Shown here piece after piece: positions 1 to 40,852 of a DNA stretch of 40,852 bases (position 1 is the stretch's first letter; every line of letters begins with the position of its first letter). Under the pieces are notes generated by a model. The model made no database searches, had not been told where the DNA came from, and was given only the letters and a program-made list of their open reading frames with translations. Origin of the DNA: an uncultured Treponema sp. (GTDB lineage Bacteria; Spirochaetota; Spirochaetia; Treponematales; Treponemataceae); contig CAMWTK010000016.1 in NCBI GenBank assembly GCA_947177175.1, positions 1-40,852 on the forward strand, read 5' to 3'. A program made the position numbers and the translations under genes.

Positions 1-8
1 TATAGTAA

Positions 9-43
9 TTGAAAACAGAATTGAAATATAGTATAATTTATAT
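9..43 (+). promoter_or_regulatory. Sigma-70 promoter with PadR-like operator
   Basis: A -35 box TTGAAA (9-14), a 17-bp spacer and a perfect -10 box TATAAT (32-37) predict transcription starting near 44, before the start codon at 71. A dyad ATATA (26-30), 8 bp, TATAT (39-43) covers the -10 box. PadR regulators commonly bind short dyads with an 8-bp spacer over their own promoter, so autoregulation is likely. The boxes are seen; the regulation is inferred. Confidence 0.65.
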
Positions 44-70
44 TATTAGTCAAGACAAAGGAGAGAAAAA

Positions 71-595
71 ATGTCGGCAATTGACCTTGTTATTTTGGGA
101 ATGCTGAAAAAGAAACCGATGGGCGCGTATGAGCTGCAAAAACTGGTTGAATACCGCAGCATTTCAAAATGGGTGAAAATCAGCACGCCGTCAATCTACA
201 AAAAAGTGCTCCAGCTGGAAGAAAATGGCTTTGTCACCAGCCGCTTCGAGCGCGAAGGCAACATGCCCGAAAAGGCGGTGTATTCGCTGACGGACGAGGG
301 GAAAAAAGAATTCGAGCGGCTCATGCTCGACCTTTCGCGCCGCCCGGTGCGCCTCTTCCTTGACTGCAACGCCGTCGCCGTCAACTTGGATTCCATGCCG
401 AAAAAGAAGCGGCAGGAATGCGTTCAGAACATTTGCCAAAGCGTGCAGGAGCTGAAAGCGGAATTGGCGGAACACCTCGCGCAAAAACAGGACGCGCCCG
501 ATGTCCCGGCGGCGGGCATAGCAGTCCTACGCCAGCAACTTCTTTTGGCGGACGCGCTTGCACAGTGGGCGGACTCGTTACAAACGCAGGAATAA
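71..595 (+). CDS. PadR-family transcriptional regulator
   Basis: A 174-residue winged-helix repressor. The N-terminal 80 or so residues carry the PadR pattern: an early hydrophobic helix followed by MLKKKPMGAYEL, a recognition helix around STPSIYKKVLQLEENG, then a beta-wing ending in YSLTDEGKKEF. The rest is helical and fits the C-terminal dimerisation domain of longer PadR proteins. An AAAGGAG ribosome site at 57-63 fixes the start. The promoter carries a dyad over its -10 box. PadR genes often control a neighbouring transporter or stress gene, but the next gene is a transglutaminase-like protein 48 bp away, so the target beyond its own promoter is unknown. The family call is firm and the effector is not known. 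Confidence 0.9.
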   Translation: MSAIDLVILGMLKKKPMGAYELQKLVEYRSISKWVKISTPSIYKKVLQLEENGFVTSRFEREGNMPEKAVYSLTDEGKKEFERLMLDLSRRPVRLFLDCNAVAVNLDSMPKKKRQECVQNICQSVQELKAELAEHLAQKQDAPDVPAAGIAVLRQQLLLADALAQWADSLQTQE

Positions 596-643
596 ATTTC
601 CGACGGCGCATTTTAATTATTTTATTTTCATTATGGAAGAAAA

Positions 644-1249
644 ATGAATTTAGTTTTACACTCGAGCAAAATCAACGACTACTTAAAGCACGATGATGTG
701 ATTGATTTTGAAAACGAAGCCGTTTCAAAACTTGCCGATGCATTATTCCAAAAGGCGGACGGCGAACTCGACTTCATCAAAGCCGCCTATGAATTTGTCA
801 GGGACAAGATTTCGCATTCGGCAGATAGAGGCGAAGACGCGGTTACGTGCGCCGCGTCGGAAGTGCTGAAAGCCGGGCACGGAATTTGTTTTGCAAAATC
901 GCACTTGCTTGCCGCCTGTTTGCGCGCCAAATCCGTTCCGGCGGGCTTTTGTTATCAAAAACTGATTTTGGACGATGAAACCGTTTCCGTCTTGATTTGC
1001 CACGGACTGAACGGCGTGTATATCAAAGACCGCAAAAAATGGATACGGCTCGACGCGCGAGGAAACAAAGCCGGCGTGAACGCGCAGTTCTCGCTAGAAA
1101 CGGAGCGGCTTGCGTTTGCCGTGCGCCCGGAACTGGGAGAAGAAGACGGCTCTGTTATATACCCTTCCCCTGATGCGAAAGTAGTGGAAAGATTACGAAA
1201 AGCCAAAACGCGGACGGAACTTTGGGAGAATCTGCCTAATGAATTGTAG
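644..1249 (+). CDS. Transglutaminase-like (cysteine protease fold) protein
   Basis: A 201-residue cytoplasmic protein with no signal peptide. It matches the bacterial transglutaminase core: Cys82 in GHGICFAKSHLLAACLRA, His120 in ICHGLNGVYI and Asp137 in WIRLDARGNKAG form the expected Cys-His-Asp triad in the right order and spacing. The family includes peptidases and amide-bond-forming enzymes; nothing here tells the substrate. The start is preceded by GGAAG about 6 bp upstream. It lies 48 bp after padR on the same strand and may share its transcript. A 42-codon frame starts 8 bp after its stop and then overlaps a third gene, which suggests a small operon. The fold is confident; the reaction is uncertain. 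Confidence 0.85.
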   Translation: MNLVLHSSKINDYLKHDDVIDFENEAVSKLADALFQKADGELDFIKAAYEFVRDKISHSADRGEDAVTCAASEVLKAGHGICFAKSHLLAACLRAKSVPAGFCYQKLILDDETVSVLICHGLNGVYIKDRKKWIRLDARGNKAGVNAQFSLETERLAFAVRPELGEEDGSVIYPSPDAKVVERLRKAKTRTELWENLPNEL

Positions 1250-1257
1250 CAATTGAA

Positions 1258-1386
1258 ATGAAATTATATTCAAAAGAAGACTCGCGTTGCATGCTGTGCC
1301 GCTATCACAATCTTGACGGCGCGGAGAATTTGTGCGGAAAAGACGGCGCAAAAAAAATACTAACAAAGGAACATTTCAAAAAATGA
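1258..1386 (+). CDS. Small cysteine-containing protein, 42 aa
   Basis: A short frame from ATG 1258 that begins 8 bp after the transglutaminase stop and ends in an ATGA overlap with the next gene (ATG 1383, TGA 1384-1386). It encodes 42 residues with Cys11, Cys14, His17 and Cys26 (CMLCRYHN, then NLCGKDG) and a basic C-terminus, which resembles part of a zinc-binding knuckle. There is no clear ribosome site, so translation would rely on coupling to the upstream stop. The tight spacing on both sides is the main argument that it is real. Function is not recognised; it could also be a displaced C-terminal piece of a larger protein. Confidence 0.5.
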   Translation: MKLYSKEDSRCMLCRYHNLDGAENLCGKDGAKKILTKEHFKK

Positions 1387-1814
1387 AAGGAATATGGAAT
1401 AACAAAAAGCTTGCGTGGCTGTCAAGGAAACAGTGCCTTTTATATTCTCATCTGAAAGATGATGGCAAATTTTATTCCGCCTTGGCAAGAAAAGAGACGG
1501 CGCAATTGGGAGCGTGCCTTGATTTCATAAGAACAAATGACGCGGTTTTCCTGTTTTTTGCTGTCGAAGAAATACAGCCTGATGCGTTCGACTCGTATCT
1601 GAGTGAACAATATTCAGACTTGGAGCAAATAGTTTTGTTTTTCTTTGAAAAAAACACACTGCTCATACAGGTGTCGGGCAAGTTTGACGACAGAAAATTA
1701 TGTGTCGATTTTTTGGGAAGAAGGAAGTTACTGACAAAAACATTTACCTCGGCGATGCCTGTGGAGAATGAAAATGGAAAAACAAAAAGATTTAAAGATG
1801 GGGAGGATATTTGA
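1383..1814 (+). CDS. Hypothetical protein, 143 aa
   Basis: I do not recognise this protein. The frame stays open upstream to 1332, but ATG 1383 is preferred: it has AAAGGA about 10 bp upstream and overlaps the stop of the 42-residue gene as ATGA. The product begins MKGIWNNKKLAWLS and is soluble, with alternating hydrophobic strands (FLFFAVEE, IVLFFFEKNTLLIQVSG) that suggest an alpha/beta or beta-rich fold. It has no signal peptide. It is probably the third member of the transglutaminase operon. The DNA right after its stop is the first of three broken reading frames, so the C-terminus could have been altered by a rearrangement. Confidence 0.6.
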   Translation: MKGIWNNKKLAWLSRKQCLLYSHLKDDGKFYSALARKETAQLGACLDFIRTNDAVFLFFAVEEIQPDAFDSYLSEQYSDLEQIVLFFFEKNTLLIQVSGKFDDRKLCVDFLGRRKLLTKTFTSAMPVENENGKTKRFKDGEDI

Positions 1815-1939
1815 AGTCCAAAAACCTATATACAAGACCAAATGCATCCGGAACGATATGAAAAGGTAAAATTCGAAAATTGAGTCATTACGAATGGCAT
1901 TTGACAGGCAAATTGAACGGGTATAAAATTATCGTATGA
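1815..1939 (+). pseudogene. Broken C-terminal coding fragment A
   Basis: Protein-like sequence split by one frameshift. One frame reads YIQDQMHPERYEKVKFEN and stops at 1881-1883. The frame starting near 1884 continues with SHYEWHLTGKLNGYKIIV and stops at 1937-1939, overlapping the next start codon (ATG 1936). Rejoining the frames near the AAAA run at 1876-1879 gives one continuous, sensible C-terminus with no start codon of its own. I read it as the displaced tail of a larger gene, possibly a polymorphic-toxin tip, next to a candidate partner gene. The frames are seen; the toxin interpretation is inference. Confidence 0.4.
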
Positions 1940-2220
1940 CAAGACAATTCTTAGCCAATATATACTTTCTAAAAGAATCAGAAGGAGGCAGAAAAACAGA
2001 CATTACAAATAAAGGAATCTCTTTCAGACCAATGCTTTGCTATAGGTCGAACAATTACCATTGCCAACTTGAATTTGATGCCATTGAATCAATACGATTG
2101 GGAAACTCCTATACATTAAAAATCAAGATAATAGATACTTGTCCTGTACAGGTAAGCTCACGATTTGAGTTAAAAGAAATATCCATCATAGGAAGAGGCG
2201 AAATAGTTGAAGAACTGTAA
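1936..2220 (+). CDS. Stand-alone EF-Tu domain III-like protein
   Basis: A 94-residue protein that matches the last domain of elongation factor Tu. It begins FLANIYFLKESEGGRKTDI, parallel to the EF-Tu stretch with LxxxEGGRHTPF, then SFRPMLCYRS parallel to GYRPQFYF. It ends RFELKEISIIGRGEIVE, parallel to the RFAIREGGRTVGAG strands. The GTPase domain and domain II are absent, so it cannot act as an elongation factor. There is no ribosome site; its ATG overlaps the stop of fragment A, so translation is probably coupled. Such small EF-Tu-like proteins are known as an unassigned group. Because several contact-dependent toxins use EF-Tu, a decoy or immunity role is conceivable but unproven. Confidence 0.65.
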   Translation: MTRQFLANIYFLKESEGGRKTDITNKGISFRPMLCYRSNNYHCQLEFDAIESIRLGNSYTLKIKIIDTCPVQVSSRFELKEISIIGRGEIVEEL

Positions 2221-2419
2221 TACCTTAAAATAACGCAGGAAGCGGAGCAACAACTTATAGATAGGTACGGAGGCACAAAATGGTGGAGAACTTATAACAG
2301 TTCGTACCTATAATTTTAAAGATGATATCTTTATGAATAGTTCTACAAAAAAAGATGTTTTAAATGCCAGTTCGTCTTTTGGAATGTCATTTAGGAGATG
2401 GAATTTTTATGGAATGTAG
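2221..2419 (+). pseudogene. Broken C-terminal coding fragment B
   Basis: A second frameshifted remnant. In frame with the preceding gene, past its stop, it reads YLKITQEAEQQLIDRYGG and on to TKWWRTYN, stopping at 2308-2310. Another frame, open from 2261, carries ELITVRTYNFKDDIF, then DVLNASSSFGMSFRRWNFYGM, and stops at 2417-2419. RTYN appears in both frames across an imperfect short duplication (AGAACTTATAAC / CGTACCTATAAT), which may be the frameshifting event. The end overlaps the start of the next gene by 11 bp. It looks like the C-terminus of a larger secreted or toxin protein; no family is recognised. Confidence 0.4.
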
Positions 2420-2891
2420 AATGAAAAAGCATGCCGTAGTATTGATTATCGTATCATTGTTTTTTACGCCAGCAGTTTTACGACTATATGAATGGAATCA
2501 GTACAAACAGATTTTGTTTTTTGATTATGATTTTGGAAATACAGAGAACATGCATCAGAATTTTTTTAGGCTGGGATTTAAGTACAAGGCGAATTTTGCA
2601 GAATGCGCAGAGCGAAAAATTCTATTTGACAATGTTGAAATTTTTTATAACGAGTACGGACCTGATTTCGTCATTTTGTTCTATCATTCTACCATGGTAA
2701 ACAGTCTGATTAAGGCAATCTTGAACAGAAAATCCCTCGCATGGGAGAAAGAAATGCATCTGCCCGACGATTTTTATAGTTACGAGCCTTCGAAGATTCT
2801 TGAATGGACTTTTGATGACAGAGTAATATACCTTGCCGAATTCGCAAATGTGAAGAAACTCTATATTGGAGAAATAAATTTAATTCCTTAA
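2409..2891 (+). CDS. Hypothetical protein with N-terminal membrane anchor
   Basis: Not recognised. ATG 2409 is chosen because AGGAGA (2393-2398) lies 10 bp upstream; an in-frame ATG at 2421 is possible. The 160-residue product starts MECRMKKHAVVLIIVSLFF, one hydrophobic segment that is either a signal peptide or an anchor. A soluble domain follows, rich in aromatic and acidic residues (FFDYDFGN, EIFYNEYGPDFVILFYHS). It overlaps fragment B at its start and is followed 18 bp later by another small gene with a very strong ribosome site. Position directly after a C-terminal coding scrap fits an immunity protein facing the periplasm, but that rests on context only. It is AT-rich relative to the core genes. 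Confidence 0.6.
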   Translation: MECRMKKHAVVLIIVSLFFTPAVLRLYEWNQYKQILFFDYDFGNTENMHQNFFRLGFKYKANFAECAERKILFDNVEIFYNEYGPDFVILFYHSTMVNSLIKAILNRKSLAWEKEMHLPDDFYSYEPSKILEWTFDDRVIYLAEFANVKKLYIGEINLIP

Positions 2892-2909
2892 TGTAGGAGG
2901 TGACAGTAT

Positions 2910-3287
2910 ATGAATATTCAAAAAAAGGATATTGACGAATTTTTGAAAAAGAACCAAAAGTATGAAATAAAAGCTCAGTTTTTGCCTTTTGATAGAGGTG
3001 CATGGCTTTTACATTCTACTAAAAAGAATGTATGTGTTGGATTGTATGATACAGATGATTGGGCAAAAGATGAAGCATTATATATCGACTATGTTTTTTT
3101 GGATGATGGAATGAAAGCATGGCAAATTTCCTATCGCTCTGATTTTTTTAATGAACGGGGTTTTGCGGAATTATTTAAACTACTGCCCAAAATTTTTAAC
3201 GGAGAAAAAATATTTCCTGATGGCAACTTGCTAAAGCCGTTGCATAAAAACTGCAATTTTGCAAAGGAAAATGAAAGTTGGAACTAA
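2910..3287 (+). CDS. Hypothetical small acidic protein
   Basis: Not recognised. The 125-residue protein is cytoplasmic and mixed alpha/beta, with strands such as CVGLYDTDDW and LYIDYVFLDDGMKAWQISY, and ends FAKENESWN. The start is very well supported by AGGAGGTGA seven bases before ATG 2910. It follows the membrane-anchored gene by 18 bp, probably in one transcript. Its size, composition and place among orphan cassettes fit a small immunity-type protein. No known immunity family can be named from sequence reading alone. It is AT-rich compared with core genes, which is consistent with acquisition. Confidence 0.65.
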   Translation: MNIQKKDIDEFLKKNQKYEIKAQFLPFDRGAWLLHSTKKNVCVGLYDTDDWAKDEALYIDYVFLDDGMKAWQISYRSDFFNERGFAELFKLLPKIFNGEKIFPDGNLLKPLHKNCNFAKENESWN

Positions 3288-3410
3288 CTATGGATTCGAC
3301 TCAAAGTGAGGCTCAATGCAAGCACCGCGCTTGAAAGCCTGGATTCAGGCAGGCATGAGTTCGCCAAGTGGAGAAGAGACTATTGGAAAACTCGTGCCAA
3401 TGATTTTTAA
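3288..3410 (+). pseudogene. Broken C-terminal coding fragment C
   Basis: A frame without a start codon, open from the stop of the previous gene (3285-3287) to TAA 3408-3410. It encodes 40 residues including RLNASTALESLDSG and HEFAKWRRDYWKTRANDF. The ending, with a histidine followed by aromatic and basic residues (HEFAKWRRDYWK), resembles tails of secreted nuclease-type toxins. It sits just upstream of a SUKH-family gene, the commonest partner class of such nucleases. The nuclease reading is inference from a short motif-like tail; only the open C-terminal frame is seen. Confidence 0.45.
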
Positions 3411-3433
3411 AATTTTAGGAGGAATATTGCAGT

Positions 3434-3871
3434 ATGAACTATTTGGAAAAAGCGTTTGATTTTGTCAGGAATGCCGACTTTGAAGGCAAAAAATCCGAGG
3501 AGCTTGTGAAAAAGGCGGAGGATTTCCTCGGTCTGGAGTTTCCGCAGGAATACCGGAAGTTCCTGTGCGAATTCGGCTGCGGCGACGTGAACGGCGCGGA
3601 AATATTCGGCATAATAAACGACAAATTCGAGACGAACGGCATACCCGATGCAATTGCACTTACCGCACGGGAACGAAAAGAACATTCCCTTGCAAAGACG
3701 GTGATTCTGATAAGCGATTCCGACGAATACTATTATGCCCTGGACCTGGCGCGGGAACACGACGGAAATGTGCCGGTCATCGACCTGCGTCCGCAGGCAA
3801 AGCCCGAAGACTGTGAAGTTCTGTGGGAATCTTTCGGCGAATTTCTGTGCGCTCAGTTTGGCATAGCGTGA
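3434..3871 (+). CDS. SMI1/KNR4 (SUKH) family immunity-like protein
   Basis: A 145-residue protein of the SUKH superfamily. The diagnostic part is residues 20-60: an ELVKKAEDFLGLEFPQEY helix, then the KFLCEFGCGDVNGAEIFGI segment. It is followed by the short strand/helix pattern ending DCEVLWESFGEFLC typical of these domains. SUKH proteins commonly neutralise secreted nuclease or deaminase toxins encoded directly upstream. Here upstream there is only a 40-residue C-terminal coding scrap, so it would be an orphan. AGGAGG (3418-3423) precedes the start by about 11 bp, slightly long. It ends 19 bp before the convergent LysM gene. Confidence 0.85.
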   Translation: MNYLEKAFDFVRNADFEGKKSEELVKKAEDFLGLEFPQEYRKFLCEFGCGDVNGAEIFGIINDKFETNGIPDAIALTARERKEHSLAKTVILISDSDEYYYALDLAREHDGNVPVIDLRPQAKPEDCEVLWESFGEFLCAQFGIA

Positions 3872-3890
3872 CAGGTGACGCTAGCAGAAA

Positions 3891-4751
3891 CTACCCGCGC
3901 GGGGCTTTGGCAGGGTCAATCGGCAGGCCGTTCTGAAACACCATGAGCGACATCTGCGGCTTTGCCGTGTAGCTGTCAAGCCCCGCCGTGCCAATCTGCG
4001 CGCCGAACACGCAGTAGTCGCCCTTGCTCACTTTGACCGTGCCCAGTCCCGTATATGCGTAAATGTGCCCTGTCTTGCTCTGAATAAAAACCACATTGCC
4101 AAAGCCGCGGTACATCCCGCTGAACATCACCGTGCCCGCGCGGATTGCCGTCACCGATTCGTCCTTTTTCGCGCTCAAATTGACACCGCTGATTTTGCCT
4201 TCGATATAGGTGACCGACGGCGACTGCACCGGCCATGCGAGCGACGGGTCGCCTTTTTTGTCCGAATACGTGCGCGGATCTTCAAGGCTGATTTTGCCGC
4301 CGCTTTTCGGCACGTCCGGCGACGACTTTGCCGTTTCGGTCGTGGCGGCGACCATTCCGCCCGGCACAATGACGGTCTGCCCTACTTTGAGCGTCGCCGT
4401 GCTGTCAACGCCGTTAAGCTCGTACAATTTGCTCACGTTCGTGCCGAACCGCCGCGCAATGCCGTACCAAGTATCGCCTTTTTCCACCGTATATGAGCCG
4501 TCCGCTGCCTGCCGCTGTTCCGTCGCCGCAGGTTTCGTGTCGGGAATCGTCAGTTTCTGCCCTGCCCGTACCGAAGAGCCGTCCGCAATGCCGTTCGCCG
4601 CGCAGATTGCCTGCACCGTCGTGCCATACGTGCGGCTCAGCGAATACAGCGTCTCGCCTTTCTGGACAATATGCGTCGTCTCGGCAATAGCAAGCGATGC
4701 CGCCGCAACCGAAACGGAAAGAATCGCCCGCTTAAAAATGGTACAACTCAT
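3891..4751 (-). CDS. LysM protein with degenerate M23 domain
   Basis: A 286-residue exported cell-wall protein. A signal peptide (SVSVAAASLAIAE) is followed by two LysM peptidoglycan-binding repeats at about 26-70 (HIVQKGETLYSLSRTYG) and 86-131 (YTVEKGDTWYGIARRFG). The C-terminal domain aligns with M23 endopeptidases (TAIRAGTVMFSGMYRGFGNVVFIQ), but the zinc ligands are missing: the usual HxxxD stretch reads GVNLSA, YxHL reads YAYTG, and the final HxEV-like strand reads MSLMVFQNG. It is therefore probably a non-catalytic NlpD/EnvC-type factor that binds wall or activates an amidase. It is the last gene of the minus-strand run that includes recN and nadK. Confidence 0.88.
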   Translation of the reverse strand: MSCTIFKRAILSVSVAAASLAIAETTHIVQKGETLYSLSRTYGTTVQAICAANGIADGSSVRAGQKLTIPDTKPAATEQRQAADGSYTVEKGDTWYGIARRFGTNVSKLYELNGVDSTATLKVGQTVIVPGGMVAATTETAKSSPDVPKSGGKISLEDPRTYSDKKGDPSLAWPVQSPSVTYIEGKISGVNLSAKKDESVTAIRAGTVMFSGMYRGFGNVVFIQSKTGHIYAYTGLGTVKVSKGDYCVFGAQIGTAGLDSYTAKPQMSLMVFQNGLPIDPAKAPRG

Positions 4752-4801
4752 AGCGTATCTATTTTCGGCAGGAAAAGAGCGGTTGTTTAGCGTGAAAGCG
4801 A

Positions 4802-6028
4802 TTATTTTGCCGCCGCAATACGCCTGAGCAAATCTGCAATGTCAATGCCGTTGATGATGCCGCCCGGCTCGTACATACCGAGGATATTGTCGCGCCCGCT
4901 CGTCAAGTGGCTGCTCGTGATGCCGTATTTTATGGAGCTGTCCGCCTCGATGAATGCCGAAAGGTGGTCGGCAAGGCGCACGGTGCGCCCGTCCACGGGG
5001 GAATATGCGTCGGCGTTGTAGGCGGCGTTCAGCTCGTCCCAGGACACTTCCCGCACGTTCCCGTTCTCCGTGATTTTGTTCAGGAATTCGTCGCTCGTAA
5101 AATACATCAGCTCGTCCCGGTAAAAGTCCTCCATGAGCGGCACCAGCTCGCTTTTGACGATTTCGTCCTCAATGTGCTTGACCACGGCAGGCAGCTCGTC
5201 GGTCGCCTGCTTGACGGGAGAGATAATGTCGCGCGTGACGGCTTCGGGCAAATCATGGAAGAGCGCGCAGAAAAAATCGTTGAACAGGCGTTTCGCGCAC
5301 AGGGGCGACCCCGCGTCGCGCACCAGAAGCAGCGTGCAGATTGCCACGAAAAAGCAATGGCCGAGCACGCTCGTATGCGGCACACGCGGCGTCTGATTCC
5401 AGCGCGTCTGAAAACGCAACTGCTCCACGTGCATCATAAAATCAAACGGCCGCTGCCGTGTGACCAGCAGCTGGAGACCGCGCAAATCAAGGAATTCCTG
5501 AATGTCCTCGTTCAGTTCTTTCCTGATCCTCGTCAGCCGCTCCCCCTCGTTCACGACGGAAAGCATCTCAAGCTCGCGCAGGGAAGAAAATTTATGCGCC
5601 GCGCGCAGCACACGCGCAGAAAGCGATGCCTTTTCGTGCAACCTGAATGATCCCGCCGTCTGCCCGATGTATATCGTAAAGCGCGAAAACAATTCCTTGT
5701 CGTGAATCAGGTGCTTGTACTGCGCGAGCACCCATTCGTTCAGGCGGATATATTCCTGCGGATACTGCTGCCGAATCATGCGCTGCACGGGACTTTTGAT
5801 GTCGCACAGCGCGATTTTTTTGAGCAGGTCGAACAGCGAGGCGTACACCATCCATTCCCAGTCAATCTGATGCCCCTGCGCCTCCTCGTACTTCCCGATA
5901 ATGTACGCGGCGACCATTTTTTCCGCCGCCTTGTCCATCTCCACGATTTCAAACGGGCGCACCAAATCGTTCCACCGCTGGATCGAGAAGCCTTCAAATA
6001 TCTTGAGGATCAGGCGTTCGTCTATCAT
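4802..6028 (-). CDS. HD-domain phosphohydrolase
   Basis: A 408-residue cytoplasmic protein. An HD metal site is visible: His224 (VLGHCFFVA), His258-Asp259 (CALFHDLPEAVTRDI) and Asp354 (VRLADHLSAF). This order and the PEAVTRDI motif match the YfbR-like HD hydrolases, which dephosphorylate nucleotides. The N-terminal 190 residues are helical and have no recognised domain, so the protein is about twice the usual YfbR length. It sits 24 bp after the unknown gene downstream of recN and 50 bp before the LysM gene, which suggests one transcript. The HD fold is firm; nucleotidase activity is plausible; the substrate is unknown. Confidence 0.82.
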   Translation of the reverse strand: MIDERLILKIFEGFSIQRWNDLVRPFEIVEMDKAAEKMVAAYIIGKYEEAQGHQIDWEWMVYASLFDLLKKIALCDIKSPVQRMIRQQYPQEYIRLNEWVLAQYKHLIHDKELFSRFTIYIGQTAGSFRLHEKASLSARVLRAAHKFSSLRELEMLSVVNEGERLTRIRKELNEDIQEFLDLRGLQLLVTRQRPFDFMMHVEQLRFQTRWNQTPRVPHTSVLGHCFFVAICTLLLVRDAGSPLCAKRLFNDFFCALFHDLPEAVTRDIISPVKQATDELPAVVKHIEDEIVKSELVPLMEDFYRDELMYFTSDEFLNKITENGNVREVSWDELNAAYNADAYSPVDGRTVRLADHLSAFIEADSSIKYGITSSHLTSGRDNILGMYEPGGIINGIDIADLLRRIAAAK

Positions 6029-6052
6029 CGCTCTGCCGGTGCGGTCAGCCCG

Positions 6053-6868
6053 CTATTTCGCCACGCCTTTTTTCTTTTCCGCGTCCAGCTTGTCCTTCCA
6101 CACCTGCGCCTTGCTCTTGAGTTTTTCCGCGTCCTCCGCCTCGCTCAAGGCAATGCAGATACGCCGCTCGGCAAGCACGAACTGAATGGCGAGCCGCAAG
6201 TCGTCCACGCGGTGCGTCGAAAGCTCGTATTTGTCGCGGTGCTGCGTGGCAGACTGGTCGAGCAGCTTGCGCACCAGGCGGATATAATGCATCGTGCTGT
6301 CAAATTCAGGAAGCGATGAGTCAAAATAGACTTTGCCCGCCTGTTTCCAGTCAAGGAGATTTTTGGTCACCACGGCAGCCCGCCCATGAATCTCAATGAA
6401 TGACATCTTCCATTTTGAATTTTCGCCGAACGCCTCTTCCAGCAGCTGAATCGTCAACCCCAACTTGCGCACCAGATAATAGCGTTTTTCCACTGAGAGG
6501 GCGGCGATTTTTTCGACCTTATCCTCAATTTCGCTGTACCCGACATCAACGACCGGCGTCACGATTTCTTCCAGATAAATAATCGACTTATAGATGATTT
6601 TCCGCGCGTCGTTCAGGGCATCGTTGTTTTTGGCGTTAATCATTTCCACCGACAGATTGTTAATCTGCATATAATCCGCAGCAATCGACAGCATATCCTC
6701 GCTCAGCTGGATTTTTTTGTACGGCAGCTGCGATTCGTCCTCATGAATTCCCGCAAGCACCGCTTTTTCCGCGGCAATCGCCTGCTTGATACGCTCCTGA
6801 TACGGCTTGCACTTTTCCCTGAACAGTTCCCGGTCTTCAACTTTGACTTTTCTGCTTACGATTGCCAT
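6053..6868 (-). CDS. Conserved treponemal-type helical protein
   Basis: Not recognised by function. A GTG at 6874 overlaps the recN stop, but ATG 6868 is preferred because GGAG lies 7 bp upstream of it; the product is 271 residues. It is cytoplasmic and almost entirely helical, with charged helices (REKCKPYQERIKQAIAAEKAV, then LRLAIQFVLAERRICIALSEAEDAE) and a basic tail EKKKGVAK. It has no signal peptide or membrane segment. Its fixed place between recN and the HD gene in a treponeme-like cluster suggests a conserved spirochaete protein, but I cannot name a family. A structural or scaffold role would fit the helical make-up, as a guess only. Confidence 0.7.
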   Translation of the reverse strand: MAIVSRKVKVEDRELFREKCKPYQERIKQAIAAEKAVLAGIHEDESQLPYKKIQLSEDMLSIAADYMQINNLSVEMINAKNNDALNDARKIIYKSIIYLEEIVTPVVDVGYSEIEDKVEKIAALSVEKRYYLVRKLGLTIQLLEEAFGENSKWKMSFIEIHGRAAVVTKNLLDWKQAGKVYFDSSLPEFDSTMHYIRLVRKLLDQSATQHRDKYELSTHRVDDLRLAIQFVLAERRICIALSEAEDAEKLKSKAQVWKDKLDAEKKKGVAK

Positions 6869-6870
6869 GG

Positions 6871-8616
6871 TCACGCTCCAAAACGCTGCAACATTGAACG
6901 CGCGTGCTCCAACGACTCCGCGCTGTCAGAATCGCCGCTCAACATACGGGCAATTTCCTGCACGCGCGCGTCGGCGGCAATCGGGAAGACACGGGTTTGC
7001 GTCGCGCCTGCGTTCATGCCTTTTTCAATTTTCACTTGATTATCGGCACAGACCGCAATGCTCGCAAGATGCGTAATGCACAAAACCTGCCGATTTTTCG
7101 CCAGTTTTTTCAAATGCGTGCCGACGCTCACGGCAACTTCGCCGCCAATGCCCGTGTCGATTTCGTCAAAAACAAGCGTCTGCACGGGATCGCTCCCGGC
7201 AAGAATCGTCTTGAGCGCGAGCATCACGCGGCTCAGCTCGCCGCCGCTCGCAATCTTCGCAAGCCCGCGCAACGGCTCGCCACTGTTCGCACTGATGAGG
7301 AATTCGATATTGTCAATGCCGTACGGCCCGCATTTCTGCTCCAGCTCCGTCCCGTTTTTTTCCACAATGCTGACCGAAAAGCGCGTGCCTTTCATGCCGA
7401 GCTGCGACAGCACCTGCTCCACGCCCTGCGCCATTGCGGCGGCGGCAGTCTTCCGCTCAGCACTGATTGCCTTTGCCTCGGCGTAGACGCGTTTCTCAAG
7501 CGCGGCGATTTCTGAGCGCAACTGCTCTTTTCCCGCCGCGCCGCCCACAATCGAATCGAACTGCCGCTGCGCATTTTCGGCATAGGCAATCACGTCCTCG
7601 ACGGGTGCGCTCACGGATGCCGCATATTTTTTCTTGAGATTATAGATGAGCGTCAGCCGCTCCTGCACCTGCGCGAGCCGGTCGGGGTCAAAGACCAAGC
7701 CATGCTCATAATGCTTGTATTCGCCCGCAATGTCGTCCAGCTCATAAAACGCGGTCTCCAACCGCTGCTGCAATGCCTCCAGCGACTTGTCCAAAGCGCA
7801 CGCATGCTGCGCCGTGCCGCGAATCCGCTTGAGCAGCCCGACCACCCCCTCACCGCCCGCGTCCAACGCGGCATTCAGCGACGTGATGTCGGCATAGAGT
7901 TTCTCAAAGGACGACAGCTTGGTCTCCTCGTCGTCCAACGCCTTGTCCTCGCCCGCCTTCAGCTTTGCGTCGGTAATTTCTTTGATCGCAAACGTCAGCA
8001 TTTCGATTTTCTGCGCGCGCCCCGCATCGTCCGCATCCAGTTCGTCAAGCCGCTTGCGCTTCGCGACCAAATCGGCATACAACGCCGTAAACGCCGACAC
8101 GCGCTCATGCAATCCCGCAAACGAATCCAAAAAACGCCGGTGCTCGGTCACTTTCATCAGCGACTGATGTTCGTGCTGCCCGTGAATATCCACCAAAAAC
8201 GCGCTGAACGCCGCCAAATCCGCGCGCGTGACCGCCGTATCGCCAATCCATGCGCCTGTCTTGCCGTTGTCGCGCACATAGCGGCGCAGCAGGATTCGGT
8301 TGTCCTCCGCCGCAATGCCGTGGCGGAACAGCCATTCCGCCGCGCTCCGGCATTCGTCATCATCCTGCGCCATTGAGTCCGCTTGCAACGCCGCCTCACG
8401 CCCGTCAAGCAGGAACGTCCCACTCACGGTCGCCTCATGGCATCCCGCGCGAATCTGTTCCGTGCCGCTTTTGCCGCCGAGCAGAAAGGAAAGCGCACCG
8501 ATCAGCAACGACTTTCCCGCACCGGTCTCGCCCGAAAGCACCGTAAAACCGTGCGAAAATTCGATATGCGCGTCGTCAATCAGGGCAAAATCCTTGATAT
8601 GCAAATCTTCAAGCAA
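6871..8616 (-). CDS. recN: DNA repair ATPase RecN
   Basis: An SMC-like ATPase of 581 residues that acts early in double-strand break repair. Walker A is GETGAGKS (29-36) near the N-terminus. A long coiled-coil middle has the RecN zipper region. The C-terminal ABC signature and Walker B region read IASGGELSRVMLALK and TLVFDEIDTGIGG, followed by VLCITHLASIAVCAD. Length is normal for the family. Translation starts at TTG 8616, supported by GGGAGG about 8 bp upstream. The first 8 bp overlap the end of nadK and the stop overlaps the next gene, so the genes are translationally packed. recN next to nadK is a common bacterial arrangement. Confidence 0.97.
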   Translation of the reverse strand: MLEDLHIKDFALIDDAHIEFSHGFTVLSGETGAGKSLLIGALSFLLGGKSGTEQIRAGCHEATVSGTFLLDGREAALQADSMAQDDDECRSAAEWLFRHGIAAEDNRILLRRYVRDNGKTGAWIGDTAVTRADLAAFSAFLVDIHGQHEHQSLMKVTEHRRFLDSFAGLHERVSAFTALYADLVAKRKRLDELDADDAGRAQKIEMLTFAIKEITDAKLKAGEDKALDDEETKLSSFEKLYADITSLNAALDAGGEGVVGLLKRIRGTAQHACALDKSLEALQQRLETAFYELDDIAGEYKHYEHGLVFDPDRLAQVQERLTLIYNLKKKYAASVSAPVEDVIAYAENAQRQFDSIVGGAAGKEQLRSEIAALEKRVYAEAKAISAERKTAAAAMAQGVEQVLSQLGMKGTRFSVSIVEKNGTELEQKCGPYGIDNIEFLISANSGEPLRGLAKIASGGELSRVMLALKTILAGSDPVQTLVFDEIDTGIGGEVAVSVGTHLKKLAKNRQVLCITHLASIAVCADNQVKIEKGMNAGATQTRVFPIAADARVQEIARMLSGDSDSAESLEHARSMLQRFGA

Positions 8617-9463
8617 ACGAAGGACCTCCCGACCAGTTCAGTTTTGAGCGCAACGCCTGATAGAATTTTTCCGACGTGCAGCCGACCAAACGCGCCCGGT
8701 CATTCGTCCGGCGGATTTTGATAATGTCGCCAACGTGCAGATTCACGGGAATCTGTCCGTCCACGGTAATCGTCACCTCGCTCGTGCGCGACGGCAGAAT
8801 GGTAATGCCGATTTCCCCCAGCGGGCTGAGCACAATCGGACGGCTCGAAAGCGAAAACGCGTTCATAAGCGTCAGCACGAGCGCGTCCAGATCGGGGTCG
8901 ATAATCGGTCCGCCCGCGCTCGCCGAATACGCCGTGCTTCCCGTCGCCGTCGCAATGATAATGCCGTCCGCCTTGAATTCGCCGAGCGGAATATTGTCGT
9001 ACGTAATGTCAAAAGAAATCGTCCGCGCGGCATTCTTCGCGCTGATAACGATGTCATTCAGCCCCGTCTGATTGAAGCGGTTCGCATTGCCGCGCACCAA
9101 CGCCGCCTTTATCATCGACCGCTCGGCAACAATTGATTTTCCCGCAAGAAAACGGTCAAGCTCACGCTGCCAGTCGGGCTTCTGCACGCTCGCAATAAAC
9201 CCGAACGTCCCGAAATTGACGGGAAAAATCGGAATGCCCAACGCCGCACAGCCCCGCGCCGCAAACAGCACCGTGCCGTCGCCGCCGAGCGTAACCACAA
9301 AATCGTAATCATGGAACGGATTTTCCTCGCCGAACCCGTTGTACAAAAAAATATCGCCGTGCTTTCCCAAGGATTCCAAATATTCCTTGATCGTCACGCC
9401 CATTTTCCTCGATTCTTCTTTATAGGTGTTCACGATGATAAGCGCTTTGTTCAATTCTTTCAT
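8609..9463 (-). CDS. nadK: NAD kinase
   Basis: A 284-residue ATP/polyphosphate-dependent NAD kinase that makes NADP. The hallmark GGDGTVLFAARG lies at about 60-71. The second glycine-rich motif TATGSTAYSASAGGPIIDP and the NAD-site LNDIVIS (position of the usual NE/ND pair) are present, as is the C-terminal TVDGQIPVNLHVGD. Length is normal. The start has a near-perfect GGAGGAGAC just before ATG 9463. It overlaps recN by 8 bp, so the two are co-expressed. Nothing unusual is seen. Confidence 0.97.
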   Translation of the reverse strand: MKELNKALIIVNTYKEESRKMGVTIKEYLESLGKHGDIFLYNGFGEENPFHDYDFVVTLGGDGTVLFAARGCAALGIPIFPVNFGTFGFIASVQKPDWQRELDRFLAGKSIVAERSMIKAALVRGNANRFNQTGLNDIVISAKNAARTISFDITYDNIPLGEFKADGIIIATATGSTAYSASAGGPIIDPDLDALVLTLMNAFSLSSRPIVLSPLGEIGITILPSRTSEVTITVDGQIPVNLHVGDIIKIRRTNDRARLVGCTSEKFYQALRSKLNWSGGPSFA

Positions 9464-9508
9464 TGTCTCCTCCTATAAAATGACCACGCCGCACGAAAAC
9501 CGCGCCGA

Positions 9509-10582
9509 CTACGGAAGCGTTCCCAGCACTTTGACGATATTCGCCACCGCTTCGCTCCCCAGCCGCGGATACAGCGGGAACAACGCCGTGCGCAGGAACA
9601 ACGACTTCGCCTTCTTGCACGTGCCGGAAAGCTCCTCGTCCTTGCACGCAATCACGGAATCCTCATACGCCGGGCGGATTTCGATATTCTTGCGAGCCGC
9701 GTACTGCTTCGCGTCCTTAAAACTGCCCGCAAGCACCACGGGAAACGACCAAATCGTCGAGCCGTCGCCATGCTCACGCGCAAAAGTACGATTCTTTCCG
9801 CCCAAAAGCGCGTGCTGAAAACTCGCGTAAATCGTCTTGCGAATGTCCTCGTTGCGCCGGAATTCCTTTATCTGCACGAACGCAAGCGCACTGTTGATGT
9901 CGGGAAGCATATCCGTGCGCGGCGCATTGTCCGCAACATTTTTGAGCGCGCTCCATTCACGGCGGCGCGGCGCGAGCAACAGCGCACCGCCGCCGGCCGT
10001 AATCGTGTCGAATTCCTCCAATCCCATAATGGCATACACCCCAAACGAACCGGCAAGCCGACGCTTCTGCACGTCCTTCCCCTGCGCCTCGGAATCCCCG
10101 TCCTCTTTCGGCACGACCGCCGCGCCCACCGAATGGGAAATATCCTCAATCATCGGAACGCCAAGCGCGGCAATTTGCTCCACATTGGGCAGAATACCCA
10201 TCGTCTCATGCAACAGCAGCAGCCGTCCGCCCGCCTTCATGCCTTCCGCCACGATTTCTGCGGTCACCAGCCCGGTCTCTTCGCTCACGTCCAAAACGAG
10301 CGGCGTATACCCCAGCCGCTCGACCGCGCTGTATTGCCAGCTCGGCGCAAGCGCAGAAAGCATGACCAGGCTTCCGGCGGGCAAATCCAATGCCTTGAGC
10401 GCGTATGCCAACGCGACCATCGCACTGCGGAACGCAACCGCGCCGTCACAGCCCGTCATTTCCTTTACCGCCTGCACGAGACGCGCGTTCAACTCGCCCG
10501 GACCAGTCCGCTCATCGACCATACAGGTGAGCACGGCATCCATTTCCTTTCTGCGAATCGTAGAACTGAATGTCTGAATCAT
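9509..10582 (-). CDS. DegT/DnrJ-like aminotransferase fold, Schiff-base Lys absent
   Basis: A 357-residue protein with the fold-type I pattern of sugar aminotransferases. It has GCDGAVAFRSAMVALAYALK near the start, PMIEDISHSVGAAV (the cofactor-holding ExxH region) and the C-terminal LPDINSALAFVQIKEFRR. The motif that should read like SFHPTKxITTGEGG instead reads GVYAIMGLEEFDTITAGGGA, with no lysine. Without that lysine normal PLP transamination is not expected; the protein may be a non-catalytic relative or use altered chemistry. It lies between cheW and nadK, 45 bp before nadK. A PLP-independent role is inference. Confidence 0.75.
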   Translation of the reverse strand: MIQTFSSTIRRKEMDAVLTCMVDERTGPGELNARLVQAVKEMTGCDGAVAFRSAMVALAYALKALDLPAGSLVMLSALAPSWQYSAVERLGYTPLVLDVSEETGLVTAEIVAEGMKAGGRLLLLHETMGILPNVEQIAALGVPMIEDISHSVGAAVVPKEDGDSEAQGKDVQKRRLAGSFGVYAIMGLEEFDTITAGGGALLLAPRRREWSALKNVADNAPRTDMLPDINSALAFVQIKEFRRNEDIRKTIYASFQHALLGGKNRTFAREHGDGSTIWSFPVVLAGSFKDAKQYAARKNIEIRPAYEDSVIACKDEELSGTCKKAKSLFLRTALFPLYPRLGSEAVANIVKVLGTLP

Positions 10583-10609
10583 GTGATACCCTAAAAATAC
10601 GGAATCGGC

Positions 10610-11104
10610 TTATTCTTCTTCAGGGTCTGTGCCGCCGTTCATAATCTTCTGCAATTCCCTTGCGCTGAAGATTTTCCGAATATCAAGCATAATCAGGTAA
10701 CTGGAATCCCGGCGGACGACACCGTTGATGTATTCCGTACCGATACCGCTGATCATCTGCGGCGGCGGCTTAATCTCATCCTTATTTATCGTCACGACAC
10801 GGGCAACGCGGTCAATAATAATCCCCGCTTTCATACCGTCAATGTTCAGAATGATAAAACCGCCCTCAAATTCCATGCCGTCCTCATCAACGGCCATTTT
10901 TTTGATGCCAAAGCGCCGGTGCAGGTTGATGACGGGAATAATCTCACTACGAAGATTGAAAATACCCTCAACATAATAAGGCGCATTCGGAATAGGACGC
11001 ACCGCCATCACCTTGACGATTTCCTTTACGTCCATGATGTCCACGCCATATATTTCCTCGCCAAGCTGAAAGGTTACCTGTTGAGTCTGCGTATTTTCTG
11101 CCAT
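10610..11104 (-). CDS. cheW: Chemotaxis coupling protein CheW
   Basis: A 164-residue single-domain CheW that links chemoreceptors to the kinase CheA. The core reads VTFQLGEEIYGVDIMDVKEIV, then PNAPYYVEGIFNLRSEIIPVINLHRRFG, with the receptor/CheA-facing RSEIIPVI segment intact. The frame is open further upstream, but ATG 11104 has GGAGGA directly before it and lies 16 bp after the predicted transcription start. It is the first gene of the run that continues into the DegT-like gene, nadK and recN. No cheA or receptor gene is in view, so this is a dispersed cheW copy, as is known in treponemes. Confidence 0.96.
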   Translation of the reverse strand: MAENTQTQQVTFQLGEEIYGVDIMDVKEIVKVMAVRPIPNAPYYVEGIFNLRSEIIPVINLHRRFGIKKMAVDEDGMEFEGGFIILNIDGMKAGIIIDRVARVVTINKDEIKPPPQMISGIGTEYINGVVRRDSSYLIMLDIRKIFSARELQKIMNGGTDPEEE

Positions 11105-11126
11105 AATTCCTCCAATGCGATTTATT

Positions 11127-11155
11127 AGAATACACCGAAAAACGGTAAAATACAA
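11127..11155 (-). promoter_or_regulatory. Predicted sigma-70 promoter of cheW
   Basis: Read on the minus strand: -35 box TTGTAT (11155-11150), 17-bp spacer, -10 box TATTCT (11132-11127). The predicted transcript start near 11120 leaves a leader of about 16 bases that still contains the GGAGGA ribosome site. Spacing and boxes are good but not perfect. Confidence 0.5.
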
Positions 11156-11193
11156 GACAAAAAGCGATGATTTTTTCGCCGCCCGTCTCTTTT

Positions 11194-12513
11194 TTACGCA
11201 TCCGGGGCAGTTTTATTCGCCTTGATGTATGCCATCACGCCGTTTGCGACGCGCTTGCCCTCGCGCATCGCCATGACGACCGTTTTCGGTCCATGTACGA
11301 TGTCGCCGGCGGCAAACACGCCTTTTTTCCCCGTCATGCCGTAGAACGGCGTACCGTCAGCCGTCTCCGTCTTGATTAGTTTTCCATCATCAAGCGCAAC
11401 GCCTTCAGCACCGGCCGTCGTCACGTCATTCGGCTCAGAACCGATGGCAATGATAATCTTGTTGACGGGCATGACGATTTCGCCCTCCGGGGTCTTTGTC
11501 CTAAAGCCGATGACCTTGCCATCCTTGCCCTCGAACGAAACGGGCACGTGCTCCCACCTAAATTCAACGCCGTCTTTCACCGCCTCGTCGTATTCCGCCT
11601 TTGCCGCTTTCATGAATTCAATAGTACGGCGATAGCAGACATAGGTATGGCGCGCGCCCATGCGGGCAGCTGTCCGGCAGGCATCCATCGCGACATTGCC
11701 CGCGCCGATGACCACAACCTCATCGCCCTCTTTAATCTGAATCTTGTCGCGCGTGATTTTTCCCGTGTTGAAGTCGCGCATATCGTGCAGCAGCTTCAGC
11801 GCGTCAATCACGCCGTCCAAATCCTCGCCCGGCAAGCCCAGTCCTTTTGCCTGTACCGCGCCCGCGCCAATCAGCACGGCATCGAATCCTTCCGCAAGCA
11901 ACTGGTCAATCGTAATGTCCGTCCCGACTTCCGTATTCGTCTTGAACACAACGCCGTTGTCGGACAGCCGTTTGATATGACGCTGCACGATGTCTTTGGG
12001 CAAACGGAACGCGGGAATGCCGTACATCAGTACGCCGCCCGCCTCTTCGTTTTTCTCGTACACGGTCACATCATACTGCTGCCGCGTCAGCTCGAACGCC
12101 GCGCTCAGCCCGGCCGAACCGGACCCGATAATGGCGACCTTTCCCGCCGTCTTGGGAAGTTTTTTGATTTTGTTCAGCTGGAATTCCGCCTCAAAGTTCG
12201 CGATAAAACGCTCAATCTGCCCAATTAAAATCGGCGGCTTGTTCATGCGGTTCATAATACAATGCCCCTGGCACTGGTTTTCGTGCGGGCATATATGACC
12301 ACAAATAGCGGGGAGATTGCTCCGTTCGGAAATAATCGCATACGCCTCGCCGATATTTCCGCTCGAAAGCGCACGGTTGAACGCGGGAATGTCATTCTCA
12401 ATCGGACAACCCGTGCGGCACAGGGGCTTGGGGCATTTCAGACACCGCTGCGCTTCCGCAATCGCTTCTTCCAAAGTATACGGGGGAATATCTTCTTTTT
12501 CTGTCTCTGCCAT
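11194..12513 (-). CDS. GltD-like NAD(P)H-dependent oxidoreductase
   Basis: A 439-residue flavoprotein of the glutamate synthase small-subunit family. The N-terminal iron-sulfur part holds two cysteine clusters, CLKCPKPLCRTGCP and CGHICPHENQCQGHC, for two [4Fe-4S] centres. The FAD site is VAIIGSGSAGLSAAFEL and the NAD(P) site VVVIGAGNVAMDACRTAARMGA. The large amidotransferase subunit is not nearby, so it may serve with a remote GltA, or act as an NfnB/SudA-type ferredoxin:NADP or sulfide oxidoreductase, which use the same scaffold. It has its own strong promoter and a GGAG ribosome site. The family is certain; the exact partner is not. Confidence 0.88.
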   Translation of the reverse strand: MAETEKEDIPPYTLEEAIAEAQRCLKCPKPLCRTGCPIENDIPAFNRALSSGNIGEAYAIISERSNLPAICGHICPHENQCQGHCIMNRMNKPPILIGQIERFIANFEAEFQLNKIKKLPKTAGKVAIIGSGSAGLSAAFELTRQQYDVTVYEKNEEAGGVLMYGIPAFRLPKDIVQRHIKRLSDNGVVFKTNTEVGTDITIDQLLAEGFDAVLIGAGAVQAKGLGLPGEDLDGVIDALKLLHDMRDFNTGKITRDKIQIKEGDEVVVIGAGNVAMDACRTAARMGARHTYVCYRRTIEFMKAAKAEYDEAVKDGVEFRWEHVPVSFEGKDGKVIGFRTKTPEGEIVMPVNKIIIAIGSEPNDVTTAGAEGVALDDGKLIKTETADGTPFYGMTGKKGVFAAGDIVHGPKTVVMAMREGKRVANGVMAYIKANKTAPDA

Positions 12514-12551
12514 TATAATCTCCAGTTCAAAAAAAAACTCTCTTATGTTCT

Positions 12552-12580
12552 AGTATACTTGAGGTTTGCAGAAATTGCAA
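12552..12580 (-). promoter_or_regulatory. Strong sigma-70 promoter of the gltD-like gene
   Basis: Read on the minus strand: TTGCAA (12580-12575), a 17-bp spacer and TATACT (12557-12552). Predicted transcription starts near 12545, giving a leader of about 32 bases with a T-rich run and the ribosome site GGAG. The promoter begins 9 bp after the end of comFC, so the oxidoreductase is transcribed on its own. Confidence 0.65.
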
Positions 12581-12588
12581 ACTAAATC

Positions 12589-13338
12589 TCAATCAACTGC
12601 AAAAAGCGTGAGCGCGTACACCTTTTTTACCCCGAACCGCTTCAGCTGCGCCGCGCAGGATTCAATGGTTGCGCCCGTCGTCATCACGTCGTCAACGAGC
12701 ACGACTGCCGGCGGCGGCATGGAACAAAGTTTCCGCAACTGGCGCGGCGGCTTGAGCACATACGCGCAATCCGACATGTCGAGCCGCCGCACGCGCCCGA
12801 GTTTTTTCTGCTGCACGCGCGTCGTCCGCTCCAGCAACGGCAAAACCACATAATGATGGCGGCGGCGGAGCAGACGGCACAACTCGTCAATCTGATCCCA
12901 ACCACGCGCACGGATTTTTCCCGGGCGCGGCGGCACGGGAACGAGCGGCACGCCAGAACCGATGACCGGCTCCAGCTGGCGCAACGCGGCAGCACACATC
13001 CGCGCGAAAACCGCCGACATCGTGCGCCGGTTTTCCATTTTCCAGGCGAACAGTACCGATTTTTTCCATAACTGATACGCATGGAGCGGAAAAACGCCGT
13101 CGGTCGATCGCAGAACGGGAGCATTCCTGCATGAGGAACACGTGCCGATTTCGCTCAACAGCACTTTTCCGCAAATCAGGCAGCGCGAAACCGCCGGGTC
13201 AGCGAACGATGTCCAGGACTGCGTAAACAGCCGCAGGCACGTCGGGCACAAAGGATACGCGAACGACGGTTTTCCGCAGCGGACGCAGTTGTCGCCCCCA
13301 AAAAGAGCGGCGCACACAAAACGAATGAAACGAATCAT
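12589..13338 (-). CDS. comFC: ComFC/GntX-family phosphoribosyltransferase
   Basis: A 249-residue protein with an N-terminal zinc ribbon (CVRC ... CPTC, then CLICG ... CSSC) and a phosphoribosyltransferase domain ending in the PRPP-binding loop VVLVDDVMTTGAT. The SLLRRRHH-like middle and RPLKKLGRVRRL-type segment (TTRVQQKKLGRVRRL) are typical of ComF. In naturally competent bacteria ComFC helps take up DNA; elsewhere the role is unclear. It is located directly downstream of mutS on the same strand with a 78-bp gap. Its own ribosome site is weak. The family is certain, the function in a spirochaete uncertain. Confidence 0.88.
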   Translation of the reverse strand: MIRFIRFVCAALFGGDNCVRCGKPSFAYPLCPTCLRLFTQSWTSFADPAVSRCLICGKVLLSEIGTCSSCRNAPVLRSTDGVFPLHAYQLWKKSVLFAWKMENRRTMSAVFARMCAAALRQLEPVIGSGVPLVPVPPRPGKIRARGWDQIDELCRLLRRRHHYVVLPLLERTTRVQQKKLGRVRRLDMSDCAYVLKPPRQLRKLCSMPPPAVVLVDDVMTTGATIESCAAQLKRFGVKKVYALTLFAVD

Positions 13339-13416
13339 GACACTTACTTATTGCGTGCAAAATGCAATTTTTACCACTTTTTGCGGAAAAAAATCGTCGT
13401 TTTTTCAAAAAACTGG

Positions 13417-16086
13417 CTACCGACCGCTCAGCATTCTCTTCCAGCGGGAAACGAGCTGCAACGCATCAAGCGGTGTCATGTTGTCGGGGTCAGCGGAAAG
13501 GATTTCGTCCAAGACCATTTCTTCGTCGGAGAAAAGACCGGGCGCGACGGGAGACGGATGCGACGGCTGCTCGGCAGAAACGGTGGCAGTCGGCATCGCA
13601 TCGTCAAGCACGGGCCGATCGCCCGCAATCGTCTGCAACCGCTCCAAAATCTGCTTGGCGCGCGCAATGACCGACTGCGGAATGCCCGCCAGACGCGCCA
13701 CGTGAATGCCGTAAGAATTCTCGCTCGCGCCCGCCCGCACTTTCCGCAGGAAGACGACCGAATCGCCCTGCTCGCTCACCGCCATGCACGACAATTTGAG
13801 CGCGGGATGCTCCATGCGGGTCAGCTCATGGTAATGCGTGGCGAACAAGGTCTTGCAGCGCACCGTGTTCAGCAGATATTCGCTCACCGCCCAGGCGATA
13901 GAAAGCCCGTCCTCCGTAGACGTGCCGCGCCCCACTTCGTCCATAATGACGAGCGATTTTTCGGTGGCCGAACGCAGGATATGCGCGGTCTCGGTCATTT
14001 CGACCAGGAACGTCGATTCGCCGCGGGCAAGATTGTCGCTCGCCCCCACGCGGCAGAAAATGCGGTCAACCATGCCGATATGCGCCCGGTCGGCAGGCAC
14101 GAACGACCCCGTCTGAGCGAGCAGCGCAATGAGCGCGTTCTGCCGCAAATACGTACTTTTTCCCGCCATGTTCGGTCCGGTAATCAGGTCGAACGAAGTC
14201 TTGCATTCGGCATCACGGTCCGCCGATGACGCGACGGCAATATCGTTCGGCACGAATTCGCCCTGCGGGAGATGCATTTCCACCACGGGATGCCGCCCCG
14301 CCACGACCGAAAAATCCGTGCCGTCATCAACGAGCGGCCGCACCCACCGGTAGAGAACCGCCGCGCGCGCAAAACCCGCCGTTACGTCGGCATAGGCAAT
14401 CTCATGGGAAGCCTGCAAAAGATACGGCACGTCCGCGGCGAGCGTACGGCGGATTTCGACGAACAAATCGCGCTCCAACTGCACGATATTCGCGTCGGCT
14501 TCCTGCAAATCGTGCTCCAGCTCCTGCAAGCGCGCCGTCGTGTAGCGTTCGGCATTCAGCAGCGAACGGCGCAGGATAAAATGCTCGGGCACTTTCGACA
14601 GTTTTCCCTTGGTGATTTCGATATAATAGCCGCTCGTGTTGCTGTTTTTTATGCGCAGGTTGACGATTCCCGTCCGCTCCTTTTCTTCTTCGGTGTAGGA
14701 CGCAAGGATGCGGTTGAAATTCTGCTGCACGTCGCGGAAATGGTCGAGTTCGGCAGACCAGCCCGGCCGGATAATTCTGCCTTCGGTCAACACCGTGGAC
14801 GGATCGTCCAGAATGGCGTTCTTAATGAGCGCGATAATCCGCTCGGCAGGCTCAACGGGAAGCGACGTAAAATTATAGTTCTCAAGCAGGCGGCGCACGG
14901 CAAGCCATGATTCCAGGCTGGCGCACAACGCCTGCACGTCCTTTGCGTGCGCGCGCTCCATGGCAATGCGCCCAGCAAGCCGCTCAATGTCCAGCACCGA
15001 AGCGAACGTCTCGCGCACCGCGTCAAGCAGGCGGCGGTTTTTGACGAACAGCTCCACGTGATCCTGCCGCGCCGCAATGCGCGTTTCGTCCGTCAGCGGA
15101 TACAGCAGCCACTGGCGCAACAGACGCTTTCCCATTGCCGTCTGCGTGTGGGAGACGCATTCAAGCAGCGTGTACTGCGCAGAACCGTCGCGCAGGTTGG
15201 CAAGAATCTCCAAATTGCGGCGCGAAGCATCGTCCAGCACCACATAATCGCTGTCTTTGTATACCTTGATGCCGCTCACGTGGGGCGCAGTGGTGGAAAC
15301 CGTCTTTTGCAGGTAGTCGAGCAAAAATCCTGCGGGCGCGACTTCCGGCGACTGCTCCGTAAGCATGAACGAACGCAAATTGACCGTCTTGAACTGCTCG
15401 GTCAGGCGGCGGTACGACAGCGCGGCGTCAAAATTCCAGTCGGGATAGTACGACACCGCAATCGCCCCGAACTGCGCGAGCGATTCCTGCACGGCGCGGC
15501 AGTCACGCAGGCTGTTCGGCAGCAGCAGCTCCCGCGGATGCGCGCGCCCTAATTCCTTGGAAAAATGCTCGTCCATATCGCTTTGCTGCCAGTGCGTCGC
15601 AAAAAAAACCGCCGTCGTCACGTCAATGTAGGCGAATCCGACCGTCCCCTGCTTCATAAAAAGCGCCGCCAAAAAATTATTCGCGCCGCCGTCAAGGTAT
15701 TCGCTTTCCAACGCCGTTCCCGGCGTGATGATTTCAATGACCTTGCGCTCGGTCAGCCCCTTGCCGTGAGAGACCTCGCCCACCTGCTCGCAGATTGCGA
15801 TTTTTTTGCCAAGCCGCAACAGGCGCGCGATATAGACTTTGGAGGCATGATATGGAATGCCGCACATCGGACGGTCGCCCCGGTGCGTGAGCGTCAAGTT
15901 GAGCAGACGCGAAACCTCCACCGCCTCGTCGTTGAACATCTCATAAAAATCGCCCAGACGAAAGAACAGAATCTCGTCCTTATGCTGATCCTTTATCTGC
16001 TGATACTGAATCATCAGCGGCGAGTCGTCGTTATTCTTGTAGGATTTTACGCTGCCCGCAACGACGGCATCGTGTGCGTGCGCCAT
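13417..16086 (-). CDS. mutS: DNA mismatch repair ATPase MutS
   Basis: An 889-residue MutS that recognises mismatches and recruits MutL. The N-terminal domain carries the mismatch-reading Phe-x-Glu in FFRLGDFYEMF. The C-terminal ATPase has Walker A GPNMAGKSTYLRQ near residue 637, RVGASDNLARGESTFLVEM, Walker B LVIMDEVGRGTST and the TLFATHYHELT switch histidine. The final residues form a helical tail that fits the beta-clamp/tetramer end of the family. The start codon directly follows the skp stop (TGA-ATG), so translation is coupled. mutS behind skp and bamA matches the T. pallidum order. Confidence 0.98.
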   Translation of the reverse strand: MAHAHDAVVAGSVKSYKNNDDSPLMIQYQQIKDQHKDEILFFRLGDFYEMFNDEAVEVSRLLNLTLTHRGDRPMCGIPYHASKVYIARLLRLGKKIAICEQVGEVSHGKGLTERKVIEIITPGTALESEYLDGGANNFLAALFMKQGTVGFAYIDVTTAVFFATHWQQSDMDEHFSKELGRAHPRELLLPNSLRDCRAVQESLAQFGAIAVSYYPDWNFDAALSYRRLTEQFKTVNLRSFMLTEQSPEVAPAGFLLDYLQKTVSTTAPHVSGIKVYKDSDYVVLDDASRRNLEILANLRDGSAQYTLLECVSHTQTAMGKRLLRQWLLYPLTDETRIAARQDHVELFVKNRRLLDAVRETFASVLDIERLAGRIAMERAHAKDVQALCASLESWLAVRRLLENYNFTSLPVEPAERIIALIKNAILDDPSTVLTEGRIIRPGWSAELDHFRDVQQNFNRILASYTEEEKERTGIVNLRIKNSNTSGYYIEITKGKLSKVPEHFILRRSLLNAERYTTARLQELEHDLQEADANIVQLERDLFVEIRRTLAADVPYLLQASHEIAYADVTAGFARAAVLYRWVRPLVDDGTDFSVVAGRHPVVEMHLPQGEFVPNDIAVASSADRDAECKTSFDLITGPNMAGKSTYLRQNALIALLAQTGSFVPADRAHIGMVDRIFCRVGASDNLARGESTFLVEMTETAHILRSATEKSLVIMDEVGRGTSTEDGLSIAWAVSEYLLNTVRCKTLFATHYHELTRMEHPALKLSCMAVSEQGDSVVFLRKVRAGASENSYGIHVARLAGIPQSVIARAKQILERLQTIAGDRPVLDDAMPTATVSAEQPSHPSPVAPGLFSDEEMVLDEILSADPDNMTPLDALQLVSRWKRMLSGR

Positions 16087-16605
16087 TCAGTTCAGCCCAA
16101 GCTCGGAGATAACTTTGTCCGTCACGTCAACGGAAGAACTGTACCACAGAATGGCATTCGCCTGCTGCAAACTCAGAATCATGCTGAAGCCCTCGTGCTC
16201 GGCGACGCGCTCAATCGTGCTGTACAATTTCCGGTAGAACGCATCGGAATTTTGCAGCGAAGTCTTGAGCGACTCCAGCTCGATATTCTTTGCGTTCGTG
16301 TACTGCGTCAGGTTGTCGGTTTTCTTGGCGATCTCAGCCTCGACGCGCAGCGCGGCACTGTCGTCCCCGCTGTTCTGGTAGTCCAGTTTCTGCCGCTGCA
16401 GCTTCTGGATTTCGTCCGTGCGCTTGTTGATTTCGTTCTGAAAATCAGCCTTTTTGTTCTCATAATTCCGCACCGGCGCGGAGTTGCGGAAATATGCGGC
16501 ATAGACGCGCGACGTGTCCACCACACCGAAGCGCGTAATCTGCTGGGAAAAAGCCACGCCGCAGGCAAAAACGGCGAGCGCGCTGAGCACCATCAATTTC
16601 TTCAT
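16087..16605 (-). CDS. skp: OmpH/Skp-family periplasmic chaperone
   Basis: A 172-residue exported chaperone that escorts outer-membrane proteins to BamA. The signal peptide MKKLMVLSALAVFACGVAFSQ is followed by the short strand TRFGVVDTSRVYAAYF and then a long charged coiled coil (about 45-120) forming the tentacle. It ends in the beta strands EGFSMILSLQQANAILWYS and DVTDKVISELG. The frame extends upstream, but ATG 16605 begins the signal peptide and has GAGTGG before it. It sits directly between bamA and mutS. Length and layout are normal. Confidence 0.93.
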   Translation of the reverse strand: MKKLMVLSALAVFACGVAFSQQITRFGVVDTSRVYAAYFRNSAPVRNYENKKADFQNEINKRTDEIQKLQRQKLDYQNSGDDSAALRVEAEIAKKTDNLTQYTNAKNIELESLKTSLQNSDAFYRKLYSTIERVAEHEGFSMILSLQQANAILWYSSSVDVTDKVISELGLN

Positions 16606-16638
16606 AGCAACCACTCTATCAAAAGCCCGCAAAAAAAT

Positions 16639-19062
16639 CTAGCGGTTCGTAATATTGAACGAAAGCACGAATTTCCACGTGTCATGCCAGTTGACGCTGC
16701 CGTCCTCCACGCGGAACGTGTTGGCAAACAGCAGCCGCAACGGGAACTGCGGAATGCAGAAACGGATTCCCGGTCCCACGCTGAAATAAAAGTCGCCCAC
16801 GCCAATATCTTTCAGCCGCCACACGTCCTTGGTAATGACCGCCGCATCCGCCCAGCCGTCAAGCGCGAGCACGCCCGGCACGATCGGCATCCGCAGCTCA
16901 AGGTTCGCGTCCCACAACGCCTTGCCGCGGTGCTTGTTGTAGATGTTCGTCCAGCCGCGCCCGTTGAACATGCCGTCAATGTACAGGCGGCTCGACTCGC
17001 CGATTGCCGTGTTCGGCGCGGGGAACTGCATTGACAAGCCCATGTACGCGGCGAGCACCAGCTTGAGGCTCCATTTTTCGGTGAACGGCACGTTGACGAG
17101 CGTCAGGTATTTTTCCAGCTTCGTATCGCTGCGCAGGAAATATTCGTTTTCGATGGGAGTCAGGCCGTACCAGGACAGCCGCTGGCTCGCAAACCAGCCG
17201 CGCGACGGGTCGTAATTGATGTCGCGGGCATCGATTGAGAACGACGACCACACGGAATTCTGCCAGCCCCAGCGGTTCGCGTACTCGCTCACGTCCGTGT
17301 CGAGCGGTATGTACAGATCCTCGTCGTAGATATTGTTCACCAAACTTCCCGTTATGCCGCCGGAAAGCGAAAGGATTGCCCAGTCGGGAGTCCAGCGGTG
17401 CCCCAATGACAGGCCGAGCGACCATTTGAACTGATCATAATCCATATAATACGAATCGTCGTCAACAATGCCGTCCGCGTCAAAGCGCAGGCGCAACGCC
17501 GTCAGGCTCGAATGGGAAAAACTGGTGCTTATGGACGTGTTGATCGGCATACCCCACAGCCAGTTTTCCCCGTAACTCAGGTTGATTGACTGCTCATCCG
17601 TAGAGACCGTCGCCCCGGCACTGACCGACTTTCCCGATCCGCGCACGTTGCTGTCCTGCCATTTGACGAACAGCGCGAACGGCAAGTCATCGGGATCGGA
17701 AACGCCGCTGAACGTAACGCCGAACTCAATCGACGTGGTGGACTGCTCCTCCACCGTAATCACCAAATCGACCAAATTGTCTTCCGAGCCGGGAACGATG
17801 TCGGGAACGACCGCGCTGAAATACTGCAAGTTGTACAGATTGCGCAATCCCGTCGTGACCTTTGCCTTGGAGAAAATATCCCCCGACTCCACGGGCATCT
17901 CGCGGCGGATGACATAATCCTTCGTGCGGGTATTTCCCTTGATGATGACGTTCTCCACGTGGCTGCGCACGTTCTCCCCGATTTGCAGGACATAGGAAAT
18001 CTGCTTCGTCTCCGCGTCCTTTGACGGAATCGGCTGGAACTGGTTTGACGTATAGCCGTTCTCATAATACAAGTCGGCAATCGCCATGATGCTTTCCTGA
18101 AAGCGCGTCTGGCTGAACACCTTGTCCGGCTGCTGGCGCATGAGCGAATACAGTTTCTCGTCGGTAAAAATCGTGTTGCCCACAAAAGTAATGCCGCCGA
18201 ACGTGTACTGCGAGCCTTCCTGTATGACGAACGTAATGGTCAGCTCGTCGCGCTCCTTTTTCTCGTTCACGGTGACTTCGCGCGTCACGTCAATTACCGA
18301 CGCATCAATGTAGCCGTTGTTCTGATAGTACGCCACGATCGCCTGTTTGTCCGCCTCCAGCATCGACTCCTGGAACGCGCCCTTGCTGAACAAGCCGACT
18401 TCTTTCAGCTTGATTTTTCCGCGCAACGTCTTTGCCGAATAGACCTTGTTTCCCCGGAAGTCGATGGTCGCGATGACCGACGATCGTCCCTCGTCAATGA
18501 CGAACGTCACCTCCACGCCCCGGTCAGTCTCCTTGACCGAAGACGTGACCTGCACGTTGGTGAACCCCTTGCCCAGATATTCCACGCGGATGGCACGCAC
18601 GTCGTTGAGCATCTTGCTTTCGATAAAAACGTCTTTTTCCTTGGTGGAAATGGCATCTTTCAGCTCCGTGGCGCGCACGGAACGGTTGCCGCGGAACAGC
18701 ACGCGGCTCACCACGGGACGTTCGGTAACCGTAAACACAATGGAAACAGTGTTGCGCCGCGCGTCGCCAGGCAACGCCTCCGGCTCAACGTCGTCAAACA
18801 AATCGAGCGCGTAAATGCGGTCAATCATGTCGGCGAACAGCTCGTCCGTGAACCTGCGCCCGACGAACCCGCTCGTAATGCCGTCAACATCCTTGCTGCT
18901 GACGCTTTTCAGCCCCTTGAACGAAACATCTTTTATCAGCTTGCCGTAATACCAGGTGGCATCAGTTTCCGTTCCCGCAGCCTCCGCATCCTGCGCAAAC
19001 AAGGCGGACACCGAAGCAAACGAAAGGGAAAAAGCAATAAAACAAGCAACCAGACGGCGCAT
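16639..19062 (-). CDS. bamA: Outer-membrane assembly factor BamA
   Basis: An 807-residue Omp85 protein that inserts beta-barrels into the outer membrane. ATG 19062 is chosen because AGGAG lies 6 bp upstream and a signal peptide follows (LVACFIAFSLSFASVSALFAQ). Five POTRA-like repeats fill about residues 35-430 (for example ISFKGLKS-type starts, VLFRGNRSVRATEL, IDFRGNKVYSAKTLRGKI, ITFVGNTIFTDEKL, VIIKGNTRTKDYVIRREM). The rest is the barrel with GRGWTNIYNKHRGKALWDANLELRMPI near the VRGF/LRGY-equivalent region. The T. pallidum counterpart (TP0326) is a known surface antigen. It is co-directional with tamB upstream and skp downstream. Confidence 0.96.
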   Translation of the reverse strand: MRRLVACFIAFSLSFASVSALFAQDAEAAGTETDATWYYGKLIKDVSFKGLKSVSSKDVDGITSGFVGRRFTDELFADMIDRIYALDLFDDVEPEALPGDARRNTVSIVFTVTERPVVSRVLFRGNRSVRATELKDAISTKEKDVFIESKMLNDVRAIRVEYLGKGFTNVQVTSSVKETDRGVEVTFVIDEGRSSVIATIDFRGNKVYSAKTLRGKIKLKEVGLFSKGAFQESMLEADKQAIVAYYQNNGYIDASVIDVTREVTVNEKKERDELTITFVIQEGSQYTFGGITFVGNTIFTDEKLYSLMRQQPDKVFSQTRFQESIMAIADLYYENGYTSNQFQPIPSKDAETKQISYVLQIGENVRSHVENVIIKGNTRTKDYVIRREMPVESGDIFSKAKVTTGLRNLYNLQYFSAVVPDIVPGSEDNLVDLVITVEEQSTTSIEFGVTFSGVSDPDDLPFALFVKWQDSNVRGSGKSVSAGATVSTDEQSINLSYGENWLWGMPINTSISTSFSHSSLTALRLRFDADGIVDDDSYYMDYDQFKWSLGLSLGHRWTPDWAILSLSGGITGSLVNNIYDEDLYIPLDTDVSEYANRWGWQNSVWSSFSIDARDINYDPSRGWFASQRLSWYGLTPIENEYFLRSDTKLEKYLTLVNVPFTEKWSLKLVLAAYMGLSMQFPAPNTAIGESSRLYIDGMFNGRGWTNIYNKHRGKALWDANLELRMPIVPGVLALDGWADAAVITKDVWRLKDIGVGDFYFSVGPGIRFCIPQFPLRLLFANTFRVEDGSVNWHDTWKFVLSFNITNR

Positions 19063-19113
19063 AGCAACTCCTGTAACACGCACTTTTTTCTATAAAACAA
19101 CACCCACTGCCGT

Positions 19114-22100
19114 TCAGAACGAGAACTTCCACGACAACGTTATGGACGTAGACGGAACCCACAGATTGTTCTGGATAGCCTCAATATTCGGCGCGATACC
19201 CCAGCGGATATTGACAAACGGAGATGCCATTTCCAGACTGAATTCCGGCTGGAACACAAGATTTCCCACCGAGCCGCTGTCCCCCGATTTCGTCTCGTCA
19301 TACGTCCAGTGCATGAGCGCGTCCGCATACAGGGAACTGCCGAAGTATTTTCCAATATAAACAGCCGAGTTGTCAAAATAGTTACTAAAACTCGTGCGGC
19401 GGTCGGCAAAATTCCGGTCGGTGTTCACCTTGACCACGTTCTGCAAGAAATTCGTCCGTATGGAGAATATATCAAAGCGCAGCGTTTCGCGCAACGCATT
19501 CTCAATCCGGTTAATGACGACGGACTGCAACAGCATATCGCCCGCCGCCCCGCCGAACTGCCCCGCGCTCTCCGCGTCGGCAGTGATGACCTGACCGAGC
19601 AGCGTCATGATTTCCGCCTCGGACTTTGCCGGAGACGCGCTGAACTGCGGGGTGAACGCGCTGACCGGCTGATTCACCGCAGAAAGCGTGATCGTGACCG
19701 GGCTGCCGTTCGTGTCGCGCTCGCGTGTCTCCGCGCGGACGGTGACGCGCGGGTCAATCAAATCCTGCGTCTCGTTGAAGACAATCCGGCCTTCTTTCAT
19801 GTAGAAGTTGCGGTTGAGCCAGACAATCTGCCCGCCACGCAGCGCGACATCGCCTTTCAGGCTGAAATTGCCGCTCGCGCCGTCAAACGTGAGCGAAAGC
19901 ATCGTGTTCGGCACGACAATGCCGCGCAAGAACGGATTGAACAGCATCTGCACGCGCTGCCCGATCCGGATGCCCAAATCCACGGTCACCACGATAGGGG
20001 ACGGCTGACGCTCTTCTGCCGCGTCGCCGTTGCGCTTGAATGAGAACAGCGAAAAGAAATCCGTGCCGGAAAGCGTGTCCTGCAATGACGAAAGCACCAC
20101 CTCAACGTCGGCATCGTTTGGCTCGATTTTGCCGGAAACGGTCATGTCCGTGCCCTCAAGCGTGATATTCAGGTCGTCCAGCCCGACTGAGCCTTTGTAG
20201 CGGATGAGCGGGAGCGTCATATCGACCGGCACGTAATTGCGCTCGGGAGTCCGCAAGCCAAGGTCGATCAGGCCGATTTTCCAGCGGTTGAATTCGACGC
20301 GCGCATCGACGTTCACCGCGCCGGTCTTTGTGGTGCATTTGGTCGGCGGCACGGTCAGCACGCTCTGCACGATGGCGGCGGCAATGCGGTCGGCGCGGAA
20401 CACCGCCTGCGAAACCAGCGGAATCGTAAAGGCGGGATCGTCCAGGACGAGCGAGCCGTCGAATTCGGGGTCGGCAGGCATGCCGCTGATCGTGAGCGAG
20501 CCGTGCGCGTCGCCCTGCGAAATCGTAATGAACGGAATCGTGACGACCGAAGCCAGCTCCGCAAGGTCGCTGCGCAGATTCGTGATGGCAAGATTCAGGT
20601 GCTGCTTGGAAACCTGCCCCGCAAGCTCCAGCTGCACGGGCATATCGTCGCCGAACCGCGCCGCCACCGTGCCGCCGTCAAACCAAGTCGCCGCGATGCC
20701 GTCGCCGTCCTGAGAAAACAGGTCGAACCGGCCGGGCACGCGCATGAGCGACAGGTCAAAGGCGAACGGCGAGGGAAACAGCCCGCCCGAAACGGAGGCG
20801 GAACGCAGCGAAACCGTATAATACTGCGGCGGCCGCCATTTCTCCACGGGCGGCACGCCGGAAACGGAAACCGTCAGCGGGACTGAGAACGATTCGTTCA
20901 GCACGGTGCCGGAAAACGGAATCGTCGCCGTTCCCGAAAAATCCGCCGGGTTGAACTGCGCCCGGGCATCGGTCACCTTGAGCTGCGCCCAGCTTGCCGA
21001 CAGATCCTCCACGCTCACGCCGCTGTCGTCAAGGACGGCGTTTCCGTGCGCCACGAGCGAAGAACCGTACAGCCCCGCGCTCACATTGCGCACGTTCAGC
21101 GACACGAACGGATTGCTCACCGTGCCGCTCGCCGTCGCCGAAGCGGAAAGCGTGTTGTCCGCATTCTGGTCGCCCAAAAAACGCGCGAGCGGAAACCGCT
21201 CCACGTCCGCCTGCGCGGTGAAGTAAAAATCGTTCTTTATGGCATCCGCCGAAAACGCCCGCTGCCCGGGATTGGAGGCATCGGCGCGCAGGGTGAGCGT
21301 CTCATTCGTGGTCGCGCTCGCGGCGTTCAGGTCGATATGGACGGAATCGAACATGCGGCCGTTCATGTTCCACAGGACATTCCCGCTGCCGTGCAGCAAG
21401 GAAACCGCGTCCGAATACGTCAGGTCGTGCATCATAAAGCCGTAGCGGTTCAGCGTGCCCGCGCAGGCGACCCGCGGATTCGCCCGGAAAAAGCCGGAAC
21501 TGTCCTCCGCCTCAAACTGCACCAGCTCCACGGTGAAGTCGCTGGAATCCGTCCAGCTGAACGTGGCGTTTGCGGACAGCGAGCCGATGATTTTTCCGAG
21601 CGATACGGGAAGCGACGCGAATCGCACCGAGCCAAAGCGGTCGTCGCCGAACGCGACCATCGCGTCAAAATCGTAGTCGCCTGCAACGGAAAGCCACCCC
21701 GAATCGTACCTGCCGTTGAGCCGGTACGGCACGGCATTCACGACGAAATCGCCGAAGAACGAAAAATTGTCGAATCCGCTTGAGAAATCCGCCGTCATCG
21801 CCGCGTTCGCGCTGATTCCGCCGAACTGCAAGTCGAACTGCGTCAGCTGCACCGTCTGATTGGAGCCGTTCGCCCCGAACAGCAACATCTCACGGTCTTT
21901 CGTCGTGTTCGCGACCAGACACAGCGGCGCGTTGAACGTAAAATCGCGGAAGTCCGACCACAGGTAGATGTCGAACGGGTCTGCCATGATGTACGGCGCA
22001 AGACTCGGCGCAAGCGAAGCAATCGTCCGCGCCTGACGCTCCTTGGCAAAAAACGCGCCGATCTGCGCGGCGCTGTCCAAAAACACGTTGTGCACGGAGA

Positions 22101-23580
22101 CCTGCGCCTGTATGTACGGCCGCTGCTCAAACACGCAGCTTCCCAAAACGGTAACCTGCCCCGCCTCGTCATAGTCCGCGTGCGCATAGTCACTGAACGA
22201 AGCCGTCACGTCAATCGAACGGTTCCGCGGCACGAGCGTCGCCTCCACGGCAGACAGACTCCGCTCGCCCAGGAACAGCTGGGGCGAGAACAGCATGAAT
22301 CCTTCGGACAGCGGGTCAAAATAGACCTCGCCGGAAAGCGCGTTCCCGTTGGGCAGCACGTAATAGTCGCACGAAAGCATGCCCGACGGCTGAATCTTCC
22401 TGATGTCAAAGTCGCCGGAAAACTGCGCCTGCACGACGCTCCCCGTCGTGGAAAGCGTATCAAAACGCACATGCTCCTTGTCACCCGCCACGACCGCGCG
22501 CAACCGCACGTCCCCACCGAGCAACGACGGCGTTATGTCGGCAAACAGGTCAGTCTTGTAGGCAATCTGTCGGTCCGCATACGAAAACGAAGCCGTCCCC
22601 GTCAGCCGCGTGCCGGAGAACATCTGAATGTACCGGGGCGCGCGCTGAATGCGTACCAGCTGATACGGATTGAAATGGTCGAACGTCCCCGAAACCGAAA
22701 ACGCCTTGTTCCGAAAATCCTGCCGGGCAACCGCCGCATACGGCATGACCGAACGCATTGAGCGCATCTGCAACACAAAGTCGTCGTAATTGACGAGCAC
22801 GTCCATCTGCGACACGGTGGCGTCCGCATTGCTCGCGCTCGAAAGCCGCACCATTGCCGAGCTGCCGTCAATCTCAGGCATGACCGTGCCGTTGATGTCA
22901 AAATTCACCGCCATCACGACGGGCTTGCCGTCCGCCGCAAGGTGCGGCGTAAAGTACCGCGCCCTGCCGTTCCCACGCGCCGTCACGCCGCTCGCGTTAA
23001 AGCTGTTGCGCAGCGAAAGGTTCTTGAGCGTGGCGAGCACGTCATTATGCGCATCGGAATAGTGGAACGACAGGTTCTTCACCTGCACCAAAAACGGCAC
23101 GTCGATGTTGAACGTGCGCAGGTCAAAATGACGGGCGGCGCGGTCGGCATGATCCCCGTCGTCCTTCCTGAACACGCCGACCAGACGCAGGAACGTCTCC
23201 TTGTCGCTGAGCATATCGTACTCAACCGTCACGCCGTTCACCGTCACCGAGCGGATGGCATAGGCGGGGTTCGCCGAGAAAAAATCCCAGAAGCGGTAGG
23301 CGACCGTAACGCGCCGAATTTCCGCCATTTTTTTGCCCGAAGTCCGGTCCGAGACCACTATACCTTTTATGCCGATTGCTGATAGAATGGACGGCGAGAG
23401 CGACTGGTACGAAAACGAAAATCCCGTCAGGGTCTCCGCTTTTTCGACCAGCTGCCTTTCCAACGAAGACAATGCGTTTCCCACGCGGATATACACCGGC
23501 CGTATGACCGCGACCGCCGCAAACAGCATGAGGATAAAAATAATGCTGCCAACGCTTATGCGCTGATTCCGGGAATTCAT
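19114..23580 (-). CDS. tamB: TamB-like translocation/lipid-transfer protein
   Basis: A 1488-residue envelope protein anchored by one N-terminal membrane helix (SVGSIIFILMLFAAVAVIRPVYI) and built mostly of repeated beta strands, as in the AsmA/TamB bridge proteins. The C-terminal 400 or so residues match the conserved TamB domain: IRIGQRVQMLFNPFLRGIV, then GGQIVWLNRNFYMKEGRIVFNE, AEIMTLLGQVITADAES and a terminal SITLSWKFSF. ATG 23580 is preferred over upstream codons because it begins the anchor. It lies 51 bp upstream of bamA. TamB works with an Omp85 partner; here bamA itself is the neighbour, as in T. pallidum. Confidence 0.93.
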   Translation of the reverse strand: MNSRNQRISVGSIIFILMLFAAVAVIRPVYIRVGNALSSLERQLVEKAETLTGFSFSYQSLSPSILSAIGIKGIVVSDRTSGKKMAEIRRVTVAYRFWDFFSANPAYAIRSVTVNGVTVEYDMLSDKETFLRLVGVFRKDDGDHADRAARHFDLRTFNIDVPFLVQVKNLSFHYSDAHNDVLATLKNLSLRNSFNASGVTARGNGRARYFTPHLAADGKPVVMAVNFDINGTVMPEIDGSSAMVRLSSASNADATVSQMDVLVNYDDFVLQMRSMRSVMPYAAVARQDFRNKAFSVSGTFDHFNPYQLVRIQRAPRYIQMFSGTRLTGTASFSYADRQIAYKTDLFADITPSLLGGDVRLRAVVAGDKEHVRFDTLSTTGSVVQAQFSGDFDIRKIQPSGMLSCDYYVLPNGNALSGEVYFDPLSEGFMLFSPQLFLGERSLSAVEATLVPRNRSIDVTASFSDYAHADYDEAGQVTVLGSCVFEQRPYIQAQVSVHNVFLDSAAQIGAFFAKERQARTIASLAPSLAPYIMADPFDIYLWSDFRDFTFNAPLCLVANTTKDREMLLFGANGSNQTVQLTQFDLQFGGISANAAMTADFSSGFDNFSFFGDFVVNAVPYRLNGRYDSGWLSVAGDYDFDAMVAFGDDRFGSVRFASLPVSLGKIIGSLSANATFSWTDSSDFTVELVQFEAEDSSGFFRANPRVACAGTLNRYGFMMHDLTYSDAVSLLHGSGNVLWNMNGRMFDSVHIDLNAASATTNETLTLRADASNPGQRAFSADAIKNDFYFTAQADVERFPLARFLGDQNADNTLSASATASGTVSNPFVSLNVRNVSAGLYGSSLVAHGNAVLDDSGVSVEDLSASWAQLKVTDARAQFNPADFSGTATIPFSGTVLNESFSVPLTVSVSGVPPVEKWRPPQYYTVSLRSASVSGGLFPSPFAFDLSLMRVPGRFDLFSQDGDGIAATWFDGGTVAARFGDDMPVQLELAGQVSKQHLNLAITNLRSDLAELASVVTIPFITISQGDAHGSLTISGMPADPEFDGSLVLDDPAFTIPLVSQAVFRADRIAAAIVQSVLTVPPTKCTTKTGAVNVDARVEFNRWKIGLIDLGLRTPERNYVPVDMTLPLIRYKGSVGLDDLNITLEGTDMTVSGKIEPNDADVEVVLSSLQDTLSGTDFFSLFSFKRNGDAAEERQPSPIVVTVDLGIRIGQRVQMLFNPFLRGIVVPNTMLSLTFDGASGNFSLKGDVALRGGQIVWLNRNFYMKEGRIVFNETQDLIDPRVTVRAETRERDTNGSPVTITLSAVNQPVSAFTPQFSASPAKSEAEIMTLLGQVITADAESAGQFGGAAGDMLLQSVVINRIENALRETLRFDIFSIRTNFLQNVVKVNTDRNFADRRTSFSNYFDNSAVYIGKYFGSSLYADALMHWTYDETKSGDSGSVGNLVFQPEFSLEMASPFVNIRWGIAPNIEAIQNNLWVPSTSITLSWKFSF

Positions 23581-23626
23581 GGCAAAATCTTCTTTGATAA
23601 TATCGGCAGAAAAACAGGTGCATTGC

Positions 23627-24256
23627 ATGGTATTACAAAACTTTATTGTCTTTGAGGGCATTGACGGCGCGGGAACGACCACCCAAATCGACCTGCTCAG
23701 GACACGCGACGACGCGGAACGGTTCTTCTTCTCCGCCGAGCCGACGGACGAGCCGACCGGCAGATTCCTGCGCACGATGCTGCGCGGCGACGTTACCGTA
23801 GACCCGCGCACCGCCGCCTATCTCTTTGCCGCCGACCGCGCGGAGCATCTGTGGGGAGCAGAGAACGGCATTGCCGCGCAGTGCGCGCGGGGCAAAATCG
23901 CCGTGAGCGACCGCTATTTTTTCTCCAGCCTCGCCTACCAGAGCGTCACCTGCGGAGAAGAGCTGCCGCGCGCGCTCAATGCGCCGTTTCCCCTGCCGCA
24001 GCTGCTCTTTTTCTTCGCCATTGACCCGGCGCGCGCGCTCGAACGGGTGCTCGGACGCGGCAAGCCCGAACTGTACGAAAAAATCGACTTTCAGAAAGCC
24101 ACCGCTGAACGCTACGAGCGCATCATCGCCGAATACGACGGTACGCCACAAGGCAACGGCATGAGAATCGTCCGCATTGATGCGACCCAAAGCAAGGAGC
24201 GCGTCGCAAAAATCATCTCTCAAGAGCTGGAAAACCTGCCGATACTCAAAGCGTGA
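23627..24256 (+). CDS. tmk: Thymidylate kinase
   Basis: A 209-residue kinase converting dTMP to dTDP. It has the P-loop FEGIDGAGTTTQ (9-20) and the DRY motif in VSDRYFFSSLAYQS near residue 92. The arginine-containing EPTDEPTGRFLRTML is the substrate segment. ATG 23627 is chosen, with AGGTG 6 bp upstream. It diverges from tamB across only 46 bp, where GATAATATC offers -10-like sequence in both directions. Its final TGA overlaps the GTG start of the next gene. Length is normal. Confidence 0.95.
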   Translation: MVLQNFIVFEGIDGAGTTTQIDLLRTRDDAERFFFSAEPTDEPTGRFLRTMLRGDVTVDPRTAAYLFAADRAEHLWGAENGIAAQCARGKIAVSDRYFFSSLAYQSVTCGEELPRALNAPFPLPQLLFFFAIDPARALERVLGRGKPELYEKIDFQKATAERYERIIAEYDGTPQGNGMRIVRIDATQSKERVAKIISQELENLPILKA

Positions 24257-24855
24257 AAAAATGGTTTGTCTGTGCCGTCATGCTCGTCGCCGCCCTGCCC
24301 TCGTTCGCCTACGTGGCAAAATACAAAGAGGACTTTTACCGGCTGTTCCACGTGCATTATCAGCAGTACCCCGACGACGTGATGGAGAACATCTACTGGC
24401 TTGAGAAAGCCGTCGCCGCAGACTTCGCCAATCCCCTGTACGCGGCCGCAAAAATCAACGACGAGCGCGACTGGGAAAAATACCGCTACCTTTTCATGAT
24501 GCACGTCAACCTCAAGATCATCGAGCAGTACATGCGGCTGGGATGCACCTACGACCACGCCGTCGCGCATTTTTACGACGCACCCTGGAAAGACATCTAC
24601 CTCGATCAGCTGCAAAAAACAAAGTCGTGCTATGAGACCGGGCTGTACTACTGGCGCGAGGCAAAGCTGTGGGCGGAAAAAGCGAACACGAGCGCGTTCC
24701 GCTTCCTCTGGCTCTCCGACATCCAGCAGTGGGAAGACGAGCGCGAACGGATCAGCACGGGAAAACTCGACTACGAGAAAATCCTGACGCGCGAGCTTGC
24801 CCGCGTACAGGGCGTGATCGACGCGTTCGCCGCAATAGAAAGCAGGAAATACTGA
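24253..24855 (+). CDS. Secreted protein of unknown function, coupled to tmk
   Basis: A 200-residue protein starting at GTG 24253, four bases inside the tmk end (GTGA), so translation is coupled. The signal peptide is KKWFVCAVMLVAALPSFA. The mature part is helical, with many aromatics and histidines (KEDFYRLFHVHYQQYP, YLFMMHVNLKIIEQYMRLG, YYWREAKLWAEKANTSAFRFLWLSD). No catalytic pattern is recognised. A periplasmic or outer-membrane-associated protein conserved in treponemes is likely, given its tight link to a core gene. It closes the core block; the next gene is a convergent regulator 9 bp away. Confidence 0.75.
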   Translation: MKKWFVCAVMLVAALPSFAYVAKYKEDFYRLFHVHYQQYPDDVMENIYWLEKAVAADFANPLYAAAKINDERDWEKYRYLFMMHVNLKIIEQYMRLGCTYDHAVAHFYDAPWKDIYLDQLQKTKSCYETGLYYWREAKLWAEKANTSAFRFLWLSDIQQWEDERERISTGKLDYEKILTRELARVQGVIDAFAAIESRKY

Positions 24856-24864
24856 ACAAAGCAA

Positions 24865-25149
24865 TCAGACAAGTTTCTTCACGAGCAAGATGATTTCATC
24901 GCAGGTTTTTTCGCGCTCCGCATTCGGCGTTTTGAAAAGGATTTCAGGGCGGATTTTCAGCGCGCCACAAATTTTTATCAACGTATAAAGATTCGGAATA
25001 TTCCTGCCGGATTCGATGCAGTTCACTTGATTCTGTGAAAGCCCCGCCGCAAACGAAAGCTCAATCTGAGACATGTTCGCTTTCAGCCGCTCCTCGCGAA
25101 GCCGCGCGAGCACAGAATCCAGCTGCTCCTGATATTCCTGTTCAATCAT
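24865..25149 (-). CDS. XRE-family DNA-binding regulator
   Basis: A 94-residue helix-turn-helix protein: LREERLKANMSQIELSFAAG, then LSQNQVNCIESGRNIPNLYTLIKIC and the usual ALKIRPEILF end. The frame stays open to 25299, but ATG 25149 is preferred because the candidate operator/promoter region (25166-25207) would lie inside a longer gene. It resembles phage-type, restriction-controller or toxin-antitoxin repressors in size. It is transcribed away from the gene at 25255 and forms a divergent regulatory pair with it. It marks the left edge of the accessory island. Confidence 0.85.
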   Translation of the reverse strand: MIEQEYQEQLDSVLARLREERLKANMSQIELSFAAGLSQNQVNCIESGRNIPNLYTLIKICGALKIRPEILFKTPNAEREKTCDEIILLVKKLV

Positions 25150-25165
25150 TTCTACAAAGTACATG

Positions 25166-25207
25166 GAATAACATTGACAAACAACACGGAAATTCATTAT
25201 GTTATTC
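25166..25207. promoter_or_regulatory. Inverted-repeat operator over a rightward promoter
   Basis: A perfect inverted repeat GAATAACAT (25166-25174) and ATGTTATTC (25199-25207), 24-bp spacer, centres 33 bp apart (about three helical turns). On the plus strand TTGACA (25174-25179), 18 bp, TATGTT (25198-25203) forms a promoter for the gene at 25255. Each arm touches a promoter box, so the XRE protein encoded next door probably represses here. The repeat is seen; the binding is inferred. Confidence 0.6.
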
Positions 25208-25254
25208 AATGGATTTCCGTTAATATTCTCAATGGAAAAGCAGGATAAGGGACT

Positions 25255-25545
25255 ATGGACGAAGCACAATTCAGAGATTTTTTGGAAAAGAAAACGCATT
25301 CAGACGGCAAGCATTACACGCTAAAATCGATAACAGCCAGAATGGGCCGTGCGAGAAAAGTGGAGAAACTTCTTGACCGGGATTTGGACGAGATCGTATC
25401 TTCTGATGTAAAAATGCACGACTCATTGCTTACATTACATAATTATGATGACAGGGAAAGAAATCATCAAAATATAACGCGCCTTTATTATGAATTTAGA
25501 AACGGAAAAACTTTTCCAAAATTGAGAGACTTAGCGGAAATATGA
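25255..25545 (+). CDS. Hypothetical protein divergent from the XRE regulator
   Basis: A 96-residue soluble, charged, mainly helical protein: QFRDFLEKKTHSDGKHYTL, then KSITARMGRARKVEKLLDRD and a C-terminal NGKTFPKLRDLAEI. AGGA and AAGGG precede the ATG. I do not recognise it. The promoter upstream overlaps a strong inverted repeat, so the divergent XRE protein probably controls it. The size and divergent arrangement resemble controller/target pairs of restriction or toxin-antitoxin loci, but no partner enzyme follows; the downstream gene is a secreted protein. It could be a remnant N-terminus of a larger restriction-type protein. Confidence 0.65.
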   Translation: MDEAQFRDFLEKKTHSDGKHYTLKSITARMGRARKVEKLLDRDLDEIVSSDVKMHDSLLTLHNYDDRERNHQNITRLYYEFRNGKTFPKLRDLAEI

Positions 25546-25583
25546 ATGAGAAGAATGTGGCATACCACATTAAGGAGCATCTT

Positions 25584-25994
25584 ATGAAAAGAAACATGTT
25601 AGCACTCTGTTTGTTATTGTCGGTTTGTCTGCCGATTTTTTGCATGGAGATATTTATGGATAACGGCGATAGAGTGTCCATAGACTATATAACTATCAAC
25701 GGGTCTGATGACGAAATGCGTGCAGGTCTCAATGCCCTGTCAGCAGCGGACGATATTACGTTTATCTCCGATATTTCAAAACCATCAAACCGTGACCGTG
25801 AACTTATAAACAAAGCTTTGTCGAAGTTTTCGGTTGAGAAAGGGGAGATTTACTTCATAACGCTTGAGTTTATAAGCGGGGCAACTTGGGGAGAGACGCA
25901 AATCAAATTTTTTGCTGTCAAAGTCACCAGTGTAAACAAGCAAGGTTGTGAATGGAAAGCATACGGTCGTGCAGGAACACATCCTTGGAGGTGA
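25584..25994 (+). CDS. Secreted hypothetical protein
   Basis: A 136-residue exported protein not recognised. ATG 25584 is fixed by AAGGAG 6 bp upstream, and the product starts with a signal peptide, RNMLALCLLLSVCLPIFCME; the cysteine there could be a relaxed spirochaetal lipobox. The mature part is short alpha/beta with FMDNGDRVSIDYITINGSD, KGEIYFITLEFISGATWGE and a C-terminal KAYGRAGTHPWR. It starts 38 bp after the previous gene. A GGAGG/CCTCC hairpin spans its stop codon (25987-26013). AT-rich base composition differs from the core genes. Confidence 0.7.
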   Translation: MKRNMLALCLLLSVCLPIFCMEIFMDNGDRVSIDYITINGSDDEMRAGLNALSAADDITFISDISKPSNRDRELINKALSKFSVEKGEIYFITLEFISGATWGETQIKFFAVKVTSVNKQGCEWKAYGRAGTHPWR

Positions 25995-26031
25995 AGCCGT
26001 GGGCTGCGCCTCCCGTTACCTCATCAAGTGA

Positions 26032-26053
26032 GCGGGCGTAACACGCAGAGGTG
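26032..26053 (+). repeat. Shared leader motif, copy 1
   Basis: GCGGGCGTAACACGC followed by the ribosome site AGAGGTG, ending 6 bp before ATG 26060. It is the most diverged of four copies (others at 26848-26877, 27763-27790 and 32645-32671) placed just before start codons in this island. Confidence 0.5.
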
Positions 26054-26059
26054 TTATGT

Positions 26060-26239
26060 ATGATGAAAAAAAGAAACATCAAAACAATCGCCGCGTTCGT
26101 GCTGTGCGCGCTGGCGGCGGCAAGTGCATATGCGGACAAGAATGACGATGCGCTCATAACGGCCGCGGAAAAAAATGACATCGCCACAATACGGCATATT
26201 GATACCCAAAAAACACACAGCAAACGAGGAGGCACATAA
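26060..26239 (+). CDS. Truncated secreted ankyrin-type protein
   Basis: A 59-residue protein from ATG 26060 (AGAGGTG 8 bp upstream). The signal peptide MMKKRNIKTIAAFVLCALAAASAYA is followed by NDDALITAAEKNDIATIRHI, which is the first helix pair of an ankyrin repeat. The chain then turns to KTHSKRGGT and stops, so the repeats that should follow are missing. It is most simply the 5' remnant of an ankyrin-repeat gene cut by deletion or replacement. The stop overlaps the next start (TAATG), so the remnant can still couple translation to the zinc-ribbon gene. The truncation is inferred from the single partial repeat. Confidence 0.6.
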   Translation: MMKKRNIKTIAAFVLCALAAASAYADKNDDALITAAEKNDIATIRHIDTQKTHSKRGGT

Positions 26240-26820
26240 TGTTTTGCAAGAACTGTGGAAAAGAAATTGAGGACGGCGCAAAGTTCTGCCCGGAATGTGG
26301 CACCGCGCAGGGTGTTTCGGAAAGCGCGAAAGGAAGCGGCAACGAATTTTTCCATAATTGGATTATAGAAAACAGTCTTGAATCCTGCGAACAAATCCTA
26401 AAGTCCGAAGGATTCGACACAGAAGATGCGCTCGTCGGATTGACCGCGCCCGACCTTGACCGTATCGACGTACTCGGTGGTGGCGACAAAGTAAAAATTT
26501 TAAACGCTGTGCAGAAACTCAGAAGTGCGAACCACGTATACGCCGCAAGAAAAGAACTCGTCGGAAAAGACGGCATTCCTAATCGATGTCCAAATTGCGG
26601 AGAAATGTGGGGCATGGCAAAAGAAAATGCAGGCGCGGGAAATACGCTCGGCAAGGCTCTTATCGGCGGACTGCTTTTAGGCCCGATAGGTGCAGTCGGA
26701 GGGGCGGCGTTCGGCAACAAGACGACGGTCTATATCTGCAATAAATGTGGCTTCAAAAAGCAATACAAAAGCTCTCTCGTAAAAGGAGCGGTAAACAGTA
26801 TTAAGAATATGTTCAGCTGA
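26239..26820 (+). CDS. Zinc-ribbon/SAM-domain protein with Gly-rich segment
   Basis: A 193-residue protein with a clear modular layout. An N-terminal zinc ribbon has Cys3, Cys6, Cys17 and Cys20 (FCKNCGKEI ... FCPECG). Residues 36-95 look like a sterile alpha motif: FFHNWIIENSLESCEQILK, then LVGLTAPDLDRIDVLGGGDKVKIL. A second metal site is split as Cys117/Cys120 and Cys167/Cys170 around a glycine-rich hydrophobic stretch (LGKALIGGLLLGPIGAVGG, 137-155) that may insert in a membrane or form a glycine zipper. SAM domains mediate self-assembly and are uncommon in bacteria outside signalling or conflict proteins. It overlaps the ankyrin remnant by one base. Confidence 0.75.
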   Translation: MFCKNCGKEIEDGAKFCPECGTAQGVSESAKGSGNEFFHNWIIENSLESCEQILKSEGFDTEDALVGLTAPDLDRIDVLGGGDKVKILNAVQKLRSANHVYAARKELVGKDGIPNRCPNCGEMWGMAKENAGAGNTLGKALIGGLLLGPIGAVGGAAFGNKTTVYICNKCGFKKQYKSSLVKGAVNSIKNMFS

Positions 26821-26847
26821 TAGGAAGCGGCATTATCCAATTATAAA

Positions 26848-26877
26848 CCGTCTGCGCGGACGGAAAGCGCGCAAGGA
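26848..26877 (+). repeat. Shared leader motif, copy 2
   Basis: A perfect 5-bp dyad CCGTC (26848-26852), TGCGCG, GACGG (26859-26863), then AAAGCGCGCAAGGA, lying 8 bp before ATG 26886. It matches the copies upstream of 27798 and 32675 in order: dyad, A-run, CGC and ribosome site. Confidence 0.55.
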
Positions 26878-26885
26878 AGAAGAAC

Positions 26886-27623
26886 ATGGCAAAAGAACAT
26901 CAGTGGGACGTGTACCTGCGCCCGAACGTGCTGACCAAGGACGACGAGAACGACTGCATCGCGGACGTGCTGACGCGGCTCCAGACAAGGCGCAACGAGA
27001 ACGTGGCCAACCGCATCGTGGCGGCGGGCAGCGAGCTGCGCAAGGAGACCATCCTCGCCGTACTCAACCGGCGCGACGAGGAGGTGCGGGAGATCGTGCT
27101 GTCCGGCTGCTCGTTCATGGACGGCCTGGTGCAGGTGTCGCCGCGCGTGGCGGGCGTGTGGACCAACGCGGGCAGCCCCTTTGACCCGGCGGCGCACAAG
27201 CGGACGGTTGACCTCGTGCCGACGGCGGCGTTCCGCGACGCGCTGGAGGGCGTGGGCGTGCGCGTACTCGGCACCAAGGCGAGCAGCGCGGAGATCACGC
27301 TCATAACCGACACGGCAACCGGCAGGACGGACGGCACGCTGACAATCGGCGACGACATCATCATCGACGGCAGCAGGATCAAGGTTGACGAGGCGGACGA
27401 CGCGCAGGGCGTGTTCGTCGTGGATTCGTCCGGCACGGAGCACAAGGTGACCCGCCGCCTGAGCGTGAACAAGCCGAGCCAGCTCATCGCGCGCGTCCCC
27501 GCAGACGTGCCGCCGGGCGCGTGCACGGTCATCGTGCGCACGAAGTACACGGCCGGCGGAATCGCACTCAAGGAACTGCGCACGGTTACCGCCCCGGTTT
27601 CCTGCACGGCAGTCAAAGGCTGA
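26886..27623 (+). CDS. HU-like DNA-binding / DUF4469 domain protein
   Basis: A 245-residue cytoplasmic protein. Residues 1-130 match the HU-like DNA-binding domain found with DUF4469: IVAAGSELRKETILAVLNRR, then VAGVWTNAGSPFDPAAHKRT and FRDALEGVGVRVLG. Residues 135-240 form the Ig-like DUF4469 domain (LTIGDDIIIDGSRIKVD, VIVRTKYTAGGIALKELRTV). Such proteins are best known from Bacteroidetes; the role is probably nucleoid binding but is not established. The gene is much richer in G and C, with strongly biased codons (CTG, GAC, CGC), than the genes on either side, which suggests high expression or separate origin. Confidence 0.82.
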   Translation: MAKEHQWDVYLRPNVLTKDDENDCIADVLTRLQTRRNENVANRIVAAGSELRKETILAVLNRRDEEVREIVLSGCSFMDGLVQVSPRVAGVWTNAGSPFDPAAHKRTVDLVPTAAFRDALEGVGVRVLGTKASSAEITLITDTATGRTDGTLTIGDDIIIDGSRIKVDEADDAQGVFVVDSSGTEHKVTRRLSVNKPSQLIARVPADVPPGACTVIVRTKYTAGGIALKELRTVTAPVSCTAVKG

Positions 27624-27637
27624 CCGCCGCACCGAGC

Positions 27638-27729
27638 GTATGGAGACATTCCACTCGCCCGTAGGGAGGCATTCACTACGGGCGTAGGGAGACGTTCCCT
27701 ACGGGCGGAGGGAGATGTTCCCCCAACAC
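27638..27729 (+). repeat. Tandem repeat, 4 x 23 bp, each unit palindromic
   Basis: Four consecutive 23-bp units begin at 27638, 27661, 27684 and 27707. The core of the best unit is GTAGGGAGACGTTCCCTAC, nearly self-complementary, then GGGC. Units 2 and 3 differ at only three positions; units 1 and 4 are more diverged. They lie between the DUF4469 gene and the next secreted gene, and could form a row of hairpins in the transcript. Confidence 0.8.
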
Positions 27730-27738
27730 GAGGGGAGC

Positions 27739-27759
27739 GTCTCCCGTAAGGCGGGAGAC
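27739..27759 (+). other. Hairpin without U-tract
   Basis: A perfect 8-bp stem GTCTCCCG (27739-27746) and CGGGAGAC (27752-27759) with a 5-base loop, just after the 23-bp repeats and before leader copy 3. No T-run follows, so it is not a standard terminator; it could stabilise or process the transcript. Confidence 0.55.
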
Positions 27760-27762
27760 AAT

Positions 27763-27790
27763 CGTCGTGCGGACGGAAAACGCAGAGGAG
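27763..27790 (+). repeat. Shared leader motif, copy 3
   Basis: CGTC (27763-27766) and GACG (27772-27775) dyad, then GAAAACGCAGAGGAG, ending 7 bp before ATG 27798. Aligned with the copy before 32675 it is nearly identical over about 29 bases. Confidence 0.6.
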
Positions 27791-27797
27791 TTATTTT

Positions 27798-28493
27798 ATG
27801 AAAAGATTGGCAACAATCCTAGCATTGTGTGTGATGAGTGCGACATCTGTCTTTGCACAAAAAGAAGTGGAAGAGGAAAAGCCTTCCATTGAGCGGGAAG
27901 CGTCCGATGAAATCACATCATTGCAGACGGCTTACGCACTTGCAAAATACGGGTACGCGAACAATTCGGCTTCTGCCCTCATCGGAGCGGCAGAAATTCT
28001 TGCACAAGTTCCCACACAGAAACTCGACGTGTCTGCTGAACAGCAGGGGACAAAGGCGGATAACGAAAAGACTGCAAGCGAGAGTGGCTATACAGCCGAA
28101 AAATTGCTTGAAGACGGCAAGAAACTTGTGGGAAAGAACAAAACGCTCGCAAAATGGATTTCCGAAGTTGAAAGGCTGGTAAAGAAAAGCGGCACGAGAG
28201 GTGCGGTAGGCGGACCAAAGTATCAATACAGCTGGGCGTATGGATATAATGGAACGACACGCTTCATTGTGCCTTTTTATGCGAACAGACCCGCAGAAAT
28301 ATACATCGATTCCGTTGATTGGGCAGACTTGGATTTGTATGTGTACGACTCAAACTGGAATCTTGTCGCACGGGACACAAGCTACGACTTGGACTGTTAC
28401 GTCTGCTTCTATCCTCGCCGGACGGAAAGATTTTATGTTATCATAAAAAACACGTCCCGATGGGACAGTTGCTTCCAGATTTTGACAAACTAG
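27798..28493 (+). CDS. Secreted protein with PPC-like C-terminal domain
   Basis: A 231-residue exported protein. The signal peptide is KRLATILALCVMSATSVFAQ. Residues 25-130 are helical and charged (ITSLQTAYALAKYGYANNSA, then LLEDGKKLVGKNKTLAKWIS). The C-terminal 90 residues read like a pre-peptidase/PPC beta-sandwich: TTRFIVPFYANRPAEIYID, then DLDLYVYDSNWNLVARDTS and ERFYVIIKNTS. PPC domains accompany secreted proteases and help folding or binding. Two genes on is an exported CHAT protease, so it may be its accessory or substrate. GAGGAG precedes the start. A 13-bp hairpin follows. Confidence 0.72.
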   Translation: MKRLATILALCVMSATSVFAQKEVEEEKPSIEREASDEITSLQTAYALAKYGYANNSASALIGAAEILAQVPTQKLDVSAEQQGTKADNEKTASESGYTAEKLLEDGKKLVGKNKTLAKWISEVERLVKKSGTRGAVGGPKYQYSWAYGYNGTTRFIVPFYANRPAEIYIDSVDWADLDLYVYDSNWNLVARDTSYDLDCYVCFYPRRTERFYVIIKNTSRWDSCFQILTN

Positions 28494-28511
28494 TATTTAA
28501 GACAAACTCCA

Positions 28512-28550
28512 AAGTCCTTGCGGTCAAAAAACCGCAAGGACTTATATTTT
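28512..28550 (+). terminator. Strong hairpin, likely terminator or attenuator
   Basis: A perfect 13-bp stem, AAGTCCTTGCGGT (28512-28524) with ACCGCAAGGACTT (28531-28543), a 6-base loop CAAAAA, then TATATTTT. It lies 18 bp after the stop of the PPC-like gene and 15 bp before the next start. The T-rich tail suits an intrinsic terminator, possibly partial, since the following genes have no obvious promoter. Confidence 0.65.
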
Positions 28551-28564
28551 CAGGAGCAGACATC

Positions 28565-29281
28565 ATGGACGAAAAGAAAAAAAAGGCGAGCCGCATAACC
28601 AAAACAGACGAATATCTTTCTTTGTTCCCCGATGACAAGGAATCAAACAGCGAAAGAAAACGGTTTCAGGCGTTGAAAGAAGCGCAGGAAATCCGCAAGT
28701 TTGAGATTAACTTGTACTGGAAGCGGACGGGATTTTTCTGGGCATTTATCACAGTCATTTACACGGCTCTTTTTCATGTTCTCTGTAAATACATAGAATG
28801 CTCTTACACATATGATTTATTCATACCTGCCATTTCCGCATTGTCGGGGCTTGGCTTCTTCTTTTCTATCGCATGGCACATGGTAAACAAAGGGTCAAAG
28901 TTTTGGCAGAAAAACTGGGAAACGCACGTCTCTTTGTTGGAAAGGTCGGAAATCGGACCGCTCTATGATGTGTACCTGAATCCAAAAGGAACGATGCGCG
29001 AAAGGCTGTGCCCGACAAAGGCATTTGATTTTTCCGTTTCAAAAGTAAATATGTGGGCGAGCGCAGTTATGGTTGTTTGCTCGCTCGGAGGATGTGTTGG
29101 AATTGTTTTGTGGCTTATTTTTATTAACAAAAAATCTTTAACACTCACTTTACTAGAAACTCTAATACCAGTCGGGGTTATATTATTGTTTTTAATTTTA
29201 TTGGCATGTCGTACAGACGGTAACGACGACATAGAAATCTCAGAAGAAAAACCCGAATTGGACATGATTCACCTATATTAG
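28565..29281 (+). CDS. RipA-family membrane protein
   Basis: A 238-residue inner-membrane protein. ATG 28565 is chosen because AGGAG lies 8 bp upstream; the frame is open further up, through the hairpin. After a charged N-terminus, YEALKEAxEIRKFEI-like sequence (FQALKEAQEIRKFEINLYWKR) leads into helices at about 55-75 and 86-107, then the hallmark NKGSKFWQKNWETHVSLLE (108-126). Two more helices follow at about 163-187 and 196-215. This pattern matches the family named after Francisella RipA, an oligomeric membrane protein of unclear mechanism. It starts 71 bp after the PPC-like gene and ends 15 bp before the CHAT gene, so it is probably co-expressed with the latter. Confidence 0.72.
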   Translation: MDEKKKKASRITKTDEYLSLFPDDKESNSERKRFQALKEAQEIRKFEINLYWKRTGFFWAFITVIYTALFHVLCKYIECSYTYDLFIPAISALSGLGFFFSIAWHMVNKGSKFWQKNWETHVSLLERSEIGPLYDVYLNPKGTMRERLCPTKAFDFSVSKVNMWASAVMVVCSLGGCVGIVLWLIFINKKSLTLTLLETLIPVGVILLFLILLACRTDGNDDIEISEEKPELDMIHLY

Positions 29282-29296
29282 CAAAGGAAACCTCAC

Positions 29297-32200
29297 ATGA
29301 ACCATAAGAAAAACCTTATTTTTGTCGCTTCTCTTTTTGTTGTTTACTCATTGTTTGCGCAGACAGCCGACGAAGCATCCGCGTTCTTTGAAGCGGGCAA
29401 CAATTATTTTGGTGCGGGAGATTATGACTCCGCCATATCATATTACACAAAAGCCGTTCCCCTTTACGAAAAAGTATATGGACTACATCATTTGTGTACT
29501 GCGGATAATTATTTCCTTCTTGGTGTGTCATATTCTCAGATGAGGGATTATCAGACTGCGGTTTCATGGCTTGAAAAAGCGTTTGCAATTTATGATTCTC
29601 CGCAGGGCGACAAAGCAAGTGCGGCAAACGCTCTTCTTGAAATCGGCGACGCATATTTCAACGGCTCAGATTATAACACCGCGTTGAAATATTATCAGAA
29701 ATGTCTTTCTTTGCGGAAAAGCATATTCGGAGAAAATCACAAAGACACAGCGAAGTGTTATGCAAACATTGGGTTGGTGTATGAATTTAAGTGCGATTAT
29801 AAAAGCGCATTGTCTTACTTTCAAAAAGCATTGGCAATCAGACAAAAAGTGTTCGGAGAAAATCACCTTGAGACGACGGATTCTTATCACGATATTGCGG
29901 CAGAAAACTATTTACTGGGAAACTACGAAGAGGCAATAGATTATTTTCTGAAAGCATTGGACATTCGCAAAAGTATTGCGGGGTCGGCTAGTTATGAAGC
30001 CGCGCATACGCTAGGTGCTTTGGCGACGGTCTATATTGATACAGAATGGTATGAAGACGCGCTTTGGGCAAACGATACTGCGGAACAAATCTACACCGAA
30101 CTGCTACCTCCCCTATCGTCAAATTTTGCTATGTTATACAACGAAAAAGGGCGTATTTATTGGGGGCTTGGCAACTACGATAAGACACTGCATTATTACG
30201 GGAAATCACTTGAGATATATCAGACTGTATATGGCGAGGAAAATGTCTACACGGCTAAGGCATATCTGAACATTGGACATGTATATCAGGCGATGGGAGA
30301 CTACTCCCGTGCCATTGCGAATCTTGAAAAAAGTCTTGAAATTAACCGGGCAATTTTTGGTAATTCACATTTTGACATTGCGCTATGTTACGAACAATTA
30401 GGAGCTGTGTACCGCAGCAAGAACGACTTTGACACTGCGCTTGCCTATTTTAATCAGGCGTTGGATATGTACAAAAGATTGGTGGGCGAAACGCACATTG
30501 AGGTCGCGCGGTGCTATCTTTTAATCGGCAGCATACACGAAAACAAAAAAGACTATCAGACTGCTATTGATTGTTACCGAAAGGCAAACAACATAAGCTA
30601 TGAAATTTTCGGTTATGAAACAAAAACGACGGCAATGGCGTATGACAGCATAGCGCGTATATATGACATTTTGGGGTATTATGAAGATGCAAAATATTTG
30701 TATAAAGCGGCAATCAATGTCTATAAAGAGCGTTGCGGTGACAACAGCATAGATACGGCGATTGAATATGTCAATCTTGGCTGGCACTATGCAGGGCAAA
30801 ATGACGCAAAGCAGGCGGTCGAAAGTTTCAGAAAAGCCTACGTTGGGTTCAAGAACGCGACGAATTATAATCAGGTCATAACAAGCCTCAATCTGATTTT
30901 AAGAGACTCAAAAGTATTTCATTACGACATCGACACATCATTTATCCGTGACACAATCGCCCTTGCCGCCGACACCGTGGAGCGCGCGCGGCTTGATATG
31001 ACTTCCCTAAAGTCCGACCTCCTGCGGAAATCACTGCCGGTGTATTATTACGGCGTTGATTTTGAGGCGCGGCATGACAATCCCGCAAAGGCCTTTGAGT
31101 ACGCGGAAATGCTCCGCAGCCGAGGCTTTTTAGACGAGATAGGACTTGAACGGGCGGTATCGCTTGACGGCGTAACGGACGGGGAACGCGAGCAGATAAA
31201 AGAACTGCACGCGAAAATCGCGTCCGCCCGAAAAGAAATCGAGAATCAGAACAACCTTGAGCTGAAAGACAGGGACAAAAAGAAACTCACGCAGGCAGAG
31301 AAAAACATCGCCACCGCGGAAAAATCGCTCGCAAAGCTTGACGATGCAATCGGAAAGCGCATTCCGCAGTATGCGCAGTTACGCAATCCGCAGACAGTTT
31401 CTGCAAAGTCCGCGCAAAAATGGTGCGGAAAAGACACTGCGATACTTGAATACGTGCTGTGGAGTCCCACGATACTAGAAAACACCGATATGCAGGGGAA
31501 AACGCTAGCACTCGGCTCTTACTGCCTTGTCATCACGGATAAATCCGTCACGGCGATTCCGCTGGACGACGGCTACGACTTTAATGCCGCCATCACAAAA
31601 CTGCGCGATAACGTTATCCCCAAGACCTCTCGTGCAAAGCCCATGCCCGAAGTCGTGTTTGAAGATGTGCGCAATGAGTTGTACGAAAAACTGATAGTCC
31701 CTGCGCTGCCGCATCTGCAAGGAGCAAAACAGTTGCTCATAGTTCCAGATGGCAACCTTGCATTCTTGCCGTTCGACATCTTGCGCAAGAATGAGGACGC
31801 GAAAATGCTATGCCAGCAGTTCGCGCTCGCGCTGTCGCCGTCCGTTTCGGTGAGTATGCTTGCAGACTCCACGCGAAACGAAGAGCTTTCAATGCTCGCG
31901 TTCGGCGCGGCGTGGTACGATGCAAACATGAGCGAGGAAGAGCATCGCAGGACATTCTCTATGCAGGACATGGAACGAGGCAAGAGGCGCGGATTTGCCT
32001 TGCCGACAGAAAATAACTTGAAGGATTTGCCAGGAACATTGACGGAATTAAATACCCTAAAAGACAATGTGTTTAAGGGAAAAGGGTATGAGCAATATGT
32101 TCAAGAAGCCGCGTCAGAACAAACAGTCAAACAACTTTCAAAGAACGGAACGCTCTCAACATATCCTCTGTTGCATTTTGCCTGTCATGGCCATTTTGAC

Positions 32201-32611
32201 AAATCGATTGCCACTATGTCGAGCATTTTATTTTCGGAAGTATCCGGCAAGCTGGGAGGCGTATCGTCTGAAGACGGCTATCTGACAATTTCGGAAGTCT
32301 CATTGCTCAACCTTGATGCGGATTTAGTGTGTCTTTCCGCTTGTGAGACAGGGCTTGGAGAAGTGAGGATCGGAGACGGCATGATTGGGCTGAACCGGGC
32401 ATTCATGGTCGCAGGAGGGCAGCGTGTAGGCGTGACGCTCTGGGGCGTGGACGATGAGGCAACCGCAGAATTCATGGCTAGTATGTACAAGAAAGTCAAA
32501 CAGAACGGCATGGACTATGAACAGGCATACCGTCGGACAAAGGCGGAATTCCAAAAAAGCGAATATTATTCGCATCCGTACTATTGGGCGGCGTTTGTGC
32601 TATATGAGTAG
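29297..32611 (+). CDS. Exported TPR-CHAT caspase-like protease
   Basis: An 1104-residue protein with a signal peptide (NLIFVASLFVVYSLFAQ), so it acts outside the cytoplasm. Residues 25-560 hold about a dozen kinesin-light-chain-type TPR units of about 42 residues (for example AYLNIGHVYQAMGDYSRAIA). A helical linker with a coiled coil (640-690) follows. The C-terminal CHAT domain has IVPDGNLAFLPFDIL, His964 in HFACHGHFD and Cys1016 in LVCLSACETGLGE, so the caspase His/Cys dyad is intact. The end reads HPYYWAAFVLYE as in active CHAT proteins. TPR-CHAT proteases such as the type III-E CRISPR effector cut partner proteins on a signal; here no CRISPR genes are in view. AAAGGAAA precedes the start. 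Confidence 0.92.
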   Translation: MNHKKNLIFVASLFVVYSLFAQTADEASAFFEAGNNYFGAGDYDSAISYYTKAVPLYEKVYGLHHLCTADNYFLLGVSYSQMRDYQTAVSWLEKAFAIYDSPQGDKASAANALLEIGDAYFNGSDYNTALKYYQKCLSLRKSIFGENHKDTAKCYANIGLVYEFKCDYKSALSYFQKALAIRQKVFGENHLETTDSYHDIAAENYLLGNYEEAIDYFLKALDIRKSIAGSASYEAAHTLGALATVYIDTEWYEDALWANDTAEQIYTELLPPLSSNFAMLYNEKGRIYWGLGNYDKTLHYYGKSLEIYQTVYGEENVYTAKAYLNIGHVYQAMGDYSRAIANLEKSLEINRAIFGNSHFDIALCYEQLGAVYRSKNDFDTALAYFNQALDMYKRLVGETHIEVARCYLLIGSIHENKKDYQTAIDCYRKANNISYEIFGYETKTTAMAYDSIARIYDILGYYEDAKYLYKAAINVYKERCGDNSIDTAIEYVNLGWHYAGQNDAKQAVESFRKAYVGFKNATNYNQVITSLNLILRDSKVFHYDIDTSFIRDTIALAADTVERARLDMTSLKSDLLRKSLPVYYYGVDFEARHDNPAKAFEYAEMLRSRGFLDEIGLERAVSLDGVTDGEREQIKELHAKIASARKEIENQNNLELKDRDKKKLTQAEKNIATAEKSLAKLDDAIGKRIPQYAQLRNPQTVSAKSAQKWCGKDTAILEYVLWSPTILENTDMQGKTLALGSYCLVITDKSVTAIPLDDGYDFNAAITKLRDNVIPKTSRAKPMPEVVFEDVRNELYEKLIVPALPHLQGAKQLLIVPDGNLAFLPFDILRKNEDAKMLCQQFALALSPSVSVSMLADSTRNEELSMLAFGAAWYDANMSEEEHRRTFSMQDMERGKRRGFALPTENNLKDLPGTLTELNTLKDNVFKGKGYEQYVQEAASEQTVKQLSKNGTLSTYPLLHFACHGHFDKSIATMSSILFSEVSGKLGGVSSEDGYLTISEVSLLNLDADLVCLSACETGLGEVRIGDGMIGLNRAFMVAGGQRVGVTLWGVDDEATAEFMASMYKKVKQNGMDYEQAYRRTKAEFQKSEYYSHPYYWAAFVLYE

Positions 32612-32644
32612 AACCCGTCCGTCACAAAGCATAAAGCATGTAAT

Positions 32645-32671
32645 CGTCGCGCGGACGTAAAACGCAAGGAG
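32645..32671 (+). repeat. Shared leader motif, copy 4
   Basis: CGTC (32645-32648) and GACG (32654-32657) dyad, then TAAAACGCAAGGAG, directly before ATG 32675. It repeats the leader of the PPC-like gene at 27763-27790 almost base for base, although the two genes are unrelated and 5 kb apart. Confidence 0.6.
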
Positions 32672-32674
32672 CAA

Positions 32675-33877
32675 ATGATGAAACATGCAAAAACAATCGC
32701 CGTGCTAGCTGCCGCGCTTTGTGCGGCAGCACTTCCCGCCCAAAGCAGCAAGCCGAATTCCATGGTACTCGTGGAAGGCGGCACGTTCCAAATGGGAAGC
32801 AAGGACGACACTTTTAAGGATGCCGCGCCCGTCCACACGGTGACGGTTGACGGCTTCTTTATGAGCCGCCTGAAAGTCACGATTGACGAGTGGATGAACG
32901 AGATAGGCGCGTACCCAGAAGGCTACGAGGAACGCCGGACGGGAACGCGCGTACCGCGGATGAACTGGAAAACAACCGCCGTCGAGAACGTCACCTGGTA
33001 CGACGCGATTCTGTACTGCAACCGCAGGAGCGTGTCCGAGGGGCTTACGCCGTGCTATGCCTCAAACGGATCAAAGGACGCGATCACCTATTCAAAGCAG
33101 TATCGCGTAGAATTCCCGAACGTCACCTGCGACTGGGAAGCGGACGGCTACAGGCTTCCCACGGAGGCAGAGTGGGAATATGCGGCGCGCGGCGGCAAGA
33201 AGCAGAAAGCATACAAGTACAGCGGCAGTGACGACGCGGTGAAAGCAAAAAACGCCAAAACTGCTGACGGCATCGAACAGATGGGCGCGGGGCGTTCCGA
33301 ATGGTGCTGGGACTGGTACAGCAGCACCTATTACGCGGCAAGCGGAAACAACAGCAACCCGCACGGCCCGGACTACGGGGAATCAATGTTCAGCTCAGGC
33401 GGACAGTACGGCGGAAAAGTTTCCTGCCGTGTCCTGCGTGGCGGAGAGAATTCCGACCTGCACACGGCGTTCCCCGTGTACCTCCGGCGATACCTCAATC
33501 CCGCCGAATACGAAGGACTCGTCGGTCCCGACCCATGCTCGTTCCGCATCGTGCGCAAGGCAAAGAACGCGGACGGAAAAAAGAATAGCATCGTGCATCG
33601 CAACATAGAAGTCAAAATCGACGGCGTTTCGTACTATTACTTTATGACCGACGAGTACGACGCGCTGCGCACGGAGCTTGCAAGCCATAATTGCCGCGCA
33701 CCCGCTAGCAGCGACCTTTGGGGAAATCCCGTACTTGCCCAGTCCGTCCGAGACAAGATGCAGGAACTCGGTGTGCGCTGGTCTATAACCGTAAGTAATG
33801 GCAGTGGCATACTGAATTATTACACACCGAATGAGAAACCTCGTAGCGTGTACCTAAAGGACTTGCAACTGAAATAA
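32675..33877 (+). CDS. Exported FGE/SUMF1-fold protein, probably non-catalytic
   Basis: A 400-residue exported protein (signal peptide MKHAKTIAVLAAALCAAALPAQ; ATG 32678 is the alternative start with better spacing). Residues 30-290 match the formylglycine-generating-enzyme fold: MVLVEGGTFQMGSKDD, VENVTWYDAILYCNRRS, YRLPTEAEWEYAARGG, SEWCWDWYSSTYYA, CRVLRGGENSD. The enzyme's copper-binding cysteine, in the CRSAYR-like position, is replaced (YLRRYL), so sulfatase activation is unlikely; a C-type-lectin-like binding role is more plausible. An extra C-terminal domain (300-400) has VKIDGVSYYYFMTDEYDAL. It follows the CHAT gene by 63 bp; caspase and FGE domains are often fused or adjacent in bacteria. 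Confidence 0.85.
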   Translation: MMKHAKTIAVLAAALCAAALPAQSSKPNSMVLVEGGTFQMGSKDDTFKDAAPVHTVTVDGFFMSRLKVTIDEWMNEIGAYPEGYEERRTGTRVPRMNWKTTAVENVTWYDAILYCNRRSVSEGLTPCYASNGSKDAITYSKQYRVEFPNVTCDWEADGYRLPTEAEWEYAARGGKKQKAYKYSGSDDAVKAKNAKTADGIEQMGAGRSEWCWDWYSSTYYAASGNNSNPHGPDYGESMFSSGGQYGGKVSCRVLRGGENSDLHTAFPVYLRRYLNPAEYEGLVGPDPCSFRIVRKAKNADGKKNSIVHRNIEVKIDGVSYYYFMTDEYDALRTELASHNCRAPASSDLWGNPVLAQSVRDKMQELGVRWSITVSNGSGILNYYTPNEKPRSVYLKDLQLK

Positions 33878-33882
33878 CCCGT

Positions 33883-33910
33883 GCGGTACGGGAGCATTCG
33901 CCCGTGCCGC
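33883..33910 (+). other. Hairpin after the FGE-like gene
   Basis: A 10-bp stem, GCGGTACGGG (33883-33892) with CCCGTGCCGC (33901-33910), one T/G wobble, 8-base loop AGCATTCG, five bases after the FGE-like stop. The unit GGGAGCATTC resembles the GGGAGGCATTC core of the 23-bp repeats at 27661. No T-run follows, so it is not a clear intrinsic terminator. Confidence 0.55.
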
Positions 33911-33930
33911 TCAATCCCCGCACATCACTT

Positions 33931-34040
33931 CGACTGTGGCACATAATCAATGTATCTACAGCCTATAGACTATGTACCTGAGGAACATAACTTATTTACC
34001 TACGGCACATAGTCTATGTACCTGCGGCATATAGTGAATC
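33931..34040 (+). repeat. Tandem repeat, 5 x 22 bp
   Basis: Five consecutive 22-bp units start at 33931, 33953, 33975, 33997 and 34019, with consensus TACCTRYGGCACATA then RTCTATG. The junction between units contains the 13-bp palindrome ACATAGTCTATGT (34007-34019). Units are diverged by a few bases. There are no spacers, so it is not a CRISPR array. It fills the gap between the FGE-like gene and the convergent XRE regulator. Confidence 0.8.
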
Positions 34041-34128
34041 TATACACCGTCTCTAAAACATACCCGCGTTAGTACGACAGTGGACGATTGCTCGTTTGCC
34101 CATTCCGCACCGCAGCCGCGTTTCCGCA

Positions 34129-34458
34129 TTATGTTTCCTCATGACCGCCAAGGTCTTTCACCAAGCGCAGCACGAGTTCGCGGCGGTCGGACGGCAGACG
34201 TGCAAAATTCCGCACCAAATCAAGCACCTCGCCCGTCATAGGAACGATGCCGCCGTATTCCCGCCCCGTCACAAGATATTCCACCGAAACACCGAGCGCA
34301 GTCGCAATTTTATGCGCGTTCGTCACGCTCGGCTCCTGCGCGTCCGCCATCACATAATTATCCACCGTCCGCTTGCGCAAGCCCGCCCGCTCCGCAAGCT
34401 CGCGCGCCGTAATCCCCTGATACGCCATCTCATCCCGAAGCACGTCCCGAAAGCCCAT
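34129..34458 (-). CDS. XRE-family DNA-binding regulator
   Basis: A 109-residue cI-like regulator. ATG 34458 is chosen because the helix-turn-helix domain starts right there: FRDVLRDEMAYQGITARELAER, then AGLRKRTVDNYVM, ATALGVSVEYLVTG. The C-terminal 45 residues (VLDLVRNFARLPSDRRELVLRLVK) are a short helical dimerisation tail. No clear ribosome site is seen. It diverges from the membrane zinc-ribbon gene at 34600, with a perfect inverted repeat between them. It marks the right side of the accessory island and faces into it. Confidence 0.87.
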   Translation of the reverse strand: MGFRDVLRDEMAYQGITARELAERAGLRKRTVDNYVMADAQEPSVTNAHKIATALGVSVEYLVTGREYGGIVPMTGEVLDLVRNFARLPSDRRELVLRLVKDLGGHEET

Positions 34459-34499
34459 GGCATTATCGTACCCTAATCGGCGTATGACAAAGCGGACAA

Positions 34500-34549
34500 T
34501 TGACTTAATAACTGTAATATGATAGCATAACATACGTTTTTAAACGTAT
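34500..34549. promoter_or_regulatory. Promoter and inverted-repeat operator
   Basis: On the plus strand TTGACT (34500-34505), 17 bp, TAGCAT (34523-34528) predicts a start near 34535. A perfect inverted repeat ATACGTTT (34532-34539), TT, AAACGTAT (34542-34549) lies exactly there, a size and place that fit a dimeric XRE repressor blocking the gene at 34600. The -10 box is weak. Confidence 0.5.
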
Positions 34550-34599
34550 ATCATGAGGTGAAAGTGTTATAGAAATACGCTTTTCACAAGGAGTTTTAT

Positions 34600-35115
34600 A
34601 TGATTCAATGGCTGCGGGAAAAATTTGAGGCTTGGATAAAAATCCTTGTCATCTTGACGATTGTCATCGACGGAATTGCAGGCGGCATACTTTTCGCCAG
34701 CATGAGCCGCGGTGGGGTCGGTAAGGGAATTTTTAGCTTTTTTATTGGAATCATAATCTTTTGCCTTCTGTCGCTCATTTTTTGCATTGTTTTCTACGGA
34801 TTTGTTGCGACGGTCATCTGCCTTGCAAAGTCAACAGAAGCGATAAAAGACAAATTGTATGCGCTTGATGAAATTCCTTCAAAACTAAATTCGGTGGGTG
34901 CGGCTGAAAAATCAAGTGCTTCGTCCTCAGAAAGCAAAACTGAAACATCTGACACTGTGCGCGTAAATTCAGATGGTACGGTGTGCATAAATGGCAAAAA
35001 GCTCGCCGTTAAAGACAGCGCGCCGGGAAAATACTTCTGTCCGAAATGTCACGCCCCCGTCGTAACAACGGACTTTTCTTGCAACAATTGCAATGCCAGT
35101 TTGGTAGCAGACTGA
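34600..35115 (+). CDS. Two-helix membrane protein with C-terminal zinc ribbon
   Basis: A 171-residue protein. Two membrane segments, IKILVILTIVIDGIAGGILF and IFSFFIGIIIFCLLSLIF with continuing IVFYGFVATVICLA, are followed by a serine-rich linker. A C-terminal zinc ribbon follows (FCPKCHAPVVTTDFSCNNCNASL: two CxxC pairs), probably cytoplasmic. AAGGAG lies 7 bp before the start. It is divergent from an XRE regulator and probably repressed by it. The function is not recognised; membrane-zinc-ribbon proteins of this kind often anchor or sense in phage-like loci. It is the last gene of the island. Confidence 0.75.
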   Translation: MIQWLREKFEAWIKILVILTIVIDGIAGGILFASMSRGGVGKGIFSFFIGIIIFCLLSLIFCIVFYGFVATVICLAKSTEAIKDKLYALDEIPSKLNSVGAAEKSSASSSESKTETSDTVRVNSDGTVCINGKKLAVKDSAPGKYFCPKCHAPVVTTDFSCNNCNASLVAD

Positions 35116-35169
35116 CAGCACAGCCGCCCCAAGCATTGAAAATCTCCGCGTTTTCGCCTAGAATACCGT

Positions 35170-36351
35170 ATGCAGTACGAAGAGAAAATCGTGGAGTATC
35201 CGCCGGTGCATCCGGGGACTGACCGCACGTTCATCCGTTTTTACGAGGGCGCGCCTGATTTGAACGGCATTTTTTACGCGGCGGGCAACACCGACCTGCC
35301 ACAGCGCATATTCGTGACCGACGAGACGATCTGCGCGCTTGAATCCGTCCAGCCGTTCACGCACCTGTTCCATGCTAAGGACGGCGGCAAGGATTTTTCG
35401 CGCGGATTCGTGGGGACGCGCGGCAAGGACGTGCTTGTCGTCCTGGGAAGCGGCGAGCCGTTCAAGACGATTGAGAGCGTACTGCACATCGTGGCTGCCG
35501 CACTCGACCACAACGCACAGCGTTCCGCCGTGTTTGTCGGCATCGGCGGCGGCGTGATTACCGACATGACCGCCTTTGCCGCGTCGGTGTTCAAGCGCGG
35601 GGCGCACTGCGAGCTGGTGCCGACCACGCTCCTGTGCATGGTGGATGCGTCCGTCGGCGGCAAAACCGGCTGCGACTTTTCCAGCTACAAGAACATGGTC
35701 GGCTCGTTCTTTCCGGCGCAGAAAATCCACGTCTGCCCGCAGTTCGTGACGAGTCTGCCCGACGGCGAATACCGCAGCGGCATGGCAGAAGTCGTCAAGA
35801 CTGCCCTGCTCTACGCCCCGCACCTTGTCGCAAAGCTTGAGCAGATGCCGTCCGTCCTCACCGACCGCGCCAATGCGCTCGTGCACGAGATGATTCGGAC
35901 GTGCGTAAACGCAAAGGCGCGCGTGGTGGAAGAAGATCTGACCGAAAACAATATCCGTATGCAGCTCAACCTGGGGCATACGTTCGGACACGCGCTCGAA
36001 AGCCGCGCGGGACTGGGCACCGTGACCCACGGAGACGCCGTGGCATGGGGCATGGCGCGCGCCGCCATGCTGAGCGAGCGGTTGCACCTGTGCGACAAGA
36101 CATATACGGAGCGCGTCAAAAAACTGCTCGCCCTGTTCGGCTGGGAGACGGGCTGTCTCCACAGCGCGCTGGCAGGACGCTTCGCGGACAAGAAAGCGGC
36201 GGCGCTGTCGCTCTATGAGGCGATGAAAAAGGACAAGAAAAATGCGTCGGCGCGCGTCCGCTTCGTCTTGCAGCGGAACGTCGGCGATACCGTCATCACC
36301 GAAGCGGAAGCCGACGACGTGCTTGCCGTGCTGGAAACCGACGAACGATGA
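35170..36351 (+). CDS. aroB: 3-Dehydroquinate synthase
   Basis: The second enzyme of the shikimate pathway, making 3-dehydroquinate from DAHP with NAD and a metal. The 393-residue protein has the NAD-binding FVGIGGGVITDMTAFAASVFKRG, the active-site VPTTLLCMVDASVGGKTG, GMAEVVKTALLY and the metal-ligand NLGHTFGHALE. It is somewhat longer than the usual 350-370 residues, mostly at the N-terminus. Its last codon overlaps the next start (ATGA), so it is translationally coupled to the cysteine desulfurase, which is an unusual partner. No other aromatic-pathway gene is in view. Confidence 0.94.
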   Translation: MQYEEKIVEYPPVHPGTDRTFIRFYEGAPDLNGIFYAAGNTDLPQRIFVTDETICALESVQPFTHLFHAKDGGKDFSRGFVGTRGKDVLVVLGSGEPFKTIESVLHIVAAALDHNAQRSAVFVGIGGGVITDMTAFAASVFKRGAHCELVPTTLLCMVDASVGGKTGCDFSSYKNMVGSFFPAQKIHVCPQFVTSLPDGEYRSGMAEVVKTALLYAPHLVAKLEQMPSVLTDRANALVHEMIRTCVNAKARVVEEDLTENNIRMQLNLGHTFGHALESRAGLGTVTHGDAVAWGMARAAMLSERLHLCDKTYTERVKKLLALFGWETGCLHSALAGRFADKKAAALSLYEAMKKDKKNASARVRFVLQRNVGDTVITEAEADDVLAVLETDER

Positions 36352-37505
36352 CGCAGGAAACCGCTCACTATTTTGACTGGGCGGCGACCGCTCCCGCCGA
36401 CCCCGCAATCCTCCAGAACGCGCTGAACCGCACGATTGAAGCCTACGGGAATCCGTCAAGCGCGCACAAGGCGGGACTGACGGCAAAACGGCTGCTGGAC
36501 AAGGCACGGCAACAATGTGCGGACGCGCTCGGCGTACAACCTTCGCAGCTGATTTTTACGAGCGGCGGAACAGAGGCCGACCATATCCCGCTCCTTTCCG
36601 TGCTGACCCGGCCGGGCAAGGGCACTATCATCGCCAGCGCGATTGAGCATCCCGCCCTGCGCGAGCAGTGCGCACAGCTTGCAAAACTCGGCTATACCGT
36701 CGATTTCGTCGCGCCCGACAAGGACGGCTTCATACGCCCGGAGGCGGTCGCGCAAAAAATCACGGGAGACACGCTTTTCGTCACCGTCATGGCGGTGAAC
36801 AACGAAACCGGCTGCGTGCAGGACATTGCCGCAATCGCCGACGCAATCACGCAGACAAGCGCAGGAAAACGCCGCCCGCACTTCCACACGGACTGCGTAC
36901 AGGCGGTCGGAAAGATTCCGCTCGACATCACGCACAAAGGAATTGACAGTGCGGCGTTCAGCGCGCACAAAATCTGCGGGCCGCGCGGAATCGGGCTGCT
37001 GTACCTCGCCAAGCCGGTTCAGCCGTTCCTCGTCGGCGGCGGGCAGGAGCAACGTATCCGCAGCGGCACGGAAAACGTGTTCGGCGCGCTCGCCCTTGCC
37101 GACTGCCTCCGCCGTTACGGCGGCACAGGCAACCAAACGCAGGCCGCCTTGACACGAGCGTTCGTGCAGAAACTTTCCGCAATCAACGGCTGCTCGCTCG
37201 TACCCGCCTGCCGCACGGAAAGCGCGTGTTCGGATCGGTTTTCGCCGTTCATCGTGCAGGCGGCGTTCAGGGGCATTCCCGGAAACGTCATGGTGCGCGC
37301 GCTCGACGAAAAAGGCTTCTGCATTTCCACGGGAAGCGCGTGCTCGGCAAAAAAACAGAGCCGCCCCGTCCTTCAGGCGATGGGCGTGGGCCGCGACATA
37401 CAGGACACCGCCGTGCGCTTCAGCTTCGGCCCGCTCACGACGGAACAGGGCATGGACGAACTGCTGGCGGCGGTGCAGGACGTGTGCGCCCGCTTCGCGC
37501 GGTAA
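36348..37505 (+). CDS. NifS/IscS-type cysteine desulfurase
   Basis: A 385-residue PLP enzyme that takes sulfur from cysteine for Fe-S clusters or thio-tRNA. It has YFDWAATAPADPAI at the start, the HTDCVQAVGK region, the PLP lysine Lys208 in SAHKICGPRGIG and the RSGTENVFGALAL motif. The persulfide Cys332 is in STGSACSAKK. The catalytic loop resembles the NifS/IscS group. No iscU or tRNA-thiolation gene is adjacent. It overlaps aroB by four bases. The stop is followed by 90 bp containing a promoter for the next gene. Confidence 0.92.
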   Translation: MTQETAHYFDWAATAPADPAILQNALNRTIEAYGNPSSAHKAGLTAKRLLDKARQQCADALGVQPSQLIFTSGGTEADHIPLLSVLTRPGKGTIIASAIEHPALREQCAQLAKLGYTVDFVAPDKDGFIRPEAVAQKITGDTLFVTVMAVNNETGCVQDIAAIADAITQTSAGKRRPHFHTDCVQAVGKIPLDITHKGIDSAAFSAHKICGPRGIGLLYLAKPVQPFLVGGGQEQRIRSGTENVFGALALADCLRRYGGTGNQTQAALTRAFVQKLSAINGCSLVPACRTESACSDRFSPFIVQAAFRGIPGNVMVRALDEKGFCISTGSACSAKKQSRPVLQAMGVGRDIQDTAVRFSFGPLTTEQGMDELLAAVQDVCARFAR

Positions 37506-37530
37506 TCCGCACAAGCGGCGCGGCAGGTCA

Positions 37531-37559
37531 TTGCGCAAACCGCCGCAATATGGTATCGT
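37531..37559 (+). promoter_or_regulatory. Predicted promoter of the PUR-domain gene
   Basis: TTGCGC (37531-37536), 17-bp spacer, TATCGT (37554-37559); predicted start near 37566, 30 bases before ATG 37596, with the AAGGAAGG ribosome site in the leader. Both boxes match at four positions, so the call is moderate. Confidence 0.4.
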
Positions 37560-37595
37560 AGGGAACATCATCTCACATTGTTAAGGAAGGATACC

Positions 37596-38015
37596 ATGGG
37601 AATCCGCGGAGAACTCTATACGACGCAAGTTTTGTTGGACAACCGCTCGTATTTTTTTAATGTCAAGGAAAACCGCACGGGCGACGTGTTCTTGCAGGTC
37701 GTGGAAAGCAAAAAAGGCGAGGGCGCGGATTTTGACCGCCACCAAATTGCGATATTTGCTGAAGACATGCAGCAGTTTTTGACGGGGCTGAACAATTCGC
37801 TCGGTTTTATCGAAAGAGACCGCAAGGCAAAGGCAAAAGCCCGCGCCGAAAAAAAAGCCGCCAAAGAAGCGAAGTATGGCAGGGGCGGCGATGACAAGAA
37901 GCTTGTCTACCGCAAGAAAGGCGATTACGAACGCGACCCCAACGACGGCATCAAGCGCACGGGAAAAGTCATCCACATCGTGAGCAAGCGCGAAAAGCCG
38001 ACCGAAGAATTCTAG
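37596..38015 (+). CDS. PUR-domain nucleic-acid-binding protein (BpuR/DUF3276 family)
   Basis: A 139-residue protein with a single PUR-alpha-like domain: MGIRGELYTTQVLLDNRSYFFNV, then DVFLQVVESKK, and the helix RHQIAIFAEDMQQFLTGLNN. A long basic, lysine/arginine-rich tail follows (KAKARAEKKAAKEAKYGRGG). The Borrelia relative BpuR binds DNA and RNA and represses target genes, so this is probably a nucleic-acid-binding regulator. ATG 37596 has AAGGAAGG upstream. Its stop overlaps that of the convergent rnhB inside the palindrome TTCTAGAA. Confidence 0.88.
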   Translation: MGIRGELYTTQVLLDNRSYFFNVKENRTGDVFLQVVESKKGEGADFDRHQIAIFAEDMQQFLTGLNNSLGFIERDRKAKAKARAEKKAAKEAKYGRGGDDKKLVYRKKGDYERDPNDGIKRTGKVIHIVSKREKPTEEF

Positions 38016-38599
38016 AACGAAAAACTCAGCCGCTGAATAGGGCTCGGACCGATTTCATGGCAGACGCGGCGGTGTTCGGCAGTGGGATAGCCTTTGTGCC
38101 GCGCGTAGCCATAAGCGGGATAGAGCCGGTCATAGTCCTGCATGATACGGTCGCGCGCCACTTTTGCGATGATGCTTGCCGCCATGACCGCAGGATACGT
38201 TCCGTCCGCCTTTGGCTCTGCCCGGCATGCGCACGGAACGTCGGGGCAAGTCGTGCCGTCAACGATGGCGGCAACGGAAGCGTCCACCGGGGCAATGCCA
38301 TGCGCGGCGCACCATGCGTCAAAGCCCGCCATCATCTGGTCGTAGGCGCGGCGCATCGCGAGCATGGTCGCCTGCAAGATATTGATTGCGTCGATTGTCT
38401 TATGGTCTGCGATTCCCAGTCCCCACAGCGCGCGTTCCTTAATGACGGCTTCCGCCGCGACGCGCTTTTTTTCGGACAGTTTTTTTGAGTCGTTGAGGAT
38501 TTCCACAGGAAAATCGGCGGGCAAAATAACGCACCCTGCCGTAACCGGCCCGGCAAGCGGCCCGCGCCCCGCCTCGTCAAAGCCGCACGTTAAAATCAT
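38012..38599 (-). CDS. rnhB: Ribonuclease HII
   Basis: A 195-residue enzyme that cleaves RNA in RNA/DNA hybrids and removes misincorporated ribonucleotides. The metal-binding residues are Asp8-Glu9 in GFDEAGRGPLAGPV, Asp114 in IVDGTT and Asp150 in SIIAKVARDRIM. LNDSKKLSEKKR and HKGYPTAEHRR are also typical. Length is normal. ATG 38599 overlaps the stop of the upstream repeat-protein gene (ATGA), so it is translated from the same message. Its stop overlaps the convergent PUR-domain gene by four bases. Confidence 0.95.
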   Translation of the reverse strand: MILTCGFDEAGRGPLAGPVTAGCVILPADFPVEILNDSKKLSEKKRVAAEAVIKERALWGLGIADHKTIDAINILQATMLAMRRAYDQMMAGFDAWCAAHGIAPVDASVAAIVDGTTCPDVPCACRAEPKADGTYPAVMAASIIAKVARDRIMQDYDRLYPAYGYARHKGYPTAEHRRVCHEIGPSPIQRLSFSF

Positions 38600-40716
38600 C
38601 AGTTGAATCCGGCCGCCGTGTTGTCGCGGTTCTCAATCATGAGCGTTTTTTCGTCCTGCCAAATGGGAAGAATCGCGCTCACTTTGTTGTCAAATTCGCC
38701 GACATAGGACGAGCCGGTAATGCGCGCGTTCGTGTGGGTCAGCTCCGCAATGCGCCCCAAATGCGAAACGACCTTGCATTCGCTGGAGCGCAGCTCGAAC
38801 AGCCCGCCCTGCACACTGAAATTCACTGCCGTCTGCGCCACGGCGGTAAATCGGCTGCCTTTTCCCGTCACCTTGGAATCCGTGGAAGAAACCCCGCATG
38901 CGTACATATCGCCCTGCACGGTCAGCCCCGTATCCGTAAAATCAAGCACGGACGACGATGCGTTGAACAACGTGCCGTTCGCGCCGAACACGCCCACAAT
39001 CTCGCACCCGTCAAAAGAGACCGCCGCGTTCTCAAGCTCAAAAAACGCGTTGCTCGCGCCGACCGTTCCGTCGTCGTATGCCTTCTCAAACACGCACCCC
39101 TGTGCGGAAAGGCTTGCCGTGCGCAGCACGACCGATCCTGACGGCGGAATGATGAACCGCGCATCCTTGACCGACACGAACGCGCAGTTTGACGCAATCT
39201 CTATCCCTGCCGCCGGAAGCTCAAACGTACCCGACACATAAAACCGCGCGAACCGCCCGCGGTTGATGACTTCCGCCGCCTGAGCGAACGAATTGAACGG
39301 GTGCGCACGGCTGCCGTCCGCGCCCCGCGCGGGAGCAGACGCATCCAGATAATAATTGAATTCGTCGATAATCACGCGGTATTCGGCAACCTCGCTCGTG
39401 TTTCCCGCGCGGTCAGTGGCATAGGCGCGCACCTTGTAGAACTGCGCCCGCTCGTCGCCCGAAGGCAGCTGCACGGGAATGTTGCCGTACACGTGATAAC
39501 TGCCCACGCCAACGGCATCCAACACGTCCGTATCGCTGCCCGTCAGGTCGTCCACGGGAACGGGATCGCTCACCGCATAAAAGACCTCGCTCCCCGCCTC
39601 CGCCGCAATCCGCAGGTCAACCGCAGCACGCGCATAATAGCCGTCCGCCGAGGCGACAAACCGGGGCTTTGCCGGTGGCTGATTGTCAATCACGTAGGCC
39701 GCGCTCAGATTGCCCTGGTACACGCCGTCGCAATAAAACGCGAACAGCGCCGTGCCGTCAATCGCATCGCCCGCAAACGTGTCGAACGTCGCCTGCGCGA
39801 ACAGCCCGACGTTGCCCGCCACACTGCCGCTCGCCCCCGAAGAAAGCAGCTCCATGCGGTAGCGCGAATCGCCGCGGATTGAGAACGTGACCGGGCCTTT
39901 GTCCTGTGCGCCGGCACGAACGTCAAGCGCGGGCAGCGACGGCAGCACGAACGACTGCACGGGATTGCCTTTCTCATACGAAACGCTCTGCCAGCGGACG
40001 GTATGCGCCCGCGTCCGGTCGAGGTACTGGGGCATCTTGTCCGCCGACCACATGCCATCGTCTATCGCGTAAATCAGCCGGTCGCCCTTCCAGACGAACT
40101 CATGCCAGCCGTTGATCTCAAACGGAACGTTCTGCTTGGCAAGCACGCCGGCTTCCCCGCCCGAAACGAAAATGACGAACCGCCACTGCCGCTCGCCGTC
40201 GGTGACCGTGCACGGCAGATAGCGCGACAGGCGGTTGGCAGGCGCAAGGGAAAGCGTCGTGCCGTCCAAAAAGGGCTTGCCGTCGTCGCCCAACGTATAG
40301 CGCAATGTTTCGGGAATCTGCACCGCGCTCCCGTAACGGTACACGACGAGCGGCTCGCGCTGTATCTGCTCCACAAACTGCCGCTCCGCCGTGCCTGATG
40401 CCGAAACGTCCTCGGTAACCGAATAGGAGACTGCCATTTCTTCCTGATAATCGCCGTTGACCATGAGCACGCGCACCGTCACCGCGCCCGCCGCGTCAAT
40501 CAGCACCGGGCCGTCATACGCAAAGCCCGACGTAACCGGATCAGCCCCCGAATATGAATAGAAATATTCCGCGCCGTCGCTCGTGTCCAGCACCAGCGGT
40601 TGCCGGTTCGCCCAGACGCCCGCAACTGGGCTGATAATCCGCTGCGCGCCCGCGCCGCCCGCCACAAGCACGAGCAGGAACGCGGCAATCAGACTGCATT
40701 TTCCCGTTTTTTTCAT
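38599..40716 (-). CDS. Large secreted beta-rich protein
   Basis: A 705-residue exported protein. ATG 40716 is chosen for GGAGA just upstream and the signal peptide KKTGKCSLIAAFLLVLVAGGAGA. The middle contains repeats like the C-terminal chitobiase/hexosaminidase module (YYARAAVDLRIAAEAGSEVFYAVS) plus Ig-like strands. The last 250 residues resemble a DUF1565/right-handed beta-helix: YLDASAPARGADGSRAHPFN, SFAQAAEVINRGRF, and many short strands (FVSVKDARFIIPP, SVSFDGCEIVGVFG-like). No catalytic motif is seen. It is probably a surface or periplasmic protein in treponemes. The gene is co-transcribed with rnhB by overlap. Confidence 0.78.
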   Translation of the reverse strand: MKKTGKCSLIAAFLLVLVAGGAGAQRIISPVAGVWANRQPLVLDTSDGAEYFYSYSGADPVTSGFAYDGPVLIDAAGAVTVRVLMVNGDYQEEMAVSYSVTEDVSASGTAERQFVEQIQREPLVVYRYGSAVQIPETLRYTLGDDGKPFLDGTTLSLAPANRLSRYLPCTVTDGERQWRFVIFVSGGEAGVLAKQNVPFEINGWHEFVWKGDRLIYAIDDGMWSADKMPQYLDRTRAHTVRWQSVSYEKGNPVQSFVLPSLPALDVRAGAQDKGPVTFSIRGDSRYRMELLSSGASGSVAGNVGLFAQATFDTFAGDAIDGTALFAFYCDGVYQGNLSAAYVIDNQPPAKPRFVASADGYYARAAVDLRIAAEAGSEVFYAVSDPVPVDDLTGSDTDVLDAVGVGSYHVYGNIPVQLPSGDERAQFYKVRAYATDRAGNTSEVAEYRVIIDEFNYYLDASAPARGADGSRAHPFNSFAQAAEVINRGRFARFYVSGTFELPAAGIEIASNCAFVSVKDARFIIPPSGSVVLRTASLSAQGCVFEKAYDDGTVGASNAFFELENAAVSFDGCEIVGVFGANGTLFNASSSVLDFTDTGLTVQGDMYACGVSSTDSKVTGKGSRFTAVAQTAVNFSVQGGLFELRSSECKVVSHLGRIAELTHTNARITGSSYVGEFDNKVSAILPIWQDEKTLMIENRDNTAAGFN

Positions 40717-40799
40717 ATTGTCTCCATGATAGCGCAAAAGCCGTGATAATGCAAGGAAATTGCCCTATGTGCTTTTCCGCTTGAAAGCGGTGGGAACTC

Positions 40800-40850
40800 T
40801 TGGGAGAGGGAAAACCCTCTACTTCCGAAGCGGGGTTTTCCCTCTCCCAA
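40800..40850. repeat. Long perfect inverted repeat at the window edge
   Basis: Left arm TTGGGAGAGGGAAAACCC (40800-40817) and its exact complement at 40833-40850, 18 bp each, with a 15-base centre that itself holds CTTCCGAAG. It could be a bidirectional terminator, since T-runs flank the GGG/CCC cores, or one end of a small repeat element. The neighbouring gene beyond 40852 is not visible. Confidence 0.7.
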
Positions 40851-40852
40851 AC

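Follow-up and report, generated by a model that had tools for sequence, protein, structure and literature searches.

ColD and the CDP-sugar E1 dehydrase work by a PMP mechanism in which a histidine stands in for the lysine, and SPTLC1 is an inactive subunit that is paired with SPTLC2. The cofactor site of the fold has been described for Spr1654; in the available part of that study, the contacts are an aspartate to N1, a histidine to O3', an aromatic residue on the ring, and a serine and a threonine to the phosphate (PMC5936713). The same part of the text mentions a glutamate conserved among sugar aminotransferases, a conserved histidine in a cis bond, and a histidine and a lysine or asparagine that contact the amino donor, and it states that active sites of this fold draw residues from both subunits (PMC5936713).

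The window analysed here, a stretch of 40,852 nucleotides of contig CAMWTK010000016.1 from an uncultured Treponema sp., contains a DegT-like gene from whose product a first-pass annotation had reported the PLP lysine to be missing. We compared the protein with its homologues at the cofactor site, and the gene with its neighbours across Spirochaetota genomes.

Fold and lysine site of the protein encoded at 9509-10582

The open reading frame at 9509-10582 on the minus strand starts with ATG and encodes a protein of 357 amino acids, which reads GLEEFDTITAGGGALLL; the motif at the lysine site is EEFDTITAGGGA. Residues 9-352 match Pfam family PF01041 (DegT_DnrJ_EryC1) with 69.2 bits against a cut-off of 19.8 (E 4.9e-19), and six NCBIfam models were also matched, all with scores far under their cut-offs. 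An AlphaFold2 model built with 65 relatives had a mean pLDDT of 90.4. ArnB was the top structural match in both Foldseek (E 1.6e-24) and VIA-align, and alignment with ArnB entry 8sng by VIA-align gave a Z score of 39.7 over 338 residues with an rmsd of 2.6 and 20% identity. Since the Pfam coverage, the model and the structural match agree, the protein has the DegT fold end to end. Its Pfam family name would make it an aminotransferase, a name that the cofactor site contradicts (see below).

The closest named record, among the best 80 of 426 relatives, is a Treponema MAG protein with 97% identity. In Treponema pallidum the gene is presumably TP0440. This fits the available part of PMC4403809, in which TPASS_0441 is a NAD kinase. 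A search of the open-access PMC literature found no title or abstract opening on this DegT-like protein.

The residue register was taken from a profile built on 45 homologues and matched to PDB sequences, with ArnB numbering counted by hand on the alignment. In this register D192 (codon 10007-10009, minus strand) aligns with the Schiff-base lysine of ArnB, Lys188, and E189 aligns with His185. Reading by eye had left F191 or D192 as the residue facing the lysine; the profile alignment settled on D192. For the column counts a joint alignment was made of 119 family rows and 17 ordinary DegT proteins as controls. The family rows comprised 62 from the order of the window (the window included), 24 others from its class and 33 from the phylum outside the class. 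Of the controls, one is encoded in the genome of the window itself, and eight further genomes within the phylum supplied the remaining 16. The column is confirmed as the lysine site because 14 of the 17 controls have lysine there and the other three histidine.

None of the 86 rows of the order and class (62 + 24, the window included) has a lysine at this position: 54 have aspartate, 14 serine, eight glycine, five asparagine and five other residues. Lysine occurs in three and arginine in five of the 33 rows from the rest of the phylum, so that three of the 119 family rows carry the lysine, none of them from the class of the window, and one carries histidine. No lysine was found at the site in an initial motif alignment of 59 members of the order either, and the motifs printed for 79 related-locus copies (from the best 80 of 426 relatives) have aspartate or asparagine. 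These counts bear out the first-pass annotation both in its main claim and in setting this case apart from the histidine-bearing dehydratases. A lysine conserved in the relatives, which would point to a local change or a sequence error, is absent from all 86 members. The annotation had also raised the question of another lysine near the cofactor site: none of the lysine columns is shared by all 86 rows, the best candidate in the alignment being K297 (69/86).

Remodelling of the cofactor site and family history

The loss extends beyond the lysine. The aspartate that contacts the pyridine nitrogen, D147 in the window protein (codon 10142-10144, minus strand; ArnB D160; role according to the available part of PMC5936713), is kept in 85 of the 86 order and class rows versus 17 of 17 controls, and it is the only cofactor contact fully kept in these rows. 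A histidine or glutamine at the O3' contact is present in 57/86 versus 13/17, the phosphate threonine or serine in 10/86 versus 14/17, and the second phosphate serine in 18/86 versus 17/17. No member retains the aromatic PLP contact, which all 17 controls have; its place (ArnB W89) is taken in the window protein by P80 (codon 10343-10345, minus strand), as judged from the alignment counts and from the role given in the available part of PMC5936713. The family glutamate or aspartate is kept in 1/86 versus 14/17, the donor-side lysine or asparagine in 0/86 versus 15/17, and the cis-histidine in 0/86 versus 11/17. On average, of seven cofactor contacts 1.99 are kept in the 86 rows, 3.00 in the 33 phylum rows and 6.50 in the 14 lysine-bearing controls. 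All 62 rows of the order have an aromatic residue at position 82, two places on from the lost one, and in the alignment this residue may be a partial replacement for it.

Several other residues are near-invariant in the order and class and absent from the corresponding places in all 17 controls: R11 (86/86), R52 (85/86), E189 (85/86) and N230 (84/86). By profile alignment, E189 (codon 10016-10018, minus strand) occupies the place of ArnB His185, the donor histidine, where the 86 rows have glutamate in 85 cases and aspartate in one. R52 (codon 10427-10429, minus strand) falls in the same register at ArnB Ser61, immediately ahead of the turn that binds the phosphate. Taking into account that R52 and E189 occur together in 84 of the 86 rows, and that both are missing from the remaining 33 rows of the phylum and from the 17 ordinary DegT proteins, the pair seems to have arisen once, at or close to the stem of the class, rather than by repeated covariation.

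Quick tree searches were run on 95 rows, 78 from the family and the 17 controls. The branch that separates family from controls had a support of 99, and of 100 when the motif columns were left out. Eight rows with lysine or arginine at the site branch near the base (support 90 in the quick tree). In the tree without the motif columns, the remaining 70 rows require two changes on the free tree, and their grouping into one clade was not rejected (p-AU 0.62). For lysine versus other residues, three changes were counted within the family rows and five over all rows, counts that do not distinguish gain from loss. Given lysine as the ancestral state, this pattern fits loss of the lysine on more than one occasion. 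Arginine takes the place of the PLP lysine in a sister branch (SLSATRMITSGG; L076, L078, L081, L090 and L095), and a near relative of that branch, L098, still has the lysine (SFSATKMITSGG). The genomes with the arginine form appear to be Brachyspira relatives, and judging from their motifs this branch probably represents a separate loss. With lysine, then arginine, then aspartate, serine or glycine, the family offers a graded series for tracing how a PLP site is lost.

Distribution, selection and gene order

All 59 relatives, a set that counts the genome of the window itself, have a match. At E <= 1e-10 the same is true of 95 of the 149 genomes of the phylum, and 40 new ones of these 95 entered the comparison. 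At E <= 1e-8, 165 of 198 class genomes had a match, 156 of them at 1.3e-40 or better; the nine weaker matches, eight with E between 4e-9 and 9e-14 and one with 7e-28, may represent different DegT proteins. The survey covers Spirochaetota genomes. Copies lie in one frame in 58 of the 59 relatives, and no stop was seen inside any of the matches listed. Two copies, both in draft genomes, are broken: that of G051 is split over two frames and that of G236 has one internal stop. Found in every relative sampled and in most of the class genomes surveyed, the gene also persists in an open frame in a reduced genome of 1.14 Mb (G114). A suspected frame break near the C-terminus of this copy was rejected, the frame being open with an inserted stretch before the C-terminus. 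The copy at L061, apparently from a T. pallidum-like genome, contains a long insert that keeps the reading frame and lies a little ahead of the conserved C-terminus.

Pairwise dN/dS values (NG86) of the window gene were 0.146, 0.047, 0.054 and 0.107 against the near relatives L101, L102, L103 and L104, respectively, with dS above 2 for the L102 and L103 comparisons; YN00 gave 0.079 for L101 and 0.076 for L104. The gene is under purifying selection. With open frames and NG86 values between 0.05 and 0.15, the view of the first-pass annotation that the gene is not obviously decaying holds. Decay of the window gene, and of the family as a whole, is excluded. The idea that the missing lysine reflects a sequencing error or local decay, for which nothing speaks in the window and only the two broken copies elsewhere (G051, G236), can be set aside as having practically no chance of being right, given the absence of lysine from all 86 rows, including all 59 of the initial motif alignment, and the low dN/dS.

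All the neighbours considered here are on the minus strand. The next gene downstream (8609-9463) is nadK, coding for NAD kinase, identified by PF20143 and PF01513 and by its adjacency; it is followed by the DNA repair gene recN (6871-8616; PF02463 and synteny) and by a gene for a 273-aa protein (6053-6874), which belongs to the same conserved gene order, as its homologues follow recN in many loci. The 273-aa protein has no Pfam match at E 1e-5. It also follows recN in many of the other class loci that are long enough, and is a conserved spirochaete protein. Upstream lies cheW (10610-11155; PF01584 and synteny), which holds this place in most of the order. The protein encoded at 12589-13338 of the window resembles ComF, with a phosphoribosyltransferase-like end (VLVDDVMTTGAT), but has no Pfam match at E 1e-5.

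Among loci with enough sequence, the gene is followed by nadK in 49 of 49 from the order, in 79 of 79 named ones (from the best 80 of 426 relatives) and in 24 of 24 from elsewhere in the class. The locus sets L001-L062 and L100-L179 probably share genomes and were therefore counted apart. Estimated median distances between the two genes, extrapolated from tblastn ends, were 10 bp in the order, 6 bp in the named loci (best 80 of 426 relatives) and 12.5 bp in the other class loci. A cheW gene precedes in 47/48 loci of the order and in 78/78 named loci (best 80 of 426 relatives), and in 9/21 other class loci. Among 12 loci of f51, a family without FliM in its genomes and at a guess Sphaerochaeta-like, nadK follows in 12/12 and cheW precedes in 0/9. 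Thus, in the class it is nadK, and not cheW, that is constant as a neighbour.

This arrangement is rarer outside the class, with nadK next in only 6 of 29 loci, and a comparison at the level of open reading frames found nadK in eight of those loci. In four loci of family f7 (L229, L230, L231 and L232), from genomes that we infer to be Borrelia-like, cheW adjoins nadK without the DegT-like gene; the frames of the two genes share a few bases in L230, and in three of the four loci recN comes after nadK. Two f50 loci, L227 and L234, likewise have cheW and then directly nadK, as at the empty f7 site. Also outside the class, a PTPS/QueD-like gene stands directly after the homologue in eight loci (L066, L075, L077, L082, L086, L087, L092 and L096), an identity confirmed by Pfam in three of the eight, and RsmE-, WecG- and hexapeptide-type neighbours occur in five loci, of which one was checked by Pfam.

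Long frames in some genomes had raised the possibility of a fusion between the gene and nadK; one candidate, in G312, read at the level of open reading frames, proved to be separate genes. A link to motility does not hold, as a match is present in 26 f51 genomes, all without FliM, and 26 f7 genomes have FliM and no match. The queuosine link suggested by the PTPS/QueD-like neighbour is not supported: of 198 class genomes, 87 have PTPS and 191 TGT, both are missing from G114 although it has the gene, and 24 of 26 f7 genomes have TGT without the gene.

Proposed function and comparison with known systems

Judging from the residues at the site, it is very likely that the protein does not act as a PLP aminotransferase through a Schiff base. 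That this spirochaete branch of the DegT fold gave up such chemistry and was kept for another job we consider probable. A remodelled, cofactor-free pocket is the most economical and the most likely reading. Like its relatives, the protein would be a dimer; R52 and E189 would sit in the old cofactor pocket and reshape it, and the pocket would then hold a different, probably anionic ligand and no covalent cofactor. Against a PLP-free protein speaks the retention of the pyridine-nitrogen aspartate in 85/86 rows, for which the need is not obvious, together with the histidine or glutamine at O3' (57/86), the second phosphate serine (18/86) and the aromatic residue at position 82 (62/62).

As the gene pair with nadK is a constant feature in the class, an accessory or regulatory role in NADP metabolism might be added, as a weaker step. 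That the protein is a non-catalytic accessory or regulator of this kind is a tentative suggestion, which we would not expect to be right as it stands. The same reserve applies to the wider picture of a phylum-old, PLP-free sensor or enzyme, made together with NAD kinase and tuning the NADP supply of spirochaetes; no description of such a function for a sugar aminotransferase fold was found in the open-access PMC literature. The Borrelia-like genomes, which keep nadK without the gene, and the 6/29 loci outside the class count against the NADP role, and because of the former the product cannot be an obligate subunit everywhere. The defined gene pair makes the new function directly testable there.

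Among the alternatives, a new enzymatic chemistry without cofactor, in the old pocket and by way of R52, E189, D147 and N230, is possible but on the whole rather unlikely. Several of the residues gained are charged or polar and near-invariant throughout the class, and a passive scaffold would not need so many. However, no neighbouring pathway hints at a substrate, the constant neighbours being housekeeping genes, and that the four residues meet in one site is a conjecture from the alignment.

Non-covalent binding of PLP or PMP, in a cofactor-assisted enzyme that lacks the lysine as do the histidine-bearing ColD and CDP-sugar E1 dehydrase, is unlikely. The fold is intact according to the AlphaFold2 model and the ArnB match, D147 is near-invariant, histidine or glutamine at position 150 is common, and the structural matches include the sugar dehydrases 3bcx and 3b8x, which have histidine at the site. 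However, neither a histidine nor any other base is conserved at the site in the class, where the residue varies as counted above, and the aromatic residue, the phosphate threonine, the family glutamate and the cis-histidine on the sugar side are gone or nearly so. The kept aspartate leaves room for a PMP-type dehydrase, which is less likely because neither the histidine nor most of the cofactor contacts are present.

That the protein is the inactive partner subunit of a lysine-bearing aminotransferase, in the manner of SPTLC1 and SPTLC2, appears improbable. The active sites of the fold use both subunits, as stated in the available part of PMC5936713, and some genomes, including G114 and that of the window, also hold an ordinary DegT protein. 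However, six of seven f51 genomes tested (G229, G256, G300, G311, G336 and G354), the genomes being 94-99% complete and partial matches to other aminotransferases existing, have no other match covering most of PF01041, and obligate pairing with an ordinary DegT protein is thus not supported; a partner from another aminotransferase family is conceivable. Of the seven genomes, all but G300 were also examined for the missing lysine.

Compared with ArnB (8sng), the window protein has the same fold over its full length and keeps the pyridine-nitrogen aspartate and the O3'-contact histidine, but it lacks the Schiff-base lysine, the aromatic residue of the Trp89 type, the phosphate Thr64 and Glu194; His185 is changed to glutamate, and Lys241 and the cis-histidine are replaced. 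With ColD and the CDP-4-keto-6-deoxyglucose-3-dehydrase E1 (3b8x, 3bcx and 3bb8; the mutants H188N and H220K appear in the titles of 3b8x and 3bb8) it shares a DegT fold without the Schiff-base lysine. Those enzymes carry histidine at the site, whereas the class studied here has mostly aspartate, serine, glycine or asparagine and has also lost most of the cofactor contacts. Like subunits of the SPTLC1 type, it is a fold-type-I protein that lacks the PLP lysine and is kept by selection, but some of its lineages show no lysine-bearing DegT protein with which it could pair.
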